Shown one piece after another: positions 1 to 64,000 of a DNA stretch of 64,000 bases. A model generated the notes under the pieces. The model did no database searches, was not told where the DNA came from, and saw nothing but the letters and a program-made list of their open reading frames with translations. How positions within the stretch are numbered: the stretch's first letter is position 1; each line of letters starts with the position of its first letter. The stretch spans positions 62,001-126,000 of the forward strand of contig CALUYU010000001.1 of NCBI GenBank assembly GCA_944325075.1, in the 5' to 3' direction. This DNA comes from Candidatus Gastranaerophilales bacterium (GTDB taxonomy: Bacteria > Cyanobacteriota > Vampirovibrionia > Gastranaerophilales > Gastranaerophilaceae). A program made the translations under genes and the position numbers.

Positions 1-307
1 GTTTTTTTAATGATTGATAAATTATATATAAAGACGCAAATATTATTAAACCGCCTTCAATAAAACCGGACATATCTTCATAACGTCCGTGACCGAACGG
101 ATGATCATTATCGGCCGGTTCAGAAGATTTTATTACGGCAAAAAAAGTTAAGACTGACGCCAGAAAATCACTCAGAGAGTGAATTGCCTCGGAAATAATA
201 CTTATACTGCCTGAAACAATTCCTGCAATAATCTTTAATGCAATTATTACAGCATTTGATGTTATAGATAATCCCGCTGCAAGTTTTTTTTCTGTATCTA
301 TATGCAT
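1..307 (-). CDS. CDF-family cation efflux protein, N-terminal part (runs off the window)
   Basis: Reading the minus strand from the ATG at 307 gives 102 codons open to the window edge. The product has a hydrophobic first segment, then SEAIHSLSDF with the conserved His/Asp of the metal site, and then DNDHPFGHGRYE, the hallmark loop of cation diffusion facilitators, followed by a further membrane segment. The family exports Zn2+, Mn2+ or Fe2+ by proton antiport at the inner membrane; the metal cannot be told from this fragment. The start lacks a strong Shine-Dalgarno. A terminator lies between it and the small gene upstream. Confidence 0.85.
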   Translation of the reverse strand, partial: MHIDTEKKLAAGLSITSNAVIIALKIIAGIVSGSISIISEAIHSLSDFLASVLTFFAVIKSSEPADNDHPFGHGRYEDMSGFIEGGLIIFASLYIIYQSLKK

Positions 308-352
308 ACAACTTATTTTGTCACGATTTAGATGTTTTGTCAAAGAATTATT

Positions 353-381
353 AAAAAAAAAAAACCGGCTCATAGCCGGTT
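353..381 (-). terminator. Rho-independent terminator
   Basis: On the minus strand an 8-bp perfect stem, AACCGGCT/AGCCGGTT with a 3-base loop, runs straight into a T tract of about ten. It ends the transcript of the 44-aa gene at 459-593. Confidence 0.85.
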
Positions 382-458
382 ATAATAACATATAAACTCT
401 TTCTAACACTAAGAGTTTTTATATATTATCTTTTTCATACCTAATCAAACAGCTAAGT

Positions 459-593
459 CTATTGTTCAATAGCTTTTTCTGTTTCTTCAATCTCTTTTAT
501 TATAAATATTAATTTATCTTTGAAAAATTTAAGGAACAAACCAATTTCATTTTTAAAACTGTAAGCCCCCGGCCAAATTATATAATTATACAT
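459..593 (-). CDS. Small protein of 44 aa, unknown function
   Basis: This short frame starts at ATG 593, seven bases after a clear AAGGAGA site, and is followed by a strong terminator at 353-381, so it looks like a real gene. The product (begins MYNYIIWPGAY) has an aromatic N-terminus, a central stretch rich in Phe, Leu, Ile and Lys, and an acidic end (IKEIEETEKAIEQ). It may form one amphipathic helix. I do not recognise a family. It could be a membrane-associated peptide or a toxin-like mini-protein, but nothing here shows that. Confidence 0.6.
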   Translation of the reverse strand: MYNYIIWPGAYSFKNEIGLFLKFFKDKLIFIIKEIEETEKAIEQ

Positions 594-639
594 TCTGAAC
601 TCTCCTTAGTACTCTAACCTTAACAATTCCTGATACGAC

Positions 640-678
640 AATAAACCTTCCGAACTTTAAATATCCGGAAGGTTTATT
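640..678 (-). terminator. Terminator of the prepilin gene at 709-1545
   Basis: A 13-base perfect inverted repeat, AATAAACCTTCCG/CGGAAGGTTTATT, lies about 30 bases past the prepilin stop. The same arms follow the second prepilin gene at 29403-29442, so the terminator travels with this gene family. Confidence 0.75.
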
Positions 679-708
679 AAGTTTTTGTTACAATCAGTTT
701 TATTTATG

Positions 709-1545
709 TTATTTACACTTATGTTTACCACTCCAGCTAAGATCATCGCACTTAAGATAGTCCATATTCTCGTTATAAATTACCCAGGCCGTACAACCGT
801 AACCGTTATAGTTTTTTGCTGTATTGGCCAAGCAATAATTATCAAATGAATATTTTGTATCATCTGTTTGCCCCATAGGCAGTATTTTGTTTTTATATAT
901 GTAAAAATAAAATATATCACGGCCAACAATATTTGGACGATTGAGCCCATTAAGATCTACAGAAAAATTTCCGCAAATTTCATTTTTATTGCAATTTATA
1001 TTATCAATCCAGCCACCGGAAAAAATTGCTCCATCATTTAAAATTAACTTTGGCTCGCGCATTGTAGAAATACTATTACTACCTAATTGAGAAACTGCAT
1101 AAGGCTTACATTGATTTTCATAATCCAGACATCTTTTTAAGGTTTTTAAGTAAGACTCAAAAGTACTCCAAAACAAGTTCATACTCTTGACTGTTTCCTC
1201 AGAATTATTTATTTCTCCGGTATCAGGATCAACAACATGTGAGGAATTTGAAATCCCCCAGTTATCAATAGTACCAAGGTCATTTTGAGCTTGTAAATAT
1301 GCCTGATTAACTATACTATAAACCTTTTTTAGTCGTGTAACAGTTTCTTTTGCCTGATAATTATTTATTAAAGTCGGTAATGTCATCGCGGCAACAACTC
1401 CGATTATGCCTAGGGTTATAAGGACCTCAGCGAGAGTAAACGCGACCTTGCGAGGCGAGGGGGAGGATGGTAAAAAAACTTCCGCCAGAGTAAATGCAAT
1501 TCTACGAGGCGATAAATAGTTCTTGTTGTTGGGTTGAAAACCCAA
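709..1545 (-). CDS. Type IV prepilin-like protein (pseudopilin)
   Basis: The product carries the class III signal RKVAFTLAEVLITLG followed by a hydrophobic alpha1 helix of about 20 residues, then a globular domain with several Cys. It ends CTAWVIYNENMDYLKC...SWSGKHKCK, nearly identical to the end of the gene at 28185-29396. Such proteins are cleaved by a prepilin peptidase before the Phe and built into a pilus or pseudopilus. Oddities: the start is unclear (TTG at 1545, no Shine-Dalgarno), residue -1 is Ala rather than the usual Gly, and the FTLAEV motif is repeated 18 residues upstream (IAFTLAEVFLP). The leader overlaps a dispersed palindromic repeat, so the true start may be nearer the second motif. 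Confidence 0.8.
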   Translation of the reverse strand: MGFQPNNKNYLSPRRIAFTLAEVFLPSSPSPRKVAFTLAEVLITLGIIGVVAAMTLPTLINNYQAKETVTRLKKVYSIVNQAYLQAQNDLGTIDNWGISNSSHVVDPDTGEINNSEETVKSMNLFWSTFESYLKTLKRCLDYENQCKPYAVSQLGSNSISTMREPKLILNDGAIFSGGWIDNINCNKNEICGNFSVDLNGLNRPNIVGRDIFYFYIYKNKILPMGQTDDTKYSFDNYCLANTAKNYNGYGCTAWVIYNENMDYLKCDDLSWSGKHKCK

Positions 1546-1550
1546 CCTAC
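1528..1550. repeat. Dispersed palindrome GTTGGGTTGAAAACCCAAC-CTAC
   Basis: This hairpin-forming sequence overlaps the 5' end of the prepilin frame. A sister copy with changes in the stem (GTTGGGGTGAAACCCCAAC-CTAC) lies at 28326-28348, also inside the leader of a prepilin gene. Confidence 0.75.
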
Positions 1551-1653
1551 GTTGATTCCCGTCTCATCCCGCCGGCGGAGAATTATAATGCAGTGCCCCT
1601 GGCACCACTTTTCTTTTTGCCTGCTATCAAAAAGAAAAAGTGAACAATAAACT
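1551..1653. repeat. Cluster of palindromic repeats between prepilin and tadA
   Basis: Three hairpins follow each other: CCGCCGGCGG near 1579, GTGCC-cct-GGCAC near 1604, and CACTTTTCTTTTT/AAAAAGAAAAAGTG at 1606-1642, ending in GTGAACAA. The last is related to the repeat at the right window edge (63952-64000) and to those at 28051 and 28410. No gene is visible here. Confidence 0.65.
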
Positions 1654-2082
1654 TTAAATTTTATTTCTGATTTTGGCAAAATATTCAGATAATATATTGT
1701 CACATTCGGCCTCCATAATCCCGCCGTAAACAGATAATGAAGAATTTAGAAGATTTCTTAAGTCTATTTTAGAACCCAATGCTCCGTATTTAACATCATA
1801 ACTACCAAAAAAGACTTTGTTTATTCGCGATTGAATAATTGCCCAGGCGCACATTGGACAAGGTTCAAGAGTTACATACATTTCACAATCATCAAGACGC
1901 CAATTTTCAAGAACTTTTTCGGCCTGACGAATTGCCAGGATTTCAGCGTGTCCTGTAACATCGTTCGTACATTCTTTTTTATTACAAGCAGATGAAATAA
2001 TTACTCCGTCTTTGACTATTAAAGCCCCAACCGGAATATCATTTCCGGACTTTAAAGCTTCCTTAATAGCAAACTTCATCAT
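1654..2082 (-). CDS. tadA: tRNA-specific adenosine deaminase TadA
   Basis: TadA deaminates A34 to inosine in the tRNA-Arg(ACG) anticodon. The zinc site is complete: HAE at residues 45-47 (His ligand, Glu proton shuttle) and PCPMC at 74-78. Length 142 aa is near the family norm, and the C-terminal FAKIR helix is present. The ATG overlaps the histidine kinase stop by four bases (ATGA), so translation is probably coupled in the order response regulator-kinase-tadA. That pairing with a two-component system is unusual; it may only share the promoter. A cytidine/guanine deaminase paralogue is possible but less likely. Confidence 0.92.
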   Translation of the reverse strand: MMKFAIKEALKSGNDIPVGALIVKDGVIISSACNKKECTNDVTGHAEILAIRQAEKVLENWRLDDCEMYVTLEPCPMCAWAIIQSRINKVFFGSYDVKYGALGSKIDLRNLLNSSLSVYGGIMEAECDNILSEYFAKIRNKI

Positions 2083-3767
2083 GAGTTCAACACCTCAGAG
2101 ACCGCAAGTTTCAAATCAACTTCAACACAAAAGCCGTAAGTTTCATCAGATGAAAGAGATATTTTCCCATCCATAGCCTCAATAAGACCTTTTACAATAA
2201 ACAGCCCAAGACCGGTGCCACGCGTTGTTCTGGTTGTATTATCATCTAATCTTATAAACTTTTCAAACAATGTTTTTAACTTCTTTGGAGGAATTACATC
2301 ACATTGATTTTTAACAAATATTTTAGCAATATTACCATCAACTTCACTCTCAACGAAAATTTTTGTATCAGGATAAGCGTATTTTACAGCGTTTTCTATA
2401 AGGTTAACAAAAACCTGTTCAAGTCTGTTTTTATCACCCTGAACATTTGGAAAACTTTCATCTATGTTTATAATAATTTCTTTATTATCTTTATTTTTAA
2501 CAAGAAGTTTTGCTGTTTCCATAACTTCAGGCAACCAAACCGACTCAACATTTGTTCTCAAACGCATTCCCTCAATATCCGGGATAGTTAAAAGATCTTC
2601 TATCAGACGTTTTAAGCGTTCAGACTGCTCCTTTATAATACGAAGGGATTTTTGCTTAGTTTCTTCATCAATTTTAATGTCCTGCCGCATTAACCTTGAA
2701 GTATACCCTTGAATACTTGTTAGCGGAGTTCTCAGTTCATGACTTACCGTGTCAATAAGATTTGACCTGAATTCGTTTAACTGCTTAAGTTCAATATTAT
2801 TTTGCTTTAATTGAAGATAGGATTTATGAATTTCTCCTGCCATTCTGTTAAACTCAAAAGCAAGAAAAACTATTTCGTGCGGTGTAAAAGCAGTAGTTAA
2901 AAGTCTTATCTGACGCTCATAATTTCCTTTTGAAATTGCTATTATTCCTTTAAACAACTGTCTTATATTGATATAAAGATAATATGTGTATAGAGCTACT
3001 ATAAAAATTATTATTATTGTTGCAAAAAGTATAGACCAGACTATTTTAGCCCTGTTTTTGTTAATAGCTTTTTCCGTAATTTTTTCTGTTGTATTAACAA
3101 TAATTGTAATCGCCGGATTTTTCTTTTTAACGTATACAATAGGCTGGTTTTTTACATCCCCGAAAATAACCGGCACATCTATTTTCTGAACCTTAGGGAG
3201 CAGAGCCATGGTTTTGTTGAAAACTTCATCCGTATAATTGTGTGCGGCGATAAGAACTCCGTCATTTGTCATTACGTAAATCTGGCGTTCATCATCTTTT
3301 AAGGACTGGAATACCTCATCTCTTAAATCACTTAAACTATATGTTGCAACCAGCAATTCCCCATTGTCCAGACTTATTGAAATTGTTGCTTTTTTATCAA
3401 TTTTATTTTTATTATGTATGGCCTCATATTCTTCCTTAGTTTTAGCGATTTCCATCCTTTCACAGTTGTCAAAACTTTTGGCAACATTAATTAAATACTT
3501 TTGCCTTTCGCTGTCGCCGTGTATATAGTTTAACGAAAATGAGACCTGCTCAAGACTTGTATTTATAATATTTGAAAAGAAGTCTATTTCATCAGAAACC
3601 ATATTTGCAATTAAAACAGCAGATTCTCTCAGCTGAGACCTGATTGCCTGCTGGTTTACGTTGTTAATAATAAACCCGCTTACTGAAAGTGGTATTATTA
3701 CGGCAATACAAACTACAATCGCAATTTGTTCTACAATTTTAAGACGTTTAAACTTAAAAAAGCGCAT
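2079..3767 (-). CDS. Membrane sensor histidine kinase (HAMP-HisKA-HATPase)
   Basis: Two membrane helices (about 13-34 and 243-266) bracket an extracytoplasmic sensor of roughly 200 residues. Then come a HAMP linker (about 264-318), the dimerisation/phosphoacceptor helix with His343 in VSHELRTPLTS, and an ATPase domain with the N box around Asn459 (LIENAVKYAYP) and the G2 box RGTGLGL at 516-522. The usual G1 box Asp-x-Gly is replaced by VKNQCDVIPP (485-494), which could weaken ATP binding. It lies 3 bases after its partner response regulator and overlaps tadA by 4. The ligand is unknown. Confidence 0.93.
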   Translation of the reverse strand: MRFFKFKRLKIVEQIAIVVCIAVIIPLSVSGFIINNVNQQAIRSQLRESAVLIANMVSDEIDFFSNIINTSLEQVSFSLNYIHGDSERQKYLINVAKSFDNCERMEIAKTKEEYEAIHNKNKIDKKATISISLDNGELLVATYSLSDLRDEVFQSLKDDERQIYVMTNDGVLIAAHNYTDEVFNKTMALLPKVQKIDVPVIFGDVKNQPIVYVKKKNPAITIIVNTTEKITEKAINKNRAKIVWSILFATIIIIFIVALYTYYLYINIRQLFKGIIAISKGNYERQIRLLTTAFTPHEIVFLAFEFNRMAGEIHKSYLQLKQNNIELKQLNEFRSNLIDTVSHELRTPLTSIQGYTSRLMRQDIKIDEETKQKSLRIIKEQSERLKRLIEDLLTIPDIEGMRLRTNVESVWLPEVMETAKLLVKNKDNKEIIINIDESFPNVQGDKNRLEQVFVNLIENAVKYAYPDTKIFVESEVDGNIAKIFVKNQCDVIPPKKLKTLFEKFIRLDDNTTRTTRGTGLGLFIVKGLIEAMDGKISLSSDETYGFCVEVDLKLAVSEVLNS

Positions 3768-3770
3768 AAG

Positions 3771-4484
3771 CTAGTTCTCCGCAAAAGGAGTTAATTTATA
3801 ACCGACATTTGTTACCGTATGAAGATATTTAGGCTTTTTAGGATCAGGTTCAATTTTATTACGCAGTCCGCCGACATGAACCCTTAACATTCTGACATCC
3901 TCATTGCTGTCATAACCCCAGACTTCATCCAACAATGTTGCCAATGTAACAGGATTGTTAAAATGCTGCATTAAGCTGTATAAAATCTCAAACTCTGTTG
4001 GAGTAAGTTTTGTTCTTTTATTCACAACAATACATTCCAATGTTTCCGGGAAAATCCTGATATCGCCGGCGCTCAGAATTTCATCGGACAATGAATTCTT
4101 TTCCTCAATTTGATTTCTCCTCAAAAGAACCCTTATTCTTAATAAGACCTCTTGAATATCAAAAGGCTTTACAAGATAATCATCTGCCCCGCAGTCAAAA
4201 CCTTCTGTTTTATCATCAATTGTTCCTTTTGCCGTAAGCATAAGAATAGGAATAGCAAGTTTTGCCTGTCTTATATTTTTACAAACATCAAAACCGTTCA
4301 TTTTAGGCATCATTACATCAAGTAAAATTAAATCATAAGAATTATTTAAAGCTTTATTTAAACCCTCAAGACCATCTTTTGCTGAGTCCACAAAGTATCC
4401 GCTTTGCGCAACATCAAATTCCAGCAGTTCTCTTATTTCGTCGTCGTCATCAACTATTAAAATCCTTTTTTGAATATCACTCAT
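3771..4484 (-). CDS. OmpR/PhoB-type response regulator
   Basis: The receiver domain (residues 5-120) has the acidic pocket VDDDD at 11-15, the phosphorylated Asp56 in LLDVMMP, Thr84 and Lys106 in VKPF. A winged helix follows (about 137-235) with LTPTEFEIL and VTNVGYKL, as in OmpR/PhoB regulators. AAGAGGGG lies before ATG 4484. It is first in the operon with the kinase and tadA. Its targets are not visible here; no obvious direct-repeat box was found near its own promoter. Confidence 0.95.
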   Translation of the reverse strand: MSDIQKRILIVDDDDEIRELLEFDVAQSGYFVDSAKDGLEGLNKALNNSYDLILLDVMMPKMNGFDVCKNIRQAKLAIPILMLTAKGTIDDKTEGFDCGADDYLVKPFDIQEVLLRIRVLLRRNQIEEKNSLSDEILSAGDIRIFPETLECIVVNKRTKLTPTEFEILYSLMQHFNNPVTLATLLDEVWGYDSNEDVRMLRVHVGGLRNKIEPDPKKPKYLHTVTNVGYKLTPFAEN

Positions 4485-4533
4485 AATACCCCTCTTTATA
4501 GGAAAATTTTATCTTACAATAAATCTTTTTTCT

Positions 4534-4539
4534 ATTATA
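4534..4539 (-). promoter_or_regulatory. -10 box for the regulator-kinase-tadA operon
   Basis: A perfect TATAAT lies on the minus strand about 50 bases before the regulator ATG, with only a weak -35 (TTATAC, 16-base spacer). Confidence 0.45.
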
Positions 4540-4578
4540 TATTAAGGTTTTTTAAGTATAAAATTCAGATTAAAAGAA

Positions 4579-6456
4579 TTAAAAAGGCTTATTTTCAGTC
4601 CAATACAGCCTTATAAAGAAGCAGGCAACATGCTGAACAGAATCAACTCTGACCCATTGACGTGTATTCTTGAACCGAATTCCGTTTTCAGACCTTTTAG
4701 GATTTTGATGAGAAAAGGTATATTCTTCAGAGTTGAATAGGGAGAACTGGCTTTTTGCAGCAAGTTTACACGCCTCTAAAACCTTTTGTGCAAAGTCATT
4801 ATTTCCTAATTTTTTGGCAAGGTAATAAGCGGACACAAGACCCTCTGAGCGGGCTCCGTCAGGATAATAGTGATCCCCGAAGTTATAATAAAAACCTCCT
4901 TCATAATCAAGATAAGGAGTCTCATCAGCTTTATACATTCTATCCATCATACTTTGGGCATCTGTGTATACAAAATTTATATAATCAGTTTTTCTGAACT
5001 CTTCATCATTGCAAAATTCGTCTATAGCCTGCATAAGCCAGGCATCAGAAGGTAAATCGGTAAATAAATCCGAATAAAGCTTCGGGCGCTCATTCACAAT
5101 CCAGTCAAGAGCAGTTTTAGACTTTTCCCGGACAAGATTATTTAACTCAGTATCCTCTTTAAAGTTATTCAAAAACAGCGCAAGCCCAAGTAGAGCTTCT
5201 CCCGGATAATAGAAAGAAAATGTTGCTTTTCTTTCCTCATCGCTCATTTTAATAAGCGGTTCACCGTTATGATACTGAGGATGAATATAATACCCCATAA
5301 ATTCCCCGCTTTCACACATCCTGCTAAGAAGATGCCGGACAAAACCTTTTATATACTTATCATAAGACTTATCCCCGGTAATAATCCTATATTGCATCAT
5401 CATTATCAGCGCAAGCCCTGTACCGCCAAGTTTGCCTTTATTATTGTAATAAACAAAATAAGCGCTGTTACCGTTTACATCATGCTCTTTAGATATTGAT
5501 ACGGTAAACTCTATAGCCTTTCTTGCAGCCTCAAGATATTTGTTATTATGTGTCTGTAAATAAGTTTTTAAAAGAGTTATTGCCCCTCCGCAATGCCGCA
5601 AGTCATTGTAATAAAGGTTATCAGGTTTTCTATTCGGGTGCTCATGATCCTTAAAGCTGTCTTCAGCACAGTCATAATAATACAAAAAACGGCCGTCTTC
5701 ATACATGTTTTCTACAAGCCAGTCTGATGTTTTTATAAACTGCATTAAAAGAACATCGTAACTAAACCTGTCATATAAAACATTCCCGCGGTAAAGAGGA
5801 ATTACGTTATCATGAAAAGTCACAAATGCACGTGTACGCAAAATATACAGCTCATATTCATCAGACGCCGCAAGTAATTTAATTCTTTCCGGATTTTTGT
5901 TGGTCATTTTGCCGATAGGTGTTTTTTTGATAACTGAAATCAGCGCCTGATTTAATGAAAGCTGACTGTTTACAATTGCATCTGTCGGCATATAAAAAAT
6001 TGCTTCATTAGTAAAAACATTCTTCAACTCCAGACCGTTAATACCTATTTCAAACCTGTCCTCATTCATTTTCTCGCACTGAATATGCTTAAGATCGGTT
6101 AGTTTTTTTTCTATAACAAATTCAAGTAAAATCCTGCACTTTTCCGGATCCGCAATATCAAACTCCGAAAATCTTTTATTTTCCCGAATCTTTGTTAAAT
6201 CACGATTTACAGTCTCCTCCAAAGAGTTACGCCTGCTGCCGTAACGCAAAGGCTTTTTGCCCGGCTGAAAAAGAGTTATATATGTAAAAGATAGTTTAGG
6301 ATTAAAATCCCAAATACCCTCAAGATTAAGATTTCCCGCCTTTACAGAAACATTATGTATAAGAGCATTTCGTATACGTTTCATAAGAGTGTTCATATGC
6401 GAAAAGTCCTGCGAAAAATATTTTCTCTCTTTATCGTTTAGTTCTTTATAATTCAT
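4579..6456 (-). CDS. Six-hairpin (alpha/alpha) glycosidase-like protein
   Basis: The 625-aa product has no signal peptide, so it is probably cytoplasmic. From about residue 225 on it is rich in paired helices with motifs such as DGRFLYYYDC, GGTGLALIMMMQYR, FSFYYPGEALLGLA and PDGARSEGLVSAYYLAKKLG, typical of (alpha/alpha)6-toroid carbohydrate enzymes (lyases, epimerases, unsaturated hydrolases). The first 200 residues form a separate alpha/beta domain (SFTYITLFQPGKKPLRYGSRRNSLEETV) that faintly recalls AMMECR1; that likeness is weak. The substrate is unknown. Its -10 box sits six bases before the ATG with no Shine-Dalgarno. Confidence 0.6.
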   Translation of the reverse strand: MNYKELNDKERKYFSQDFSHMNTLMKRIRNALIHNVSVKAGNLNLEGIWDFNPKLSFTYITLFQPGKKPLRYGSRRNSLEETVNRDLTKIRENKRFSEFDIADPEKCRILLEFVIEKKLTDLKHIQCEKMNEDRFEIGINGLELKNVFTNEAIFYMPTDAIVNSQLSLNQALISVIKKTPIGKMTNKNPERIKLLAASDEYELYILRTRAFVTFHDNVIPLYRGNVLYDRFSYDVLLMQFIKTSDWLVENMYEDGRFLYYYDCAEDSFKDHEHPNRKPDNLYYNDLRHCGGAITLLKTYLQTHNNKYLEAARKAIEFTVSISKEHDVNGNSAYFVYYNNKGKLGGTGLALIMMMQYRIITGDKSYDKYIKGFVRHLLSRMCESGEFMGYYIHPQYHNGEPLIKMSDEERKATFSFYYPGEALLGLALFLNNFKEDTELNNLVREKSKTALDWIVNERPKLYSDLFTDLPSDAWLMQAIDEFCNDEEFRKTDYINFVYTDAQSMMDRMYKADETPYLDYEGGFYYNFGDHYYPDGARSEGLVSAYYLAKKLGNNDFAQKVLEACKLAAKSQFSLFNSEEYTFSHQNPKRSENGIRFKNTRQWVRVDSVQHVACFFIRLYWTENKPF

Positions 6457-6462
6457 AAGAAG

Positions 6463-6468
6463 ATTATA
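6463..6468 (-). promoter_or_regulatory. -10 box, leaderless start of the 6456 gene
   Basis: TATAAT on the minus strand is exactly six bases upstream of the ATG at 6456, and no Shine-Dalgarno lies between. Confidence 0.65.
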
Positions 6469-6555
6469 CCATAGAGCTGTATATTTTTTTAATACATTTA
6501 AATTAATTTAAATAATGTTGTATTAAGAAAATTTAACAATCGATAAAAATAAAAG

Positions 6556-6577
6556 CAATTTTTAACAATAAAAATTG
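6556..6577. promoter_or_regulatory. Operator-like palindrome before the 6628 gene
   Basis: CAATTTTT-N6-AAAAATTG is a perfect 8-bp inverted repeat about 50 bases upstream of ATG 6628, in an AT-rich setting with TATAAG directly after it. It could be a regulator site; AT-richness makes chance possible. Confidence 0.35.
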
Positions 6578-6627
6578 TTTATATAAGTGTACGAGGAAAA
6601 AATAACGGGGATAAAAAGGAGTAAAAA

Positions 6628-8295
6628 ATGCCAACTTGGTTCTTTAATACATTATTTTTTAACAGACCATATTATTTCTGTTCACCGGAAATAAACATGC
6701 CTCCTTTAAATAGAAATACTCCATATAATAATGTAAGAGCTATGCAGGAACAATCTTGGATTCAACGCGGTCTTGGCCCATACGGATGGACTTCAAATAT
6801 TGGCGGAAATATACAGTTTAACACATATGATCCGGATATGCCTCTAGAAAACGTTATTCAATTACAAAGAATGAACCAGGATCCAAATTATAATCCGGGC
6901 CTTGATATTTACTATAGAATGTCTGAAATGTTTGAGAATTCAACATATAATAACGACATGGCTCAAATTGCTGCAAATGCCGAAAATTCAGCAAACAGAA
7001 CAATCTTAAAAATTGAATATAGAAGTCTGCAAAGAAATATTCCGGCCTTAATCAGCAGCATTGATAAGCTGTTAGAAACTGAAGGTTTAAAACCGGAAGA
7101 TAAAAAAGGTTTAGAAAAAATAAAAAAACAAACAGAAGATTTAAAGAAAAAAATGGAAACCATGGCTGAAACTTCTTCAAACAAAAAAGTAACAGATGCA
7201 ATAGAAGAAGTAGAGGCAATGGAAGGAGAACTTCTCAAATTAAAAGAAGCTGCCGTAAAGATTGCAGAAAAAATTGCTGCATACATAAAAGAAGAAGAAG
7301 AAACAAATCCAAATGAAGATGTTGATCCGGTAACACCGGGAGAAGATGTTAATCCGGTAACTCCCGGAAATGAAGGAAATCCGGTTAATCCTATTGAAGA
7401 GGAAGAAGATCTGACTGTTGAAGAATTAAAAAATAAATATAATGAAGAATTAAAAAAAGAAGCAAATAAACTGCTTAAAGAAAAAGATCTTCATCCGGAA
7501 GATAAACAAACCATAACAGAAAAAATTCAGGCTCTAGAAACAGCTATAAGCGAAAATAAACCGGTTGAAGAATTAACAGAAATGTATAATGAATTAATCG
7601 AGCTGCTTAACACTGTTCAACAAAAACTTACAGTAAAAAATAATTTTGATGAATTAACAAAAACATATGAAAAGATGCTTAAAGAAAATAAAGATGATAT
7701 CTCTGAAGAAGATAAACAAGCAATCACTAAACAATCAAAAGAATTAGAAGCCGCAATAAAAGCAAACAAACCGCTGGAAGAACAAGTAGAGTTGTATAAT
7801 AAATTATATGAACTTGTTTGCAATGTAGCTCAAAAAGTTGTTGATAAACCGGCAAAAGATGCGCTTGAAATCTGTTCTGAAATCTATAAAGCAGCAAATG
7901 GTATTGACTGGTCAAACAGCAATGAATATAAGATAAAAGAAGCTGTAGCAAAAATAAACGAAAAGAACGTAATAGAAGTTCTTGATCAGTGGTCACAAAA
8001 CAATTATAACAAGAGTACCGGTGATACCTGCATATTAGAAACAATTTTCGGAGAATTCAAAACAGATTCAAAAACAAAACGGCTGCTTGCATATACATTT
8101 ATTAATGCTCTGAAAAAAGCTGCTGAAAAATTAGGTAAATCTAACGAAATAGCAAAACATATTGCAGTAATTGAAGGAGAAATAGATCGTACAGGATTAT
8201 TACAAACTTGGGATTACAGCGCAATATATTCTTCTTTCAACAAAATTCACGCAATACTTGGAAACCCTTTACTTGAAGGTGAACAACAACAATAA
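6628..8295 (+). CDS. Unknown protein with a Pro/Glu linker and tandem helical repeats
   Basis: The start follows a good AAAGGAG site. No signal peptide or membrane segment is evident in the 555-aa product. An aromatic N-terminal region (1-110) precedes a helical, Lys/Glu-rich part. A low-complexity linker around residues 230-262 repeats DVDPVTPG / DVNPVTPG / EGNPVNP. Two related helical units of about 70 residues follow: EELKNKYNEELKKEA...EDKQTITEK and DELTKTYEKMLKEN...EDKQAITKQ, each ending with (V/Y)NEL or YNKL. A less repetitive helical domain closes the protein. It resembles a surface or structural protein in style, but I recognise no family. It is monocistronic with a small-RNA-like unit behind it. 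Confidence 0.75.
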   Translation: MPTWFFNTLFFNRPYYFCSPEINMPPLNRNTPYNNVRAMQEQSWIQRGLGPYGWTSNIGGNIQFNTYDPDMPLENVIQLQRMNQDPNYNPGLDIYYRMSEMFENSTYNNDMAQIAANAENSANRTILKIEYRSLQRNIPALISSIDKLLETEGLKPEDKKGLEKIKKQTEDLKKKMETMAETSSNKKVTDAIEEVEAMEGELLKLKEAAVKIAEKIAAYIKEEEETNPNEDVDPVTPGEDVNPVTPGNEGNPVNPIEEEEDLTVEELKNKYNEELKKEANKLLKEKDLHPEDKQTITEKIQALETAISENKPVEELTEMYNELIELLNTVQQKLTVKNNFDELTKTYEKMLKENKDDISEEDKQAITKQSKELEAAIKANKPLEEQVELYNKLYELVCNVAQKVVDKPAKDALEICSEIYKAANGIDWSNSNEYKIKEAVAKINEKNVIEVLDQWSQNNYNKSTGDTCILETIFGEFKTDSKTKRLLAYTFINALKKAAEKLGKSNEIAKHIAVIEGEIDRTGLLQTWDYSAIYSSFNKIHAILGNPLLEGEQQQ

Positions 8296-8310
8296 AAATA
8301 ATACAGAACA

Positions 8311-8340
8311 TTGACATAATGGAGAAAATAAAATAATAAT
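8311..8340 (+). promoter_or_regulatory. Promoter inside the gap after the 6628 gene
   Basis: A perfect -35 TTGACA (8311-8316) is followed by an 18-base spacer and AATAAT (8335-8340). The next coding start is 250 bases away, behind a terminator, so the promoter seems to drive a non-coding transcript. Confidence 0.55.
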
Positions 8341-8346
8341 GGTTAT

Positions 8347-8472
8347 TTTGCTAAATTAATAAAATAAAACTGTAGTGATTCCTCAATGTGAAGGGGGAAA
8401 TGTTAAGTCCCTTCAAAAATGGTTAGTGTAGAAAATGTAAAGCCTTTCGACAAATTCGAAGGGCTTTTTTTT
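8347..8472 (+). ncRNA. Candidate small RNA of about 125 nt
   Basis: This stretch lies between a good promoter (8311-8340) and a strong terminator (8439-8472) and contains no convincing reading frame. Inside it GAAGGG and CCCTTC can pair (about 8392-8416). No known RNA family is recognised. The alternative is an mRNA tail of the 6628 gene sharing the same terminator. Confidence 0.45.
8439..8472 (+). terminator. Rho-independent terminator
   Basis: AGCCTTTCGA-caaat-TCGAAGGGCT forms a stem with one mismatch, followed by eight T. It ends the 6628 gene transcript or the candidate small RNA. Confidence 0.85.
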
Positions 8473-8534
8473 AATTTTTAATTAAACTAAAAAACTAATT
8501 CTTTTTGGTAATAGTAAAAAAACAAAATAAGAGT

Positions 8535-8540
8535 TATAAT
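8535..8540 (+). promoter_or_regulatory. -10 box for the 52-aa gene
   Basis: TATAAT sits about 50 bases before ATG 8590; the -35 region is weak (TAGTAA). Confidence 0.4.
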
Positions 8541-8589
8541 ATTTAAAATTTCTTAATGGTGTGAAAATTTAGTGTAAAAGGAGTGTGCT

Positions 8590-8748
8590 ATGGAAACATT
8601 AACTAAGGCGACAAGTCCTAAAAAAATTAAATCAAAATTTAATGATGAATTTGAAAAGTATCTTAAAAAACAATGCATGAAAACAACTTTCAATGGTTTA
8701 GAATTGGAAACGTTTACGTGGTATAAAAAGGTATTGGGTTTAACATAA
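8590..8748 (+). CDS. Small protein of 52 aa, unknown function
   Basis: ATG 8590 follows AAAAGGAG by six bases, a -10 box lies upstream and a strong terminator follows at 8771-8832, so the frame has all the signs of a real gene. The product is basic (METLTKATSPKKIKSKF...) with a single Cys at residue 29 and an aromatic end (TFTWYKKVLGLT). It could bind nucleic acid by charge, but no motif supports that. It borders the origin-like region and may be connected to it only by position. Confidence 0.65.
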   Translation: METLTKATSPKKIKSKFNDEFEKYLKKQCMKTTFNGLELETFTWYKKVLGLT

Positions 8749-8770
8749 AAAATATAAACAGAATTTTCAG

Positions 8771-8832
8771 GAACTGCAAAATCAAACCTTCTTATTTTGG
8801 TTTTTCTTTGCAGTTCTTTTTTATTTTAATTA
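8771..8832 (+). terminator. Rho-independent terminator with nested stem
   Basis: The outer arms GAACTGCAAA/TTTGCAGTTC are perfect; an inner stem AAACC/GGTTT extends them. A T-rich run follows. Confidence 0.85.
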
Positions 8833-9068
8833 TTTATTATTTTATTTAATAAATAAATTAAAATAATAATCCATCATAATAAGCAGCCAAAATTTGTAGA
8901 AAACTCTGAAAACTATGATTATAACTGATTATAAGGTTGTAGATAATTTGTAAAAAACTTTATGTATTTTATACATTTTTAAAATACATAAAACTAAAAG
9001 TAATCATAAAAAAATAATCCTGTAGAAAACTCATGAATTTTCTACAGAAAAGCATGAGTTTTCTACAG
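8826..9068. other. Origin-like region: AT-only stretch plus TTTTCTACA boxes
   Basis: A stretch of nearly 60 bases of pure A+T (about 8820-8872, with ATTATTTTA/TAAAATAAT arms) borders four exact copies of TTTTCTACA or its complement (8895-8903, 9021-9029, 9038-9046, 9059-9067) and one TGTAGATAA (8938-8946). The nonamer is one base from TTTTCCACA, the cyanobacterial DnaA-box form. recA and dnaN lie 3-5 kb away; no dnaA is in the window. No gene is visible here. Confidence 0.35.
9020..9068. repeat. 16-bp perfect inverted repeat
   Basis: CTGTAGAAAACTCATG (9020-9035) and its exact complement (9053-9068) enclose a 17-base spacer that contains a further TTTTCTACA. On the minus strand it lies just behind the stop of the Cys-rich gene but has no T run, so a simple terminator is unlikely. 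Confidence 0.7.
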
Positions 9069-9085
9069 AAGAAAAAAGGAGTTTA

Positions 9086-9310
9086 CTATGCAATATTTAT
9101 TTTAGGCTTACCAACTATATTAATTAACATATCTATAACTTTAGGCATTTGACATTTAAAGGAATATTGACCGTTTCTAAGAGAGCATTTTTGACAATCA
9201 CATCCAATTGCGTAACATTCTAAAGCTTGCTCGGTCCAAGATTGAGTAATAGATGCAGATAATTCATTATTGGAGTTTTGAATAAATTTTTCAGATAATT
9301 TAGTTTTCAT
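9086..9310 (-). CDS. Cys-rich mini-protein (paralogue of 61622-61858)
   Basis: The 74-aa product contains WTEQALECYAIGCDCQKC and KCQM, giving Cys32, 37, 39, 42 and 53. The paralogue at 61622-61858 has the same W-T-x3-A-L-E-C-Y-x2-G-C-x-C-x2-C core, the KCQM motif and a downstream G-x-P. The spacing suggests a zinc or iron-sulfur knuckle with short helices around it. It has a strong purine-rich site (GAGGGG) before ATG 9310. The family is not one I can name; the lack of a signal peptide suggests a cytoplasmic, possibly regulatory, role. Confidence 0.75.
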   Translation of the reverse strand: MKTKLSEKFIQNSNNELSASITQSWTEQALECYAIGCDCQKCSLRNGQYSFKCQMPKVIDMLINIVGKPKINIA

Positions 9311-9404
9311 CCTTTACCACCCCTCAAAAATTTATACCTAACCCACTATTATTTTAACTTGTGAAGATTTTATTTTAATCCTTTATTTAGATGATTTTTT
9401 CTGA

Positions 9405-9410
9405 TATAAA
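9405..9410 (+). promoter_or_regulatory. -10 box, leaderless start of the U32 gene
   Basis: TATAAA ends exactly six bases before ATG 9417 and no Shine-Dalgarno is present. Confidence 0.6.
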
Positions 9411-9416
9411 ATTCAT

Positions 9417-11195
9417 ATGAGCGAAATAAGAAAAAAAACAGAACTTCTGGCCCCGGCAAGGGATCTTGAAACAGGAATAGCTGCAATTAATGCCGGAGCA
9501 GATGCTGTTTACATAGGAGCGGCCTCTTTCGGCGCAAGACATGCTGCTTCAAATAACCTTGGAGATATAAAAAAGCTCGTTGATTATGCCCATAAGTTTA
9601 ATGTTAAAATTCATGTGACTATTAATACTATTTTAACAGATGAAGAATTAAATAAGGCTAAAGAATTAATAGATAAACTCTATAAAATGGGTGTTGATGC
9701 AATAATAGTTCAGGATATGGGGCTGATAAATCTTGCAATAGAAAATAAACTTCCCCCGATAGTACTGCACGCAAGCACCCAGTGCAATAATCGGGAGCTT
9801 AGCAAAGTAAAATTCTTTGAAAAAACAGGAATTTCTCGTGTAATATTAGCAAGAGAGTTATCTTTGGAACAAATAAAAGAAATTTGCGCAAACACGAATA
9901 TCGAAATAGAAACCTTTGTTCACGGAGCACTGTGTGTAAGTTATAGCGGTCAATGCTATCTTAGTTATGCAAACGGTGGGCGCTCCGCTAACAGAGGGGA
10001 ATGCGCACAGCCTTGCAGAAAAAAATATTCGCTTATTGATGATGAAGGAAATATCATAGCAAAAGATAAGCATCTGCTTTCTTTAAAAGATTTTAATGCT
10101 TCAAATTATCTTGAGGAACTTGTAAAATGCGGTGTTAAATCTTTTAAAATTGAAGGACGGCTTAAAGATAAAAATTATGTAAAAAATGTTGTTTCATTTT
10201 ACCGCCAAAAACTTGATGAAATATCTGAAAAAACATCTTCCGGTAAAATTTTTTCAGACTTTGAGCCCGATGTAAATAAAAGTTTTAACAGAGGATTCAC
10301 TAGTTATTTCCTCAAAAATCGGGAAAACTGCTTTAACTTTTTTACACCTAAAATGCTTGGTGAAAAATTAGGAAAAGTTATTTCTTCAGGTTCCGGATGG
10401 TTTGAGCTTGATAACAAAGTCAATATAAATTCCCAGGATGGCTTGAGTTTCTTTGTTGGTGATGAACTTTCCGGATGCCTTGTAAACAAATTTCAGGAAA
10501 ATAAAAGAGTATTTATTAATAAAAAATTACGTATTCCGCAAGGAACTGTAATATATAGGAATTTGGATTTTCAGTATGAGAAGATATTGTCATCTTCTAA
10601 AATAACACGTAAACTTGGTGTAACGTTTGAATATCGTAACGGATGCCTGAAAGCAGTTGATGAGGACTTTATGTCTGTAGAAACAGAAATTCCGTTTAAA
10701 GAAAAAGCAAAAAATCCTGAAAAAATGAAAGAAACATTTATCTCACAGCTGGCAAAAACCGGTGAAAGCTGCTTTTATGTAAAAGAAATTAAAATAAACG
10801 GAGAAGTTCCGTTTATGCCGGTTTCTGAAATAAATAGGCTGAGAAGAGATATTTTAAATACACTAATAGACAAACGGCTATATTTTTATAAACCTGAAAT
10901 TCAGCCGCCTTTGCATTATGAAAAATACGTTAAAAACACCGCGGACTATCATGAGAATATCTCTAACCGGGAAGCTGAAAATTTCTATAAACGCTGTGGC
11001 TGTAAGGTTTTAGAACGTGCCGTTGAATGCGGAAATAGTTTTTCGGATAAGGAACTTATGAGAACAAAACACTGTTTAAAATATGCTTTTAATATGTGTA
11101 AATCTTCAAAAAATTTGTTTCTTGTAGACGAAAAAGGTAAAAAATATTCTTTGAGATTTGATTGTAAAAACTGTGAAATGATAGTTACTACCTGA
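9417..11195 (+). CDS. U32 family protein, RlhA/TrhP-type RNA hydroxylation enzyme
   Basis: The N-terminus LLAPARDLETGIAAINAGADAVYIG and the central CYLSYANGGRSANRGECAQPCRKKY are hallmarks of peptidase family U32. In E. coli, members with this domain plus a DUF3656-like tail hydroxylate C2501 of 23S rRNA (RlhA) or U34 of tRNA (TrhP) rather than cut proteins. At 592 aa the length fits a long form with such a C-terminal part, and the late Cys residues (RCGCKVLE, CKNCEM) suggest an Fe-S or zinc site. The choice between rRNA, tRNA and peptide substrate is open. It is monocistronic and apparently leaderless. Confidence 0.85.
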   Translation: MSEIRKKTELLAPARDLETGIAAINAGADAVYIGAASFGARHAASNNLGDIKKLVDYAHKFNVKIHVTINTILTDEELNKAKELIDKLYKMGVDAIIVQDMGLINLAIENKLPPIVLHASTQCNNRELSKVKFFEKTGISRVILARELSLEQIKEICANTNIEIETFVHGALCVSYSGQCYLSYANGGRSANRGECAQPCRKKYSLIDDEGNIIAKDKHLLSLKDFNASNYLEELVKCGVKSFKIEGRLKDKNYVKNVVSFYRQKLDEISEKTSSGKIFSDFEPDVNKSFNRGFTSYFLKNRENCFNFFTPKMLGEKLGKVISSGSGWFELDNKVNINSQDGLSFFVGDELSGCLVNKFQENKRVFINKKLRIPQGTVIYRNLDFQYEKILSSSKITRKLGVTFEYRNGCLKAVDEDFMSVETEIPFKEKAKNPEKMKETFISQLAKTGESCFYVKEIKINGEVPFMPVSEINRLRRDILNTLIDKRLYFYKPEIQPPLHYEKYVKNTADYHENISNREAENFYKRCGCKVLERAVECGNSFSDKELMRTKHCLKYAFNMCKSSKNLFLVDEKGKKYSLRFDCKNCEMIVTT

Positions 11196-11252
11196 TTTTT
11201 CGGCGGTATTAATAAAAATATTAAGTGATGTTACAAGATTAATCATAAAAAA

Positions 11253-11281
11253 TTGTTTTTTTTTTATTAATAAAATACAAT
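11253..11281 (+). promoter_or_regulatory. Promoter for the HTH-recA pair
   Basis: TTGTTT (11253-11258), a 17-base spacer and TACAAT (11276-11281) lie 32 bases before ATG 11314. No LexA-like GAAC-N4-GTTC box is seen. Confidence 0.5.
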
Positions 11282-11313
11282 GTAATTGGGAAAATTTGAG
11301 GGATTATTAAATT

Positions 11314-11832
11314 ATGACAAATCAAGCTATTAAAGAGAGAACTTTAACTCCACAGGAAGTTCGGGCAATATTGAATACTGACAACAAAGAGATTGTTGAA
11401 CTTTGTAAAAAAGCTTCAATTTTACCAAGAAAAGATAATAAAGGTCTGACTTATTTTTCTTATGAAGAAGTTAAGAATCTTAGAAAAGTTCAGGCAATGA
11501 AGAATAAAAAAGTTGCAGTTTCAAACCCGATAATGACACAAAAATCAGTTCCGTCGTCGTCTGCCACTTCAGCCGTACAAAACATTCTTTCTTCAATAAA
11601 ATCAATGGAAAATACCCTAAGCGATAAAATTGCTAAAGTTATTGACGAAAAACTTGAAGGAATGGATGAAGTTGTTGTTGAATTAATCAGATGTAAAACG
11701 GATAATGAGACATTAAGACAAAAAATTGTTGACTTGAACAAAGAAGTTTATCAACTAAGAAACAGATTAAATAATTATAAACCGGTAGGTTTAGGTTTTT
11801 ACGTAAAAAAAGAACAGCATGTTTGGGAATAA
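11314..11832 (+). CDS. Winged-helix/coiled-coil DNA-binding protein upstream of recA
   Basis: The first 60 residues (TLTPQEVRAILN...YFSYEEVKNLRKVQ) look like a MerR-type winged helix with recognition wing. A Ser-rich linker (about 70-88) leads to a long coiled coil (about 90-155, SIKSMENTLSDKIAKVIDEK...LRQKIVDLNKEVYQLRNRL). The architecture matches chromosome- or plasmid-organising proteins such as RacA or KfrA, but only in layout. The gene ends 16 bases before recA and should share its transcript, which suggests a chromosome-related role. The tail KEQHVWE is short and polar. Confidence 0.7.
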   Translation: MTNQAIKERTLTPQEVRAILNTDNKEIVELCKKASILPRKDNKGLTYFSYEEVKNLRKVQAMKNKKVAVSNPIMTQKSVPSSSATSAVQNILSSIKSMENTLSDKIAKVIDEKLEGMDEVVVELIRCKTDNETLRQKIVDLNKEVYQLRNRLNNYKPVGLGFYVKKEQHVWE

Positions 11833-11848
11833 AGAGGAATAGCGGTTA

Positions 11849-12874
11849 ATGGCAGTTAAGGAAAAAGAGGCTCCGCAGACGTCAAATTCTGAGGAAAGAA
11901 GTAAAGCTTTAAAGCTTGCAATAGAAAAAATAGAAAAAGATTTCGGTAAAGGCGCAATAATGAAACTTGGCGATAAGGCAACAGTAAATGTTGATGCTAT
12001 CCCTACCGGTTCATTGGCGCTTGATATAGCTCTTGGTATTGGAGGAGTTCCAAGAGGTAGGATTATTGAAGTATACGGGCCGGAAAGTTCAGGAAAAACA
12101 ACTCTTGCTCAGCATATTGTTGCGGAATGCCAAAAACGCGGTGGTATAGCAGCTTATGTTGATGCAGAACACGCTCTTGACCCGGAATATGCAAGAAATT
12201 TGGGTGTTCAGGTAGATGATTTGCTTATTTCTCAGCCAGATACCGGAGAACAGGCTCTTGATATTACAGAAGAACTTGTCAGATCAGGGGCAGTCGATGT
12301 TGTAGTTGTAGATTCAGTTGCGGCACTAGTTCCTAAGGCTGAAATTGAAGGTTCTATGGAAGATCAGCAGATGGGACTTCAAGCGAGGCTGATGAGTAAG
12401 GCGCTTAGAAAATTAACCGGTATTATTGGTAAAACAAATACCACGGTAATCTTTATTAACCAATTGAGAATGAAAATCGGCGTTATGTATGGTAATCCTG
12501 AAACTACAACAGGTGGTAATGCTTTAAAATACTATGCAAGCGTCCGTTTAGAGATTAAGAGAACAGAAGGGCTTAAAGGCGATGGTGAAGAAATAGGTAA
12601 CCATGTTCGCGTAAGAGTTTTGAAAAACAAAGTTGCGCCGCCTTTTAGAACGGCTGAGTTTGACATAATTTTCGGAAAAGGAATATGCAAAATTGGTAAT
12701 ATTCTTGATGTTGCCGTAAATCTTAATATTGTAAATAAAGCCGGATCCTGGTTTAGCTTTAAAGATGAAAAGCTGGGGCAGGGACGCGATAAAGCAAAAG
12801 AATTTTTAGCGGCAAATCCTGAAATTTTAGACGAAATCGAAAAATTAGTAAGAGAAAAATTGGCTGAGTCATAG
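11849..12874 (+). CDS. recA: Recombinase RecA
   Basis: This 341-aa protein forms ATP-dependent filaments on single-stranded DNA for strand exchange and SOS signalling. The Walker A GPESSGKT spans residues 77-84, Walker B is [10 protein letters not shown], and the L1 ([20 protein letters not shown]) and L2 ([14 protein letters not shown]) loops are intact, as is the NQLR motif. The end is shorter and less acidic than in E. coli. GAGGAA precedes ATG 11849. It follows the HTH/coiled-coil gene closely, and a bidirectional terminator closes the unit. Confidence 0.99.
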
Positions 12875-12936
12875 ATTTATTAAGTTATATAAAGTTAAAA
12901 TTTATGCCTCAAAGCCAATAATAGTAAGATAATTAA

Positions 12937-12992
12937 AAAAAAAGAAACATATTTTTCCGCTAAACTAGCAACAAAAAATATGTTTCTTTTTA
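12937..12992. terminator. Terminator after recA
   Basis: The arms AAAAGAAACATATTTTT/AAAAATATGTTTCTTTT are perfect over 17 bases, with A and T runs outside, so it could act on both strands. Confidence 0.8.
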
Positions 12993-13028
12993 TAATAAAC
13001 TGTAAAGGTACAATCAGGAGGTATATAA

Positions 13029-13961
13029 ATGCAGGTAAGTGCCATACAGAACAATCAGGTTTTTACAGGAAGATACTCAAGAGTAAACAAAAATAATATA
13101 GAAGATGCCAATATTATAAAAGATGATTCCCAAAAACGGGAAAATCCTTATAATAACCATGTTTCAAATAATAAAATGGGAGCTGCTACGAAAGGTATGA
13201 TAGTAGGTCTTCTGATGATGCCTGCAGCAAGCGGTTTAATGCAGGGATGTAGTGCAGATGCAGATGCTTACGCTTATGCAGAGTCAAAAGATAGCTGTGG
13301 CGGAAATAAACCTCCTACAATTATAATTATTAATAACAAAGATACAATTGTTCATGACACAATAACACAAATCATTGAAAAAGTTGATACTGTTGAAGTT
13401 CCTAAAGGATATGACTCTCCGGTAATTGATGCAATAAGAGATTTCTTTGAAGCAAATGATATTGATTTGGGAAATGGCCGTATTCCTTTGTCTATAAGAT
13501 GGGTTGACGAAATCGGGCCAACTTATAATAAACAGTTATTTGAAGAAAAATCTTCAAGCTATGATGAAGTTGCATATAAAACAACAACTTCCCCTTGGAG
13601 TGATGAAGACGGCCAGTTTATAATAGGTACACCGCTTGACGATCCGTCTTTAATCAAATATTCATTAACCAGTGACGGTAAACTGTTGATGATGAGATAT
13701 GTGCCTAAAAACGGAGTATCAAATCCTGTAGATAAAAATGACTGGATGTATATGAATGCATCTGTTTATGACATAAACAAAGGCGGAAAAATCGTTGAAA
13801 GATATAAAATTGATGATGATAATGAAAAATGTTATAACGGAACATTCCAACCTGGTGAACGACCTGGAGAAATAAAAGTTACAAATCCTTATGATACAGA
13901 TTGGCGTTATACAAATGTCAAAGTTGTAACAGGTGACGCCCCGGGAATTGATGAAGAATAA
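13029..13961 (+). CDS. Unknown protein with internal hydrophobic segment and possible lipobox
   Basis: ATG 13029 follows CAGGAGG. The 310-aa product opens MQVSAIQNNQVFTGRYSRV, then a polar stretch, a hydrophobic segment at about 54-72 (MIVGLLMMPAASGLMQG) and Cys near residue 74. The sequence LMQGC there resembles a lipobox, but it lies some 70 residues in, far beyond a normal signal peptide. Repeats like DTIVHDTITQ and KVDTVEVP recall linkers of Bacteroidota lipoproteins. The rest (about 115-300) is a globular, aromatic-rich domain. I recognise no family; an envelope-anchored protein is the best guess. Confidence 0.7.
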   Translation: MQVSAIQNNQVFTGRYSRVNKNNIEDANIIKDDSQKRENPYNNHVSNNKMGAATKGMIVGLLMMPAASGLMQGCSADADAYAYAESKDSCGGNKPPTIIIINNKDTIVHDTITQIIEKVDTVEVPKGYDSPVIDAIRDFFEANDIDLGNGRIPLSIRWVDEIGPTYNKQLFEEKSSSYDEVAYKTTTSPWSDEDGQFIIGTPLDDPSLIKYSLTSDGKLLMMRYVPKNGVSNPVDKNDWMYMNASVYDINKGGKIVERYKIDDDNEKCYNGTFQPGERPGEIKVTNPYDTDWRYTNVKVVTGDAPGIDEE

Positions 13962-13980
13962 ACGGAAACTTAAATAATAA

Positions 13981-14013
13981 TAAAAGACCTTTATATAAGA
14001 GGTCTTTTATTTT
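13981..14013 (+). terminator. Rho-independent terminator
   Basis: AAAAGACCT/AGGTCTTTT stem with a 9-base loop, then ATTTT. Confidence 0.85.
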
Positions 14014-14094
14014 AATACAAATTTTAACAAATTCTTTTCTTTGAACTTCTTTTATAATAAAATAATTTATTATAGGAAGATAGGAGTATGATAT

Positions 14095-15216
14095 ATGAAA
14101 TTTGTTATTAAAAAGGAAGATCTCTATAATGGAATTAAGATAGTAGAAAGAGCAACAAGCGTAAGAGCATTACAACCGGTTTTACTAAACATTTTAATTG
14201 AAACAATAGACAAAACAAGCATAAAACTTGTGGCAACAGACCTTGATTTAACTGTTATTGCAGAAGTTGATGCTCAGGTTGAGGAGGAAGGAAAAATTAC
14301 ACTGCCTTCAAAAACTTTAAATGAAATTGTATCTAAGCTTGGAAATAAATTAATTACATTTGATAAAGCTGATGATTCTTCTATTGTAAACATAACTTGC
14401 CAAAATTCAAAGTTTGATATAATAGGTATTTCTGCAAACGAATTTCCACCGGAAGTCTTAAATGTAGAAATGAATGAAGACGAGTGTTTTGAAATAGAAG
14501 TTAAGCCGCTTACAAAAGCTGTTAAACAAGCAGGTTTTGCAGCGGCAAGTTATGAGACTAGTAATCTTTTATCAGGTATTGTATGTGATATTTCGGGACA
14601 AACTCTTGAAATTGCGTCAACGGACGGAAACAGATTGGCTCGTGTTAGAGAAGTTATTAAAAATCAGGATAATAAAGCCCGCCAGCTTATAATTCCGTCA
14701 AGAACTTTAAATGAGTTTATAAAAATGAGCTCATTTATAGATGAGGATAGTATAAAAATTTATACTGAAAAGACCAAAATGATTATTAAATCATCAAAAA
14801 CAACAACAATTTCAAGACTATTAGAGGGGCAATTCCCTAAATACAATCAGTTAATACCTAATGAAAGTCCGAAAACTGCTGTAGTAAATGTTGCAGAAAT
14901 GATTTCAGCGCTTGAGCGTGTTGCAATTATGGTTAACGAAAAGACAAGCATTGTTAAGCTTGAATTTTCTGAAAATAAGTTGAAGCTTATGGCAGATACT
15001 CCTGATTCAGGTAAATCAGAAGAAGAACTTGCTATTAATTATTCAGGAGAAGAATTAGTTATCGCATTTAATTATAAGTATGTGCTGGAGGCATTAAAGA
15101 ATATGGAATGTGATGAAGTGAACATCGGGCTTAATACAAGCTTGTCTGCAACTGTGTTCAGACCAAATTCGGAGGAAGACTTTGTTTGCTTGATAATGCC
15201 GGTACAGATTAGATAA
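14095..15216 (+). CDS. dnaN: DNA polymerase III beta subunit (sliding clamp)
   Basis: The clamp tethers the replicative polymerase to DNA. The 373-aa product shows the three repeated clamp folds: MKFVIKKEDLYNGIKIVERATS at the start, PEVLNVE and FAAASYETSNLLSGIVCDISG in the middle, and the C-terminal LIMPVQIR that lines the partner-binding groove. The RBS is TAGGAG. The gene stands alone, not next to dnaA, with its own terminator; in several cyanobacteria the origin is near dnaN, which bears on the origin-like region at 8.8-9.1 kb. Confidence 0.97.
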   Translation: MKFVIKKEDLYNGIKIVERATSVRALQPVLLNILIETIDKTSIKLVATDLDLTVIAEVDAQVEEEGKITLPSKTLNEIVSKLGNKLITFDKADDSSIVNITCQNSKFDIIGISANEFPPEVLNVEMNEDECFEIEVKPLTKAVKQAGFAAASYETSNLLSGIVCDISGQTLEIASTDGNRLARVREVIKNQDNKARQLIIPSRTLNEFIKMSSFIDEDSIKIYTEKTKMIIKSSKTTTISRLLEGQFPKYNQLIPNESPKTAVVNVAEMISALERVAIMVNEKTSIVKLEFSENKLKLMADTPDSGKSEEELAINYSGEELVIAFNYKYVLEALKNMECDEVNIGLNTSLSATVFRPNSEEDFVCLIMPVQIR

Positions 15217-15236
15217 TAAATATATTAGACATTTTG

Positions 15237-15271
15237 CGGCGGGAGCGGGGTTAAGACTGCTCCCGTCTTTT
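15237..15271 (+). terminator. Terminator after dnaN
   Basis: CGGGAGC and GCTCCCG (15240-15246, 15259-15265) pair around a 12-base loop and TCTTTT follows. Confidence 0.8.
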
Positions 15272-15347
15272 AAAAGCTAATAGCATACAGAATATTTAAA
15301 ATAAATTTTTTGCAAGACATAAAAATTAATAACTTGACAGACTATTG

Positions 15348-15353
15348 TATAAT
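15348..15353 (+). promoter_or_regulatory. -10 box, leaderless start of the TolC-like gene
   Basis: TATAAT ends six bases before ATG 15360; no Shine-Dalgarno. A TTGACA lies only eight bases upstream of it, too close to be its -35. Confidence 0.6.
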
Positions 15354-15359
15354 TATTAT

Positions 15360-16889
15360 ATGGGCTATGTTTTTAAAAGAATTTTATTAACTTTTTTAGT
15401 TGTGTTGCTCTCATTATCTTTTACCGGAGTTAGAACTTTTGCCATACAAGAAGTTAATACCGATTCAGAAGAGCTAGAAGAAAATCTTTTTAAAGACCGG
15501 GTAGTTAGAAACGGTGATACTTTATCTGTTATTGATTGTGTTTCAGTAGCTTTTCATAATAGTCCTGTAATAAAAAAGGCTAAATATAATTTAGATATTG
15601 CAAAAAGTAATGTTGGGATTGCAAAATCGGTATATTTTCCGGTAATAGGAGCAGGAGTTGGATTTTATAATGAGAATAATTCTAATAACATAGATTACCA
15701 CTCACACTATCAAGAACTTCCTACTGTTGCAGTGACTATAAATAAACTTGTTTACAATTTTGGCAAAACAACTGCTTACATAAAGATGGAAGAATTTTAT
15801 AAAATAGGTGCCGAATATGAATTTATGGATAGTTTGTGCCGGACTTTATTTGATGTAAAGGTAAAGTATTATAACCTGCTTTTACGCAATTCACTTTTAA
15901 GGGTTGCTAGACATAATGTTGAGTTGAATGAAGATATTTTAAAGCAGGCAGAACAGCTGGCTAAAAATGATAAAAACCGGCAGGCAGATGTTACAAATGC
16001 AGAGCTTAATCTAAGTCAGGCCAAAATAAATCTTATTGAAGCTGAAAATAATTTTAAGAATGCCAAAATTGACTTAAATAATTCAATGTATCTTGATACA
16101 CAGCCGGATTATAATATAGCTGAAACTCAAACATTTCATTATGATGATAATTTTATTCTGAATGCAGCGATAAAAGATTTTGTATTTAAACAACTTCCGT
16201 TTTCTCCTGCAGATGCAATAAAAATTGCGTACAATAATAGTCCTGATTTGAAAGTTCTTCTCTCAACACAGAGGGCTATGGAACAATCTCTTGTTTATAT
16301 TAAAAAAACGTATTTTCCTGATTTAATGGTAAACGCCGGATATGGGTTTAATAATACAAATGTTGCAAGGTCTGATAATAGTTTTTCGGTTGGAGTTTCA
16401 CTTAATTCTTCTTTAAATTTAATGAACCTGCGCCATAGTATAAAAGGTGCTGAAGCCCAGGTTAATGTTGCTGCTAATGAAATTAGTTTGTTTAAAAAGG
16501 ACTTGTATTTTGAAGTGAAGCGTGCGCTAAATAATCTTGAAAAATCAGAAAGGGCTATTCCTATTGCTCAATTAAAGGCGAGCCAGTCATATAAAAATTT
16601 GAAAATAGTTGAAGAGGATTATAAAAATAAAAAAACAGATTATGTTGCTTTCCAAATTGCAAGAGAAAATTACGTTCTGGCGCTGAACGAATATGCCCTA
16701 TCTTTGTATGACTATAATATTGCATTAATTGGAGTAGAGCAGGCAATGCATTGCCATATAATAGATATTCACCACAAATCCGAACATGCTGTTCAATATC
16801 ATGATGGTGAATTAATTGAGCATATTTCACGTTGGATGAATTGTAACGAAAAAGAACAAAAACATAATAAAAAACGGTTAGGTCTATAA
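15360..16889 (+). CDS. TolC-family outer membrane efflux protein
   Basis: The protein has a signal peptide (MGYVFKRILLTFLVVLLSLSFTGVRTFA, first 28 residues) and two repeats of the OEP fold: SVAFHNSPVIKKAKYNLDIAKSNVG...YFP and KIAYNNSPDLKVLLS...YFPDLMVNAGYGF, each followed by long helices. TolC trimers form the outer-membrane channel of tripartite exporters or type I secretion. No membrane-fusion or pump gene lies next to it. An upstream TTG at 15345 would put the -10 box inside the gene, so ATG 15360 is preferred. The C-terminus is His-rich (MHCHIIDIHHKSEH). Its last 6 bases overlap galT tail to tail. Confidence 0.92.
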   Translation: MGYVFKRILLTFLVVLLSLSFTGVRTFAIQEVNTDSEELEENLFKDRVVRNGDTLSVIDCVSVAFHNSPVIKKAKYNLDIAKSNVGIAKSVYFPVIGAGVGFYNENNSNNIDYHSHYQELPTVAVTINKLVYNFGKTTAYIKMEEFYKIGAEYEFMDSLCRTLFDVKVKYYNLLLRNSLLRVARHNVELNEDILKQAEQLAKNDKNRQADVTNAELNLSQAKINLIEAENNFKNAKIDLNNSMYLDTQPDYNIAETQTFHYDDNFILNAAIKDFVFKQLPFSPADAIKIAYNNSPDLKVLLSTQRAMEQSLVYIKKTYFPDLMVNAGYGFNNTNVARSDNSFSVGVSLNSSLNLMNLRHSIKGAEAQVNVAANEISLFKKDLYFEVKRALNNLEKSERAIPIAQLKASQSYKNLKIVEEDYKNKKTDYVAFQIARENYVLALNEYALSLYDYNIALIGVEQAMHCHIIDIHHKSEHAVQYHDGELIEHISRWMNCNEKEQKHNKKRLGL

Positions 16890-18374
16890 AGTTTTCATAA
16901 ATTTTTCAAAAGCACTTGCCCCGACATTATCCCTCTTAAATACTCCTGCGCATTCAAGTATTTTTACGAAAACATGACCGACCTCATAACGAATAATTTC
17001 ATTAATATTTTCTTCTGAAATATCGTCATATTCTGTTAAAAATTTTTCGGCCCAGTCAGCGTGTTTTTTGGTCAATTCATTATCTCTCAAATCTTCACCG
17101 TTGAGAATTTTTCGGGCAAGCATCTCCAATTCGGTTTTTAACCTTGCCGGAAGAACTGCAAGTCCCATTACTTCTATCAATCCGATATTTTCTTTTTTTA
17201 TGTGGTGAAATTCTTCATGAGGATGAAAAACCCCAAGCGGATGTTCTTCTGTTCTGATGTTATTTCTTAAAACAAGATCAAGTTCATAGATATCTCCGCG
17301 TTTTCTTGCAATCGGCGTAATCGTGTTATGCTGTTCGCCGTTTGTAGAGGAGTATATAAATACACTTTCATCTGTATATGATTTCCATTTTTTAAGAATA
17401 TGTTCCGCAAGCTCAATTAGTTTTGAATAATCCCTATTTCGTATTCTTATAACTGACATCGGCCAGTTTAATATTCCGGCTTGAATGTCTTCATAATTTT
17501 TTATGGTGAAATGTTTTTCTATATCTGCGCGGGCCATTGCAAATTCATAGTTTCCTCCCTGAAAATGATCATGTGCAAGTATAGAGCCGCCCACTATTGG
17601 CAGGTCTGCATTTGAGCCAATGAAATAGTGTGGAAATATATTTATAAATTCAAAAAGTTTAATAAATGTTTCTCTGTTTATCACCATTGGTATGTGTTTT
17701 GAATTAAAAGCTATACAATGTTCGTTGTAATAAACGTAAGGTGAATATTGAAAGAACCAGTCTTCCTTATTTATTGTTATAGGAATTATTCGGAGATTTT
17801 GTCTTGCGGGATGGTTTAATCTTCCGGCGTATCCTTCATTTTCTTTACAGAGCATACATTCGGGATAGTTCCCGGCCGGTTCGTTTTTTGCGGCCGCAAT
17901 CGCTTTTGGATCTTTCTCGGGTTTGGATAAGTTTATGGTTAAATCAAGTCTTCCATATCTGGTTGATGTTGTCCAGTGTATGTCTTTTTCTATTCTGTAG
18001 CTGCGGATGTAATTTGTATCTTTGGAAAATTTATAGAACCAGCTCGTTGCCTTTTTGGGGGAAACTTTGTACAGCTTTTTGAAACAATCTATAACTTCAT
18101 GCGGCATCGGCAAAAGTGCTGAGATAAGTTTTGTATCAAAAAGATCTCTTGATATTATATTATTATCGACAAGATTTTTTTGTACTGCATAATCCAGCAG
18201 CTCATTTAAGGTTTCTTCTAAAGAAATATTTTCAAATTTCTCTTGAGGCTCTGCATATTCTGTAATTCCTAAAATTTCAAGTATCCGGTTTATAGCATAA
18301 ATTTCGTCTCTTTTGTCCAAAAAACCTTTTTCAATTCCATATGTAATAAGCTTTTTTATTGAAGAATTAATCAT
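16884..18374 (-). CDS. galT: UTP/UDP-glucose-hexose-1-phosphate uridylyltransferase, class II GalT
   Basis: GalT swaps UMP between UDP-glucose and galactose-1-phosphate in the Leloir pathway. The 496-aa product matches the long class II form found in Firmicutes: a start like KGFLDKRDEIYAINRIL, GRLNHPARQNLRIIP, the active-site region LAHDHFQGGNYEFA and HPHEEFHHIKKENIGLIEVMGLAVLP. The start ATG overlaps the galK stop (ATGA type, 8 bases shared), so the two are co-translated. galE is not in the window. Confidence 0.95.
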   Translation of the reverse strand: MINSSIKKLITYGIEKGFLDKRDEIYAINRILEILGITEYAEPQEKFENISLEETLNELLDYAVQKNLVDNNIISRDLFDTKLISALLPMPHEVIDCFKKLYKVSPKKATSWFYKFSKDTNYIRSYRIEKDIHWTTSTRYGRLDLTINLSKPEKDPKAIAAAKNEPAGNYPECMLCKENEGYAGRLNHPARQNLRIIPITINKEDWFFQYSPYVYYNEHCIAFNSKHIPMVINRETFIKLFEFINIFPHYFIGSNADLPIVGGSILAHDHFQGGNYEFAMARADIEKHFTIKNYEDIQAGILNWPMSVIRIRNRDYSKLIELAEHILKKWKSYTDESVFIYSSTNGEQHNTITPIARKRGDIYELDLVLRNNIRTEEHPLGVFHPHEEFHHIKKENIGLIEVMGLAVLPARLKTELEMLARKILNGEDLRDNELTKKHADWAEKFLTEYDDISEENINEIIRYEVGHVFVKILECAGVFKRDNVGASAFEKFMKTL

Positions 18375-19671
18375 TTGTCGTCTCCTCGGTAAGACAATAT
18401 CCGCCTGCCTGTCTTACGGATATAATATGGCATGTATTTTTACCCAGAATATTTTCTGTTTTTTCTTTAAACTCATAAAGCATACTTGTCGGAACAAAAG
18501 CCTGAACAGTTCCGGCAAATCCTCCTCCGTGAACCCTGAAGGCTCCGGTGTCTTTTAAAAATTCGTTACATAATCCCAGTGCAAGGCCGACCGGCTGGTT
18601 TTTTGAAGAACCGCATACATTGACATTTTGTAAATACATATATGATGATTCTCCTGATTCGCGTATCAATTTGAAGAATTCTTTTAAATTATTATTTTCT
18701 AAAGCTTCAGCCTCTTTAAGCGCACGTTCTGTTTCTTCAAAATAGTGTAAGGCTCTTAATATAGCTCTGTCTCCGGTTACGGGTCTTATATCGGGAATTT
18801 TTTCAATAAATTCCTGCTTCTCTATTTCCCTTAAATAATCTTTGCCAAATTGTTTTGCAACAAGTTTCATTTCATAAGGTATTGAAGCATATTCATCTGT
18901 TAAATCGGCATGATCCGCTCCTGTGTCAATTATGCATATAGAATATCCTTTTTCTGAAAAGTTGAAATTATTCTTTTTTATAACCGGATTTTCAGTATCT
19001 TTAAAATCAATTGTAATAATTCCTCCAACAGATGAGGCCATTTGATCCATGAGTCCGCATGGTTTGCCAAAGAAATTATTTTCGGCGTATTGGCCTATTT
19101 TTGCTATTTCTTCTGCCGAAACTTTGTTATCTGCAAAAAACGTGTTAATAATATTCCCGATTAACACTTCAAATGCAGCAGACGAGGATAAACCGGAACC
19201 TTTCAGGACATTTGAAGAAGTGTAGGCATTGAAACCTTTAATGTCATAACCAAGCTTTTTAAACCCCGCAGCAACTCCGCGGATTAGCGCCTTAGCCTGA
19301 TTATATTCTTCCGGGTTCTTTTCTAAATTATCAAGATTAACCTCATCCGGCGGGAATCCTTCTGATTGAACCCTTATAACATTTTCGTTGTTTGTAGAGG
19401 CCGCAGCTATTATATCAAGATTTATACTTGCTGCCAGAACACATCCGTGCTGGTGGTCTGTATGATTTCCTCCTATTTCGGTTCTTCCGGGGGCACTAAA
19501 TAGCGAAATTTCTTTTGTTTTGGGAAATATTTTTTCATACCGCTCTATTAGATTTAAGTATCTTTGAGCATATATAATTGAAGATTGGCCGTCGGCCCGG
19601 TAAAGATTTTCAAAAACCGGTTCAAATACTCCGTCTGCTAAATCTTGTTTAATTTTGTAAATGTCTCTCAT
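18367..19671 (-). CDS. galK: Galactokinase
   Basis: GalK phosphorylates galactose at C1, the first Leloir step. This GHMP kinase of 434 aa shows the galactokinase signature SAPGRTEIGGNHTDHQHG (residues 59-76), the phosphate-binding loop LKGSGLSSSAAFE (156-168) and the C-terminal RVHGGGFAGTVQAF. AAAGGATT precedes ATG 19671. It leads the galK-galT operon and is divergent from the sugar transporter at 19830, an arrangement consistent with shared control. Confidence 0.97.
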   Translation of the reverse strand: MRDIYKIKQDLADGVFEPVFENLYRADGQSSIIYAQRYLNLIERYEKIFPKTKEISLFSAPGRTEIGGNHTDHQHGCVLAASINLDIIAAASTNNENVIRVQSEGFPPDEVNLDNLEKNPEEYNQAKALIRGVAAGFKKLGYDIKGFNAYTSSNVLKGSGLSSSAAFEVLIGNIINTFFADNKVSAEEIAKIGQYAENNFFGKPCGLMDQMASSVGGIITIDFKDTENPVIKKNNFNFSEKGYSICIIDTGADHADLTDEYASIPYEMKLVAKQFGKDYLREIEKQEFIEKIPDIRPVTGDRAILRALHYFEETERALKEAEALENNNLKEFFKLIRESGESSYMYLQNVNVCGSSKNQPVGLALGLCNEFLKDTGAFRVHGGGFAGTVQAFVPTSMLYEFKEKTENILGKNTCHIISVRQAGGYCLTEETTND

Positions 19672-19759
19672 TTTTAATCCTTTATTACTATTTTAACATT
19701 TTTCTTAAAAATTAAAAGAGGCATAATGGAAACTTATTTTCTTAACATTTTCTTTTTCA

Positions 19760-19777
19760 TCAGAGGTCTGATATAAT
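19760..19777 (+). promoter_or_regulatory. -10 box with overlapping inverted repeat, galK/transporter gap
   Basis: TCAGA-GG-TCTGA (19760-19771) abuts TATAAT (19772-19777) on the plus strand. A repressor bound there would block the transporter promoter; the regulator is unknown. Confidence 0.35.
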
Positions 19778-19829
19778 TTAAAAAGAAATGGGAATAATAT
19801 AAAATGTATATTATTTGAGGAGATATTAT

Positions 19830-21248
19830 ATGGTCGAAAATTCTGCAACTATTGCTGTTAATGCAGCCAGGGCTAAAAAGGCAAAATTGATGAAAATATT
19901 TATTTCATTTGCTGCCGGCATGGCCGGGCTGTTGTTTGGGCTTGATATTGGTGTAATATCAGGGGCGCTTCCTTTTATTACTACTCATTTTGATCTTTCA
20001 AGCCGGCTTCAGGAATGGGTTGTAAGCGCCATGATGCTTGGGGCTGCATTGGGGGCGATTTCAACCGGATGGATTTCTTTTAAGCTTGGCCGTAAAAAGA
20101 GTTTAATGAGCGGAGCTGTTTTATTTGTGCTTGGTTCTTTGGGATCTGCTTTTGCTCCTAATGTAGTATTTCTTATAATCTCAAGAGTTCTGCTTGGGTT
20201 TGCGGTTGGTATTGCTTCATATGTTGCACCTTTGTATCTTTCCGAAATGTCTGAGAAAGAGGATAGAGGCAAACTTATATCAATGTATCAGATGATGGTT
20301 ACAATTGGTATACTGGTTGCGTTTCTTTCAGATACAGCTTTTAGTTACGGCGGGCATTGGAGAATGATGCTTGGTGTTATAAGTATTCCGGCTGTTTTGC
20401 TTCTGGTGTCTGTTTTCGGGTTGCCGGACAGCCCAAGATGGCTTGCTTCTAAAGGCAATTTTTCTAAAGCTAAGGAAATTTTGCGCTCTTTAAGCACAGA
20501 GGATGCAAAAGCTGATGCCGAACTTGCTGAAATTAATGAAAGTTTGAAAGTTAAGCAGGAGGGCTGGAGCTTATTTAAAGAAAACAAAAATGTAAGACGC
20601 GCTGTATATTTGGGCATGCTGCTTCAGGCAATGCAGCAATTTACCGGTATGAACGTAATATTATATTATGCACCTCAAATCTTTAAACACGCAGGGTTTG
20701 CTAATACCGAACAGCAAATGATTGCAACTGTTATATGCGGTTTAACAAACGTACTTGCAACTTTAATCGCAATGAAAACAGTTGACAAGTCCGGTCGTAA
20801 GCCTATTTTGAAAATAGGGTTTGGCGGAATTGCTCTTGGTACATTCCTCCTTGGCGTATGTTTGTTTATGATTAATGCAGGATTTAGCGCATTGTGGATA
20901 TCAATTGTTGCGGTATTAATGACTCTATTTACAATCGCAAGTTTTGCAATGAGCGCCGGGCCGGTTGTATGGGTTCTCTGTTCCGAAATTCAGCCTTTAA
21001 AAAGCAGAGATTTTGGGGTTGCGTGTTCCACTACTACGAACTGGATTGTTAATATGATTATTGGTTCAACCTTCTTAACTTTAATTAATCTGTTTGGAAT
21101 TGCTGTAACCTTCTGGATTTATACTTCTTTAAATATTCTGTTTATATTCCTCACAATTTTATTAATTCCTGAAACAAAGGGTATTTCCCTTGAAAATATT
21201 GAGAAAAACCTTATGGAAGGGAAAAGGCTGAGAGATATAGGCGTTTAA
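19830..21248 (+). CDS. MFS sugar/proton symporter (galactose likely)
   Basis: A 472-aa, 12-helix sugar porter with the family signatures: [14 protein letters not shown] after helix 1, LGRKKSL in loop 2-3, [51 protein letters not shown] and [13 protein letters not shown] at the end. It resembles GalP/XylE-type proton symporters. An upstream TTG gives a longer frame, but GAGGAG sits correctly before ATG 19830. Its position opposite galK-galT makes galactose the likely substrate; glucose or xylose cannot be excluded. Confidence 0.93.
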
Positions 21249-21277
21249 AATTAAACAAAATAATATATGACAAAATC

Positions 21278-21314
21278 GGACGTATTTGAATTTATTTTCA
21301 TTACGTCCTTTTTT
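21278..21314 (+). terminator. Rho-independent terminator
   Basis: GGACGTA/TACGTCC stem with a 17-base loop, then six T, after the sugar transporter. Confidence 0.75.
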
Positions 21315-21373
21315 GACGCAATGATTTACTATGCTTATTTTGTAAAGAGAAGTTAATTTAAAGGAGAGTTGTT

Positions 21374-21751
21374 ATGAACAAAATTCAAAAAATGGAAAAT
21401 GAATATAAAAAGGCATTGGTTTGTAATCCTTATAATGCTTCTTTGTATAATGACTATGCTTTATTTTTATATAAATACAAAAAGGATACTGAAAACTCAT
21501 TAAAACAGCTTAACAGAGCAATAAAATTTGATCCTCTCAATAGAGTTTACAAAATGAATTATCTTAAAATAATCAGAAACAGAGATTTGGGTGTTGGGAA
21601 AAGATATAACTTTTTTATACTATTTGTCTTAGGTATAATGTTATGGCTTGGTTTCAGCGGGTATAACAACTATATGAATATGTTCTCGCTTTTTATTGTT
21701 GCTCAGATTGTAATAAATTATCAAAAAACTCTTTATAAAACTCATGATTAA
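21374..21751 (+). CDS. Short TPR-membrane protein
   Basis: AAAGGAG precedes ATG 21374. The first 60 residues form about one and a half TPR units (ALVCNPYNASLYNDYALFLYKYKKD...LKQLNRAIKFDPLNRVYKMNYLKI). Two hydrophobic segments follow (about 75-93 and 98-113), so the TPR part probably faces the cytoplasm. It has its own terminator. No function can be given. Confidence 0.75.
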   Translation: MNKIQKMENEYKKALVCNPYNASLYNDYALFLYKYKKDTENSLKQLNRAIKFDPLNRVYKMNYLKIIRNRDLGVGKRYNFFILFVLGIMLWLGFSGYNNYMNMFSLFIVAQIVINYQKTLYKTHD

Positions 21752-21784
21752 AAATCCCAAATTTATTTTAATAATCTGTCCGAT

Positions 21785-21813
21785 ATTCCGGAGTTATATC
21801 CGGAATTTTTTTT
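21785..21813 (+). terminator. Rho-independent terminator
   Basis: ATTCCGGA/TCCGGAAT perfect stem, 6-base loop, then a run of T. Confidence 0.85.
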
Positions 21814-21847
21814 ATAATTTGTGCTAAAATTTAAATATAGGAGAGCT

Positions 21848-22810
21848 ATGGAAGAAAAACCAAGATATTCAAGAATTTCTGATATGCTGGATCTTATGAC
21901 GTTTATGCTTTCGCGGGTCATAGGTGTAACAATACCGGATATAATGGAAAGATATAACGTTTCAAGGAGAACAGCAGAGAGAATGCGGGATAGTCTTTTA
22001 AATATTTTTCCCGATATTGAAGAAATCGAAGTTCCGGAGGACGATTATAAGCATTGGGGATTTACTAACCGTTCTTACGGGCGTCTTGTCTCTTTTACGC
22101 CGGAAGAAGTTGCGAATTTAGAGCAGGTAAAAGATGCGCTTGATAATGCAAAATCCGTCAACTATTTGAATAAAACAATTGAAAAAATTAAAGCATTAAG
22201 TTCCAAACACCATACAACAATGGAAGATGAAATCGAAATGCTTTTGCATACAGAAGGTTTTGCAATACGCCAGAGGCCAAATTACAATGTTAATATTGAA
22301 ACACTTACCATAATCAGGGATGCAATCAGAGATTCACGTGTTGTAACCGGAATCTACCACAATAAGCAGAGAAAGTTAGAACCACTCGGGCTGATTTACG
22401 GAGAAAAGACGTATCTTGTCGCAAAAGAAGAGGCCAAAGGAGATGGAATATACAACTACATATTGCATAAGATAAAAGATTTAAAAATTACTAATGAATA
22501 TTTTGACAATGAAGATTTTGACCTGGAAAGCTACTCCAAACGCTCATTTGGGGTTTTTCAGGGCGAAATATATGATGTAAAATTAGTGTTTTCTCCGGCC
22601 GTTGCGGAAGATATTTTATGTTATAACTTTCATCCTACACAGAAGATTGAAAAACAGTCTGACGGAAGTGTTGTTGTTACTTTCCAGGCGAGCGGCGAAC
22701 GTGAAATTATCTGGCATCTTTTTAAGTGGGGCAAAGATGTGAAAATAATTTCTCCTTTAAAGTTAAAAGAGGCTTATAAAGATTATATCAAATCCATTGA
22801 TCTGACATAA
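21848..22810 (+). CDS. WYL-domain transcriptional regulator (YafY type)
   Basis: The N-terminal DeoR-like helix-turn-helix (about 20-60: FMLSRVIGVTIPDIMERYNVSRRTAERMRDSL) is followed by a WYL domain (about 150-320) with SRVVTGIYHNKQRKLEPLGLIYGEKTYLVAK. WYL domains sense nucleic acid or small ligands and occur in regulators of DNA damage and phage defence. ATAGGAGAG fixes the start at ATG 21848; a GTG further up is less likely. No defence genes lie beside it, so its target is open. Confidence 0.9.
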   Translation: MEEKPRYSRISDMLDLMTFMLSRVIGVTIPDIMERYNVSRRTAERMRDSLLNIFPDIEEIEVPEDDYKHWGFTNRSYGRLVSFTPEEVANLEQVKDALDNAKSVNYLNKTIEKIKALSSKHHTTMEDEIEMLLHTEGFAIRQRPNYNVNIETLTIIRDAIRDSRVVTGIYHNKQRKLEPLGLIYGEKTYLVAKEEAKGDGIYNYILHKIKDLKITNEYFDNEDFDLESYSKRSFGVFQGEIYDVKLVFSPAVAEDILCYNFHPTQKIEKQSDGSVVVTFQASGEREIIWHLFKWGKDVKIISPLKLKEAYKDYIKSIDLT

Positions 22811-22826
22811 TACAATTTTTTGTAAA

Positions 22827-22893
22827 TTTTCCTTTAGTAGGAAATCGGAAGATTCCCTACATTGCGGGCGGTGGAAAATTCCTTTTTATTTTT
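22827..22893 (+). other. Nested hairpin element after the WYL gene
   Basis: GTAGG-A-AATC-ggaa-GATT-C-CCTAC (22837-22860) is a strong stem with one A.C mismatch, enclosed by TTTTCC (22827-22832) and GGAAAA (22873-22878), then a T-rich run. It may be the terminator of the WYL gene or a small structured RNA. Confidence 0.5.
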
Positions 22894-23013
22894 TTCTAAC
22901 ATTAATAAAACATGTTTTGCCCTGGAGAGATTCTAATTCCTTACAGTAAAAAATATGTATCATTCATACAGTATTTTAAATAACAGAGGCTGTAAAATAA
23001 ATTCAGGTGATAA

Positions 23014-23370
23014 TTAATCGCTTTCACCAAGTAATTGATAAATTTCTTCAAGGCGGTTTTTGTCATGTAAGAACCACCAGCCTATAAGCGTTTCAAATGC
23101 TGTTGCCATGCGGTATTCAGTTTGGATCTGCCGCCTTCCGACCGGAATAGGCAAATTCCTTCCGCGTCTGGCAATTTCTGCTTCTTCATTTGTCAGGTAA
23201 GGTTCTGTTTTTTTTAGGCATTCTGCCTGGTATGCGGCTTTTACCTTTTCTGTGGTAAGCTTATGGAGGTTGCGTGCATTATTGGTCATTGTAGTTGTTT
23301 TTAAACGAATTTTTAATTCCCAAACAGCATCGCCGATATATGCGTAATTTTTTAAACCCATTTCTGCCAT
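23014..23370 (-). CDS. mrnC: Mini-ribonuclease III (23S rRNA maturation)
   Basis: Mini-III is an RNase III domain without the dsRNA-binding domain; it trims 23S rRNA ends. The 118-aa product has the signature YIGDAVWELKIR with Asp14, the basic loop RGRNLPIPVGRRQ and the second catalytic motif ATAFETLIGWWFL, where the Glu binds metal. The length is typical. Upstream of ATG 23370 a TAAATT box sits six bases away and no Shine-Dalgarno is seen, so it may be leaderless. It is divergent from the LTXXQ-like gene. Confidence 0.93.
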   Translation of the reverse strand: MAEMGLKNYAYIGDAVWELKIRLKTTTMTNNARNLHKLTTEKVKAAYQAECLKKTEPYLTNEEAEIARRGRNLPIPVGRRQIQTEYRMATAFETLIGWWFLHDKNRLEEIYQLLGESD

Positions 23371-23399
23371 GGTTTAAATTTAACACAAAATAATTTTTA

Positions 23400-23428
23400 T
23401 TGAAAATTTATTATTATCATGAAATAAT
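23400..23428 (+). promoter_or_regulatory. Promoter for the 23463 gene
   Basis: TTGAAA (23400-23405), 17-base spacer, AATAAT (23423-23428), followed by AAGGAGAG and ATG. Confidence 0.6.
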
Positions 23429-23462
23429 ATACCTATGGATTTACAAATTATAAGGAGAGCCT

Positions 23463-24074
23463 ATGAAAAAGAGTTTATTGTTGGTTAGTTTATGTGTTTT
23501 TATGTGCTGTCCGGCAGTATTTGCAGAGTCTGAAGTTTCTGTTGAAACAGAAATTACTTCAACGGCCATAGTTAAAGAAGATTACTCTCCACAGCTTATT
23601 CAAAAAATAAGAATGCAGCGTAATACTATTTATAATGCTTTAAACCTTACACCGTGCCAGGTAAAGCAGAAAGATGAAATTGATGTAAAAAGATATGCTG
23701 CATTGGAACCTGAGTTGCAAAAATTTTGCTTGGCAAGAAAAAAAGTAAAAGATATCGAATGCAGCAAAAATTGTGATAAAAAAACTTTAAAAGCTGCTAA
23801 AAAAGAACTTGAAGCCTCGAAAGATTGTATAAAAAAGATTTCGAATAAGTATGATAAAGAGTTTAAAAAAATTCTCACATCAGACCAGAGATCCAAGTAT
23901 AACATGGTGCGCAAGCTAAAGCGTTCAGATTTGAAAAAAGCAGAAGAAATTCATAAAAACGGACAGAAACCATCAGATTTGCGTCCGTTCGGACAGCCGA
24001 TTTCCCAGGCTGAATATGCCGAAAAACTTAAACGTGAAAATTCTTTATGGTATAAGTTGAAAAATAAAAAATAG
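23463..24074 (+). CDS. Periplasmic LTXXQ-like (Spy/CpxP-style) protein
   Basis: A signal peptide of about 21 residues (MKKSLLLVSLCVFMCCPAVFA) starts the 203-aa product. The mature part is helical and charged, with two LTxxQ-like motifs: LNLTPCQVKQKDEID and ILTSDQRSKYN, placed as in Spy/CpxP chaperones. Four Cys (LTPCQ, KFCLA, IECSKNC) could pair. Spy-like proteins buffer unfolded proteins in the periplasm, but similarity here is limited to the motif and the helical look. AAGGAGAG precedes the ATG. Confidence 0.65.
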   Translation: MKKSLLLVSLCVFMCCPAVFAESEVSVETEITSTAIVKEDYSPQLIQKIRMQRNTIYNALNLTPCQVKQKDEIDVKRYAALEPELQKFCLARKKVKDIECSKNCDKKTLKAAKKELEASKDCIKKISNKYDKEFKKILTSDQRSKYNMVRKLKRSDLKKAEEIHKNGQKPSDLRPFGQPISQAEYAEKLKRENSLWYKLKNKK

Positions 24075-24167
24075 TATTTCTTAATAACATCTTGGATGTC
24101 AACTATTTGCATACTTGACCATAACATTAAAATTTGTTACAATTTTTCATAGAATGGAGATTTGTAT

Positions 24168-25076
24168 ATGAGCTGGTTGTTGCAAATATTTACTGATATA
24201 CCTATTTTAATAGTTTTAACACTGTTTATAGCGTCGTTAATTTTTTGCGTAAATAAATATTTATTTATAAATAAAAATCTGAAATTTTTATATGCTTTTA
24301 TTTCTAATTTTAAAAAAACGGATTTAAATTTTCGTTTTAAAGAGATAGATGAATGGATGTCTCATAATCCTTTTGTAGCGGCTTCCTGGATGGAGTTTAA
24401 AAATACACTTGTATTTTCGGAGTCTATAGCTTTAAAAGGCCAGAACAATCATTTAACATATAAAGAGGTGTCTTCTACAATTCAGAATATTCAAACAACG
24501 GTTGATCCTTTATACTTTTTTGATGAAGACTCCTTAATAATTTCAAAATTTAATTATAAATTTATCCAATCTGTATCGACAATCTTAACCGGCTGCGGGC
24601 CTTTATTTACATTTTTAAATATTGCGATTGCTTTTGGAAAGATAGACTTTTCATCACAACAAAATACATTGGCGTCATTATCCGGATTAATTGCATCAAT
24701 GCAGGTTGCGGCACTTGTTTCCGTAATTGCGGTCGGCTCATCTTTATTATTTATTATTTTTGAAAAACTTGCTTATAATAATCTGTGCCGGAAACCATTA
24801 CTGGCTGTCCAAGATAGTATAGCAAGGCTTTTTGATAATATATCTTCTGAAAAATTCCTGCTGGAATTGCTTAAAGAAACTAAAATTCAGAATAATTCTC
24901 TTCAACATTTAATAGGTGAACTTCCTGAAAACTTTAAAGTTGCTCTGAACTCAGGTATTGCCAGCAACCTTGTTCCATATTTGGAGAACCTTATTTTCGG
25001 GATGAATCTTTTGAATAAAAAAATGAAAGAAGCGGTTAAAGCAACTAAAGAAGATGATGTTGATGACTTGTTCTAA
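24168..25076 (+). CDS. MotA/TolQ/ExbB-like proton-channel subunit
   Basis: The 302-aa product has an N-terminal membrane helix (about 5-28), a cytoplasmic stretch (30-125), then two close helices: SVSTILTGCGPLFTFLNIAIAFG and SLSGLIASMQVAALVSVIAVGSSLLFIIFE, in the order and with the small-residue pattern of MotA/ExbB channels. Its partner is the MotB-like gene 12 bases downstream. ATGGAGAT precedes ATG 24168. There are no flagellar, tonB or tol genes in the window, so the driven process is unknown. Confidence 0.75.
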   Translation: MSWLLQIFTDIPILIVLTLFIASLIFCVNKYLFINKNLKFLYAFISNFKKTDLNFRFKEIDEWMSHNPFVAASWMEFKNTLVFSESIALKGQNNHLTYKEVSSTIQNIQTTVDPLYFFDEDSLIISKFNYKFIQSVSTILTGCGPLFTFLNIAIAFGKIDFSSQQNTLASLSGLIASMQVAALVSVIAVGSSLLFIIFEKLAYNNLCRKPLLAVQDSIARLFDNISSEKFLLELLKETKIQNNSLQHLIGELPENFKVALNSGIASNLVPYLENLIFGMNLLNKKMKEAVKATKEDDVDDLF

Positions 25077-25088
25077 CGGAGAAAAGAT

Positions 25089-25793
25089 TTGGGTATTTAC
25101 GGAAGAAAAAAGCGAATAAATGAAGAAGATAGCAATAATATATTTTGGACAACAATGTCTGATTTATTATTAGGTTTGTCTATTATCTTTATGACGTTGT
25201 TTATACTTGCGATGACCGGTTTTACCCAGGAGAATGTAAAACTTCAGCAGCAGCAGATTGCCGCGTCTGAAGAACTTGCAGAGAATTTTAAACGTGAAAA
25301 AATAGATGTTGATGTAGATAATTTAACCGGTAATGTAAAAATATCAGATGTTCAGCTTTTTGATGTCGGAAGTTATACGCTTTCTGATAAAGGGAAAAAG
25401 TTTCTTGATAAATTTGTTCCTATATATATAAATACTATTTTTAGCAATCCGGTTATTGCCGATAATGTTGAAAGTATTATTATTCAGGGTCATACAGATT
25501 CACAGATGTTTAAGGATGCAAAAACACCTAATGAACAGTTTTCTAAAAATATGTTTTTAAGTCTTCAGCGAGCATATGCGGTTCAGGATTATATGCTGAA
25601 AACAAAATACAATAAAAATTATGACCCGCGGCTGAGGAAAATAGTAGTTGTTGAGGGAAGATCTTTTTCAGAACCGGTTCTAAATGACCAGGGTAAAGAA
25701 GATCTTACTAAAAGCAGAAGAGTAGAATTAAAATTAAGAGTGAAAGGGAAGAACCTATCAGAAGTGTTCGGGTTTAATTTTGGCGCAAATTAA
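25089..25793 (+). CDS. MotB-like stator protein with OmpA peptidoglycan-binding domain
   Basis: The frame opens with TTG 25089 after ACGGAGAA. One membrane helix (about 19-44: [24 protein letters not shown]) carries Asp25 at the place of the proton-carrying Asp of MotB and ZorB. A short coiled linker leads to an OmpA-type domain with [10 protein letters not shown] and [14 protein letters not shown], which binds peptidoglycan. With the gene before it, this should form a proton-driven motor unit. The pair resembles ZorA/ZorB of Zorya phage defence, but the ZorC/D/E effectors are missing. Confidence 0.8.
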
Positions 25794-27147
25794 TGAAAAT
25801 TTTATATTAGAAACAATTAATATGATAAAACTGCATAACCTGGATATAAGAACAGTGACGCTTGCATTGAGCTTAAGAGATTGTATTGATACAGACGTTA
25901 ATGCGGTTTGTGAGAAAATTTATAGTAAAATAACTAAATATGCAAAGAATCTTGTTGCATATGCAGATGAATTAGAGAATGATTATTCTATTCCAATAAT
26001 TAATAAAAGGATTTCGGTAACGCCAATATCTCTGATAGGCGAAGCATGCAGCAGTCCTGATTATGTAAAAATAGCCGAAACATTGGATAAAGCCGGAGAG
26101 GAAGTTGGTGTTAATTTTATAGGCGGATACTCTGCACTTGTTGAAAAAGGTTGCACTAGAGGGGATAAACTTTTAATAGAGAGTATTCCGGAGGCGTTGT
26201 CTAAGACAGAAAGACTATGTTCCTCAATAAATCTTGCAACATCAAAAGCAGGAATTAATATGGACGCTGTTTTAAAAATGGCGGAAATAATAAAACAAAC
26301 TGCTGAATATACTAAAGATCGTGACAGCATAGGGGCTGCAAAATTAGTATGTTTTTGTAATTCTGCAAGCGATAATCCTTTTATGGCCGGAGCATACTGT
26401 GGTTTTGGAGAACCCGAATGCGCTTTAAATGTTGGTGTTTCCGGCCCGGGTGTAGTTCGCGCGGCTATTGAGCAGCTGCCTAAAAATGCAGACTTAACAG
26501 AAGTTGCAGCAACTATTAAGCAAATTGCATATAAAATTACTTCTACCGGAGAGCTTGTGGGTAGAAAACTTGCTAAACGTCTGGATATTCCTTTTGGGGT
26601 AATTGATTTATCTTTAGCGCCGACCCCTGCCGAAGGTGATAGCGTTGCAGGAATATTTCAGGCAATGGGATTGGAGCATGCGGGAGCACACGGTACTACA
26701 GCCGCACTTGCAATGCTTAATGATGCGGTTAAAAAAGGTGGTATAATGGCCTCTTCCCACGTTGGCGGATTATCAGGAGCATTTATTCCGGTATCTGAAG
26801 ATGCAGGCATGATTGAAGCCGCTGCAAAAGGCTATTTAACCTTTGATAAACTGGAAGCCATGACAAGTGTTTGTTCTGTAGGTATTGATATGGTTGCCAT
26901 TCCGGGTGATACTCCATCTTCTACAATTGCAGGGATTATTGCAGATGAAATGGCTATTGGCATGATTAATAAAAAAACAACAGCAGTCAGAATTATTCCG
27001 GCTATTGGTAAAGGTGTCGGAGATAAAATACATTTTGGCGGACTTCTTGGAGAAGCTCCTATAATGCCGGTTAATTCGCTTTCTTCTCTTGTGTTTGTCA
27101 ACCGTGGCGGAAGAATTCCGGCGCCTATTCACAGTTTAAATAATTAA
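25780..27147 (+). CDS. UPF0210/DUF711 family protein
   Basis: The product matches the UPF0210 family: [27 protein letters not shown] at the start, [37 protein letters not shown], and a long Ala/Gly-rich second half ([27 protein letters not shown]). Structures exist for the family but the reaction is not established. The start is TTG 25780, inside the MotB-like gene (14-base overlap); ATG 25822 is the alternative, but it would cut off a conserved segment. In other bacteria an ACT-domain gene often precedes it; none is seen here. Confidence 0.88.
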
Positions 27148-27168
27148 AAAAAAAAGGAATTTTAAAAA

Positions 27169-27507
27169 ATGGCAAAAACATTAAACGAATTAGCCGGAGA
27201 GCTAAGAGCCTTAATAATTGAATTAAATTCGGATGCTCATAACCGGGTTAATTTCAGGGCAGAAAGATATAATAACTTGAAATTAAGTATGGATGTTGCT
27301 AAAGAAAAAATTCCTCATATAACAATTTCTGTTGGGATGTCTGAAGGGACTTATAATATAAATAATTTTGAAAAAATGAACGGATCTTTAGGTGTTGATG
27401 AAAAGTATGTTCAAAGATGGTTTTCAAAACAGGGAGTTGCTGATAACCTGAAAGCGGCCTGGAAGTTACGGATAGAAAACCGTGGTAAAATTACGGATGT
27501 AGAGTAA
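27169..27507 (+). CDS. Conserved hypothetical protein, 112 aa
   Basis: AAGGAATT precedes ATG 27169, and the gene lies 21 bases after the UPF0210 gene, probably in the same transcript. The product is soluble and basic, with a helical N-terminus (TLNELAGELRALIIELNSDAHNRVNF), a central beta region (HITISVGMSEGTYNIN) and a helical end (KYVQRWFSKQGVADNLKAAWKL). I recognise no family. Transcription may run on into rnpB. Confidence 0.7.
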   Translation: MAKTLNELAGELRALIIELNSDAHNRVNFRAERYNNLKLSMDVAKEKIPHITISVGMSEGTYNINNFEKMNGSLGVDEKYVQRWFSKQGVADNLKAAWKLRIENRGKITDVE

Positions 27508-27543
27508 TACAATAAATATTTTTGTTTATGTTAAAATTATAGT

Positions 27544-27893
27544 AAATAAAGCAGCCGGATAATCGCGCTTTAACAAAAGTGAGGAAAGTCCGTGCATCCA
27601 AGGACAGATTGCCGGAGAAAGTCCGGACGGTGTGAACCGGTGGATAGGACCACAGAAATGTAGACTGCCGATGGATTTATCTAAATCACAGGCGATGGTG
27701 CAACGGTGAGGTAAGAGCGTCACCGGCGGTATTGAGAAATACCGGCCAGGCAACCCCCAATCGGATGCAAGATTAAATGGAAGGTTTTAAGGTTGTCCGC
27801 TACTTCCGAAAATCGCTAGAGATTGAAAGTAATTTCAATACCAGACAGATGATTATCTTGAAACAGAACACGGCTTATGAGCTGCTTTATTTT
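27544..27893 (+). ncRNA. rnpB: RNase P RNA, bacterial type A
   Basis: The catalytic RNA that matures tRNA 5' ends. The core is easy to see: GAGGAAAGTCCGTGC (CR-I) near 27580, ACAGAAATGTAGACTGCCG, the GGTGCAACGGTGAGGTAAGAGCG block near 27700, CAACCCCAATCGGATGC-like P14 region, and the closing ACAGAACACGGCTTATG (CR-V) near 27862. The ends AAATAAAGCAGC and GCTGCTTTATTT pair perfectly as P1 and are followed by T7, which acts as terminator. Frames reported inside it are not genes. Confidence 0.97.
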
Positions 27894-27923
27894 TTTAGCT
27901 TAGTAGAATAATGGACACAGATA

Positions 27924-27929
27924 TATAAT
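27924..27929 (+). promoter_or_regulatory. -10 box before candidate RNA
   Basis: TATAAT lies seven bases before the G-rich start of the structured stretch at 27937; the -35 region is weak. Confidence 0.4.
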
Positions 27930-27936
27930 CCATTGA

Positions 27937-28009
27937 GCGGGAACAAAATAAACAGAGGCCCCCGGGTACTTCTTGGGACGTCACTATAACGTGTCGCAGT
28001 GTGAGCCGC
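27937..28009 (+). ncRNA. Candidate structured RNA downstream of rnpB
   Basis: A GC-rich island in an AT-rich gap. GCGG (27937) and CCGC (28006) can close it; inside, CCC-gggtacttctt-GGG and GACGT/ACGTGTC can form hairpins. It starts at the expected distance from a TATAAT. No Rfam-type family is recognised (not tRNA, SRP RNA or tmRNA); a divergent 6S-like RNA is possible. The 28010-28184 stretch behind it holds one palindromic repeat and the promoter of the prepilin gene. Confidence 0.35.
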
Positions 28010-28050
28010 ATAGAGAAAAGGTTGATAAAAAATTTTCCATGTCTCCTGAA

Positions 28051-28085
28051 CTTACTTTTTTCTTTAGCACAAAGAAAAAAGTAAG
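28051..28085. repeat. Palindromic repeat, 15-bp arms, loop AGCAC
   Basis: CTTACTTTTTTCTTT and AAAGAAAAAAGTAAG are perfect arms around AGCAC, preceded by CTGAA and followed by CAAAAAAGAAAGCG. A sister copy lies at 28410-28442. Confidence 0.85.
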
Positions 28086-28134
28086 CAAAAAAGAAAGCGA
28101 TATTAGTCGTGGAATTTAAATTTCAGAAAGGGAC

Positions 28135-28162
28135 TTGAAAAATAAGAAAAATAATGTATAAT
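28135..28162 (+). promoter_or_regulatory. Strong promoter of the 28185 gene
   Basis: TTGAAA (28135-28140), 16-base spacer and perfect TATAAT (28157-28162), followed by AAGGAGG at 28171 and ATG 28185. Confidence 0.7.
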
Positions 28163-28184
28163 AAAAGAAAAAGGAGGTAAATAT

Positions 28185-29396
28185 ATGGGAAAGTCAAGTA
28201 TAGTACGGCATACGGGGGGGGGGGGTAACGAACCTCAAGGGAGACAAGGGTTTTTGTCAAAAATACCTTTCTTCAAATTTTTCACCAAATCAAAGTTTTC
28301 TGTATCAAACGTAAATAAATATTATGTTGGGGTGAAACCCCAACCTACATTTAACTGTGTGGGATTTATAGGAAAAAGATCAATAAAAAATTTACAATGT
28401 CATCCTGAACTTACTTTTTCTTTAGCACAAAGAAAAAGTAAGCAAAAAGAAAGCGCTACTGGGTGGTTGTCTAAGCAATTATGTCATCCTGAACTTGTTT
28501 CAGGATCTTGCCACCGAAACATTATACCGTCGCCAGAAAACATCAACAATATACCCTCTGCGTCTCGTACAGCGCAGCGTCATGTAAGAGGGGACTTAGT
28601 CCCCGCATTTACTCTTGCAGAGGTCTTTTTACCATACTACCACTCGCCTCGCAAGGTTGCATTTACACTTGCAGAAGTTCTAATAACCCTTGGCATAATC
28701 GGAGTAGTGGCTGCGATGACTTTACCGACTTTGATAAATGATTATAAGGCTAAAGAAACTGTTACACGCTTAAAAAAGGTTTATAGTATTTTAAATCAGG
28801 CATACCTGCAAGCTCTAAATGATCTTGGAACTATTGATAATTGGGGGATTTCTGAGTCACAACTTGAAGAAGATCCGGACACCGGTGATATGGTTGTAGG
28901 AGATCTGGCTCAGAACAGCGCAAATTTATTTTGGAGCCGTTTGAAACCATATTTGAAAACAATTTCATCATGCCTTGATTCTGACGACGACCGATGTGCT
29001 ACATATCCACATTTTTACTTAGGATCTTCAACTTCCAGAGGGGATTATATCCCCCGTATAGTTTTAAATGATGGCACTATTTTTTCAGGAGGATGGGTAA
29101 ATAACTTAAATTGCCAGGGGGATACTCATTGTGTAGATTTCTCTGTTGATCTTAACGGCTCAAATCGTCCTAATGTTGTCGGCCGAGATATATTTTATTT
29201 TAGAGTATATAGTAATAGGATAAGTCCTATGGGAATAAATGGAGACAATAGACGTTCATTTGAGGATTATTGCTTACGCAATACAGCAAAAGATTATAAC
29301 GGTTACGGTTGTACTGCTTGGGTGATATATAATGAGAATATGGATTATTTAAAATGCGACGGCTTAAGCTGGAGTGGTAAACATAAGTGTAAGTAA
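28185..29396 (+). CDS. Type IV prepilin-like protein with G12 tract and repeat-derived leader
   Basis: The last 250 residues form a prepilin: SPRKVAFTLAEVLITLG, a hydrophobic alpha1 helix, a globular Cys-containing domain and the end CTAWVIYNENMDYLKC...KHKCK shared with the 709-1545 gene. The expression signals are excellent (promoter 28135, AAGGAGG, ATG 28185), but the first 145 codons are odd: MGKSSIVRH, then a run of 12 G coding for four Gly, then three dispersed palindromes read in frame (HPELTFSLAQRKSKQK, HPELVSGS). FTLAEV occurs twice, 18 residues apart, as in the first gene. A one-base change in the G run would cut off the prepilin, suggesting phase variation; a downstream internal start is the alternative. 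Confidence 0.75.
   Translation: MGKSSIVRHTGGGGNEPQGRQGFLSKIPFFKFFTKSKFSVSNVNKYYVGVKPQPTFNCVGFIGKRSIKNLQCHPELTFSLAQRKSKQKESATGWLSKQLCHPELVSGSCHRNIIPSPENINNIPSASRTAQRHVRGDLVPAFTLAEVFLPYYHSPRKVAFTLAEVLITLGIIGVVAAMTLPTLINDYKAKETVTRLKKVYSILNQAYLQALNDLGTIDNWGISESQLEEDPDTGDMVVGDLAQNSANLFWSRLKPYLKTISSCLDSDDDRCATYPHFYLGSSTSRGDYIPRIVLNDGTIFSGGWVNNLNCQGDTHCVDFSVDLNGSNRPNVVGRDIFYFRVYSNRISPMGINGDNRRSFEDYCLRNTAKDYNGYGCTAWVIYNENMDYLKCDGLSWSGKHKCK
28214..28225 (+). repeat. Homopolymeric G12 tract, ten codons after the start
   Basis: Twelve G in a row in an AT-rich genome, directly behind a strong translation start. Such tracts slip during replication and switch reading frames in many surface-gene families. 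Confidence 0.9.
28326..28348. repeat. Dispersed palindrome GTTGGGG-tgaaa-CCCCAAC-CTAC
   Basis: Sister of the repeat at 1528-1550. One stem has G4/C4, the other G3T/AC3, so the stem is kept although the bases differ. Confidence 0.8.
28410..28442. repeat. Palindromic repeat, 14-bp arms, loop AGCAC
   Basis: CTTACTTTTTCTTT/AAAGAAAAAGTAAG around AGCAC. Compared with 28051-28085 one T is missing on the left arm and one A on the right, so pairing is preserved. Confidence 0.85.
28486..28506. repeat. Dispersed palindrome ATCCTGAA-cttgt-TTCAGGAT
   Basis: This is the widespread bacterial intergenic hairpin whose translation gives HPELVSGS. Here it is read in frame within the prepilin leader. Confidence 0.8.
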
Positions 29397-29402
29397 AATT
29401 TA

Positions 29403-29442
29403 AATAAACCTTCCGAACTTTGTTACGTCGGAAGGTTTATTA
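29403..29442 (+). terminator. Terminator of the 28185 prepilin gene
   Basis: AATAAACCTTCCG/CGGAAGGTTTATT arms, identical to those at 640-678. It may also serve pcrA from the other strand. Confidence 0.75.
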
Positions 29443-29472
29443 TACTGCTTAGGTTTATTTTTTTAAACTTTT

Positions 29473-31965
29473 TTAAAACTTTTTAAGTTTTGCGTAAGAA
29501 GCATCCATAGCTTTCTTGCCCTGTTTGCCAAAATCTATTGTATACATAGTGCTTTCGCCAACCGGAATTACTTCTAAAATATGTCCTATACCAAGTTTGT
29601 CGTGGAAAACTCTCTCTCCAACATTGAAGAGGTCAGTCATCACATCAATTCCCTGAATTTTTCTTTCTCTTTCGGCCTGTTCATTGGCTTTTTGGAAATC
29701 AAGCCGTCGTTTTTCTTCCAGCATACGTTTTATCGCGTTATCTTTGAAAAATTCTTTAATTTTTTCTTCATCACGTTTTTTATTTTCCTGCGACTTAACA
29801 ATAATTGTTCTTGCCGGAGTTCTGTTTGACTGAACTGTAGTTGTCGAGCGTTTTTGTGGTGCAACAAAACCTTTACCGAATCCGGTTGAAGGTTTAACAT
29901 AACCGTAACTGTCTGACCGGGCCGCTGAGTAGGAATAGCCAGCATCACCGGTTTTGGCCTTAGATACTGCGTTTCTGAATGTTGAAGAGTTATCAGTGCT
30001 GCCCTCAAAACCTATTGTGTTCAGTAATTGCCTTGGAATTTCTTCAATAAATCTTGACGGATTATAGTACTTGTATTCTCCCCACATTTGACGCCGTTTT
30101 GCTGATGTGAGATAGAGTTTTTCCTCTGCACGGGTCACTCCTACATACATAAGCCGCCGTTCTTCTTCCATTTCGGATGGTACATTGAATGTTCTCTGGT
30201 GCGGAAACACGCCTTCATCCATTCCTGCTAAGAATACAATAGGAAATTCCAGACCTTTGGCTGCGTGCAGCGTCATTAGAGTAACATTATTTGCAATGTT
30301 GTCCATGCTGTCAATATCAGAAACCAATGAAACCTGGGTTAAAAATTCCCCAAGAACGTTGTCATCCTCTTCTGGAACAAACTCTTCTGCAACGTTTACA
30401 AGTTCCTGAAGGTTTTCAATATCTGCTTCGCTTTCCGGCGTATTTTGCAGTTGTAATTCTGCAAGATATCCGCTTTTTTCAATAACAAGAGTTACAAATT
30501 CTCTTAAGTTATATGATTTGCTTGCGTCTTTAAATTTTAAAATAAGATTAACAAAATCAGTTATTTTTGAGCGTGTTCGCGGCGGAATTTCGTTATCCTC
30601 CTCAATCTGCTTTGCTGCTTCAAACAAGCTTATATCTTCTTTATCTGCAAAGTTTTGCAATCTTTTAACCGTTGTGTCCCCGATTGAGCGTTTCGGAACA
30701 TTTATGATTCTTTTAAAACTCTGGGAATCATCTGTATTATAAATAAGTTTAAGGTATGCGATAATATCTTTTATTTCTTTACGGTCATAGAATTTTAACC
30801 CGCCGTAAATTCTGTATGGAATACCTGCTGCCATACAAGCTTCTTCTAATGCACGGGATTGGGAGTTTGTGCGGTAAAGAATTGCGTATTGATTATAATT
30901 TCCGCCGCTATCCTGTTTTATTTTGCTTGCAATAAAGTTTGCCTCATCAGATTCATCCTGGGCTTCAAAGTAATCTATTAATTCTCCTTCGCCTTTGTTT
31001 GAATACAGAACCTTTTCAACACGTTCGGTGTTGTTTTCAATGATTGCGTTGGCAACATTCAGAATATTGGCTGTTGAACGGTAGTTTTGTTCAAGTTTAA
31101 TCAATTTAGTATTTTTAAAATCTTTTTGGAAGTTCATAATTATTGTGTAATCCGCCCCGCGCCAGCTGTATATAGACTGGTCTACATCGCCAACTACACA
31201 TAAAGAACGTTCTTCCGGAACTTCTGCCTGGGCATTCGTATACAACATATTTACAAGTTTGTATTGCGCAAGGTTTGTATCCTGATACTCATCGACGAGT
31301 ATATGCTGGAATCTTTCATAGTATTCTTTTCTTACATTTGGATTTTGTTCAAGAAGTTTTACCGTTAACATAAGCATATCGTCAAAATCAATTGCATTAT
31401 TGTTGTTTAGTGTATTTTCATATTCTTCATATATTTGTGCAATTTTTTGGGATTTAAAGTCACGTGCAAATGTTGCAAAGGTGTATGCATCCTGCATTTT
31501 GTTTTTAGCGTTTGAAATTACTGCTTTTACAAGTTTTGGCTGATATACTTTATCATCAATATTTAACTTTTTAATCGCCTGCTTTATAACAGCATTTGTA
31601 TCATTGTCGTCATAAATAGTAAAATTTTTATCTAACTTTTTGCCTGATTGAAAATTATAATTATCAATATTTTCACGTAAAATTCTTCCGCAAATTCCGT
31701 GAAATGTTCCAACCCACATATATTTTACGGTATTTTCCCCCAAAATACTTCCAAGTCGTTGTTTCATTTCTTTTGCTGCTTTATTTGTAAACGTTACAGC
31801 TAAAATATTTCGTGGTCTTACACCGTTTTGTATGAGGTAAGCTATCCTTGAGGTAAGTACTTTTGTTTTTCCGCTGCCTGCCCCGGCAAGGATTAAGAGG
31901 GGGCCTTTAGTCGTTTGAACAGCTTCTTTCTGTTCTTTATTAAGATTTTCCAATATATTTTCCAT
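29473..31965 (-). CDS. pcrA: DNA helicase PcrA/UvrD
   Basis: A superfamily 1A 3'-5' helicase for repair and replication-fork maintenance. Numbered from ATG 31965, the Q motif is LNKEQKEAV (8-16), Walker A GAGSGKT (28-34), motif Ia TFTNKAAKEM, Walker B LVDEYQDTN, motif III GDVDQSIYSWRGAD, motif IV LEQNYRS, motif V TLHAAKGLEFPIVFL and motif VI RRLMYVGVTRAEEKLYLT. The C-terminal tail FHDKLGIGHILEVIP is the Tudor-like end that binds RNA polymerase in PcrA. A TTG 15 bases further up extends the frame but is less likely. Confidence 0.97.
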   Translation of the reverse strand: MENILENLNKEQKEAVQTTKGPLLILAGAGSGKTKVLTSRIAYLIQNGVRPRNILAVTFTNKAAKEMKQRLGSILGENTVKYMWVGTFHGICGRILRENIDNYNFQSGKKLDKNFTIYDDNDTNAVIKQAIKKLNIDDKVYQPKLVKAVISNAKNKMQDAYTFATFARDFKSQKIAQIYEEYENTLNNNNAIDFDDMLMLTVKLLEQNPNVRKEYYERFQHILVDEYQDTNLAQYKLVNMLYTNAQAEVPEERSLCVVGDVDQSIYSWRGADYTIIMNFQKDFKNTKLIKLEQNYRSTANILNVANAIIENNTERVEKVLYSNKGEGELIDYFEAQDESDEANFIASKIKQDSGGNYNQYAILYRTNSQSRALEEACMAAGIPYRIYGGLKFYDRKEIKDIIAYLKLIYNTDDSQSFKRIINVPKRSIGDTTVKRLQNFADKEDISLFEAAKQIEEDNEIPPRTRSKITDFVNLILKFKDASKSYNLREFVTLVIEKSGYLAELQLQNTPESEADIENLQELVNVAEEFVPEEDDNVLGEFLTQVSLVSDIDSMDNIANNVTLMTLHAAKGLEFPIVFLAGMDEGVFPHQRTFNVPSEMEEERRLMYVGVTRAEEKLYLTSAKRRQMWGEYKYYNPSRFIEEIPRQLLNTIGFEGSTDNSSTFRNAVSKAKTGDAGYSYSAARSDSYGYVKPSTGFGKGFVAPQKRSTTTVQSNRTPARTIIVKSQENKKRDEEKIKEFFKDNAIKRMLEEKRRLDFQKANEQAERERKIQGIDVMTDLFNVGERVFHDKLGIGHILEVIPVGESTMYTIDFGKQGKKAMDASYAKLKKF

Positions 31966-32048
31966 ATACCCTATTCCCAAAATTAAAGTTTTGTGTTATA
32001 ATCAGCATAATCGAAAAATATAATTATTGCAATGAGAAAGTAGGAAAA

Positions 32049-32648
32049 ATGGTAGATAATGAAATTAATATTTTAATGAATTCCGACGATAGTAACGGTC
32101 AGGATAACCAGCCTTCAATAATGGTTCCGATGGACGATATGGATATTGTAAAAGCGGATTCTCCCCATACCGTTGATGAATTAGCCCAGGAACTTGCAAC
32201 ATTAAGACAATCGGCAAAAAAAATTGCAATAATTGGCAGCCGGAATTTACCTATTACTCATCAGCAAATGATTGAAACTCTTTCAACTGCACTTGTAATG
32301 CAGGGGAATACAATAATTACATCAGGAGGATCTTCCGGTACTAATGCTGCGGCTATACGCGGTGCGATGAAAGCTAATCCTGAAAAATTACGTGTTATTT
32401 TGCCTCAGACAATCGGCCAGCAGCCTAGCGATGTTCAGGATCAGTTAATAGGTGTTCCTAATATTGTTGAACACGCTGACAGAGCGATGATGACTTTAGC
32501 TGACGCCTCCCGCGTTTGCAACAGAGAAATTATTGATGAATGTGATCAGTTAATTTGTTTCCTGTCTCACACTAGTAAAACTCTGCATAATGCTGTTCAA
32601 TATGCTGAGGAAGGTCATAAAGTTATTACAGTATTCTATTTAGATTAA
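32049..32648 (+). CDS. DprA-like Rossmann (SLOG) protein
   Basis: After an acidic, variable N-terminus (1-55) comes a DprA/LOG-type Rossmann domain: KKIAIIGSRNLPITHQQMIETLSTALVMQGNTIITSGGSSGTNAAAIRGAM. Cyanobacteria carry short proteins of this kind, usually named DNA recombination-mediator protein A, distinct from the full DprA that loads RecA during transformation. Whether it acts on DNA or binds a nucleotide ligand is unknown. TAGGA precedes ATG 32049; the gene is divergent from pcrA and has its own terminator. Confidence 0.8.
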   Translation: MVDNEINILMNSDDSNGQDNQPSIMVPMDDMDIVKADSPHTVDELAQELATLRQSAKKIAIIGSRNLPITHQQMIETLSTALVMQGNTIITSGGSSGTNAAAIRGAMKANPEKLRVILPQTIGQQPSDVQDQLIGVPNIVEHADRAMMTLADASRVCNREIIDECDQLICFLSHTSKTLHNAVQYAEEGHKVITVFYLD

Positions 32649-32655
32649 GTTTTTG

Positions 32656-32706
32656 AAAAACCGTTAAGTATGTTTTTGCCTCAGGGTATTAATTCTTAAC
32701 GGTTTT
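32656..32706 (+). terminator. Rho-independent terminator
   Basis: AAAACCGTTAAG/CTTAACGGTTTT perfect 12-bp arms with a 26-base loop, followed by a T-rich run. Confidence 0.75.
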
Positions 32707-32729
32707 GTCTTTATAAATCAGGTTTTATT

Positions 32730-33899
32730 ATGAATGAACAATTAAAAAAACTTACCGGGAAAAATAAAAATGACTATGAGCAGGTTGCATCTCATTTGGT
32801 GAATGATTGCGATGTCGAGTTGTTTTCAGAACTCGTTAAGCAGGATAATTTTTTATTTGATTTTGTAAAACAGAATGTTGCACAGAGAATTTATAATGCG
32901 TGTAACGAAAGTAATTACAGAAATTTGTTAGCTTTTTTCAAATACTATTCACCATCTTATGATGAGGCGATTGTTGCTGTTCTGGCAAATTTTGCCGATG
33001 AAGATTTAACTGATGAAATTCTTGATATTTTTGAAAATGGTACTGATGATGAAAAATGTTATTGTGCAAAGTTTTTTTCATATATTCAGGATCCTCTTGC
33101 CATTGATTTGCTCAGAGCGAACTCATATACCGATAATGAATCGTTAAACGCAAATTGTGCTGCAACTCTTGGAATTTTGCAAGATGAAGAATCATATAAT
33201 TCGGCAATTGACAAACTTGACAGTGAGGATGAATTTGAAAAGTTATCTGCTGTTAAATTTCTTGTTATCTATGGAAACAAGGAGGCTTTAAATAATATCC
33301 TTGCGGCAATGAAAAATTCAACTATGGCTGAAAATATTGCGGGATATATTCCTTATTTGGTTGATTTGTCCGAACTTATTTCTTCAAACTACATTGACGG
33401 CATGCTTGTTTTAAATAATATAATTAACGGTCTTGGTGAAATTTTGGGGTTATATGAGGTGTTAAACTATGAGCTGTTTAATGTTTTTGAATATCTGCTT
33501 ACAAGACCCGCTGACAGCATTTCAGCGGTTGTTTTGCTAAATGCTGAAGATAAATTCAACACGTTTACAGAAAATGATGAATATCTTTTTGATGAAGATA
33601 AAAATACTAAAGATGAGATTAAAGATATCAAAAAGCTTCTCAACGGTATTAACAAGAAGGATTTAAAAGGGCTAATAGTAAATGAATTGAGAGAGGACAG
33701 CCCGTTTGTTTATACGGCATTAGATTATACAGATAATGTTGATGCTGTTCGGGAACTTTTAAGGTGCGGCAACCAGACTTTGATTTTAAAAACAGCTGAA
33801 ATTTTGAAAAAACTTAATTCGCTTGATAATACAGCAAAAACAGTTGCGCTGCTAAAGATTACCGATGAAAATATTAAGTCTATTATAAGAGCATTGTAA
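32730..33899 (+). CDS. HEAT-like helical repeat protein
   Basis: The 389-aa acidic product is almost wholly helical with repeated units of about 30-35 residues (for example DDEKCYCAKFFSYIQDPLAIDLLRAN, NANCAATLGILQDEESYNSAIDKLDS, EKLSAVKFLVIYGNKEALNNILAAM), as in HEAT/PBS-type scaffolds. No catalytic motif or signal peptide is visible. A protein-binding role is likely; partners are unknown. The ribosome site is weak (CAGG). Confidence 0.7.
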   Translation: MNEQLKKLTGKNKNDYEQVASHLVNDCDVELFSELVKQDNFLFDFVKQNVAQRIYNACNESNYRNLLAFFKYYSPSYDEAIVAVLANFADEDLTDEILDIFENGTDDEKCYCAKFFSYIQDPLAIDLLRANSYTDNESLNANCAATLGILQDEESYNSAIDKLDSEDEFEKLSAVKFLVIYGNKEALNNILAAMKNSTMAENIAGYIPYLVDLSELISSNYIDGMLVLNNIINGLGEILGLYEVLNYELFNVFEYLLTRPADSISAVVLLNAEDKFNTFTENDEYLFDEDKNTKDEIKDIKKLLNGINKKDLKGLIVNELREDSPFVYTALDYTDNVDAVRELLRCGNQTLILKTAEILKKLNSLDNTAKTVALLKITDENIKSIIRAL

Positions 33900-33986
33900 G
33901 TCTCTTTGCTGGGCAGGGTAAGGTCTTTAATGGAAGACTTTAATGAAACGTGTGTTCAACAAGATTTATAAAATTAGTGTTTGTGG

Positions 33987-33992
33987 TATAAT
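33987..33992 (+). promoter_or_regulatory. -10 box, leaderless start of the NUDIX gene
   Basis: TATAAT ends exactly six bases before ATG 33999; no Shine-Dalgarno. Confidence 0.65.
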
Positions 33993-33998
33993 TAAATT

Positions 33999-34526
33999 AT
34001 GGATTTTCAGGAGAAAACATTAACATCGGAATGTGTTTATGATGGTAAAATCTTAAAGGTCTTACGTGATGAGGTTGAAATATCTACCGGCAGAAAGTCT
34101 TTTCGGGAGGTTGTAAGGCATTCCGGAGGGGTTGTTATTTTGGCATTAAAAGATACTGAAACGGTTTTGTTAGTTAAACAGTTTCGTTATCCGGTGAATA
34201 AAACTGTTTTGGAGCTTCCGGCAGGCAAGCTGGAAAAAGGTGAAAATCCTGATTTTGCCTGCAAGCGTGAGCTGGAAGAGGAAACCGGGTATAGGGCTGA
34301 TAAATGGACTTCTCTTGGATATATTCATACAACGCCGGGATTTTGTGATGAAAAGCTTTATCTCTATAAAGCCGAGGAATTGCATTTTGTCGGAGAACAT
34401 CCTGATGAGGGTGAAGTTTTAAAGGCTTTTGAGATTAAAATTTCTGATCTTGTATCTATGATAAAAAATGGTGAAATTAATGATGCCAAAACAATTTGTG
34501 CTGTTATGAGAGGGTTATATTTATGA
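33999..34526 (+). CDS. NUDIX hydrolase, ADP-ribose pyrophosphatase type
   Basis: The complete Nudix box G-x5-E-x7-REUxEExGU spans residues 76-98 (GKLEKGENPDFACKRELEEETGY). The preceding VLLVKQFRYPVNKTVLELPAG is typical of ADP-ribose/ADP-sugar pyrophosphatases, which hydrolyse ADP-ribose to AMP and ribose-5-phosphate. The 175-aa length fits. Its TGA overlaps the ATG of the following HAD gene (ATGA), so the two should be co-translated. Confidence 0.9.
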   Translation: MDFQEKTLTSECVYDGKILKVLRDEVEISTGRKSFREVVRHSGGVVILALKDTETVLLVKQFRYPVNKTVLELPAGKLEKGENPDFACKRELEEETGYRADKWTSLGYIHTTPGFCDEKLYLYKAEELHFVGEHPDEGEVLKAFEIKISDLVSMIKNGEINDAKTICAVMRGLYL

Positions 34527-35326
34527 TAAAAATGATTGCAACTGATATTGACGGCACTATTTTAAGGTATGATTTTGTTTTTAACCCTGCTGTTAAATCT
34601 TGTATAAAAAAATTAAGCAGCAATGGTATAAAGGTTGTTCTTGTTACCGGAAGAATGCATTATGCAACACTTAAGATTGCAAAAGAACTTGGAATTGATA
34701 CCCCTATAGTTTCTTATCAAGGTGGTTTGATTAAGGAACAAGGTGAGGATGGGAAAGTTTTATATGAAAAAACTCTTTCTGTAAACAGAGCTAAAGAGGT
34801 TATTAAATGGGCAAAAGAAAATAATATTCACATAAATCTTTATATGGATGATGTTTTGTATGTTGAAAATGACGATATCGCAGTAAAACGGTATACAAAG
34901 GAAAGATATATTCCATATAAGGTTTGTAATTTTGACGAGCTTGAAATAAAGCATGTTAATAAAATTCTGGCTATAGATTTTAATGATGCCGATCGTGTAA
35001 CAGGCTGGGTTGAGTATTTGAATAAAGAAATGCCTGAACTTTATGTTGTTAAATCTACTCCTTATTTTTGCGAAATTTCAAATATGGAGGCTAAAAAATC
35101 TTGTGCTGTGGATTTTTTAAGCCGCATGTGGGGAATAAAAAAGGATGAGATTTTAACGATTGGTGATCAAAATAATGACATTGAGCTTTTAAAGGCCGGC
35201 GGTATTGCTGTTGCAATGGGCAACGGAACTCCGGAATTGAAATCTTGTGCCGATTATATTACGGATGATGTTATGCATGACGGTTTTGTTAAAGCTGTTG
35301 AGAAGTTTTGCAGGATTGAGGTTTGA
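34523..35326 (+). CDS. Cof-type HAD-IIB phosphatase
   Basis: The nucleophile motif ATDIDGT (Asp8, Asp10) opens the protein, followed by VLVTGRMHYAT (motif II), an alpha/beta cap, and GDQNNDIELLKAGGIAVAMGNG (motif IV). Members dephosphorylate sugar phosphates or cofactors such as flavins and pyridoxal phosphate. ATG 34523 overlaps the NUDIX stop; a longer frame starting 27 bases upstream lies within the NUDIX gene and is unlikely. Confidence 0.93.
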   Translation: MIKMIATDIDGTILRYDFVFNPAVKSCIKKLSSNGIKVVLVTGRMHYATLKIAKELGIDTPIVSYQGGLIKEQGEDGKVLYEKTLSVNRAKEVIKWAKENNIHINLYMDDVLYVENDDIAVKRYTKERYIPYKVCNFDELEIKHVNKILAIDFNDADRVTGWVEYLNKEMPELYVVKSTPYFCEISNMEAKKSCAVDFLSRMWGIKKDEILTIGDQNNDIELLKAGGIAVAMGNGTPELKSCADYITDDVMHDGFVKAVEKFCRIEV

Positions 35327-35391
35327 TAATATGCTTCCGGAGGATGTTTTCCGGTTGTCTGTATGTGTATATTTAATATAAAGGAGAGAAT

Positions 35392-35997
35392 ATGAAAGAA
35401 TTTAATATCCCGGAAAATATTATTCCTAAAGCAGAAAAAGAGTTAGTAAAGCTTCTTAAGGGAAACAGAAATTTTGTAAACGGCACTCCGACGGCTGATA
35501 ATATGTCTCTTGAGCATTTGAAAAAATATGCGTTTCATCAGGAACCTTATGCTGTTGTTTTGAGCTGTTCAGATTCAAGGGTTGTACCTGAAATTATCTT
35601 TGACTGCGGGATTGGCGAGTTGTTTGTTGTAAGAGTTGCAGGGATTACTGCCGGCCCAAACGTTATTGAAAGCATTGAGTATGCAGTTAAAAAACTTAAA
35701 ACTCCCCTATTAATTCTTTTGGGGCATGATGACTGCGGGGTTATGAAGTATGCAAAAGATCATTACCCTGAATTTACTGAAGATTTTCAATCAATACTTA
35801 AGTGTGTTTATCCGGTTCTTGATAAAGAAGAAGATGTTACCTGCCACAACTACTTTGCTCAGCAGCATACAAAATGGGTAGAAGATACTTTAATGGAAAA
35901 GTCAAAAATAATTAGAAATGCAGTTGAGAATAAAGAACTATATATTGCAAAATGTCACCTTGATCATTCTACCGGATTGGTTGATTTGATTGAATAA
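35392..35997 (+). CDS. Beta-class carbonic anhydrase
   Basis: The enzyme interconverts CO2 and bicarbonate. Zinc ligands Cys59, His112 and Cys115 lie in LSCSDSRV and GHDDCG; the Asp61-Arg63 dyad is present. No signal peptide is seen, so it is cytoplasmic. AAAGGAGAG precedes ATG 35392. The 201-aa length is typical, and the gene seems to be alone in its transcript. The short gap before it contains a weak CCGGA/TCCGG hairpin. Confidence 0.95.
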   Translation: MKEFNIPENIIPKAEKELVKLLKGNRNFVNGTPTADNMSLEHLKKYAFHQEPYAVVLSCSDSRVVPEIIFDCGIGELFVVRVAGITAGPNVIESIEYAVKKLKTPLLILLGHDDCGVMKYAKDHYPEFTEDFQSILKCVYPVLDKEEDVTCHNYFAQQHTKWVEDTLMEKSKIIRNAVENKELYIAKCHLDHSTGLVDLIE

Positions 35998-36007
35998 TAT
36001 TTAATAA

Positions 36008-36600
36008 CTATCTGCACTTGTCGGGCCCGTCCCAGGATAAGTTGTCACAGTGCAGATAATCCATATTTTCTTTGTAGATAACCCATCCGGTACAATCTGA
36101 CCAGGATTTTTTTGACAAACAGTTTTTCATATTGCCGTCATTTCCTGTCTCTTGTGGTGTGCCGGATGGTAATATTCCGTATTTTGTTATAAGAAATCGG
36201 AAAAAGTCTTTTCCGTATGTACGAGATGCCATTTGGGGTTTCAGCATAACATACATATCCCCGCATACATTTTGTAATAATTTTGATGTGCCGTATTTTA
36301 AGCTGCATTTTCCGTCTGTAGCTACAAATATTGAGGAGATACCTATACCATCAGCTAATACTACCGGATAAGATTTTATGTTCTGATTTTTTATTGAGCC
36401 GTCAAGATAATATTCGCTTACTGTTTGGGCACAGCTTTCATCCTGGCAGACCAATATTGTCTTCATATACGATAAAAGCCTGTTCCGAACTAAGTTTGAG
36501 CTGTTTTTTGCTTCTTCACTTTTCTGTTTATTTCCGTTTTCGTCGAGGACAAAGTTGCCGTTTTCATCTTTTTCATAATATTTTGGGAAAAATGTAAAAA
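36008..36600 (-). pseudogene. Prepilin gene lacking its 5' end
   Basis: The C-terminal part is a clear prepilin: KDFFRFLITKYGILPSG and the end CTGWVIYKENMDYLHCDNLSW, homologous to the genes at 709 and 28185. Reading upstream past ATG 36466, the frame stays open and gives FFPKYYEKDENGNFVLDENGNK, likely still genuine prepilin, and then runs into the XRE gene on the other strand with no FTLAEV region, leader or ribosome site. Without alpha1 the product could not be assembled into a pilus. Truncation probably occurred near 36575-36600. Confidence 0.7.
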
Positions 36601-36821
36601 AATATAGAAAGTCTTTGGGCTATACGCAAATGCAAATTGCGGAGATGCTTGATGTTGATCAGAAACATATTAGTTTTATTGAAAGCGGAAACAGCTTTCC
36701 TTCAGCGGCTTTAATAGCAAAAATTTCCGAGAAGTTACAAGTAGCCCCGAGTAAGTTATTTGAGTATACGGATTTGCCTTCTATGGAAGAGTTAAAAAAA
36801 CAATATTTTATATATAATTGA
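36579..36821 (+). pseudogene. XRE-family HTH regulator, 5'-truncated
   Basis: The frame gives YFGKNVKKYRKSLGYTQMQIAEMLDVDQKHISFIESGN...KLFEYTDLPSMEEL, a near-complete XRE helix-turn-helix and short tail. A stop lies at 36576 and no ATG exists before helix 1; only TTG 36615 is available, which would remove part of helix 1. There is no ribosome site. Together with the truncated prepilin on the other strand this suggests that one deletion removed both 5' ends. A functional short form from TTG cannot be ruled out. Confidence 0.6.
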
Positions 36822-36955
36822 AAAGTCCTCCTATGACGAGCTTGAAAAAATACATAATTATGCAAGCACTTTGTATATTACAAAACAATGATAATTTTGT
36901 CTAAAAATTTTTACGTGATAAACTTTATATGTATTTAGTAAAAGGAGAGAAAAAG

Positions 36956-37465
36956 ATGATAAACGAAAAAATGGAAAAAGCTTTTAATGACCAGATTAAC
37001 GCTGAATTGTATTCGGAATATCTGTATCTTTCAATGAAAGCATATTTTGAAACATTAAACCTTAAAGGATTTGTAAACTGGATGGATGTTCAGGTTCAGG
37101 AAGAACACGCTCATGCTATGGGTATGTTTGATTACGTAAACAGCCGCGGCGGCAAGGTTACTTTAAAGGCTATTGACGCTCCAAAAACAGAATGGAATTC
37201 ACCTTTGGAAGTTTTTGAAGATGTTTTGAAACATGAAGAACTTGTTACTTCTTTAATAAATAAGGTTGCTGATGTGGCTGAAGAAGTTAAAGACCGGGCA
37301 GCGCTAAACTTTTTGAACTGGTATATTAAAGAACAGGTTGAAGAAGAAGATAATGTTGGTAATGTTCTTGCAACATTGAAACTTATCGGAAACGATTCCC
37401 ATGGATTGTTTGCATACGATAAAGAACTTGCAACAAGAACTTTTGTTGCTCCGGTTATCGGATAA
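36956..37465 (+). CDS. ftnA: Ferritin (non-haem iron storage)
   Basis: The 169-aa product is a four-helix ferritin. Ferroxidase residues are in AFNDQINAELYSEYLYLSM (Glu), VQEEHAHAMG (Glu-x2-His) and the later IKEQVEEEDNV. It stores iron as a 24-mer and limits Fenton chemistry, useful for a gut anaerobe. AAAGGAGAG fixes the start at ATG 36956; the frame opens 27 bases earlier but without a ribosome site. A good terminator follows. Confidence 0.97.
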   Translation: MINEKMEKAFNDQINAELYSEYLYLSMKAYFETLNLKGFVNWMDVQVQEEHAHAMGMFDYVNSRGGKVTLKAIDAPKTEWNSPLEVFEDVLKHEELVTSLINKVADVAEEVKDRAALNFLNWYIKEQVEEEDNVGNVLATLKLIGNDSHGLFAYDKELATRTFVAPVIG

Positions 37466-37487
37466 GCGGATTTTACAAATAAATTTA

Positions 37488-37517
37488 GGGCAGGCTGATT
37501 ATAAGGCCTGCCTTTTA
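37488..37517 (+). terminator. Terminator after ferritin
   Basis: GGCAGGC/GCCTGCC with a 10-base loop, then TTTT. Confidence 0.85.
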
Positions 37518-37565
37518 ATTATTTTACAGGTTTAAAAGCTGATAACCTCAAAATCAGGCGCATGA

Positions 37566-38120
37566 TTAATAAGTTTTGCGTACAAGCCCCTTAATGTAAT
37601 ATTTTACGGCCTCTGTTATCATAAGATCGGGCTCTTTTGCTGCAAATTCATCAAGCGTTGTTATTGCATTTACAATATCCCCTTTTTGTTCAAGCAGCAA
37701 GCCGCGTAAAATCATTCCAAGAGGATTGCTGTCACTGTAGGATTTTTGGATTTGCTCATCCGCATAACCAAGTTGATAATAGCATTCAGCAAGATTCTTA
37801 TAATATTTAAAATTCAGGGTAAATTGTTGTAATGCGCGTTCAAAACAATCTTTTGCAAGGTCGGGTCTTCCAAGTTTCATGTAGCATTCCCCTAAATTGT
37901 TGTAGAACACTGCGCTTGCCTGAACATCGGGTGCAAGGCTTATTGCTATTTTAAACTCCTGTGTTGCAGGGTAATAAGCCTGTTCCTCCATATAGATAAG
38001 CCCCATATTGTTGTGTAGGTACGCATTCTGCTCGGATTCAATTACGTATTCATCGGGTTTTTTGTAGCCCGAAAACATAATTGCAACTGCTAATAAAGTT
38101 ATTACAATAATTTGTTTCAT
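37566..38120 (-). CDS. Exported TPR protein with a lost lipobox Cys
   Basis: A signal peptide (MKQIIVITLLAVAIMFSG) is followed by YKK where a lipoprotein would have Cys: FSGY instead of FSGC. Three or four TPR units follow (NAYLHNNMGLIYMEEQAYYPATQEFKIAISLAPD, AVFYNNLGECYMKLGRPDLAKDCFERAL, YYKNLAECYYQLGYADEQ). The family of such proteins usually acts as periplasmic adaptors. It lies downstream of the MBL and phosphoesterase genes on the same strand with a 44-base gap and a weak ribosome site. Confidence 0.75.
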   Translation of the reverse strand: MKQIIVITLLAVAIMFSGYKKPDEYVIESEQNAYLHNNMGLIYMEEQAYYPATQEFKIAISLAPDVQASAVFYNNLGECYMKLGRPDLAKDCFERALQQFTLNFKYYKNLAECYYQLGYADEQIQKSYSDSNPLGMILRGLLLEQKGDIVNAITTLDEFAAKEPDLMITEAVKYYIKGLVRKTY

Positions 38121-38164
38121 CCGAAAATCCGCCTGTTAAATTCCGCTGACTTTTATTAATATAA

Positions 38165-39097
38165 TTATAAAAGATCAATTTCCAAACCTTCATAAGCAAG
38201 TATTGAGTCAGGATCAATACTTTTGTACTCTTCTTTGATCTGGTTAAGTTTTTCGTCGTTGTAAGACGGGTCAAAATGGAAAAATACAAGTTGTTTTGCT
38301 TTTAGCTGTTTTCTGCACTCAACAGCCATATCAAAAGTTGAATGACCATAACCCTGTTTGGGAACAAACGGATCCATATAATCTTCTGTTGTATACTGAG
38401 CATCGTGTATTATTAAATCACAATTTCTTGCAAAGTTTACAAGTTTTCTATCTCCTCCGGCATAACTTTCTTTATCTGTTGCATATACAAGAGTTTTTCC
38501 CTTATACGTTATTTTGTATACAATTACACCTTCTTGAGGGTGAGCGTAAGAGCGGTAGCAGGTAATTAATACATCATCTTTTTCTATTTCCATATCAGTT
38601 TCAAGTTCTATACGCTTGACTATTGGCGGCTGGTTATCTCTTAAAAGAATTCCTTCTGTTTCATTAATATTGTGGATATTTAAGTTTCCGGCGATGTCTC
38701 CAAGGTCAAGCGGAAAAGATTTGCCGAATAAAAGAGTCGCCAGTTCATCGGAAAGGTTTTCATTATAATTAACATTTCCGTATACATCTAAAACCGTTGA
38801 ACGTATATGGAGCGGTCTGAAAAATGTAAATCCCTGGATGTGATCCTGGTGTATATGTGATAGTAAAACTACAGCTTTAATCGGGGTTCGTTCTTCAGTT
38901 TTTACGCCCGACATAATATACTGTTTAACCAATTCATCTCCGACATTTATGAGACCGGTGCCAGCATCAAGTATTATAATGTGTTTCCCGGCATGTACTT
39001 CAACGCAAGAGGTATTCCCGCCGTATTCCAAAAAATCTTTACCAATAACCGGGTAACTTCCTCTAACACCTCTAAATTTAATTTTAAATTCGCTCAT
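38165..39097 (-). CDS. Metallo-beta-lactamase fold hydrolase
   Basis: The zinc motif HIHQDH (81-86) follows VVLLS, with DAGTG at 44-48 as the usual preceding loop; further ligands are likely at IIHDAQY and HSTFD. The GGNTSCVEV start and the overall order recall RNase Z/PhnP-like members and MBL domains found in cyclic-nucleotide phosphodiesterases. The substrate is not known. AGGAATA precedes ATG 39097, and the gene is 11 bases downstream of the metallophosphoesterase, probably in one operon. Confidence 0.85.
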   Translation of the reverse strand: MSEFKIKFRGVRGSYPVIGKDFLEYGGNTSCVEVHAGKHIIILDAGTGLINVGDELVKQYIMSGVKTEERTPIKAVVLLSHIHQDHIQGFTFFRPLHIRSTVLDVYGNVNYNENLSDELATLLFGKSFPLDLGDIAGNLNIHNINETEGILLRDNQPPIVKRIELETDMEIEKDDVLITCYRSYAHPQEGVIVYKITYKGKTLVYATDKESYAGGDRKLVNFARNCDLIIHDAQYTTEDYMDPFVPKQGYGHSTFDMAVECRKQLKAKQLVFFHFDPSYNDEKLNQIKEEYKSIDPDSILAYEGLEIDLL

Positions 39098-39108
39098 ATT
39101 ATTCCTCG

Positions 39109-40095
39109 CTATTTTTTTATTTCAAAAACTCCGTTCTGGTCTTTTTCTTCTCCCGTATACAGACTTGAAGAAAATACCATCATTTTGGCAAGGTTTCTGA
39201 TATTTGTTTCTCTTGTATTTTTTTGCTGAATATCTATTGTAACTTTTTTTCTGCTGTTTTTTATATTAATTATCCTGAACGCATTCGGATATGAGACCAA
39301 TGCCGGGGAGCTTACGTATAAAACGTTATTCCGCTGGGTAATTTTGTTTGCATGGTAATGGCCTTGAAATACGGCTATAGGATTTTTGTATTTTTCAATT
39401 AAGGCCTGAACCTCTCCGGCATTAAGCAGTCTGTGGCCTTCGCTCGGAAACGGTTCTATTATCGGTACGTGCATAAATATCAGGACAACATCTTTTTGGG
39501 AATTTTTCAACTCTTCATCCAGCCATTTTAGCTGTTCATGGCTGATTTCTCCGTTAGATGTAATTCTTGTATCAATTATTGTATCCAGTGCTATTACTTT
39601 GTAACCTTTTCTTGGCGTAAATGAATAGTACGGTTTTGTAAATTGGAAATTTTCGTTATGAGATCTTAAAATCTCAAGATAGAGATTTTTTGTTAAAAAA
39701 CCGCCGACACAAGGATCATGATTGCCGAACACAAAGTACCACGGATATTTTAATTTTTCGACATGGGGCAATACTGCTGTAAGCTCTTTCTCAAAAGGTT
39801 TGTCAATCAGATCGCCCGTGAACATAACAAAGTTTATATCCGGAGTTTCGTTTATCTGCGCAACTACATCATCAAGAAGTTTAGGGGATTCTGCCGTAAG
39901 TTTGAACGATGTATTAACGTTTCTTGTAGAAAAATGTACGTCTGATACCTGGGCAAATTTAAGATCGCTTGCACTGTAGCATTGAAGTCCGTAAACCATT
40001 ATGCCGGCAAGGATTATTGTAAACATCCCGCTTAGGGCTCGTGATATCATTGACTCTTTTCTTTTTTCTTTTTTCTTTGATCTTTTTTTACTCAT
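39109..40095 (-). CDS. Membrane-anchored metallophosphoesterase
   Basis: A Lys/Arg-rich start and one helix (about 18-38) anchor the protein, probably with the catalytic part outside the cytoplasm. The calcineurin-type motifs are complete: DVHFS (Asp52, His54), GDLID, GNHD, a His in MHVP and GHYHAN. Members cleave phosphomonoesters or diesters, including UDP-diacylglucosamine and cyclic nucleotides. It overlaps the TPR gene upstream by 8 bases and precedes the MBL gene by 11, so the four genes 41047-37566 look like one unit. Confidence 0.88.
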   Translation of the reverse strand: MSKKRSKKKEKRKESMISRALSGMFTIILAGIMVYGLQCYSASDLKFAQVSDVHFSTRNVNTSFKLTAESPKLLDDVVAQINETPDINFVMFTGDLIDKPFEKELTAVLPHVEKLKYPWYFVFGNHDPCVGGFLTKNLYLEILRSHNENFQFTKPYYSFTPRKGYKVIALDTIIDTRITSNGEISHEQLKWLDEELKNSQKDVVLIFMHVPIIEPFPSEGHRLLNAGEVQALIEKYKNPIAVFQGHYHANKITQRNNVLYVSSPALVSYPNAFRIINIKNSRKKVTIDIQQKNTRETNIRNLAKMMVFSSSLYTGEEKDQNGVFEIKK

Positions 40096-41047
40096 AAATA
40101 TTTTTTACTTCCGGTCTCTCTTCACTTTCAAGTTGTTTTGAATTTATATTTTTTATTAATTCTCTTGTTTCATTATACTTTGCATTTAATTCTTTATCAT
40201 CATTAGATAGAATGATTGCTTTATCCAAATTAAGCATTGCGTTGCTGTATTCTTTAAGTCCAAGGTAACTCAGCCCCAAATATTTGAATACATCTGATGT
40301 TTGAACCTCTTTTGATACTTCAGTCAAAAGATCAATAGCCTTTTTATAGTTTCCTCTTCTATAGAGGATAATTCCATGTATTAATTTATATTCAATATCT
40401 TCATTTAGAGCAAGTGCGGTGACAATTTCTGTTTCTGCATCAACAAGCTGTCCCTGCATCAGGTAAGCTTTTGCACGTATAGCGTACGCCAGATCATTCT
40501 GCTGGTTATAGTATAAAAATCTTTTTATTGGTTCATTGACCAGTTCATACATGCCCGAATCCAGATAACACATGGCAATTGCCAGCAGCGCCTGGGTAAA
40601 TGACGGCTGCATTTGGTAGGCTTGAAAATATGCATCTATTGCTTGTTTGTATTCTTTATTTTCGCGGTAATAGTCGCCAAGATAGCTGTATACCCAAAAG
40701 TTCCCGTCTTTTAGTGCTTCTTTTAATGCGTTTCCTTCATTAATCCTGTCTCCTGTAAGCTTATAGGCAAAGGCTTTATCCAATTTAGGATTAAAACCTG
40801 TTATAAAGGATTTTTGGTTTTTTGTTCCTAGTTGATAAAGCAGGTTTTTTAATTTTGGAAATTCAGGGTTATCAGGCTGAAGTTTAATTATTCTGTCTAA
40901 ATATTTTACTGCATCGGCATAGTCACCTAAGATACAGTCATTTGATACTATATCCATATAGTCTTCTATTATCTCATCCGTTACGGCTTTTGCCGGCAGG
41001 AATGTTGCAGCAATTAGAATTAACAACAAAACAACCGATTTTTTCAT
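40088..41047 (-). CDS. Exported TPR-repeat protein
   Basis: The signal peptide MKKSVVLLLILIAATFLPAKA begins at ATG 41047; a longer frame up to 41104 is not credible because the -10 box lies in it. Six or more TPR-like units follow (AVKYLDRIIKLQPDN, YLGDYYRENKEYKQAIDAYFQAYQMQP, YAIRAKAYLMQGQLVDAETEIVTALAL, FKYLGLSYLGLKEYSNAMLNLDKAI). It probably scaffolds other envelope proteins. It leads the unit with the phosphoesterase, MBL and second TPR genes. Confidence 0.8.
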   Translation of the reverse strand: MKKSVVLLLILIAATFLPAKAVTDEIIEDYMDIVSNDCILGDYADAVKYLDRIIKLQPDNPEFPKLKNLLYQLGTKNQKSFITGFNPKLDKAFAYKLTGDRINEGNALKEALKDGNFWVYSYLGDYYRENKEYKQAIDAYFQAYQMQPSFTQALLAIAMCYLDSGMYELVNEPIKRFLYYNQQNDLAYAIRAKAYLMQGQLVDAETEIVTALALNEDIEYKLIHGIILYRRGNYKKAIDLLTEVSKEVQTSDVFKYLGLSYLGLKEYSNAMLNLDKAIILSNDDKELNAKYNETRELIKNINSKQLESEERPEVKNIYE

Positions 41048-41053
41048 ATAATG

Positions 41054-41059
41054 ATTATA
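41054..41059 (-). promoter_or_regulatory. -10 box, leaderless start of the TPR operon
   Basis: TATAAT on the minus strand ends six bases before ATG 41047; no Shine-Dalgarno. Confidence 0.65.
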
Positions 41060-41104
41060 CCATGAAAAACTTCTTCTGTTTATCAAGATAGTACATGCCG
41101 GCAA

Positions 41105-41773
41105 TTATTTTTTCATAGATTTATTTATTTGTGCACGAATTTTATTTGCTTTATAAAGGTATTCTGTCAATCGTTCGTAATTTTGAGCAGTTTCTCCATA
41201 TGGAGTTTTCATCTTTATAAGCTCATCAACATTTTTGTTAATAGTTGCTAATGTTTCAAGAGAGTCTCCAAGTATTTCAAGTGATTTAAATCGTTTTGAA
41301 ATCCTTGCAAGAATTTGGCGTTTGATAAATTTTTTAACAGCATTTATAACAGGCATTTTTCTTTGATTAACGCCTGAAACTGCATGGTTTATTCCGTCTG
41401 ATATTTTAGATGGAAGATCCTGTTTTGCGTATTGTTTATATAAATCCCTTAATTCTTGTTCTATACGTTGTTTTTTTATTCTCAGGCTGAACAAGTCTTG
41501 CTGGTTGCCGATATTGTCAGCAATTTTAATTTTTTCATTTAAATCTTTAAGAACCTTTTCTTTGTCTTCAATTTTATATTCAAGCTTCAGGGTCTCATCT
41601 TCTACATTAAGGTAGGCTTTTTCTTCCAGAATTGCTGAATCCAGATCATTTAATCTGCGCGGGTTAGTGGCAAGATTAGAGATGGATATTGACTGCTGCG
41701 GAGTCAAAAACCAGTTTGTTTCAGCTCCTTTCATTGTTGAAAATATGTTTTTCTTTTCATTATTTTCTTCCAT
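41105..41773 (-). CDS. Unknown coiled-coil protein, 222 aa
   Basis: The soluble, basic product has a short N-terminal region (AETNWFLTPQQSISISNLATNPRRL), a coiled coil at about 50-120 (DETLKLEYKIEDKEKVLKDLNEKIKIADN...RIKKQRIEQELRDLYKQYA), and a helical, positively charged C-terminal half (VKKFIKRQILARISKRFKSL). No signal peptide or catalytic motif. I recognise no family. A TAAAAT box lies six bases before the ATG. It ends one base before the longest TPR frame and about 60 bases before its true start. Confidence 0.7.
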   Translation of the reverse strand: MEENNEKKNIFSTMKGAETNWFLTPQQSISISNLATNPRRLNDLDSAILEEKAYLNVEDETLKLEYKIEDKEKVLKDLNEKIKIADNIGNQQDLFSLRIKKQRIEQELRDLYKQYAKQDLPSKISDGINHAVSGVNQRKMPVINAVKKFIKRQILARISKRFKSLEILGDSLETLATINKNVDELIKMKTPYGETAQNYERLTEYLYKANKIRAQINKSMKK

Positions 41774-41779
41774 ATAGTC

Positions 41780-41785
41780 ATTTTA
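41780..41785 (-). promoter_or_regulatory. -10 box, leaderless start of the coiled-coil gene
   Basis: TAAAAT on the minus strand ends six bases before ATG 41773; no Shine-Dalgarno. Confidence 0.55.
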
Positions 41786-41926
41786 AAATATAAACAAAAA
41801 ATTTTTTTCCATCAAACAGTGTAAAATGTTACAATTTGTTCTGTTGTAGAATTTTTGCTTACTTATATAATTTGAGAATACTGTCGAACAATAGAACACG
41901 GATGGAACTAATCCCAAACGCTAAAA

Positions 41927-42406
41927 TTATGTTTTTGCATATTTTAAAAAGGTTTGGACTTTAGTTTGCATTAGTTCTTCAACTATTAACCATTTGCCAT
42001 CTGGTTGTTTTTCCAGAATCATATAAGTTTTTAACTTATATTTTTCTCCTGACGGCTGCCGCAAAGAAGAAATTTTGTAGCCGTTTTCAACCTTTTCTGA
42101 TGTAATATTTGTATATGAATTTTTGTATTTTCTGATTTTAGCTGTTTTTTGACCGATTTTTAACTGCTTGATATATGTATCTATATCTGTTTCTATATCA
42201 ACAAGGCTTCCGTCAGGCTTAATCACCTGGCGAATAATTTTGGCATTCGGAGAGTACATTTTTATAATTTCCGGATCATAATTGTTTGCAGAGGAAACAT
42301 ATTTTTTGAAAAATTTAATGGCATCCTGCTTTTCATCTGCTAATACTATATTACTTAATAAGCTAAATACTAACACGCACAGCAGCAGATAAAAAATTTT
42401 TTTCAT
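41927..42406 (-). CDS. Periplasmic NTF2/SnoaL-like small protein
   Basis: A signal peptide (MKKIFYLLLCVLVFSLLSNIVLA) precedes about 135 residues with the pattern of an NTF2-like cone: KFFKKYVSSANNYDPEIIKMYSPNAKIIRQV, then strands ending LKTYMILEKQPDGKWLIVEELMQTK. Such domains bind small ligands or act as assembly modules. GGAGGAT precedes ATG 42406. It sits between the coiled-coil gene and the aryl-polyene-like cluster; a link to either is not shown. Confidence 0.7.
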   Translation of the reverse strand: MKKIFYLLLCVLVFSLLSNIVLADEKQDAIKFFKKYVSSANNYDPEIIKMYSPNAKIIRQVIKPDGSLVDIETDIDTYIKQLKIGQKTAKIRKYKNSYTNITSEKVENGYKISSLRQPSGEKYKLKTYMILEKQPDGKWLIVEELMQTKVQTFLKYAKT

Positions 42407-42524
42407 AAAAATTATCCTCCTATTGTTACAAATAAAATTGTAAACAGCAGAAGTTTCTTTTTCATTATCCTTTAGTTGAATTTCATATTAAGCGGTTGTT
42501 TAATACAAGAAATTATTATTAAGT

Positions 42525-43418
42525 TTAATCTTTAAATAAATCGTAAAAATGATAGAATTGTAAAGGAGCAAGTTTTGTCATTGTTTCTAAAAATTCTATG
42601 AATTCTGATTTCATTTTTTCAAGGCTTGCGGCTTTTTTATCCTCGTTATAGAATTTTTTAAGATAAATTTTATAGCGGTCGTTTTTTTCTTTAATGGCGC
42701 TTATAAAATATATAGGAACTTCCATGATCTGTGCGAATTTAAAAACCCCAAGCGGGAATTCGACTGTGCTATTTAGGAACTTTGCTTCAAAATTAAGGCT
42801 TCCTGCCGAAACTCTATCTCCGGCCATATATATAATTCCGCCTTTATTTAATTTGTCTTTCATTTCGATTGAAGTATTTATGTTAATGTCTTCAATCGGG
42901 TATGGATACATAGGTACATCATTCGCTATTTTATTCAAAAATCCGTTAAAGATTTTGCACTGATCTTTTGACATGAAAACATAAACGCCATTGCAGGTAT
43001 CTTTTATATTCGTGCTCATAAATACACGCATAACATCTATGTTTCCCACGTGGTTGCATATAAAAAATACGCCTTTTTTTCGCTTAAGATCGGACAGCCA
43101 CTGTTCACGGTCTTTATTGTCCGCAAATGTTATTTTTTCAGGAGGAAATTTGCCTGAGAAAATTTCCATTCTGTCTATTAAGGTATATGAATAATTTAAA
43201 AAATGGCGGAATATATTAATTAGTGAAGGTTTAAGACCAACTTTTACCAAATATTTTTTTGAATATGAACGTATCTCTTTGGCACCTGTAAAAACGAACA
43301 GCGTTATAAAAAAAGTAATAAATTTGACTGCATTTTTCCCAAAAATTTTGTGTATAAAAAACATCACAAATAATCTTTTAGTTCCGGCAGCTTGTTCTTT
43401 TATTTCATACCACTTCAT
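42525..43418 (-). CDS. LPLAT-family acyltransferase (HtrB/LpxL-like)
   Basis: The 297-aa membrane-associated protein shows the acyltransferase His motif HVGNIDVMR (CNHVGN near residue 120) and the later GGIIYMAGDRVS, as in lipid A late acyltransferases and the acyltransferases of aryl polyene clusters. It would attach a fatty or polyene acyl chain to a membrane lipid or sugar. It overlaps the methyltransferase gene by 14 bases and ends the cluster. The substrate is inferred from context only. Confidence 0.82.
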   Translation of the reverse strand: MKWYEIKEQAAGTKRLFVMFFIHKIFGKNAVKFITFFITLFVFTGAKEIRSYSKKYLVKVGLKPSLINIFRHFLNYSYTLIDRMEIFSGKFPPEKITFADNKDREQWLSDLKRKKGVFFICNHVGNIDVMRVFMSTNIKDTCNGVYVFMSKDQCKIFNGFLNKIANDVPMYPYPIEDININTSIEMKDKLNKGGIIYMAGDRVSAGSLNFEAKFLNSTVEFPLGVFKFAQIMEVPIYFISAIKEKNDRYKIYLKKFYNEDKKAASLEKMKSEFIEFLETMTKLAPLQFYHFYDLFKD

Positions 43419-44490
43419 TTTTTATACACTCCAAAAGCGTGTAGTCATGTATTCCAATGGCATATTTTTCCTTGACTTTAAGTCCGGCTTTATCTATAAA
43501 TTCTCTCATATCCTTTTCGGTATACATTTTACTGTTTCCGTTAGCCATGCAGGTAAAATATAGCGATATATGTGTTAAAGAGTATTCTGCGCCTTTGAAA
43601 TTTTGATTGTCTATAAAAGGTTCCAGTATATAAATATGAATGTTATCATCAGAATATTTTGCAATATTACTAAGTATAGAAATAATTTGTTCTTCTGAAA
43701 AGCAATCTAAAAATTGACTCATAAAAACGGCTCCGGACATTTCAGGGAATTTTGCATCCGGGGCAATAACGTTTATTCCGTAAAACCCGCATCTTTCCGA
43801 TGGAACATTACTTTTTGCCCGTTCAAGATTTTCAGGTAAATCCAAAAGGGTTATTTTACAGTCTTTGTTGTATGCAAGACAAGCATTTTCAAATTTTCCG
43901 GTATTGCCGCCTATATCAAAAATTTCTTTCGGATCATCTTTAAAAATAATTTTTAATACTTCTTCAAAACAAGTATCAGAATAATAATGGTCAAATGCAT
44001 ACCAGCTTTTTTGAACATTTTCAGGTAATTTAGACAATGCCGGATAAATTGTCGGGTAATCGCCTAAATATTTTTTTAACCCTTCAGGTTTTCCGGTTTT
44101 AAAAGATTTTTCAATTTCGCTTGCTCCAAGGTAACAGACATCTTTCATGAAATTGAAGTTGGCTCTTGTCATTTCATTTTCCAGAAAAGTACGTCCAAGT
44201 TCTGTTAAAGAGAATTTTTTATCATTACACTCTGTAATTCCTGCAACAGTTGCTGCTTCAAAAAGGGTCTTGGCGCAATATCTTGAAATTTTGCAGGACG
44301 ATATTATTTCATCGAGATCAGATGGTTTTCTATTCAAAAGTTCCAATACCCCAAAGTCAATTAATGATGCAATTACCTGAAAAGTAAACGGCGCAAAAAT
44401 TATCTCCTGGGCTCTGGTAAGTGCTTCCAGCTGACGGGGATATTTTTTTCTTGTTCTTCTATATTTTATTTGAGTTGCTTTTTTGTCCAT
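43405..44490 (-). CDS. SAM-dependent O-methyltransferase
   Basis: The 361-aa product has an N-terminal winged-helix dimerisation domain (about 25-120, VIASLIDFGVLELLNRKP...LTELGRTFL) and a Rossmann methyltransferase domain with motif I IFDIGGNTGKFENA and LLDLPENLERAK, as in caffeate/acetylserotonin-type O-methyltransferases. Aryl polyene clusters often carry such a gene to methylate the aryl head. The start is divergent from the phosphopantetheinyl transferase, 20 bases apart; it overlaps the acyltransferase by 14. Confidence 0.85.
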   Translation of the reverse strand: MDKKATQIKYRRTRKKYPRQLEALTRAQEIIFAPFTFQVIASLIDFGVLELLNRKPSDLDEIISSCKISRYCAKTLFEAATVAGITECNDKKFSLTELGRTFLENEMTRANFNFMKDVCYLGASEIEKSFKTGKPEGLKKYLGDYPTIYPALSKLPENVQKSWYAFDHYYSDTCFEEVLKIIFKDDPKEIFDIGGNTGKFENACLAYNKDCKITLLDLPENLERAKSNVPSERCGFYGINVIAPDAKFPEMSGAVFMSQFLDCFSEEQIISILSNIAKYSDDNIHIYILEPFIDNQNFKGAEYSLTHISLYFTCMANGNSKMYTEKDMREFIDKAGLKVKEKYAIGIHDYTLLECIKNEVV

Positions 44491-44498
44491 ATTGATAT

Positions 44499-44508
44499 TA
44501 AAATTATA
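44499..44508. promoter_or_regulatory. Overlapping divergent -10 boxes
   Basis: On the plus strand TAAAAT (44499-44504) lies six bases before ATG 44511, with TTGCTT 18 bases upstream. On the minus strand TATAAT (44508-44503) faces the methyltransferase start. RNA polymerase could hold only one at a time. Confidence 0.5.
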
Positions 44509-44510
44509 CC

Positions 44511-45146
44511 ATGAAGATTTTTTATTTAAACCTGCGGAATTATAAAATACCTAAGATAAGCCGTATTGAACGAAAAAAGCTTCAATCACAGCTTGGGCGG
44601 TATATCGTTGATTATGTTGCAAATTTTTACTATGATATCAGGCAGCGGGAAGTTTTTACTGAAAACGGCAAACCTAAATTTCTACATTCAGATTTATGTT
44701 TTAATATTTCCCACTCAAACGACATTGTTCTGGCTGCATTTGATAGTATGCCCTTGGGTGTTGATGTTGAATTTATGCGTGATAGAAACTTTAAAGATCT
44801 TTTTGCCCATTACGGGATAAATGCTGACGGTAAAGAACTTTTTTACAGGTTTTGGACAAACATGGAGGCAAAGATTAAAATTCAGGCTGAAGTTAAGCAG
44901 GAATTGTGTTTGAAGTTGAACGATTCCTACATGGTTTCAGTTTTATCGGCTAATCCTGATGAAGGTATTAAAACAAGACTTAAGATATATGAGCTCAGCA
45001 GCCCGGCTGCAAGAATAAATCCTAACGAACTGATTAATTTAAAACTTGTTAATGCAAGCAGCGCAAATGAAAATACGCTTGTTGCACAGGAAAGAATAAT
45101 CGCGCCTGAGGAGTTTTTCCCCCCGCTGGCTCTGAAAACTGAGTAA
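44511..45146 (+). CDS. 4'-phosphopantetheinyl transferase (Sfp type)
   Basis: This enzyme loads the pantetheine arm on acyl carrier proteins. Seen: FNISHSNDIVLAAF (64-77), GVDVE with metal ligands Asp85 and Glu87, and FWTNMEAKIK (114-123) with Glu119. The usual Lys before that Glu (WTxKEA) is Met118. It is the only gene of the cluster on the plus strand. Its last 220 bases lie opposite the 3' end of the MMPL exporter gene. A -10 box sits six bases before the ATG. The two acyl carrier proteins at 49996-50500 are the obvious substrates. Confidence 0.88.
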   Translation: MKIFYLNLRNYKIPKISRIERKKLQSQLGRYIVDYVANFYYDIRQREVFTENGKPKFLHSDLCFNISHSNDIVLAAFDSMPLGVDVEFMRDRNFKDLFAHYGINADGKELFYRFWTNMEAKIKIQAEVKQELCLKLNDSYMVSVLSANPDEGIKTRLKIYELSSPAARINPNELINLKLVNASSANENTLVAQERIIAPEEFFPPLALKTE

Positions 45147-47068
45147 TCAAGACCAAATCCCATTATCAAATATATTGCCATAACGTGAAACATATTTATT
45201 TCCTGATTACACAAACTGACCAAACCTATTGAAAAGCAGGCTGCTATCATAGATGGTGCTGTTATCTTTAATGCTTTAACCATACTTTTATAAATAATTC
45301 CAAGCAATATCAATAAAATCGTAAGAATAGGCAATATTAATTTTAGGCAATGTATACGGCATTCTCTGATTTTTGATGAAATGTCCCGCTGTAAGTCAAT
45401 ATATTCAACTCCTTCACTTTTAATATTCTCAGGAGATGTAACATCATATAAAACTATAACAGACTTATTTTTATCAACCATAAATTCTGAAAGATATGTA
45501 TCCGGATTATATTCCAAAAAACCTTCAGGAGGTTGTTTGTTAATGAGATTTGTAACCTGAGCAGGGGTTAAAAATTCTGCATAATCTTTCAAGGATGTTT
45601 TATACAAGTCGTTTATGAGCGTTTCATTTTCTTTCTGGCGTTTATGCGATGGTATAAACTTTGATAAAGATTGATAATTATTCAGGTTTTCTGCCAGTTT
45701 TTCTTCTTTTTGCAATATTTCTTCCGTATTTTTACCTTCAACAACCAGAAATGAAGTTTTATAATTTGAGTCTGTAATTTCTTTGAATAAATTTTCTGCC
45801 TGTAAGAGTTGTTTGGAGGGGATATACATGTTTTTTATATCATCGTTGAATTTGATTTTATAAAATCCACCTGCAATTATCAGGATAATTAATGTTATAA
45901 TCAGAGGTTTGAATTTGTTTGGAATATTAACGCAAAGATGTTTTTCGTAATCATTAAACAAATTTTTGCATATGGCCGGATAAAAAAGTACTACAAAAAG
46001 ATAAACAGTTACAAGGCCGGTAATTGTGTAAAGAGAAATTTGTTTGAGCATTTCCAATCCGGAGAATAACAAAATAAAGAATGCTGAAACAGTTGTTAAA
46101 AGGCTTACTGTTAAACTTTTAAAAATTTTACTTAAATTTTTTTCCACAAAAAAGTGCAAAGAGTAATCAATGCATATACCTATCAATGTTGTAGAAAAAA
46201 CAAAGGTTAAAACATGTATTGATCCGAAAACTTGTGAAACAACAGTGTAACCGGTAAATATACCAAGGGCCAGACTTGTCATTGCCGGGATTAGAAGTTT
46301 TAAATTCCTGAAATAAAAATAACAAAGACCAATTATAAATAATGTTGATAAGATACAGATTAAATTGATTTCAATTATAGATTTTGAACTTGCGTAATAT
46401 GAATGTATGGGCGCTCCGGTAAGATATATTTTAACATTGGCCGATGTTAGAGTTTTTTGCAGATTAATCAGTGTTTTAATCTTTGTGTTTATAACGGTTG
46501 GTGAAAGCGCAAGATCCTGATTAACTGTCAACGGGATTATTTTGTATAATTTATTATCATGGTTTAACAATCCGCTTGTTTGGTAATTTTGCCCGTCCGC
46601 AAGGCTCATCAGATAATCCGTGAACAATAAAAAAGGATCCTCTTCTATAGGAAGTAAAGAAACTCCAAGCGGATTTAAAAGTCTTTCAAAACTTTGTTGT
46701 TTTATTGTTTCGTAATCCTTATTCAGTAATAGTTTTCTGGAATTGTCAGAGAGCAGGTTCCTGCTGTATTTTTTGTAGCCGTCAAGAATTGGTTTTATGT
46801 CAGCTGATTCTGATTTAAAAATGTTTTTATCTATGTTTTCAAAAATTTTTTCATTTGTTGTTTCGCAATCTCCGGCTTCATTACACTCAATTATTATATT
46901 TATTTTGGAAGAATATTTGTTGCTTAACGTGACAATTAAATCGCTGTTTTGATTTTTTGAAAAAACTGCACGTAATATATTTGTCTCGGTTTTTGCCGGA
47001 CGGATTATCGTTATAATGCCTAAAAACAGTATTACTATTAAAAATAATATTCTAAGAAAGTTTTTCAT
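44927..47068 (-). CDS. MMPL/RND-type exporter of the aryl-polyene-like cluster
   Basis: The 713-aa product has two blocks of six membrane helices, each with an N-terminal extracytoplasmic loop, and the family motifs GICIDYSLHFF (first block) and GFGLDYSVFRA (second block). Exporters of this type accompany aryl polyene and similar lipid clusters and are thought to move the product outward. Helices 11-12 are encoded in the 220 bases that overlap the phosphopantetheinyl transferase gene on the other strand, so the overlap is not just a stray tail. It starts 4 bases after the LolA-like gene. Confidence 0.88.
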   Translation of the reverse strand: MKNFLRILFLIVILFLGIITIIRPAKTETNILRAVFSKNQNSDLIVTLSNKYSSKINIIIECNEAGDCETTNEKIFENIDKNIFKSESADIKPILDGYKKYSRNLLSDNSRKLLLNKDYETIKQQSFERLLNPLGVSLLPIEEDPFLLFTDYLMSLADGQNYQTSGLLNHDNKLYKIIPLTVNQDLALSPTVINTKIKTLINLQKTLTSANVKIYLTGAPIHSYYASSKSIIEINLICILSTLFIIGLCYFYFRNLKLLIPAMTSLALGIFTGYTVVSQVFGSIHVLTFVFSTTLIGICIDYSLHFFVEKNLSKIFKSLTVSLLTTVSAFFILLFSGLEMLKQISLYTITGLVTVYLFVVLFYPAICKNLFNDYEKHLCVNIPNKFKPLIITLIILIIAGGFYKIKFNDDIKNMYIPSKQLLQAENLFKEITDSNYKTSFLVVEGKNTEEILQKEEKLAENLNNYQSLSKFIPSHKRQKENETLINDLYKTSLKDYAEFLTPAQVTNLINKQPPEGFLEYNPDTYLSEFMVDKNKSVIVLYDVTSPENIKSEGVEYIDLQRDISSKIRECRIHCLKLILPILTILLILLGIIYKSMVKALKITAPSMIAACFSIGLVSLCNQEINMFHVMAIYLIMGFGLDYSVFRASGGKNSSGAIILSCATSVFSFALLALTSFKLISSLGFILAAGLLSSYILSLVLIPSSGLADKTETM

Positions 47069-47071
47069 ACC

Positions 47072-47602
47072 TTAGCTGCATTGTGTAAAATTGAGTTTAG
47101 TACTTCCGTTATTCAGAGTGTTAATATTTATTTGATCAATTCCTGTATTTCCCGATATAATTATATTTTTCAGGTGTGACGCTGCCGGGCTTTTTGCCTT
47201 TGGCTTCAGAGCAAGTTCCCACTTACTGCCGTATTTTTGAAAATATATATCAAAATTTTTTTCAATGTAGGAATAATCTTTTTTGGAAATTGATATAATT
47301 ATATCAGTAATATATTTATTTTGTCCGGAAGTGTATGAGGTTGTATATTTAACCGGATAAAGAGTATTAAATATTACGCCTTTTTTTGCAAAAAATTGAA
47401 AATCTCCGCCGGATTTTAACACATTTGTTGAATTGTTTAGATATTTTTCCTGGGTAAATTGGCAGGAGGCATTTTTAAATTCTGGGATACTAATATCTTT
47501 AGGCCGGACTTTATGTGAAAAAATATCGTCTGCTGTGCAAACATCCGCCACTGATACCGAAATTATCAAAATTCCAAATAATAAAATAATAACCTTTTTC
47601 AT
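47072..47602 (-). CDS. LolA-like periplasmic carrier
   Basis: A signal peptide (MKKVIILLFGILIISVSVADV) precedes a LolA-type half-barrel: NASCQFTQEKYLNNSTNVLKSGGDFQFFAKKGVIFNTLYPV matches the family pattern F-x-Q-x-K-x(8)-S-x-G-x-F. LolA carries lipoproteins across the periplasm; homologues inside aryl polyene clusters probably carry the lipid product. It lies between the thioesterase and the MMPL exporter with 3-4-base gaps. Cys residues at 22, 47 and 175 are notable. Confidence 0.82.
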   Translation of the reverse strand: MKKVIILLFGILIISVSVADVCTADDIFSHKVRPKDISIPEFKNASCQFTQEKYLNNSTNVLKSGGDFQFFAKKGVIFNTLYPVKYTTSYTSGQNKYITDIIISISKKDYSYIEKNFDIYFQKYGSKWELALKPKAKSPAASHLKNIIISGNTGIDQININTLNNGSTKLNFTQCS

Positions 47603-47605
47603 AAT

Positions 47606-48019
47606 TTAAACTTTACAACAAGAAAGCTTTTTTTTCAAATTATCAGGTGCGCTGTAAATACTTTCTTTTGTTGTATTGTTTATGCAAATTTGCATGCTTC
47701 TGGCTTTAAAAAGTTTTTCTCCGGATTTATCATCAAAAATTGTATATTTGATAATAATACATGGTTCAATTTCTTCAAGAACAGTAACAATGCGTAAAAC
47801 CTGATTAAAATAACAAGGTTTTATGAATTTTAAATCCATTGTTGCAATCGGGTACGCGATGCCATCTTTTCTCATGTCATCGTAATCATATCCGAGTTTA
47901 TTTAATAAATCACATCTGGCGGTTTCAAGATATTTGATATAATTTCCATGCCAGACAACATTCATTGGATCAAGGTCGTAAAATTGTACGGTTATTCGTG
48001 TTTCTGCCTGAAATATCAT
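47606..48019 (-). CDS. 4HBT-type thioesterase
   Basis: The 137-aa hot-dog protein begins AETRITVQFYDLDPMNVVWHGNYIKYLETARCDLL, the classic 4-hydroxybenzoyl-CoA thioesterase/YbgC active-site region with Asp in DPMNVVWHGNY. In an aryl-polyene-type pathway it would release or edit acyl chains on the carrier protein. It lies 13 bases after the AMP-ligase gene and 3 before the LolA-like gene. Confidence 0.9.
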   Translation of the reverse strand: MIFQAETRITVQFYDLDPMNVVWHGNYIKYLETARCDLLNKLGYDYDDMRKDGIAYPIATMDLKFIKPCYFNQVLRIVTVLEEIEPCIIIKYTIFDDKSGEKLFKARSMQICINNTTKESIYSAPDNLKKKLSCCKV

Positions 48020-48032
48020 AAACTTCCTTTCG

Positions 48033-49601
48033 TTATTTTACAAATATACCTGATGAATACACTTTGTCATCACCCGAATAGGTAAATTCTACTGAATTAT
48101 CTTTATTTGTTAATTTTAGGATTAACTCTTCATCCGGTTTAATTATATTTGAGTATTTTATTCGTTTTGCCTCTTTATTCGGAAGCTTTATATTAAATAC
48201 GTCATTTGCAAACCAGTTTGCATAAAACAGCTGTACAACTCCCGGCAATACCGGCATAACATCAAAATGGCCGCGAAAAAAGTTAGAATTTCCTTTAAAC
48301 AGAAGTTTTAATTCAACCGATTCTTCAGTTTTTTTTCTGTGAAGTATAAATGGATAGGAAAGATTTAATCCAAAGATGTGTTCTAGTTTCTCTCTGTTAA
48401 TTTTTCCGTTCGATGTTTTGGGAATTTCGTCTAAAAAACGCCATCTTTTCGGTGTTATTTCCAAATAATCAGAAAGGTAGGTTTTAAGTTCTTTACTGTT
48501 TAATTCTTTGTTATCAGTAACTATTGCACAGACCAGGTCGTTTTCATATTTAAAACAGTATGCATCACAGACATCTTTATGTTTGTTTAAAATATTTTCG
48601 ATTTCCGGAAGAGAGATACGCTTTTCCCGAATCTTCACAATTCTGTCGTTTCGGCCCAAAAGTATAAATTTTTCATCAGACAGCAGCCTTACTTTATCTT
48701 CCATCTGTAAATTTTTACCATTAAAAAAATTAGAATTTACAATCAGGCAGCTATTATTGTTTTGTGAAACGCTTACATTTTCTAAAATGTTAAAATATTC
48801 GGTATTAGTTCTGTAGGCGATGGTTCCGCTTTCCGTACTTCCATATATATCAACAACAAGCGAATTTTTATTGAAGAAGTTTTTTATTTTTGAATTTAAT
48901 TTATCTCCAGCTGAAAAGATTATATATGGCGGCGAAGAAAAATTTATATTATATTTAGCCATTTTTTCTAAAAAAGACGGTGTTGAAATAAGAACATAAG
49001 GTTTTGAAGTTGTTATTTGTTCCGGGTACTCAATTCTGTCGGTATTAATTACATAGCCGGCAGAAAATGGGATTATAAATTGAAAAACAATGCCAAACAT
49101 GTGTGCCATTGTTGTTGTAGAATAGAATACTAAATTATTTATAAATTTAAACAAATTTAATATGATATGAGTTTCTTCATCCATATTTGTTAAATTTTTG
49201 GTAACGTTTTTCGGTTTCCCTGATGAACCGGAGGTGAAAAAGTTAATATTTACTTCTTGAGGGTTTATCTCACCGAATACATCATTAATACTGTTGAGTT
49301 TTTCGTATTCTGAGGCAATATTTTCTTTTGCCAATATATAATTAAAGTTAAGCATTTTAAGTCTGTTCTTATCAGTTATAAGATAAATTGTTTTGTGGGC
49401 AAACACTGAGGCAAAGAAGTTAACGATGAAATCAAACCCGTCATCGCAGCATATAACCACATTTTGAATATTGCTTTCTAAATAAGTCTTTTTAACTGCA
49501 CAGATATATTCTTTAAGTTCTTTCATAGAAACTTGGTTATGGCCGCGTTCTATTACTATGTCGTTATCATATTTATTCGTATAAAATTTTTCCAGTATCA
49601 T
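48033..49601 (-). CDS. Acyl-ACP/CoA ligase fused to hot-dog dehydratase (ApeH-ApeI-like)
   Basis: Residues 1-415 form an AMP-binding adenylation domain with NFFTSGSSGKPKNVTKN (P-loop), DIYGSTESGTIAYR, LLGRNDRIVKIREKRISLPEIE and the catalytic Lys in KTSNGKINREKL. Residues about 430-522 form a FabZ-like hot-dog domain with NFFRGHFDVMPVLPGVVQLFYANWFA. In E. coli-type aryl polyene pathways these are separate enzymes (ligase ApeH loading the starter on the carrier protein, dehydratase ApeI); here they are one chain. It overlaps the membrane protein gene by 4 bases. Confidence 0.88.
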   Translation of the reverse strand: MILEKFYTNKYDNDIVIERGHNQVSMKELKEYICAVKKTYLESNIQNVVICCDDGFDFIVNFFASVFAHKTIYLITDKNRLKMLNFNYILAKENIASEYEKLNSINDVFGEINPQEVNINFFTSGSSGKPKNVTKNLTNMDEETHIILNLFKFINNLVFYSTTTMAHMFGIVFQFIIPFSAGYVINTDRIEYPEQITTSKPYVLISTPSFLEKMAKYNINFSSPPYIIFSAGDKLNSKIKNFFNKNSLVVDIYGSTESGTIAYRTNTEYFNILENVSVSQNNNSCLIVNSNFFNGKNLQMEDKVRLLSDEKFILLGRNDRIVKIREKRISLPEIENILNKHKDVCDAYCFKYENDLVCAIVTDNKELNSKELKTYLSDYLEITPKRWRFLDEIPKTSNGKINREKLEHIFGLNLSYPFILHRKKTEESVELKLLFKGNSNFFRGHFDVMPVLPGVVQLFYANWFANDVFNIKLPNKEAKRIKYSNIIKPDEELILKLTNKDNSVEFTYSGDDKVYSSGIFVK

Positions 49602-49999
49602 AATATTTTTTTCTTTTTTAAAATTCTTCTTATAGTATATTCAACTATAAAAAGAGTACCAAGTAAAATATATGAGATAAAACCGTTGTATATTGCCCAT
49701 ATATGTTCATTTAAAAATATCGTCCAGACTGAGATTAAAAAATTGATTAACAGGAACACGCACCATATATATGTTAAATTTTTCGTATAAACAAGTCCAA
49801 AATCGTTAAGTTCTCCGTCCAGGGCTTTTGCAAATTTTTGTATAATTGTTTCTTTGGTAAAAAGTGAACTCCAAAATACTGTACATATTACAAAATTTAC
49901 TGCAACAGGATATAATTTTACAGCAAATATTTTGGTGTAATGAAATAGTATAATTACTGTTAAGGTAATGCATAGAGGCATTAGAAATTTAAATTTCAT
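49598..49999 (-). CDS. COG4648-type membrane protein
   Basis: Four membrane helices in 133 aa (about 3-22, 28-48, 73-93, 98-118), with a cytoplasmic loop TKETIIQKFAKALDGELNDFGLVYTKNLT between helices 2 and 3. This loop, with its F-x-K-x-L-x-G-x-L pattern, is typical of the small membrane proteins of aryl polyene clusters. Its role is not known. It overlaps the carrier protein gene upstream and the ligase gene downstream by 4 bases each. Confidence 0.8.
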   Translation of the reverse strand: MKFKFLMPLCITLTVIILFHYTKIFAVKLYPVAVNFVICTVFWSSLFTKETIIQKFAKALDGELNDFGLVYTKNLTYIWCVFLLINFLISVWTIFLNEHIWAIYNGFISYILLGTLFIVEYTIRRILKKKKIL

Positions 50000-50250
50000 T
50001 TTATAAGTTCTTCTATTGCATTTACTACATCATTAATATTACGGATTTGCTTAAAGTTTTCAGGAGATATTTTCTTATTGGTAAAGTATTGGAGTTTCAC
50101 TGCCAAATCTACTGCATCAATACTATCAAGGTCAAGATCTTCAAAAAGATTAGCCTCAGGCGTAATTAATTCCTTGTCGATTTCAAAATCATCAACAAGA
50201 ATGTCGGATAATTTATTAAAAATTTCTTCTCTTGTAAATTTTTTATCCAA
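49996..50250 (-). CDS. Acyl carrier protein 2 (ApeF-like)
   Basis: The 84-aa acidic protein has the phosphopantetheine site DLDLDSIDAVDL with Ser43. It overlaps the other carrier protein by 8 bases. Two consecutive carrier proteins are a hallmark of aryl polyene clusters, where one carries the starter and the other the growing chain. Confidence 0.93.
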   Translation of the reverse strand: MDKKFTREEIFNKLSDILVDDFEIDKELITPEANLFEDLDLDSIDAVDLAVKLQYFTNKKISPENFKQIRNINDVVNAIEELIK

Positions 50251-50500
50251 CAGTATTACTCCTTATATAATCTGCAAGTGTTTTAACCGAATAAAAATAT
50301 TGTTTATTTTCATCTTTATCAGAACTCATTTCAAGATTATATTTTTTCTTTAAAGCCATACCGAGTTCTAATGCATCTATAGAGTCGAGCCCAAGCCCGT
50401 CAATAAATAAAGGTTCATCATCCTTAATATCTTCCGGCTTAATATCTTCAAGCTCCAGTGAATTTATTATTAATTCTTTTAAGTCTTTTTCAATACTCAT
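50243..50500 (-). CDS. Acyl carrier protein 1 (ApeE-like), first gene of the cluster
   Basis: Numbered from ATG 50500 the 85-aa product has GLGLDSIDALELG with Ser40 as the pantetheine attachment site. TTG 50509 gives a frame three residues longer, but TAGGAAT fits the ATG slightly better. It heads a run of seven minus-strand genes down to 44927 with overlaps or gaps of at most 13 bases. Confidence 0.93.
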   Translation of the reverse strand: MSIEKDLKELIINSLELEDIKPEDIKDDEPLFIDGLGLDSIDALELGMALKKKYNLEMSSDKDENKQYFYSVKTLADYIRSNTVG

Positions 50501-50526
50501 TAATCTCAATTCCTATTTATAATATA

Positions 50527-50555
50527 TTTATCGCATAATTATATTATAATGTCAA
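50527..50555 (-). promoter_or_regulatory. Promoter of the aryl-polyene-like operon
   Basis: TTGACA (50555-50550), 17-base spacer, GATAAA (50532-50527) on the minus strand, about 27 bases before ATG 50500. The rest of the 234-base gap to malQ holds two TTTTGCGA copies and a TTTAGTC/GACTAAA inverted repeat, possibly operator sites. Confidence 0.5.
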
Positions 50556-50734
50556 TTTTATTAGAAACATTTTAAAAGTGTTTATTTTGCGAATAGTTCA
50601 TATGTCTATATTTTGCGACTGATATCCTATTGCCAAAATATTTTAGTCGTGGTACTATCAATTTGTGACTAAATATATGATTGGTTGCTATAAATAAGAG
50701 AGTTGTTATAGTTTATAAGGAGAAAGGGTTAAAT

Positions 50735-52597
50735 ATGGTTTGCACTTTGGAAAAAAACGCAGCAAAAACTATTGAAAAGGCATTAAAAGTTCTTGGAAAA
50801 AAGAATTTTGCATTTATTATGCATAGCGGAAGCTTTCCTTCAGCAGAAGGTGAAAATACCGGATTCGGTTCTGTAAATTCTAATGGCGGAAAAGAGATTA
50901 TTGATTGGGCCAGTGGAATTTTTAACTCAATCCAGCTTGGACCGGCCGGGAAAACAAAAAGTTGTGATTCTTCTCCTTATACAGGAACAATTTTTTCGGG
51001 AAATCCTCTCTTTATTGACTTAAAACAGCTTACTGGAAAAGAATGGGATAATATCTTATCTCTTGAAACTTATAATAATATTGTCGCAAATAACCCTAAC
51101 AAAAATACTAATAAAACAGCATATTCTTATATTTATAAAATGCAGGGTGAAGCTTTACGTGAAGCTTGGGAAAATTTTAAATCTAAAAATGATAAAAAGC
51201 TGATGAAAGAATTTTCTGTATTTAAAAGAGAAAATGATTCATGGCTTGATAAAGATAGTTTGTATGAGGCTTTATCTATTGAACATGGCAATGATTACTG
51301 GCCGCTGTGGGATTCTGAAACTGATAAAAATTTGTTTAACCCGAAATCTATTGAGCAGCAATTAGAATTTGGCAAACGTATTGAAGAAATTTCAAAAAAA
51401 TATGCTGATGAAATTGATTTTTATAAGTTTGTTCAATTTGTTCTCAGTAAACAAAATGAACAAACCCTTGAGTATGCAAAGAAAAAAGGGATTAAAATGA
51501 TTGCTGACCGTCAGGTTGCATTTTCTGACAGAGACTGCTGGGCTTATCAGTCGTTATTTCTTGAAGGTTGGATGCTTGGCTGTCCGCCGGACTATTTCTC
51601 AAAAGATGGTCAGGCATGGGGGTTCCCGGTTATGAACCCGGAAAAATTGTATAAAGCAGACGGTTCTCTTGATGACGGCGGGATTTTAATGAAAAATTTA
51701 TTCAAAAAAATGTTCAGAGAAAATCCGGGCGGTGTCAGAATTGACCATATTGTAGGTTTAATTGACCCTTGGGTTTATAAAGCCGGTAAAAAACCAAAAA
51801 TTGAGGAAGGTGCAGGAAGACTGTATTCTTCTCCAGAACATCCGTTTTTGAAAAAATTTGCTATTGCAACTATGGATGATTTGGATCTTGAGCTTGAGGC
51901 TGATAAAGAAAAACGTGTAAAAACTTTAACTCATAAGCAGATTAAGCTCTATGGCCGTCTTATTGAAAAAATTGTTATAGCAGCTGCCAAGGAAGAAGGC
52001 TTGGACAAGGATGCAATTGTGTGTGAAGATCTTGGAACTTTAACTAATCCGGTTGCGGCTGTTATGAAGGAATACGGTTTGCAGGGGATGAAGCTTACGC
52101 AGTTTACGGAACCTGAAAAGCCTGCTGACCCTTACCGTTATAAAAATATTGACGAAAAATGCTGGGCAATGGTTGGAACCCACGATAACCAGCCTATTAA
52201 AATGTGGGCTGATTCTATGGTAAATACCCATGAAGGATATTTACATGTCAAAAATCTTGTAGAAGATCTTTCTTTCCCGGATTGGCCGGATAAAGATGCG
52301 CTTATTGTCGAGATGACTAAGAATGCAGAATTTTTGGCTCAAACTAAGTTGGTTGAAATTTTCGCGTCTAAGGCTGAAAATATTCAAATTTTCTTTACGG
52401 ATTATTTCAATATTTATGATGTCTATAATCGTCCTGGCACTTCCGGAGATTCTAACTGGAGTTTGCGTTTGCCTGATAATTTTAAGTCGCTTTCGCCAAT
52501 TAACCTTGCAAATATTTTAAAACTTGCTATAATAGCCAGAGGTGAAAAATTTGCACAAAAAAATCATAAATTAATAGAAGAATTGAGTGAAATATAG
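50735..52597 (+). CDS. malQ: 4-alpha-glucanotransferase (GH77)
   Basis: MalQ (amylomaltase/disproportionating enzyme) moves alpha-1,4-glucan units between chains in glycogen or maltodextrin use. The 620-aa product shows GH77 motifs: SCDSSPYTGTIFSGNPLFIDLKQL, RVDH-type RIDHIVGLIDPW with the nucleophile Asp, DAIVCEDLGTLTNPV with the catalytic Glu, and VGTHDNQPI. It is longer than many bacterial forms and related to plant-type/atypical GH77. AAGGAGAAAGGG fixes ATG 50735. It ends two bases before the TPR-NHL gene. Confidence 0.92.
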   Translation: MVCTLEKNAAKTIEKALKVLGKKNFAFIMHSGSFPSAEGENTGFGSVNSNGGKEIIDWASGIFNSIQLGPAGKTKSCDSSPYTGTIFSGNPLFIDLKQLTGKEWDNILSLETYNNIVANNPNKNTNKTAYSYIYKMQGEALREAWENFKSKNDKKLMKEFSVFKRENDSWLDKDSLYEALSIEHGNDYWPLWDSETDKNLFNPKSIEQQLEFGKRIEEISKKYADEIDFYKFVQFVLSKQNEQTLEYAKKKGIKMIADRQVAFSDRDCWAYQSLFLEGWMLGCPPDYFSKDGQAWGFPVMNPEKLYKADGSLDDGGILMKNLFKKMFRENPGGVRIDHIVGLIDPWVYKAGKKPKIEEGAGRLYSSPEHPFLKKFAIATMDDLDLELEADKEKRVKTLTHKQIKLYGRLIEKIVIAAAKEEGLDKDAIVCEDLGTLTNPVAAVMKEYGLQGMKLTQFTEPEKPADPYRYKNIDEKCWAMVGTHDNQPIKMWADSMVNTHEGYLHVKNLVEDLSFPDWPDKDALIVEMTKNAEFLAQTKLVEIFASKAENIQIFFTDYFNIYDVYNRPGTSGDSNWSLRLPDNFKSLSPINLANILKLAIIARGEKFAQKNHKLIEELSEI

Positions 52598-52598
52598 T

Positions 52599-53441
52599 AT
52601 GATAAAAAAACTTGTAACAACCGCTTTTATTTTGGCAATATCATGCACAATTGCGTGTGCTGAGGTTAGTAATGAGGCTAAACTGCAATATAATAGAGGA
52701 GTGGATTTATACCGTCTCGGGCAGTTTGAACAGGCAGTAGATGCTTTTAAAAAGGCAATATCTATTGATGCAAACTATATTGATGCTTATTATAACCTTG
52801 GAGTTGTCTTGGAGCAGTTAAATGAAAATGATGAAGCGTTAAGTGTTTTCAAGCAGATTATTGTACGGAAACCAAGTGATTATGAGGCTGTGTATAATGC
52901 AGCCTCGCTAAGTGCAAGAATGGGACAGACAGAAAATGCCAAACAGTATCTTTCTATTATTCCGCAAAACAGTCCTATAATTCCTAAAGCTCAGGCACTT
53001 GCGGCTTCAATGAACACTGATTTGCAGACAATAAAAAAGGATTTTTCTGCTCAAACCGCAGCGTCTAAGCCGAAAATTCCGCAAACAAACGGGAATTATA
53101 CAAATATTTCAAGCCCGACCGGGATTACAACAGATAAAAATGGAAATCTCTATATTGCAAGTTTCGGCAGTAATTCTATAACAAAGATTACACCGGCCGG
53201 AGCAAGGAGTGTATTTGTTAAAAGTCCGAAACTTAACGGTCCTATAGATATTGCCTCAGACAATAACGGTAATATTTATGCAGCTAATTACAACAGTGAT
53301 AATGTTGTAAAAATTACGCCGGGCGGCACGATTACGCAGCTCCTTGGAAATGTGAAAAAACCATATTGTTTACATATTGATGAGGGCATGTTATTTGTGT
53401 CTTCTCAGGGAACAAATACTGTTATACGTTATAAACTCTAA
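52599..53441 (+). CDS. Exported TPR plus NHL-type beta-propeller protein
   Basis: A signal peptide (MIKKLVTTAFILAISCTIACA) is followed by two to three TPR units (KLQYNRGVDLYRLGQFEQAVDAFKKAISIDANYIDAYYNLGVVLEQL) and then by propeller blades of the NHL/streptogramin-lyase type: PTGITTDKNGNLYIASFGSNSITKITP and PIDIASDNNGNIYAANYNSDNVVKITP. Only about three blades are present, fewer than a closed propeller needs. An upstream ATG-like start lies inside malQ. Function unknown, probably protein binding in the periplasm. Confidence 0.8.
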   Translation: MIKKLVTTAFILAISCTIACAEVSNEAKLQYNRGVDLYRLGQFEQAVDAFKKAISIDANYIDAYYNLGVVLEQLNENDEALSVFKQIIVRKPSDYEAVYNAASLSARMGQTENAKQYLSIIPQNSPIIPKAQALAASMNTDLQTIKKDFSAQTAASKPKIPQTNGNYTNISSPTGITTDKNGNLYIASFGSNSITKITPAGARSVFVKSPKLNGPIDIASDNNGNIYAANYNSDNVVKITPGGTITQLLGNVKKPYCLHIDEGMLFVSSQGTNTVIRYKL

Positions 53442-53824
53442 AAAGTGTTTTCACGTAAGCCTTTAGGGAATTTAACTATTTGCTTAATTCTTTTTCCTGC
53501 TGAGTTAAATAAATCTAAATACCATTCGCAAAAACCTGGAACACCATTATAAAGAATCTGTAATAGCGTTTCATCCTGGCCTTTTTTTTTGGAGTATAAT
53601 GAACGGGATGATGTTTCCGGATCGTATTTGATTATTTTAATTTCTCCGTTCTTTTCGTATGAATGAAAGATATATTTCCCTTTATTGTATCCTGAGGTGT
53701 ATACTGTTAATGAGGAAACTTTTTTATTGTCTGCTATATTCCTTTTGATGTAGCTGACACTGTTTTTATATTGTCTTATATTTGTTATGTATTTTCGCGG
53801 GGCGGTTTGTATTTTTAAATTCAT
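53438..53824 (-). CDS. Unknown basic protein, 128 aa
   Basis: TGGAGG precedes ATG 53824. The product is basic with many Lys and Tyr (YITNIRQYKNSVSYIKRN, SGYNKGKYIFHSYEKNG) and ends with WYLDLFNSAGKRIKQIVKFPKG; the order of strands suggests a small beta-rich fold. No signal peptide. It overlaps the TPR-NHL gene tail to tail by 4 bases. I recognise no family. Confidence 0.65.
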   Translation of the reverse strand: MNLKIQTAPRKYITNIRQYKNSVSYIKRNIADNKKVSSLTVYTSGYNKGKYIFHSYEKNGEIKIIKYDPETSSRSLYSKKKGQDETLLQILYNGVPGFCEWYLDLFNSAGKRIKQIVKFPKGLRENTF

Positions 53825-53906
53825 ATTTCCTCCATTTTGCTATTTTCAAGATTAATAAAAACTATAAAAATTTTTTTTTTGCTACCATATAAAAAATAAT
53901 TCTTAG

Positions 53907-53935
53907 TTGACATAAAATTCAAAAATAACTAAAAT
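53907..53935 (+). promoter_or_regulatory. Consensus promoter giving a leaderless folK mRNA
   Basis: TTGACA (53907-53912), 17-base spacer, TAAAAT (53930-53935), then exactly six bases and ATG 53942. No Shine-Dalgarno. This is the clearest leaderless unit in the window. Confidence 0.8.
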
Positions 53936-53941
53936 ATTGGT

Positions 53942-54448
53942 ATGACAATAGTATATTTAAGCTTAGGTTCAAATATAGGTGACAGAATAGGTTATATTCA
54001 GCAGGCTACAAGCTTGTTGAATTTGACCGATAATATTACAATAATCAGAACGTCAGCGTTTTATGAAACAGAGCCTTGGGGAATGTCTACAAAGACATGG
54101 TTTGTTAATGCGGTTATTGAACTTAAGACTTCATTGTCTCCGGAAAAATTGCTGGATGAATGCAAAAGGATTGAAAAGCAGCTTGGGCGTTCTGAAACTG
54201 AAAAAAACGGTTATGCTGACAGGACTATAGATATTGATATATTATTTTACGGCAAAGAAATTATTAATGAAAAAAATCTTGTTATTCCGCATAAATTTTT
54301 GCATTTAAGAGCTTTTACTCTTGTGCCTTTGCTTGAATTAATTCCTGATTTTGAGCATCCGGTCTTGCATAAAACGATAAGTGAATTACATAATGATTTG
54401 GAAAATCCTGAGATAGTATTTTTGTATGGAACAAGAGTTGATATATAA
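53942..54448 (+). CDS. folK: HPPK, 6-hydroxymethyl-dihydropterin pyrophosphokinase
   Basis: HPPK transfers pyrophosphate from ATP to the pterin in folate synthesis. Seen are SLGSNIGDR (start), TSAFYETEPWG, the long KRIEKQLGR helix and the signature RTIDIDILFYG with the metal-binding Asp pair. The 168-aa length is normal. The end overlaps the flavoprotein gene by 23 bases. folP is not in the window. Confidence 0.96.
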   Translation: MTIVYLSLGSNIGDRIGYIQQATSLLNLTDNITIIRTSAFYETEPWGMSTKTWFVNAVIELKTSLSPEKLLDECKRIEKQLGRSETEKNGYADRTIDIDILFYGKEIINEKNLVIPHKFLHLRAFTLVPLLELIPDFEHPVLHKTISELHNDLENPEIVFLYGTRVDI

Positions 54449-55571
54449 TATAGCAGTTATTGGCGGGGGGCCGGCAGGATGTTTTTGTGCATATTTGCTC
54501 CAAAACGATTTTAATGTATCTCTGTTTGAGGCTGATGAGCCTTTAAAAACCTTATTACCTACCGGCGGCGGAAGATGTAATCTTGCGCATTATGAGTTTG
54601 ATTTTAGGGAACTTGCAAAAAATTATCCGCGCGGGGAAAAATTTTTATATTCGGTTTTCTCAAGATTTGCGACAGCTGAAACGCTTGAGTTTTTCAGGAA
54701 CATTGGTGTAGAAACTTTCGTACAGGATGATTTGAGGGTTTTTCCTATATCTGAGTCGTCTGCCGATGTTAGGGAAAAATTTTTAAAAAATTTGAAAAAA
54801 GTTAAGATAATAAAAGAAAAAGTTACCGGTATAAATAAGGCTCCTCTTGGTGTTGTAACCAATCGGGGGATTTATAATTATGATAGAATTATAATTGCAA
54901 TCGGCGGTCACGGGAATTTTATTATTGTAAAGAATTTGGGGCATAATATAATTGAGCCGCGTCCTGCTTTAACAGCTTTAAAAACTGTTGAAAATCTGAG
55001 TTCTCTTGCCGGTGTCAGCATAAAAAATGTTCATGCATGCGGTATTACTGATGATATTCTGTTTACGCATAAAGGTATTTCCGGGCCGCTTGTTTATAAG
55101 ATTTCTTCAGTTAAAGCAAGAGACCAGTTTCCATATAAAATTTCTTTTGATATGACAGTAGATATAGATCTTCAGTCAATGTTAAACTCTAATCCGCATA
55201 AAAGTATTAAGAATTTAATTGCTGAATTTGTGCCAAAATCGTTTTCAGAATTTATTTTACAAAAATGCGGAATAGATTATGAGCGGAAATGTTATACAAT
55301 TGATGGAAAAACAAGAGATAAAATTCTTGAAAAGCTGCATAATTTTACAGTGACTGTTTCTTCTCCTTCCGGCGGAGGAGAGGTTGTGACCTGCGGCGGT
55401 GTTGATTTAGATGAAATTAATCCTAAAACTATGGAATCTAAAGTTGCTCCGGGAGTTTATTTTTGCGGTGAAGTTATGAATATAGACGGATTTTGTGGCG
55501 GATTTAACCTTCAAAACTGTTGGTCTACTGCATACTGCGTTGCATCTGCCATTAAAAATTCAGTTGTTTAA
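54426..55571 (+). CDS. HI0933/YhiN-type NAD(P)/FAD-dependent oxidoreductase
   Basis: The FAD-binding start IAVIGGGPAGCFCAYLL is followed by LLPTGGGRCNLAHYE, the signature of the HI0933/YhiN flavoproteins, then IIIAIGGHGNF and the C-terminal YFCGEVMNIDGFCGGFNLQNCWSTAYCVA. BaiN-like members act on bile-acid intermediates, but most are uncharacterised. It starts inside folK (23-base overlap) and has no separate promoter. Confidence 0.9.
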   Translation: MEQELIYNIAVIGGGPAGCFCAYLLQNDFNVSLFEADEPLKTLLPTGGGRCNLAHYEFDFRELAKNYPRGEKFLYSVFSRFATAETLEFFRNIGVETFVQDDLRVFPISESSADVREKFLKNLKKVKIIKEKVTGINKAPLGVVTNRGIYNYDRIIIAIGGHGNFIIVKNLGHNIIEPRPALTALKTVENLSSLAGVSIKNVHACGITDDILFTHKGISGPLVYKISSVKARDQFPYKISFDMTVDIDLQSMLNSNPHKSIKNLIAEFVPKSFSEFILQKCGIDYERKCYTIDGKTRDKILEKLHNFTVTVSSPSGGGEVVTCGGVDLDEINPKTMESKVAPGVYFCGEVMNIDGFCGGFNLQNCWSTAYCVASAIKNSVV

Positions 55572-55721
55572 AAAATTTTGTTTGTGAAATTGTGAGCGGT
55601 ATCCGGACTTCTTTTCTCTATCGGTCTTGTCGCCTGTCGGTTTGACCTTTGGTGTTGCCTTGCCCGAATTTTGTCTGCCATGTTTTATGTTAGGCGGCTG
55701 TAGTTTATTAACAAGAGATAA
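55572..55721. other. Convergent gap, locally GC-richer, no clear gene
   Basis: The 150 bases between the flavoprotein and ftsQ tails are richer in G+C than their surroundings. On the minus strand the ftsQ frame stays open past its stop and gives a basic, Lys/Thr-rich sequence; another frame gives 37 codons from ATG 55681 without a ribosome site. Neither is convincing. Confidence 0.4.
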
Positions 55722-56588
55722 TTATTCGAGTTTTAAGTAATTTACTTTTTCCCAGCTTAAGTCAAGGTATTGAACTTTTGCATCAACAAGTTTTACCTGA
55801 GGTAGAATTGACGGAATACGTTTTATGCGTTCATACACACCTCCGTCAAGTTTTCCTAATCTTATGTTTACTGTTTTAATCTTTACAAAAACATTATTAG
55901 GATTTCTCATATCAATATATTCTACCGGTTCTTTGGAATAGTTTTCTACATATTTTGCAATTTTTTGTATTTCGTTAATCTTTTTGATATTCCATTTAGT
56001 ATAATCGTCGCCTTTGTTGCCGAACGAAAGAACTTTTATTGTTTTAATGCCCGGATCCATTGGCATAAATTCGTGCCCAAGCAATACTCCGTCTTCTGTG
56101 TATGCTGCTACCGGTGGAACTTTTTCTGAAGGCGCAATAGATATTACCGGATTTCTTTCCTTTACAATTATCTGTAATCTTGCAGGAAATGCATATCTTC
56201 TTATGTAAACATCCTCTATTGGCGGAAGTTTTTTTATATCCCGTTCTATATCTGCTGTTTTCATCATATATATCGGAACATCAGGCACCTGATGAAGTTT
56301 TAAAAATGCCAAAATCCTATGAGGTTTAACTATTCTGTTGTTTTCTATGATAATAGTATTATTGTTTGCGGTTGTGTATGCTTTTTTACTTAAATACCAT
56401 TGAGGCATTTTGGAGACATATATAAATGCAAATATCAGAAAGATCGTCATGAAAAAGCGAAAAGACTTTCGGAAAATAGTCTGCTTGCGCCGGCCCTTTC
56501 GCACTTTGCGCGACTTCCGGACTTTTTTGACTAATTTTGCCGGATCAATAACCTCTTCTTCTTGAATTTCATGTTTATGATCTTCCAT
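55722..56588 (-). CDS. ftsQ: FtsQ/DivIB-type division protein
   Basis: The layout is that of FtsQ: a basic cytoplasmic start (about 1-45, KKVRKSRKVRKGRRKQTIFRKS), one membrane helix (about 46-64), a POTRA domain (about 85-160, HRILAFLKLHQVPDVPIYMMKTADIERDIKKLPPIEDVYIRRYAFPARLQIIVKERNPV) and a beta domain. FtsQ links early and late divisome proteins. It is last in a murC-murB-ddl-ftsQ order, the dcw arrangement, 7 bases after ddl. ftsA and ftsZ do not follow. Confidence 0.9.
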   Translation of the reverse strand: MEDHKHEIQEEEVIDPAKLVKKVRKSRKVRKGRRKQTIFRKSFRFFMTIFLIFAFIYVSKMPQWYLSKKAYTTANNNTIIIENNRIVKPHRILAFLKLHQVPDVPIYMMKTADIERDIKKLPPIEDVYIRRYAFPARLQIIVKERNPVISIAPSEKVPPVAAYTEDGVLLGHEFMPMDPGIKTIKVLSFGNKGDDYTKWNIKKINEIQKIAKYVENYSKEPVEYIDMRNPNNVFVKIKTVNIRLGKLDGGVYERIKRIPSILPQVKLVDAKVQYLDLSWEKVNYLKLE

Positions 56589-56595
56589 TTTTACC

Positions 56596-57549
56596 TTATT
56601 TATTTAAACCTACACTGTTTAAAATTAATAATACTAATTCATCGTAATTTATATCCATTGCAGCGGCCTGAGCAGGCAGATCACTGGTTTCGGTCATTCC
56701 CGGGCTTGTATTTATTTCAAGGAAATACGGTTCATCATCTTTAACCATAAAATCTACTCTGGAGACTCCGGAGCAGCCGGCCGTTTCATGAGCTTTTACC
56801 GCAATCTCTTTAATTTTTTTTGTGGCTTGTGCTGATAAGGTTGTTGAAGGAACGATAAAATCAGACATCCCTTTTGTATATTTTGCCTCAAAATCATACC
56901 ATTCATTTTTCGGTCTTATTTCCAAGATTTCTGTAGCAAAAGCTTTCCCTTCATTTTCCAGTACCCCGACTGTTATGAAAAATCCGTCAATAAATTCTTC
57001 TATTAAAACATCAGAATTAAATTTTACAGCTTCTTCATAAGCCGGAACAAGTTCTTCTGGAGTGTTAACTTTTGTCATTCCAAAACTTGAACCTTCACAA
57101 ACCGGTTTTGTGATTAGCGGGTATCTTAAGCCTTCACAAGCTTTTACTACATCTTCGCCATGTTTTACAAAAACTGATTTGATAAGCGGTATGTCTTTGC
57201 ATGTTGAAAGCACTCTTTTAGTATACTCTTTATTCATACAAATTGAGCTTGCCATAACTCCGCAGCCGGCATACGGGATTTTTAAAATTTCTAAAACACC
57301 TTGAATACACCCGTCCTCTCCGTATTTGCCATGAAGAGCATTAAATGCGTATTCGTATTTGCCGTCAGCTAATTTCTGTGCAATATTTTTATCTACAACA
57401 ACTAATTCCGCATTGCTGTACCCTAATCTTTTTAAAGCCTCAAAACAGCCTTTTCCGGATCTCATAGAAATTTCCGCTTCCGATGACATTCCCCCGCACA
57501 GAACTGCTATTTTTGCATTTTTATCTACTTTATATTTAATATTTTGCAT
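56596..57549 (-). CDS. ddl: D-alanine-D-alanine ligase
   Basis: This ATP-grasp enzyme makes the D-Ala-D-Ala end of the peptidoglycan precursor. Seen: VLCGGMSSEAEISMRSG near the start, FNALHGKYGEDGCIQGVLEILKIPYAGCG, PLITKPVCEGSSFGMTKV, and the metal site EINTSPGMTETSDLPAQA. The Tyr in the active-site loop (YTKGMSDF, often YxxG) selects D-Ala. The start overlaps murB by 25 bases. Confidence 0.96.
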   Translation of the reverse strand: MQNIKYKVDKNAKIAVLCGGMSSEAEISMRSGKGCFEALKRLGYSNAELVVVDKNIAQKLADGKYEYAFNALHGKYGEDGCIQGVLEILKIPYAGCGVMASSICMNKEYTKRVLSTCKDIPLIKSVFVKHGEDVVKACEGLRYPLITKPVCEGSSFGMTKVNTPEELVPAYEEAVKFNSDVLIEEFIDGFFITVGVLENEGKAFATEILEIRPKNEWYDFEAKYTKGMSDFIVPSTTLSAQATKKIKEIAVKAHETAGCSGVSRVDFMVKDDEPYFLEINTSPGMTETSDLPAQAAAMDINYDELVLLILNSVGLNK

Positions 57550-58430
57550 AATTCAACCTCTCTTAAATTATTTCCTCCAAGAAATCTTACCTCTGGAGTA
57601 AGTTCAATTCCAAATTTTTCTTTTACACACTCATACATTTTGTACATAAGTTCTAAAACATCAAGAGAACTTCCTGATTTTGAATTTATAATGAAGTTTG
57701 CGTGGTTTTCCCAAACATGTACCCCTCCTGCTGCAAGTTTTTTTGCTCCGGCAGACTCAAGAAGGCGTCCGGCAGAATTCCCTTCCGGGTTTCTGAAAAC
57801 ACTTCCGCAGTTTGGCAGGGCTAAAGACGGCTGGTGTGATTTTCTAAAACCAAGATTCTCATCCATTTTTGCCTGAATTTCTTCCGCATTTTGAGGTGTA
57901 AGTTCAAACTCTGCTCCCAGTATAATTATTGGTTCCTTTTGGCAGACGGATGTTCTGTATGAAAACAGCATCTCGTCTTTGCTAAGTTCAAACAACCCTT
58001 TTTCACGGGAAAAGCATTTTACCTTGATAAGTTTGTCACTTATACATTGACCATGGGCTGAAGCGTTCATAAATACATTTCCGCCAAGAGATCCCGGAAA
58101 GCCAATCATAAATTCAAAACCGCTTAGGCCGTTTTTGGCTGCTGTTTGTGCAAGTTTCGGGCCTTTTACCCCGCAGCCGGTATATATTTTGCTGCCATTA
58201 ATGATGATTTCATTTATTCCGGTTGTGATTATAACTGCGCCGTCATATCCATTGCTTGAAACCAGGGTATTAGAAAGATTCCCGTAAACTTTTGCCTCAG
58301 GTTCATAATTATATATTTCAGCAAATTCTTCAATTGTTTTTGGAAAATATGCTTTTTTAATTTTCCCGCCGATTTTTAAGCTTGTAAGATTTTTTATATC
58401 AAAATTTTCTTTGACTTCAATGTCTAGCAT
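57525..58430 (-). CDS. murB: UDP-N-acetylenolpyruvoylglucosamine reductase
   Basis: MurB reduces the enolpyruvyl group to form UDP-MurNAc. FAD motifs are KAYGNLSNTLV-like VYGNLSNTLV, GFPGSLGGNVFMNASAHG and FSYRTSVCQKEP; the late GSVFRNPEGNSAGRLLESAG with its Ser and the Glu of ELTPEVRFLG complete the site. At 301 aa it has the short (type II) form. It overlaps murC by 14 and ddl by 25 bases. Confidence 0.96.
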   Translation of the reverse strand: MLDIEVKENFDIKNLTSLKIGGKIKKAYFPKTIEEFAEIYNYEPEAKVYGNLSNTLVSSNGYDGAVIITTGINEIIINGSKIYTGCGVKGPKLAQTAAKNGLSGFEFMIGFPGSLGGNVFMNASAHGQCISDKLIKVKCFSREKGLFELSKDEMLFSYRTSVCQKEPIIILGAEFELTPQNAEEIQAKMDENLGFRKSHQPSLALPNCGSVFRNPEGNSAGRLLESAGAKKLAAGGVHVWENHANFIINSKSGSSLDVLELMYKMYECVKEKFGIELTPEVRFLGGNNLREVELCKILNIK

Positions 58431-59802
58431 TAACGACCTCTTTGCTTAATTTCAGAAGTTCTTTGCCTAACATGTTTATACTGCCGGCTCCAAGCCCTAT
58501 TAATAAATCTCCCTTTTTCAGAGAAGGAAGTATTTGTTTTGCAACTTCATTCATATCTCCCGCTACATACTGGCAAGGAATTGATAGTTTATCAGACAAA
58601 TCATTTACAAAGTTTTTTGAATTTATGCCCTCAATCGGATCCTCAGATGCTGCATAAACATCTGTTACTATAACTTTGTCTACATTATCAAATGCATTTA
58701 AAAATTCATTCCATAGATTTTTCAACCTTGTGTACCTGTGAGGCTGGAAAACAGCTATTATATTTTTATCCTTAAATCCGCTTGCAGCAGATAATGTTGC
58801 TTTAATTTCCGTCGGATGGTGCGCATAGTCGTCATATACTGATATCCCGTCAAATTCTCCAACCTTTTGGAATCTTCTGCCCATCCCGGTAAATGTTGCA
58901 AAATGCGGTTTAATAATATCGATATCAATTCCGGCCTGGTGAAGGCTTGCAAATACAGACAAAGAATTATATACATTATGCCGGCCTTTTAAGATTATTT
59001 TTAAATCTGTTAAAAGTTTTCCTTTGAAGTAAATATCAAATGTAGTACAATCTTCATTATATTCTATATTTGCAGCGTAATAATCTGCACTGCTGTCATC
59101 AAGTCCAAACGTCATTGTCTTGTGGCTGTTAAGATTTTTTGAGGCTTTGCAGTCGCTGTTTACAAGTACAACTCCGTTATCAGGCATTTTTGAAATAAAT
59201 TGTTCAAATGTTTCAAGTATGGAATCAAGTCCTTTTTTATAAAAATCGAGATGATCAGCCTCCAGATTATTAACTACACATATATTCGGAACATATTTAA
59301 CAATAGTTCCATCGCTTTCGTCCAGCTCGGCAATGAAAAAGCGTCCGTTCTGGCAGCTTGCGTTTGTATCAAGCTCGGGAATTATCCCGCCTACAACATA
59401 TGATGGTTTTAATCCTGCTTTTTCCAAAATATATGAGCTTAATCCGCTGGTTGTTGTTTTTCCGTGTGTGCCTGAATATCCCAGGAAAAATTTACCATCA
59501 CGGGATATTTCCGCAAGCAGATCTGATCTGTGATATATTGGAAGTCCCAGTTCTTTCGCTCTGATAATTTCAGGGTTACTATCTCTTATGGCTGTGCTGG
59601 CTATAACTATGCAATCATCGGGCACGTTATCCGCATTATGGCCTATATAAACTTTTGCACCTAATTCTTTTACTTGTTTTACATATTTGCTTTCACAAAC
59701 ATCCGAGCCTGATACCTGGCATCCTTTTTCTAGTAAATATTTTGCGAGCCCGCTCATTCCGACTCCGCCAATTGCTATAAAATGATATTTCTTCTTATTC
59801 AA
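58417..59802 (-). CDS. murC: UDP-N-acetylmuramate-L-alanine ligase
   Basis: MurC adds the first amino acid to UDP-MurNAc. The Rossmann start HFIAIGGVGMSGLAKYLL is followed by the ATP loop GYSGTHGKTTTSG, AELDESDGTIVKY, NNLEADHLDFY and DYAHHPTEIKATL. The length (461 aa) is typical. The start is TTG 59802 with TTAGGAA about 8 bases away; no better ATG exists. It heads the mur-ddl-ftsQ operon. Confidence 0.96.
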   Translation of the reverse strand: MNKKKYHFIAIGGVGMSGLAKYLLEKGCQVSGSDVCESKYVKQVKELGAKVYIGHNADNVPDDCIVIASTAIRDSNPEIIRAKELGLPIYHRSDLLAEISRDGKFFLGYSGTHGKTTTSGLSSYILEKAGLKPSYVVGGIIPELDTNASCQNGRFFIAELDESDGTIVKYVPNICVVNNLEADHLDFYKKGLDSILETFEQFISKMPDNGVVLVNSDCKASKNLNSHKTMTFGLDDSSADYYAANIEYNEDCTTFDIYFKGKLLTDLKIILKGRHNVYNSLSVFASLHQAGIDIDIIKPHFATFTGMGRRFQKVGEFDGISVYDDYAHHPTEIKATLSAASGFKDKNIIAVFQPHRYTRLKNLWNEFLNAFDNVDKVIVTDVYAASEDPIEGINSKNFVNDLSDKLSIPCQYVAGDMNEVAKQILPSLKKGDLLIGLGAGSINMLGKELLKLSKEVVNARH

Positions 59803-59952
59803 AACTTATATTCCTAACCAATTAATAATGTAACATTTCAATTATAATACATAAAAATTTTTACGTCTGAATTTTTATCAATTATTTACATTTAAATTGG
59901 AAATTTAATTTTTTCCACGTGGGGTAGCTGGCGGCGGAGTGAGTGTAGACTA

Positions 59953-60276
59953 TTAATATTGGAAAAAACGATCAAAGTCTACATCATCAAAGTTGCACAG
60001 AAGTCTGTATACATCATCATTCTCATCTATTCTTTGAAAGTTGTAGTCATCAAATTTCCAATATTTAGGTTTAATTCCTATGACACGAACAATACCGGCA
60101 TCTTTTAAAATTGTAAGTTTTTTCTTAACGGTTTCCAGCGGCAGCTCAACGCGTTTGGCAAGTTCTACTGCGGTAATCCCTTTTTCGCTGCTGCATTTTT
60201 CCGGCGTCATAAACATTAATTCCAAGCCGACTTTTTTTAATTCTTTATCTTCTGTTTCTAGCTCATAATCATACAT
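59953..60276 (-). CDS. Small winged-helix regulator
   Basis: The 107-aa product has an acidic start, a helix-turn-helix (about 32-70: KGITAVELAKRVELPLETVKKKLTILKDAGIVRVIG) of the ArsR/MarR-like winged type, and an acidic C-terminal end (DENDDVYRLLCNFDDVDFDRFF). No metal-binding Cys motif is visible. The target is unknown. A TATTAT box lies six bases before the ATG and no Shine-Dalgarno is seen. The 150-base gap to murC contains CCACGTGG but no gene. Confidence 0.8.
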   Translation of the reverse strand: MYDYELETEDKELKKVGLELMFMTPEKCSSEKGITAVELAKRVELPLETVKKKLTILKDAGIVRVIGIKPKYWKFDDYNFQRIDENDDVYRLLCNFDDVDFDRFFQY

Positions 60277-60282
60277 AATTTC

Positions 60283-60288
60283 ATAATA
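60283..60288 (-). promoter_or_regulatory. -10 box, leaderless start of the wHTH gene
   Basis: TATTAT on the minus strand ends six bases before ATG 60276. Confidence 0.5.
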
Positions 60289-60348
60289 ATAAAAAAATGA
60301 AAAAATTTTATCATATCTTTAGAGGGTTTGGGAAGTTTAAGATTATAT

Positions 60349-61134
60349 TTATTTAAAATAATATTCGATATCTGTATCTAAGTCTAATTTTTTTGCATTT
60401 GATCTGAATATTTTTGATTTAATCCCTAATTTTGCCAGTCTATATTTTATGCTTACCAATAAAACTCCTATTCCGTATTTGCATGAACGGACAAAATTAA
60501 TAGATGATGCCTCTTTAAAGTATTTTGTAGGGCAGGAAATTTCTCCGATATTGTAGTTGTTATAGAACATCAGGGCAATCATTTCATTATCAAAAATAAA
60601 ATCATTGTCACATTCTGCAAGCGGCAGTTCCCTTAGAACTTTTGCCGTAAATCCTCTAAATCCGGTGTGATATTCTGATAATTTTTGATTAGTTAATATA
60701 TTTTCAAATGCAGTTAAAAATTTATTTGCTATAAATTTATATAGAGGCATTCCGCCTTTAAGTGCAGAGTTTCCAAGCATTCTAGACGCAAGCACTGCAT
60801 CATATTCTTCAAATGCCATCATAGAAACTATTGCAGGAATAAGTTTCGGTGTATATTGATAATCCGGATGCAGCATCACAACGATGTCTGCTCCGGATTT
60901 CAATGCTGCTTTATAACATGATTTCTGGTTGCCGCCGTAACCTTTATTTTCCTTATGAACAATGGTTTTAATACCAAGTTTTTTTGCGACTTCTCTTGTT
61001 TCATCCTGCGAATTGTCATCCACAAGAATTATTTCATCTACAAAATCTTTATATATTTCGTCATAAGTTTGTTTTAAAGTTTTTGCCGCATTATAAGCGG
61101 GCATAATTACGATGACTTTTTTACCATTAATCAT
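60349..61134 (-). CDS. Family 2 glycosyltransferase (dolichol-phosphate mannosyltransferase-like)
   Basis: The GT-A fold start VIVIMPAYNAAKTLKQTYDEIYKDFVDEIILVDDNSQDETREVAKKLG contains the nucleotide-sugar site; MLHPDYQYTPKLIPAIVSMM carries the DxD-like region, and YHTGFRGFTAKVLRELPL is typical of DPM1/GtrB-like polyprenyl-phosphate glycosyltransferases. No C-terminal membrane helices are present in the 261 aa. It starts 4 bases after hpf and probably shares its transcript. The sugar is unknown. Confidence 0.88.
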   Translation of the reverse strand: MINGKKVIVIMPAYNAAKTLKQTYDEIYKDFVDEIILVDDNSQDETREVAKKLGIKTIVHKENKGYGGNQKSCYKAALKSGADIVVMLHPDYQYTPKLIPAIVSMMAFEEYDAVLASRMLGNSALKGGMPLYKFIANKFLTAFENILTNQKLSEYHTGFRGFTAKVLRELPLAECDNDFIFDNEMIALMFYNNYNIGEISCPTKYFKEASSINFVRSCKYGIGVLLVSIKYRLAKLGIKSKIFRSNAKKLDLDTDIEYYFK

Positions 61135-61138
61135 TTTC

Positions 61139-61495
61139 TTATTCTTCTACTGCTTCAGCTTCTTCTTTAATATCAAGTCTGATAGAAGATTTATCGGATC
61201 CTAAAGATTTATCCTTAAATTTTGCTACTTGTCTTACCAGTTTGTCGGCCAGCAGGTCTATGCTTTCGTACATTGAATCAGCGGCCTCTTCGCAACGGAC
61301 AACGCCGGTATTCATTTTGCAGGTTACTTCTGCAACATGTTTACCTGAAGCTGAAGGGTTTTTAATAACCGATAAAACTACTTCAATACCTTGAATTTGA
61401 TCGTAATGATTTGTTACTTTCCCGATTTTTTCTTTAACGTAAGCTTTAATAGCTTCTGTGATCTCGATGTTTCTTCCGTTAACGTAAATGTGCAT
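61139..61495 (-). CDS. hpf: Ribosome hibernation promoting factor, short form
   Basis: HPF/RaiA binds the 30S decoding site in starved cells and stops translation. The 118-aa product shows the single beta-alpha-beta3-alpha domain: MHIYVNGRNIEITEAIKAYVKEKIGKVTNHY, VVLSVIKNP, AEVTCKMNTGVVRCEEAADSMYESIDLLADKLVRQV. The C-terminal dimerisation domain of long HPF is missing, and an acidic tail (EEAEAVEE) ends it. GGAGGTAT precedes ATG 61495. Confidence 0.93.
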   Translation of the reverse strand: MHIYVNGRNIEITEAIKAYVKEKIGKVTNHYDQIQGIEVVLSVIKNPSASGKHVAEVTCKMNTGVVRCEEAADSMYESIDLLADKLVRQVAKFKDKSLGSDKSSIRLDIKEEAEAVEE

Positions 61496-61621
61496 GTATA
61501 CCTCCGTGTTAAAATACTGCCTTAATAGTATAACACAATATATTATTTTTTTAAAGGGTATACGGAAAATTAATTATACGAATTATACTCTTTTAAAAAA
61601 CGGAAATATATTTTGCTTATT

Positions 61622-61858
61622 TTAATCTTCAATTAAAAACTGTTGTAATTCTACATTAGGAGTTCCTATAACTCTTACGAGTTCAAGAACGGAAGCTTTC
61701 ATTTGACATTTTTGGGAAGATCCGCTGAAAAAGTCTTTATAAAAACATCCTTCACAATTGCATCCGCGTTTGTAACATTCAAGAGCAGTTGTCGTCCATC
61801 TTCTAACTGCAACAGCTCTGCCCATATCCCTACTTCTAAACAATTTAACTATCTCCAA
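61622..61858 (-). CDS. Cys-rich mini-protein (paralogue of 9086-9310)
   Basis: The product shares W-T-x3-A-L-E-C-Y-x2-G-C-x-C-x2-C, KCQM and a G-x-P near the end with the 74-aa protein at 9086-9310, although the remaining sequence differs. Counting from TTG 61858 the Cys are at 28, 33, 35, 38 and 51. A possible second start is ATG 61825 (MGRAVAV) with AGTAGGG before it. The pattern suggests metal binding. Upstream are a good promoter and a leader that may be structured. Confidence 0.75.
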   Translation of the reverse strand: MEIVKLFRSRDMGRAVAVRRWTTTALECYKRGCNCEGCFYKDFFSGSSQKCQMKASVLELVRVIGTPNVELQQFLIED

Positions 61859-61886
61859 ATTTATCTACTCACTTACACAAGAGCAT

Positions 61887-61931
61887 TCAGGTAGTCAGTA
61901 TGCCTGAAATCTCCACCCCTTTAGGCTCCAT
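61887..61931 (-). other. Possible leader peptide and hairpin before the Cys-rich gene
   Basis: Within the presumed 84-base leader a 14-codon frame (MEPKGVEISGILTT) starts 11 bases after the expected transcription start, and its stop lies in a TTCAGG/CCTGAA hairpin (61886-61908). This could be an attenuator, but the frame is short and its ribosome site weak. Confidence 0.25.
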
Positions 61932-61948
61932 GCCCTGTCGTTACTTTT

Positions 61949-61977
61949 ATGATATGTAAATCAATAAATTTTTTCAA
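61949..61977 (-). promoter_or_regulatory. Promoter of the Cys-rich gene
   Basis: TTGAAA (61977-61972), 17-base spacer, TATCAT (61954-61949) on the minus strand. The rest of the 328-base gap up to 62186 is AT-rich, with ATGATTTC/GAAATCAT arms near 62080-62108, and I see no gene in it. Confidence 0.55.
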
Positions 61978-62174
61978 TAGCGATACATGTGTATGTGAAC
62001 ATTTGTTAAGAACCTTATAATCGTTATATATTCCTGCTTTTAAGGCTCTTTATTCCCTCTTTTGTTATGTTATATCATGATTTCCATGTTTTTCCACCGT
62101 GAAATCATGCTTGTATCATGGGGTTTCATGGTTCTAAATTGTATTAAGATTTGTAAAATATTTATATATTAGTA

Positions 62175-62180
62175 TATAAT
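62175..62180 (+). promoter_or_regulatory. -10 box, leaderless start of the TIGR02757 gene
   Basis: TATAAT ends exactly six bases before ATG 62187, with TTGTAA 18 bases upstream as -35. Confidence 0.7.
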
Positions 62181-62186
62181 AAAAGT

Positions 62187-62939
62187 ATGATTACTAAATT
62201 TGAGATAGACGAAATTGCTAAAAAATATGAAACCGAGGATTTTATTAAAGCAGATCCGATCCAATTTCCGCACAGATTTAAGAACAAAAAAGATATAGAA
62301 ATTGCAGGATTTATAGCTTCTCTTGTTGCTTACGGGGCTCGTAAAGTTTTTAATAAAAAACTGGAGTCTTTGTTTGATATTGCTCAAAATGAGCCTTTAA
62401 ACTTTATTCTAAATTTTGAGGAAAAAATTTTAGGTGACTTTAACTATCGTTTTGGGAAAACGGAAGATTTTGCTCAAATTTTTTATATAATGAAAGAATT
62501 GTATTATAAAGACGGCGGCTTGGAGGAGTTGTTTAAATATGCCTTTGACCGGGTGCACACACTTAGAACTCCTTTATTCTTTAAAACCGTAACTGATTAC
62601 TTTTACTCAAGGGCTAAGGAAGGAGCCGGCCAGGGATTTTATTTTATGATTCCTAACCCCGAAAAAGGCGGAGCGATGAAGCGGATGAATATGTTTTTGC
62701 GCTGGATGGTCAGAAAACCGCCTGTAGATTTTGGTATATGGAATTGTATTCCGGCCTCTGAGCTGTTAATTCCGCTTGATGTTCATGTCGCCCGTGTCTC
62801 AAGAGAAATGGGGCTGCTTACAAGAAATTCTAATGATTTTAAAGCTGTTATTGAGCTTAGTGATAACCTGAAAAACTTTGACAGCAGCGATCCGGTAAAA
62901 TACGATTTCGCAACATTTGGCTATGGTGTAAGCAGATAG
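62187..62939 (+). CDS. TIGR02757/DUF2400 family protein
   Basis: The 250-aa product fits this family: DPIQFPHRFKNKKDIEIAGFIASLVAYGARK near the start, MKRMNMFLRWMVRKPPVDFGIWNCIPASELLIPLDVHVARVSREMGLLTR and DPVKYDFATFGYG at the end. The reaction is not established; the layout of helices recalls HhH-GPD DNA glycosylases, which is an inference. It appears monocistronic and leaderless. Confidence 0.88.
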   Translation: MITKFEIDEIAKKYETEDFIKADPIQFPHRFKNKKDIEIAGFIASLVAYGARKVFNKKLESLFDIAQNEPLNFILNFEEKILGDFNYRFGKTEDFAQIFYIMKELYYKDGGLEELFKYAFDRVHTLRTPLFFKTVTDYFYSRAKEGAGQGFYFMIPNPEKGGAMKRMNMFLRWMVRKPPVDFGIWNCIPASELLIPLDVHVARVSREMGLLTRNSNDFKAVIELSDNLKNFDSSDPVKYDFATFGYGVSR

Positions 62940-63128
62940 TTCTGCTGCTTAGCTATGATTTTGCAAGCCACTTAAAATCTAATCTGCTTTGATTGCGGAG
63001 TTTATATATAATTTTTGACCGGATTTGCTAAAAACATAGTCATAATATTATTCCGAACAAGCTTAGGGGGGCAAATTTCGTCATTTTTTTTTAGCGGAAT
63101 TTGGTATATAAGTTCATGATTGTAAATA

Positions 63129-63157
63129 TTGACAATATATTACCTTGGTTATATTAT
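63129..63157 (+). promoter_or_regulatory. Promoter of the last gene
   Basis: TTGACA (63129-63134), 17-base spacer, TATTAT (63152-63157). It lies downstream of two earlier in-frame starts (63101, 63116) and therefore supports ATG 63173. Confidence 0.7.
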
Positions 63158-63172
63158 CAATTTTATTTTATT

Positions 63173-63832
63173 ATGAAAAAAATCTTCCTTATTTTTATAC
63201 TTTTAATATTTGGGTCAGAAAAGATTCTTGCGGCTGAGGTTATAAATCAGATACTGCTGGATAAGAAAAAAGACATTTTTCTTAAGTATATTATAACGCG
63301 AAAAACTTATGGTTATACATTAGATACACAATATTATTGTTTTCTCTCTAAAAGATTTGTGTTGAAAAATAACTCATCAGACAGTATACGGATTGTTTCA
63401 TACAATTTTGTGAATGCTCCTCAAACAAGAATAGATTTTCGAAAACTAATCAGTATGGATACAAGTTCTTATACAGCAACATTATTTCTTTTGGCTTTAT
63501 GTCCACCATTCGGGCTGATATATTTAGTGTTTGCTATTGCAGAAACCCCCTATAATATAGCAGTCTACAAAAAACAGTTAAGTGAGTATAAAAAACATTA
63601 TATAAAACCTTTTACAAAAGAAATCAAACCAGGCAGGGTGTTTAGATTCAATACATTACAGCCATATTCTTGCGAGGATGATTCTTCCGAGGAAACGTGC
63701 ATGGATAAATCTGACAAAATCGAAATTCAAGTAATGAATTTATCTACAAAAAAATTTTATAATCTGGTAGAACCTGATGTTAAAGTAAAAAGGTCAAAAA
63801 TTATAAGAACACGAAATTTCCCCGAGCTATAA
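63173..63832 (+). CDS. Unknown exported or membrane protein
   Basis: From ATG 63173 the product begins with a signal peptide (MKKIFLIFILLIFGSEKILA). The 219-aa protein contains a second hydrophobic stretch in the middle (TATLFLLALCPPFGLIYLVFAIAE, about residues 102-125) and a polar, basic end. Before it come aromatic and Asn-rich strands (FVLKNNSSDSIRIVSYNFVNAP). Cys in SCEDDSSEETC could pair. I recognise no family. There is no clear Shine-Dalgarno. A CCGTCT/AGACGG hairpin without T run lies behind it near 63855. Confidence 0.65.
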   Translation: MKKIFLIFILLIFGSEKILAAEVINQILLDKKKDIFLKYIITRKTYGYTLDTQYYCFLSKRFVLKNNSSDSIRIVSYNFVNAPQTRIDFRKLISMDTSSYTATLFLLALCPPFGLIYLVFAIAETPYNIAVYKKQLSEYKKHYIKPFTKEIKPGRVFRFNTLQPYSCEDDSSEETCMDKSDKIEIQVMNLSTKKFYNLVEPDVKVKRSKIIRTRNFPEL

Positions 63833-63951
63833 AATATAAAATTTTTAACTGTACCGTCTTGGTCTTAGACGGCTCAAAAGTTTAAGTTAATGTAGTTTTT
63901 GTTCTTGAGGTGCCAGAGGCAACCATATTGAAGTATCAAATTTAAATTTTA

Positions 63952-64000
63952 TTGTTCACTTTTTCTTTAGCGGAAAGCGGATTTTCGGAAGGGTGAACAA
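63952..64000. repeat. Dispersed repeat at the window edge
   Basis: TTGTTCAC (63952-63959) and its complement GTGAACAA (63993-64000) frame CTTTTTCTTTAGCGGAAAG. The left part TTGTTCACTTTTTCTTT is identical, in reverse, to 1631-1647, and CTTTTTCTTTAGC recurs at 28414-28426. Confidence 0.65.

Follow-up and report, generated by a model that had tools for sequence, protein, structure and literature searches.

We identified two small cysteine-rich proteins in a 64,000-nucleotide stretch of DNA (the window) from a genome of the Gastranaerophilaceae, a non-photosynthetic sister of the cyanobacteria, and homology places both in an undescribed family that has long been kept by bacteria and is also carried by viruses. 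Protein B (B-type member; positions 9086 to 9310, minus strand, 74 amino acids, ATG start) was delimited by its open reading frame and its homology to A, and protein A (A-type member; positions 61622 to 61843, minus strand, 73 amino acids, TTG start at 61843-61841) by its open reading frame and the conservation of its start codon. Computation established that the two proteins are homologous, how well they and their promoters are conserved, where the family occurs, which genes surround it and where translation starts; from this we infer metal binding, contact with DNA or RNA polymerase, and target regulation by A and B. Our best explanation, to which we give an even chance, is that A and B are two ancient paralogues and act as small, helical regulators of transcription with a tetracysteine site for Zn or Fe-S.

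Core genes without known function in a widespread gut lineage rarely acquire a testable role. This family, kept across part of its class and in phages, with A ahead of a hibernation factor, offers a way to study dormancy, the sensing of redox state or metals, and control between phage and host among close cyanobacterial relatives living without light.

Homology and cysteine anatomy of A and B

By direct comparison with BLASTP (a single comparison), A and B are homologues, with 21 of 64 positions identical (33%, E 6e-13). This bears out the initial annotation, which had proposed two related cysteine-rich open reading frames; both are present on the minus strand. A search of the genome with one of the proteins recovered, besides the query, the second protein (E 1.6e-8) and a third, sub-significant match (E 0.195) in a 664-residue frame (L003), where the family profile gave no match; only A and B qualify as members within this genome. 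The core common to both reads W-T-x2-A-L-E-C-Y-x2-G-C-x-C-x2-C, followed by KCQM and G-x-P, with the core letters WTEQALECY in one protein and WTTTALECY in the other. The motif first described for the pair thus holds for C-x4-C-x-C-x2-C-x(10 or 12)-C, KCQM and G-x-P, but its W-T-x3-A should read W-T-x2-A.

To describe the family beyond this pair, we aligned 71 distinct rows. The W, the first, third and fourth cysteines (C1, C3 and C4) and a G were present in all 71, and the fifth cysteine (C5) and the P in 70. The second cysteine (C2) occurred in 48 of the 71 rows, with Ala as its commonest replacement. What had been called a conserved five-cysteine core is therefore a set of four near-invariant cysteines (70-71 of 71) plus an optional one, spaced C-x6-C-x2-C-x(8 to 26)-C for the four, with a loop of variable length ahead of C5. 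Because only four cysteines are near-invariant, the candidate metal site has four ligands, and metal binding by A and B is plausible. Both proteins fit the family pattern W-x3-[AS]-x2-C-[YFH]-x5-C-x2-C ... C-x-[ML] ... G-x-P. Structure prediction, which the initial annotation had suggested, gave an AlphaFold2 model of A with three short helices; mean pLDDT was 70.9 with 33 rows and reached 78.5 with 34 more varied rows, with blocks 11-60 at 84-90.

We compared the domain with curated families and known folds, since a zinc-ribbon or ferredoxin assignment would have refuted the view of an unnamed family. Nothing in Pfam or NCBIfam exceeded the curated cut-offs; the best Pfam E values, 0.0019 and 0.0035, came from one member apiece. 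The candidates Triabin (E 0.0035), RH1 and NiFe_hyd_SSU_C (E 0.0019) each matched one protein below cut-off and were rejected. PHROGs gave no convincing match (phrog_30431, E 0.0046, matched one protein only and was rejected), and the PDB sequences gave none. A fold search with the model returned best E values of 8.8 and 7.1 in the PDB and 2.2 in BFVD, and a VIA structural comparison, in which only 2 chains were compared, gave no match with Z ≥ 2. The family is absent from every curated library searched here, and a search of the open-access literature with limited wording found no account of such a family.

In the regulator reading, A and B would be mostly helical proteins of about 60-80 residues in which the four near-invariant cysteines form a single site for Zn or an Fe-S cluster. 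This site would pack helix 1 (W-T-x2-A-x2-C-Y) against the conserved C-terminal helix (C-x-M-K-x2-V-L-x-L-V-R-x2-G-x-P), and the metal-held helices would bind to DNA or to RNA polymerase, either unaided or together with a DNA-binding protein that is fused to the domain or acts as its partner. Because the domain has no HTH, zinc-finger or Fe-S profile and no PDB fold neighbour, the predicted contact with DNA or polymerase is drawn from context.

Distribution in bacteria and viruses

A-type matches (E ≤ 1.4e-35) were found in 141 of 145 Gastranaerophilaceae genomes, the four exceptions being G019, G069, G081 and G142. B-type matches (E ≤ 1e-16), counted among the matches listed, occurred in 85 of 97 genomes of the family and were missing from, among others, two g41 genomes and three belonging to genus g9. 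A single-sequence search of 292 genomes sampled across the phylum gave one strong match outside the family (E 2e-26, sister family f2); the remaining outside matches were weak (best E 0.0035). Profile A2 matched 85 of 194 genomes at E ≤ 0.01, all within the family. Profile A4, applied to a class-wide sample, matched 163 of 240 genomes, including 18 genomes of f41, f45 and f46 beyond f1 and f2 and one weak match in f40 (G409, E 3.3e-4). Within this sample, A4 had no match in the listed genomes of f3, f42, f43, f44 and the remaining f40, nor in 57 further genomes. Of the 18 genomes from f41, f45 and f46, 15 have two copies and the other three a single one; the single f2 genome has A, B and a third copy. 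The proposal that the family is special to this lineage is not supported, nor is a family of two members only, given the relatives in f2, f41, f45 and f46, 22 viral proteins and extra chromosomal copies.

We next considered how these copies are related. B and the class-wide B-prime type (SITQTWTDQAIKCY...CSIPKGGYSFVCQM) form one clade with support of 100/97. A-prime groups nearer B than A (95/95), so its orthology to A is not established. A lies among phage copies in both trees; A may have come from a phage, or phages may have taken it from their hosts. B stands beside repressor-linked copies in the first tree and not in the second; both trees were built on few alignment columns, and bootstrapping of the second had not converged. 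The non-redundant domain set kept 52 of 130 sequences, near copies being dropped. The scan of genome contigs covered the best 80 of 273 relatives, which were taken as Gastranaerophilales although a few carry the names of other taxa, so members in other phyla may be missed.

Viral contigs contained 6 loci when scanned with A and 16 when scanned with the alignment, on partly overlapping contigs. A degenerate DNA pattern picked out 22 stretches of viral contig, and the profile found a family member in all 22. Pooled and reduced by sequence, the viral members amount to 22 distinct proteins. A scan of viral contigs with B found no viral relative, and tblastn of A, L182 and L222 against reference phages and plasmids gave no match at E ≤ 1. 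One further candidate, L039, was rejected because the family profile did not match it. To characterize the neighborhoods of the viral members, we ran Pfam on one representative of each neighbor cluster. The next same-strand gene belongs to a Lin1244_N-type (replication) cluster in 7 of 22 cases, and a YqaJ-type recombinase, RecT and an S24 repressor lie nearby in 7, 5 and 4 of 22, respectively. Under the regulator explanation, phages would deploy their copies in this early recombination and replication region.

The loci fetched for extra chromosomal copies contained a family member in 10 of 10 cases. In five of them (L240, L241, L243, L245 and L246), the member is divergent from a homologue, of about 205 residues, of the phage S24 repressor; the CI-like repressor of L240, the only one scanned, matches HTH_3 (E 1e-7), and its phage homologue matches S24. 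In these five loci, repressor and member form a compact module amid ordinary chromosomal genes. Several extra-copy loci have further genes in common with the viral contigs. This shared gene content, the only basis for assigning hosts, suggests that these viruses may infect this bacterial group.

The viral neighborhoods (Lin1244_N in 7 of 22, YqaJ in 7, RecT in 5) fit a role in replication or recombination equally well, and this counts against the transcription reading. The domain might be a replication or recombination accessory whose targets, in phages and hosts alike, would be single-stranded DNA or the machinery that loads the helicase. Two chromosomal loci (L240 and L241), in which a short protein similar to the Lin1244_N-type phage gene comes after the member, point the same way. 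However, host A and B have no conserved replication-gene neighbor, and the associations with MerR and with repressors favor transcription; we consider this alternative rather unlikely.

The MerR association comes from a protein of the sister family f2 (L328), in which an N-terminal MerR HTH is fused to the family domain (PF13411, 25.0 bits against a cut-off of 21.6). This is the only fusion with a significant HTH match; an extension in L084 is weakly HTH-like (best E 0.13 in Pfam and 0.021 in PHROGs). L179 carries a C-terminal MazG-like fusion (phrog_2245, E 3.4e-12), and L248 has a similar extension. Two genes from the latter (L248:8610-9239) lies a predicted exported protein of dense Cys-Lys repeats (KCNCKEDCKCEDCKC) with a metallothionein-like look. 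B-prime is divergent from one gene cluster in 7 of 8 loci, and the representative of that cluster is a SpoIIE phosphatase. These MazG-like and phosphatase associations would also fit an accessory Zn module that stabilizes or targets its partners (phosphatase, MazG-like protein or repressor) and has no nucleic-acid role of its own. Most members are small and stand alone, however, and the partners change between clades as the domain stays constant; we consider this alternative improbable. We favor a regulator with a metal site because of the MerR fusion, the divergence from repressors and phosphatases, and the separate promoters of the paralogues. The suggestion in the initial annotation of a small regulatory family gains indirect support from the MerR fusion, the SpoIIE phosphatase next to B-prime and the different conserved promoters described below.

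Gene context, start codon and promoters

Next, we determined which genes lie near A and B. Downstream of A lies hpf, which encodes a ribosome hibernation factor of the S30AE type (positions 61139 to 61495, minus strand; PF02482, E 1.8e-23) and is single copy in the genome. It is the next same-strand gene after A in 73 of 80 loci, and no other neighbor of A reaches half of the 80. B differs in this respect, its commonest neighbors being small opposite-strand genes found in 11 and 10 of 21 loci. The earlier view that both are single-gene copies therefore stands for B and not for A. A U32 peptidase, considered as a conserved neighbor of B, was present in only 4 of 30 B loci and was dropped. Near B, an open reading frame of 555 amino acids (positions 6628 to 8295) is repetitive and rich in Glu and Lys; Pfam gave nothing for it at E ≤ 0.001.

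The gap between A and hpf measures 57-246 nt across 116 loci. In the window this gap has no terminator-like site but contains a second promoter-like site before hpf, so co-transcription of A and hpf is likely but not certain. The link between the two could mean a ribosomal role, which speaks against the transcription reading. A would then act with HPF in hibernation, and B would be a paralogue with another trigger. The constancy of hpf among otherwise varying neighbors, its single copy, and the structured leader and fixed non-ATG start of A are consistent with this. Yet 6 of the 80 A loci have no same-strand hpf despite 2.5-5 kb of downstream sequence, 20 loci retrieved from f2, f41, f45 and f46 gave no hpf match, phage and MerR-fused members do not fit such a role, and the promoter-like site leaves co-transcription uncertain. 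On balance we regard a translation factor as quite improbable and keep to the regulator explanation, in which A and B would belong to the core genes of the hosts, each with its own control.

The start of A was examined across 130 distinct A loci. Ahead of [FLYV][RK]SRD[MLF]G, 108 loci have TTG and 20 have GTG, and ATG never takes this place; the remaining two loci are viral and have an ATG slightly farther upstream. In the window, A begins MFRSRDMGR... from TTG 61843. A longer frame (61622-61858, 78 amino acids, also from TTG) had been proposed, but a start at 61858 would place the Shine-Dalgarno GGAG (positions 61853 to 61856, minus strand, 9 nt ahead of the TTG, similar in other listed A loci) within the gene, and with 128 of 130 loci agreeing, the start is most likely TTG 61843. 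A weak non-ATG start that is constant across the lineage may tune translation.

The promoters of A and B differ and each is conserved. For A, 125 of 130 loci have a sigma70-like pair of the type TTGAAA-16/17-TATAAT at a distance of 72-146 nt upstream of the start; in the window it is TTGAAA-17-TATCAT (positions 61949 to 61977, minus strand). An HLR1-like element, TTAACAAATGTTCACATA (positions 61992 to 62009, minus strand), lies 14 nt before the -35 box and agrees at 14 of 16 positions with the direct repeat (G/T)TTACA(T/A)(T/A)-N2-repeat. We scored 106 of 109 non-redundant promoters, drawn from 128, and found agreement of at least 13/16 in 87 of them, compared with 4.5% of Markov-resampled (shuffled) controls; 73 of these 87 elements lie exactly 14 nt ahead of the -35 box. 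According to our model, A would be driven by this strong promoter with its HLR1-like site, together with or adjoining hpf.

Between promoter and start lies the 5' leader of A (about 61844 to 61942, minus strand), in which possible hairpins were seen by eye at 61935-61923 and 61908-61886 around AGGGGTGGAGATT; the minimum free energy (MFE) fold of this leader differs from these two hairpins. RNAalifold gave no consensus structure for the joint alignment of 125 A leaders, so leader structure was assessed by shuffle tests only. The 91 non-redundant leaders (of 125, near copies dropped) are stabler than their shuffles, with a mean MFE z of -1.78, and of the 78 leaders that contain a conserved GGGG as anchor, 74 have a hairpin immediately ahead of it that outperforms the shuffled versions. 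Rfam names no known RNA in 61000-62300, where it gave four chance-level matches only. Two other candidates were dropped: a raiA motif upstream of hpf, which had no Rfam match, and a conserved leader peptide upstream of A, for which several leaders read by eye showed no conservation. Upstream of A (window 61844-62009), a structured leader and a strong promoter are thus combined with an element resembling the HLR1 of RpaB. A control element known from photosynthetic cyanobacteria and retained by a non-photosynthetic relative would deserve separate study.

B would be driven by a promoter with a conserved box of its own. This box, AATCATCTAAATAAAGGATT, is a partly inverted repeat at the -35 position (positions 9377 to 9396, minus strand) and is seen with a -10-like TTAAAAT (positions 9351 to 9357, minus strand). 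The box in the form AAATARAGGATTAAA, together with TTAAAAT, was recognized in 17 of 21 B loci; AGGAT is present in 19 of 21, whereas only 8 of the 21 show an inverted repeat that scores 6/8 or better. With zero mismatches, the box occurs once in the genome, ahead of B; this lack of a second exact copy, with no target gene emerging, counts against the transcription reading. A looser pattern found one more place, as did a backward control. A wider regulon was rejected, with no second clear copy in the genome and 2-mismatch matches near control level. Taking the place of a -35 hexamer, the box is possibly a site for B itself or for a dedicated activator.

Comparison with known systems

The cyanobacterial lrtA gene, of the HPF family, has a long structured leader that stabilizes its transcript and hampers translation (PMC4956104). 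The A locus likewise pairs an hpf-family gene with a structured 5' leader, but here the leader belongs to a small cysteine gene ahead of a short hpf, and Rfam names no RNA. The HLR1 site of RpaB is given in PMC9241938 as a direct repeat of (G/T)TTACA(T/A)(T/A) with 2 nt between the copies. A similar direct repeat lies upstream of A, though the repeats there are imperfect, none of the 106 promoters reaching 16/16.

Phages also carry genes for WhiB-like (Wbl) proteins. According to PMC6282962, the Wbl proteins of Actinobacteria are helical, of about 80-140 amino acids, with four invariant cysteines and several chromosomal paralogues, and their G(V/I)WGG motif follows the last cysteine. The family of A and B is also small and helical, with four near-invariant cysteines and paralogues, but the likeness is one of style only: its cysteines follow C-x6-C-x2-C-xn-C, whereas those of WhiB1 are C9, C37, C40 and C46, and the Actinobacteria are another phylum. 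The Wbl profile of Pfam matched neither A or B (E ≤ 10) nor 33 members (E ≤ 1), and none of the 34 rows in alignment A4 contains the G(V/I)WGG motif. As both profile and motif are absent, the family is not Wbl and is unrelated to it by sequence. A bolder scenario, which we think unlikely, is that the non-photosynthetic sister lineage of cyanobacteria evolved, independently, its own counterpart of the Wbl system, with metal-cluster sensors that would bind the transcription machinery in phages and, as the core paralogues A and B, in hosts; A may then be a phage early regulator turned companion of hpf.

Follow-up and report, generated by a model that had tools for sequence, protein, structure and literature searches.

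Several described systems resemble the locus reported here. In Bifidobacterium, genes for sortase-dependent pili are toggled by replication slippage at intragenic G tracts, and the in-frame length is selected in vivo (PMC9187656). Deep sequencing of the contingency loci of Neisseria meningitidis confirmed variation in 115 genes (PMC5084427), and poly-G loci are abundant in Campylobacter (PMC539331). Glycosyltransferases are among the Campylobacter poly-G targets. Rickettsia palindromic elements, for their part, are palindromic repeats found as in-frame insertions within coding sequence. The open-access literature we searched, which does not cover subscription papers, held no paper pairing Gastranaerophilales with phase variation, and for Melainabacteria and pili it returned ordinary pilus genes only. 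Here, we investigated a G12 tract in a 64-kb window (the whole stretch of DNA analyzed) from the genome of a Ca. Gastranaerophilales relative (2.26 Mb, 107 contigs). It is very likely, with a probability of roughly 0.85, that replication slippage at this tract, which lies in a prepilin leader, switches the gene on and off, and that the tract belongs to a large family of such switches, most of them OFF. Slippage in cells, export, assembly, and function are inferred.

The tract sits in a forward-strand arrangement that opens with a promoter (TTGAAA-16-TATAAT; 28135..28162) scoring 11/12, whose -35 box is also where the repeated head begins. A ribosome-binding site, AAGGAGG (28171..28177), was read from the sequence and is kept in the head copies; the ATG start codon follows at 28185-28187. 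The G12 tract (28214..28225), proposed as the switch on the basis of shuffles and paralogue lengths, begins in codon 10 of an ORF spanning 28185..29396 and is the only run of eight or more G in the 64-kb window. No G12 appeared in 100 dinucleotide shuffles, so the homopolymer is longer than chance would give. The ORF stays open through the tract into AFTLAEVLITLGIIGVVAAMTLPTLI and encodes 403 amino acids, in which the tract-bearing leader is fused to a prepilin; it includes AFTLAEVLITLGIIGVVAAMTL, the motif that marks the N terminus of type IV-like prepilins. An RNase P RNA (27547-27893) lies upstream of the head.

In the G12 register, 390 codons are open beyond the tract. A tract of G13 or G10 places a TAA immediately at the tract, and G11 or G14 closes the frame after about 29 codons. 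Register translation and the linker frames described below together show that a change in tract length toggles the prepilin reading frame. The original prediction, made from sequence alone, held on each of these points: a promoter, AAGGAGG, and ATG followed ten codons on by G12; the improbability of that run by chance; a frame open into the prepilin at the present length; and its closure by gain or loss of one or two G. An internal start had been named beforehand as refuting, and this found no support at the window locus, where there is no in-frame ATG and no Shine-Dalgarno start between the tract and the prepilin.

That prediction covered a single locus, and the head recurs across the genome. 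Using G8-TAANGAAC as the search string with one mismatch tolerated, we found 69 matches to the class-1 head (promoter, ribosome-binding site, ATG, and G run) and none in a reversed control. Many of these copies are located at contig ends. Their tracts differ in length, with 40 at G13, 12 at G12, nine at G14, and three at G11; the remaining five measure 8, 10, 15, 16, and 20 (one each). Across the whole genome, we counted 133 runs of nine or more G. Alignment of 51 upstream regions showed conservation from the -35 box onward, beginning at CTTGAAAAAT, and 50 of the 51 carry a promoter scoring at least 9/12. What is repeated is therefore a full expression module comprising promoter, ribosome-binding site, ATG, and tract. 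Overlapping contig ends searched for length variants within the assembly gave no clean same-locus pair, and viral contigs searched for strain variants gave none.

Between tract and prepilin lies a linker (28226..28658, forward strand) composed of the end of the head and palindromic repeat modules in frame, encoding a long leader; of its three reading frames, only that of the prepilin runs through without a stop. A prepilin follows the head in 47 class-1 copies, and we read through the linker of each. In 41/47 it is open in its own prepilin's frame, over 133–544 bases, against a mean of 7.5 stops in the two non-prepilin frames. Most of the copies read through are OFF as assembled. A complete ON ORF is present in only six, the window's included; one more copy scored ON by the script was left out, its linker being closed. 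Closed linkers occur in 6/47 copies, three of which (C8:39955, C51:4317, and C26:1523) have an internal ATG with a Shine-Dalgarno sequence. Because of this start and the closed linker, the prepilin in these three is probably independent of the head.

Taken on motif, context, and model together, the product is likely a prepilin; cleavage, export, and pilus assembly are inferred. The mature pilin-like protein (28662..29393, forward strand; alignment A1) would have 244 amino acids and begin FTLAEV after Ala at -1. Ala followed by FTLAEVLITLGIIGVVAAMTL forms the invariant core in 18 aligned sequences, and the features of a class III signal are all present (Gly/Ala at -1, Phe at +1, Glu at +5, and a hydrophobic N-terminal helix). 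In an AlphaFold model (m2e3216406f8e, pLDDT 75), a long helix (3-55) forms the N-terminal part, and the C-terminal part is rich in strands. In a VIA-align search of the model, type IV pilins fill the top four rows, but with low Z scores of 3.0–4.2. A Foldseek search of the model gave nothing significant, a Pfam search of the protein gave no match, and a TIGR02532 match of 14.0 bits fell under the cut-off of 16.3. The genome has a prepilin peptidase (PF01478, at C20:11276) and pilus/secretion ATPases of the T2SSE family (PF00437, best match on C37), and the prepilin motif pattern has 143 matches in the genome and none in the control.

The window's leader, at 159 amino acids, is unusual for a prepilin; across copies, leaders measure 58–195 amino acids (median 138), and those of prepilins in general are far shorter. 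The linker modules HPEL, VGVKPQPT, and RHVRGDL are palindromic repeats, mostly in the prepilin frame. The window's linker contains a hairpin, GTTGGGG/CCCCAAC (28326..28344; VGVKPQPT), and a palindrome, CTTACTTTTTCTTT/AAAGAAAAAGTAAG (28410..28442), neither assigned to a strand. A second copy of the palindrome lies 5' of the promoter (28051-28085); both are perfect and of one family, and the promoter and head lie between them. In many copies the linkers are filled, in frame, by related palindromes. Upstream of the real cleavage motif is a partial duplicate of it, AFTLAEVFLPYYHSPRKV (28605..28658, forward strand), of a kind found in 17/41 open linkers. Another prepilin gene in the window (1440-1494, minus strand) has a short leader, no G tract, and the same AFTLAEVF duplicate motif. 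We considered conservation of the head as a sign of a selected leader protein and dropped this idea: a codon-position conservation test found no third-position excess in the head and pre-tract codons. Given that absence, it is likely, though inferred from the codon-position pattern, that only the openness of the head counts, as in a disposable leader.

The mature pilins are diverse, with a median identity of 47% to the nearest paralogue and pairwise dN/dS of 0.09–0.47. The window's mature pilin gives 0.21 against L194, and pairs in which both genes are OFF (e.g., C7:91/C36:22360 and C40:9056/C5:34807) give 0.14–0.28. Because such OFF/OFF pairs show purifying selection, the OFF genes are not in decay, which would fit their being ON in other cells.

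Outside class 1, about 23 of some 30 evaluable tracts have a prepilin motif no more than about 700 bp downstream (manual count). Class 2 heads (ATGCTAAAATTCAATCATAG...) are fused in frame to a prepilin; all 10 copies examined are OFF, nine of them with an open linker, and the ON fraction among these 10 lies below one in three. In class 3 (L225, L231, L226, L232, and others), the stop of a short tract-bearing ORF often overlaps or adjoins the AGGAGG-ATG start of the prepilin, and this wiring might represent translational coupling. A G11 tract outside the window (L214, G000:C1:9365-9375) lies in a glycosyltransferase-like ORF (KGNNKGLKYLDSREGGGGEYIGLFNNDI) and is in frame as assembled.

Among 13 genomes of the genus, the class-1 head occurs only in the window's genome (G000) and in G009, Ca. 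Gastranaerophilales bacterium BRZ_DP__bin38, a second species that was assembled independently. G009 has the same heads with tracts of G11–G14; the in-frame length is G13 for copies without a T after the tract and G12 for copies that have it. Tract length differs in the closest cross-species pair (G10 in C77 vs G12 in L192). Synteny with the window is conserved in G009 (L165) for a DUF711 gene, the next ORF, and the RNase P RNA; homology ends at 27896, just past RNase P, and an orthologous head is absent from the window's site there. The closest G009 pilin to the window's is L194 (69% identical), the head of which is not on its contig. Three further genera have the same plan with different heads. 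Some of the other-genus copies (L234 and L247) have leaders of ordinary length, from which we infer that the long leaders of the window's genome may have grown later. Tracts of G11 or longer number up to about 100 per genome in the window's family and mostly 0–2 in other families of the class. One genome, G147 (genus g9), has about 100; FTLAEVLIT had no match in it, and its pilins read AFTMAEILLSLTIIGVVAAITLPSL.

We weighed four other explanations. If RNA polymerase or ribosomes slipped on the tract, every copy would yield prepilin at a low, constant level regardless of its length in the DNA. Two observations fit this, as if DNA length mattered little: OFF copies are under purifying selection, and the assembly has most copies OFF. 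However, paralogue tract lengths differ, so the DNA itself changes, and the modal length sets a stop right behind the tract, which is a poor design for constant expression. This makes the explanation unlikely. Translation of the prepilin from an internal start, with the head as a separate leader peptide, is supported by the three closed-linker copies that have an ATG with a Shine-Dalgarno sequence, and by several class-3 heads that stop at or next to an AGGAGG-ATG start. It is very improbable as a general account, as the other copies, including the window's, lack such a start and keep the linker open in the prepilin frame.

The heads could also be sites of recombination or gene conversion, the G run being a DNA structure that shuffles promoters among pilin genes. 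Heads are up to 98% identical to one another whereas pilins diverge, and the missing codon-position bias in the head suggests homogenization. Still, this leaves the open linkers unexplained, as well as the unrelated heads in other genera that keep a G run at the same place; we give it little credence, though it is not exclusive and could coexist with slippage. A homopolymer sequencing or assembly artefact can be practically ruled out. The contig-end runs G20 (L113) and G31 (L252) do look artefactual, but internal tracts are found on both strands with conserved flanks and recur in the independently assembled second species. Exact lengths might nonetheless be off by one.

Replication slippage of the DNA tract remains our preferred reading because paralogue lengths differ, linkers are kept open, OFF copies are under purifying selection, and other genera have the same plan. 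These observations are shown directly, as are the tract itself, its register, the copy number, and purifying selection on ON copies. The predicted phase variation of a pilin is thus strongly supported by comparison, and length change within a population is inferred. Under the slippage reading, a ribosome starting from the ATG at 28185 would, at G12, read across the linker and on into a type IV-like prepilin, the expected substrate of the prepilin peptidase encoded in the genome; translation would halt at the TAA directly after the tract with G13 or G10, and within about 30 codons with G11 or G14. With some 70 head modules ahead of different pilin genes, each cell may express a small, changing subset, and such subunit changes may help against immunity or phages. 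The predicted on/off control of pilus production held only in part: the genome has about seventy such switches, every one with its own pilin-like subunit, so that the tract would change which subunits are made, not pilus production overall. Weak points are the few ON copies, a class 2 that is entirely OFF, weak profile matches, the unusual 159-amino-acid leader, and the lack of any sign of selection on that leader. A bolder reading, towards which we lean slightly, is a bet-hedging pilin wardrobe in gut Gastranaerophilaceae: each genome would hold around a hundred prepilins of divergent sequence, a stop directly after a G tract of the commonest length would keep most of them OFF, and slippage would let each cell express a few, with palindromic repeats expanding a disposable leader.

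If this is true, non-photosynthetic gut relatives of cyanobacteria, known mostly from genomes, would be among the richest known users of slippage switches, with those switches gathered on one family of surface proteins. Within one strain, cells would be expected to differ widely in their surface pilins, with consequences for the way these bacteria deal with immunity, phages, or host surfaces. The repeated heads would also account in part for the many contigs of the assembly that end at them. Slippage switching is itself a known mechanism; judging by the open-access literature searched, what is likely new is how extensively it is used on a single pilin family, the lineage in which it occurs, and the palindrome-swollen leaders. 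Like Bifidobacterium, this appears to be a gut commensal with a G-tract on/off switch of pilus genes; however, Bifidobacterium has one or two clusters of sortase pili per genome, and the switches here number about 70 to over 90 and target type IV-like prepilins. Neisseria meningitidis also has many simple-repeat switches per genome, but on many unrelated genes and mostly not by translational frameshift, whereas nearly all tracts examined here are on one gene family. The poly-G runs, the AT-rich gut bacterium, and a glycosyltransferase target (here just one, L214) recall Campylobacter, although the targets here are mostly prepilins, with the tract in the leader. By analogy, and with no homology implied, the in-frame palindromic repeats in coding sequence resemble Rickettsia palindromic elements, but here they occur only in the predicted leader, which would be cleaved off.

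Follow-up and report, generated by a model that had tools for sequence, protein, structure and literature searches.

The question raised by this locus is whether a compact block of genes that resembles the accessory part of an aryl polyene (APE; yellow pigment lipid) cluster, and contains neither a ketosynthase nor a ketoreductase, represents a pathway of its own or part of a known one. The stretch analysed (64,000 nucleotides, here called the window) corresponds to C1:62001-126000, C1 being a 126-kb contig of a 2.26-Mb draft genome with 107 contigs. An earlier sequence-only reading had left two answers side by side: condensing enzymes located elsewhere in the genome, or a set that builds a different acyl lipid from fatty acid synthase chains.

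The ten genes at window positions 42525-50509 (C1:104525-112509) have the functions first given to them, and most of them overlap or almost abut their neighbours, as originally described (Table 1). The start codon of the ApeE gene is an ATG at about 50500, with an upstream TTG at 50509 in the listed open reading frame. Pfam and NCBIfam assignments were firm for the acyl carrier proteins (ACPs), the ligase-dehydratase, the thioesterase and the methyltransferase, weak for the phosphopantetheinyl transferase (PPTase) and the MMPL exporter, and weak or silent for the LolA-like, COG4648-like and LPLAT proteins. Family HMMs were built from 40 related loci and run against two annotated APE clusters, one from Pseudoalteromonas sp. 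CuT4-3 and one from Cedecea neteri. They paired the block genes one to one with both reference clusters, including the LolA-like, MMPL, COG4648 and LPLAT genes, while shuffled sequences scored far lower. The proposed family placements are thus borne out, for the ACPs by PF00550, NF003757 and NF006617, and for the LolA-like and MMPL proteins by the HMMs. The methyltransferase has no counterpart in either reference cluster; it probably methylates the head group, which is the role of ApeB. The PPTase and ApeM genes are convergent and their 3' ends overlap by 220 nt. A PPTase gene was also observed at the same place in G189, G269 and several other relatives.

Table 1 Features of the two halves of the cluster (positions in the window unless marked C1)
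Feature	Position	Strand	Matches and residues
ApeR, second ketosynthase	C1:29472-30692	-	7f27 5e-155, 4ewg 7e-148; Cys164, His301, His335
ApeQ, ketoreductase	C1:30689-31420	-	FabG families above cut-off; Psa_Q 2e-115; catalytic Ser-Tyr-Lys invariant
ApeP, dehydratase	C1:31425-31877	-	PF22817
ApeO, ketosynthase	C1:31880-32962	-	best solved relatives 6qsp_A, 7f28_B; Cys129, His254, His288 invariant (35 rows)
ApeC, chain-length factor partner of ApeO	C1:32995-33600	+	6qsp_B and 7f28_A the only matches among solved structures
ApeD-like acyltransferase	within C1:29472-34342	+	
LPLAT acyltransferase, acyltransferase half of ApeJ	42525-43418	-	HMM Psa_AT 1e-56, Ced_J_GT2AT 8e-38
FlxJ-like O-methyltransferase	43405-44490	-	PF00891; NF053543 FlxJ 386 bits (cut-off 560)
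4'-phosphopantetheinyl transferase	44511-45146	+	NF047349 4e-11, NF042922 1e-8, NF007676 AcpT 2e-7, all below cut-off; HMM Cedecea AcpT 1e-10
ApeM-type MMPL/RND exporter	44927-47068	-	TIGR00921 6e-14, below cut-off; HMM Ced_M 2e-68, Psa_M 1e-62
ApeL-type LolA-like periplasmic carrier	47072-47602	-	weak NF053544 LolA2_flexi 6e-6; HMM Ced_L 5e-14, Psa_L 2e-6
ApeK-type 4HBT thioesterase	47606-48019	-	PF13279; TIGR00051 75.4 bits, above cut-off; Psa_K 1e-46
ApeH-ApeI fusion, AMP-forming acyl-ACP ligase and hot-dog dehydratase	48033-49601	-	PF00501, PF13193, PF22818 (ApeI-like); Psa_H 4e-67, Psa_I 6e-17; dehydratase His445 and ligase Lys400 invariant (36 rows)
ApeG-type (COG4648) membrane protein	49598-49999	-	nothing above cut-off in Pfam search; HMM matches to ApeG of Pseudoalteromonas 1.7e-33, Cedecea 1.7e-27
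ApeF-type acyl carrier protein	49996-50250	-	PF00550; NF003757 116 bits, above cut-off; HMM best match Psa_F 1e-32; Ser43 invariant
ApeE-type acyl carrier protein	50243-50500	-	PF00550; NF006617 96.8 bits, above cut-off; HMM best match Psa_E 7e-37; Ser43 invariant (alignment, 35 loci)

A ketosynthase search of the genome gave two matches on C1 outside the window and a third, FabF-like match on contig C11. The chain-building half was located at C1:29472-34342, about 70 kb from the block. The description of the block as lacking ketosynthase and ketoreductase therefore holds for the window and is an artefact of its edge, which excludes this region; the proposed genome search for ApeO-, ApeR- and ApeC-type ketosynthases and an ApeQ-type ketoreductase finds all of them on C1. 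The closest solved structures include ApeO-ApeC of Xenorhabdus doucetiae (6QSP) and an ApeR (4EWG) (PMC8358021), and the pattern of matches suggests that 7f27 and 7f28 are the Acinetobacter baumannii ApeR and ApeO-ApeC of the same study. All tested catalytic residues (ketosynthase Cys-His-His, ketoreductase Ser-Tyr-Lys, ACP Ser and dehydratase His) are intact and invariant over 29-36 related sequences. The APE set is complete for the ApeO-ApeC pair, ApeR, ApeQ, the dehydratases ApeI and ApeP, ApeE/ApeF/ApeH, ApeG/ApeL/ApeM and ApeK.

Of 286 genomes of the order Gastranaerophilales, 122 encode ApeO and 123 the ligase-dehydratase, in each case distributed over 25 of 50 genera. Both halves occur together in 121 of the 122 genomes with ApeO; in 97 of these they lie on the same contig at a distance of at most about 10 kb, in 20 on different contigs, and in four (the window genome G000, G012, G183 and G241) they are separated by 67-93 kb on a single contig. 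Among the matches listed for a phylum-wide sample, none falls outside the order. The best 80 relatives in a contig search were nearly all Gastranaerophilales or without a name, and a plasmid collection yielded matches only from Proteobacteria. A contig titled uncultured Brachyspira (RUG745; L097) encodes an ApeR 80% identical to that of the window genome and is probably a mislabelled Gastranaerophilales bin.

The gene order is constant in the 40 extracted loci: R-Q-P-O faces away from C-D-E-F-G-HI-K-L-M-(B)-J, or, as a variant in genus g20, J-B-M-L-K-HI-G-F-E-R-Q-P-O runs in one direction with C-D divergent. The halves are contiguous in G189, G269, G063, G027, G013 and most other loci. G189 and G269, two close relatives in genus g20, have the ketosynthase and reductase genes immediately next to the ACP genes, with the same orientation and in the same operon, which makes the cluster an ordinary one and removes the unusual character first ascribed to it. 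Some variation was seen among relatives. Three genomes of the window's own genus (G103, G238, G255) contain neither ApeO nor the ligase, so that the cluster is variably present within the genus. The ApeO frame of L048, L055, L061, L062 and L082 is about 500 aa long and no separate ApeP was seen, so that ApeO and ApeP may be fused in several genera. The ApeJ-like acyltransferase appears to be fused to ApeM in L053 (3714-6731) and to the methyltransferase in L052 (14936-16888). In genera g2 and g14 (e.g. G001, G018, G143) the match to the ligase begins at about residue 105-120 in a frame of only about 425-460 aa, its first 100 or so residues being missing or diverged. In L085 (G218) the accessory half ends after the ligase, and ApeG, ApeF and ApeE do not adjoin it.

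The two halves were once one cluster; in the window genome a rearrangement has parted them between ApeD and ApeE. The contiguous state is likely ancestral to the split, since some of the strongest ApeO matches, apart from that of the window genome itself, come from G189 and G269 of genus g20. The split point lies between ApeD and ApeE in G000, G012, G052 and G241, and between ApeC and ApeD in G143 and G183. If the cluster descended vertically, parsimony on the ApeR tree requires four changes between the one-locus and two-locus states. In this tree the window's genus, represented by five genomes, is not monophyletic (p-AU 9e-5), which suggests exchange of the cluster between genera; old duplication followed by loss may also account for it. 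A search for a repeat common to both breakpoints in G000 returned only short matches at chance level. The separation of 70 kb rests on one contig of a draft assembly in 107 pieces, and the cluster is contiguous in most relatives, both of which would fit a misassembly. However, both halves lie inside a single contig of 126 kb, the flanking genes differ on each side, and G012, G052 and G241 are split at the very same point. We therefore regard misassembly as unlikely; the cluster is complete in either case.

Two other readings concern the product. Flexirubin is an aryl polyene esterified to a dialkylresorcinol, and the block shares with the flexirubin clusters of Bacteroidota an FlxJ-like methyltransferase, a LolA2-like carrier (NF053544, 26 bits) and an FlxB-like reductase (ApeQ, 296 bits against a cut-off of 340), all three below the curated cut-offs. 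No dialkylresorcinol synthase (DarB) above cut-off is present, and the reading was rejected on this ground. The sole DarB match of the genome reaches 23 bits (cut-off 550), lies away from the cluster and is of a strength also seen in 9 of 14 control genomes; two APE-type LPLAT acyltransferases are present instead, leaving a flexirubin cluster very improbable. In the second reading the block would do without condensing enzymes: its ACPs would be loaded with ordinary fatty acid chains and another kind of acyl lipid would result. This reading drew on the window without ketosynthase or ketoreductase and on a genome without ammonia lyase. It loses its footing because ApeO, ApeC, ApeR, ApeQ and ApeP are encoded on C1 and have intact active sites, because in close relatives these genes lie next to the block and share an operon with it, and because the halves co-occur as described above. 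The idea of missing condensing enzymes was accordingly rejected, and we consider such a lipid very improbable.

Compared to the APE clusters of Gammaproteobacteria (apeA-R of E. coli CFT073, Xenorhabdus doucetiae, Acinetobacter baumannii), the Gastranaerophilales clusters have in common ApeC, D, E, F, G, H, I, K, L, M, O, P, Q and R as well as the acyltransferase half of ApeJ. The gene order corresponds within each half; the Pseudoalteromonas and Cedecea clusters read C-D-E-F-G-H-I-K-L-M, with O-P-Q-R likewise. Most relatives differ in having the genes in two operons that diverge, and the window genome in having two separate loci; further differences are the fused H and I, a PPTase of their own beside ApeM, and the FlxJ-like methyltransferase, for which the two reference loci offer no ApeB for comparison. 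The H-I fusion itself is not new, since single-piece matches were also found in Acinetobacter, Burkholderia and Cupriavidus. The glycosyltransferase (GT2) half of ApeJ gave no match in the 40 related loci, where only the acyltransferase half is present. E. coli apeJ mutants retain partial pigment (PMC8253772), and the glycosyltransferase is an accessory part that polyene synthesis itself does not require. ApeN (DUF3261, LolB-like) was found near none of the clusters in the 40 loci. A genome search for it gave no match, with every control silent as well; no control matched in the PF21168 and PF11659 searches.

Taken together, we conclude with a probability of about 0.93 that the block forms one half of an apparently complete APE cluster, the half for loading, carriage and export; the product, starter, attachment and transport of the cluster are predicted from known systems. 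The product is best explained as an aryl polyene lipid of the outer membrane, since the pathway described for E. coli and Xenorhabdus (PMC8253772; PMC8358021) fits gene by gene. By analogy with that pathway, the PPTase would activate both ACPs and ApeH would charge ApeE with an aryl carboxylic acid. ApeO-ApeC and ApeR would condense malonyl units, ApeQ would reduce, and ApeI and ApeP would dehydrate; with no enoyl reduction, the chain would become a conjugated polyene, to be released by the thioesterase. The methyltransferase would probably cap the aryl ring, ApeD and the ApeJ-like LPLAT protein may join the polyene to a lipid, and ApeM, ApeL and ApeG are predicted to transport it to the outer membrane.

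The supply of the aryl starter deserves separate consideration. The sequence-only reading had remarked that the window has no ammonia lyase. PF00221 found none in the genome and none in 116 genomes of the family. Searches for UbiC and a Rv2949c-like lyase (PF04345, PF01947) gave no match either; chorismate synthase is present. In E. coli the supplying enzyme (chorismate lyase UbiC or ammonia lyase) is usually encoded outside the cluster and is therefore not a defining cluster gene. Since no ammonia lyase, UbiC or Rv2949c-like lyase was found, nor a GT2 or ApeN homologue in the examined loci, the starter and the final lipid may differ from those of known APE lipids. A tentative and rather doubtful extension of this would be that the aryl-polyene lipids of Gastranaerophilales obtain their starter by an unrecognised route or by uptake in the gut and use an anchor made without glycosyltransferase or ApeN, both starter and anchor being unlike those of Proteobacteria.

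The cluster is thus an ordinary, apparently complete APE cluster that is split in the window genome. No published APE report for Gastranaerophilales was found in the literature collection searched; large antiSMASH catalogues may list the cluster unremarked. The earlier reading was right to see genes of the aryl-polyene type in a cyanobacterial lineage that does not photosynthesise, with the caution that a split cluster can pass for a new pathway in a 64-kb view. The range of APE producers gains an uncultured, non-photosynthetic and little-described cyanobacterial order of the gut, about 43% of whose sampled genomes carry the cluster.
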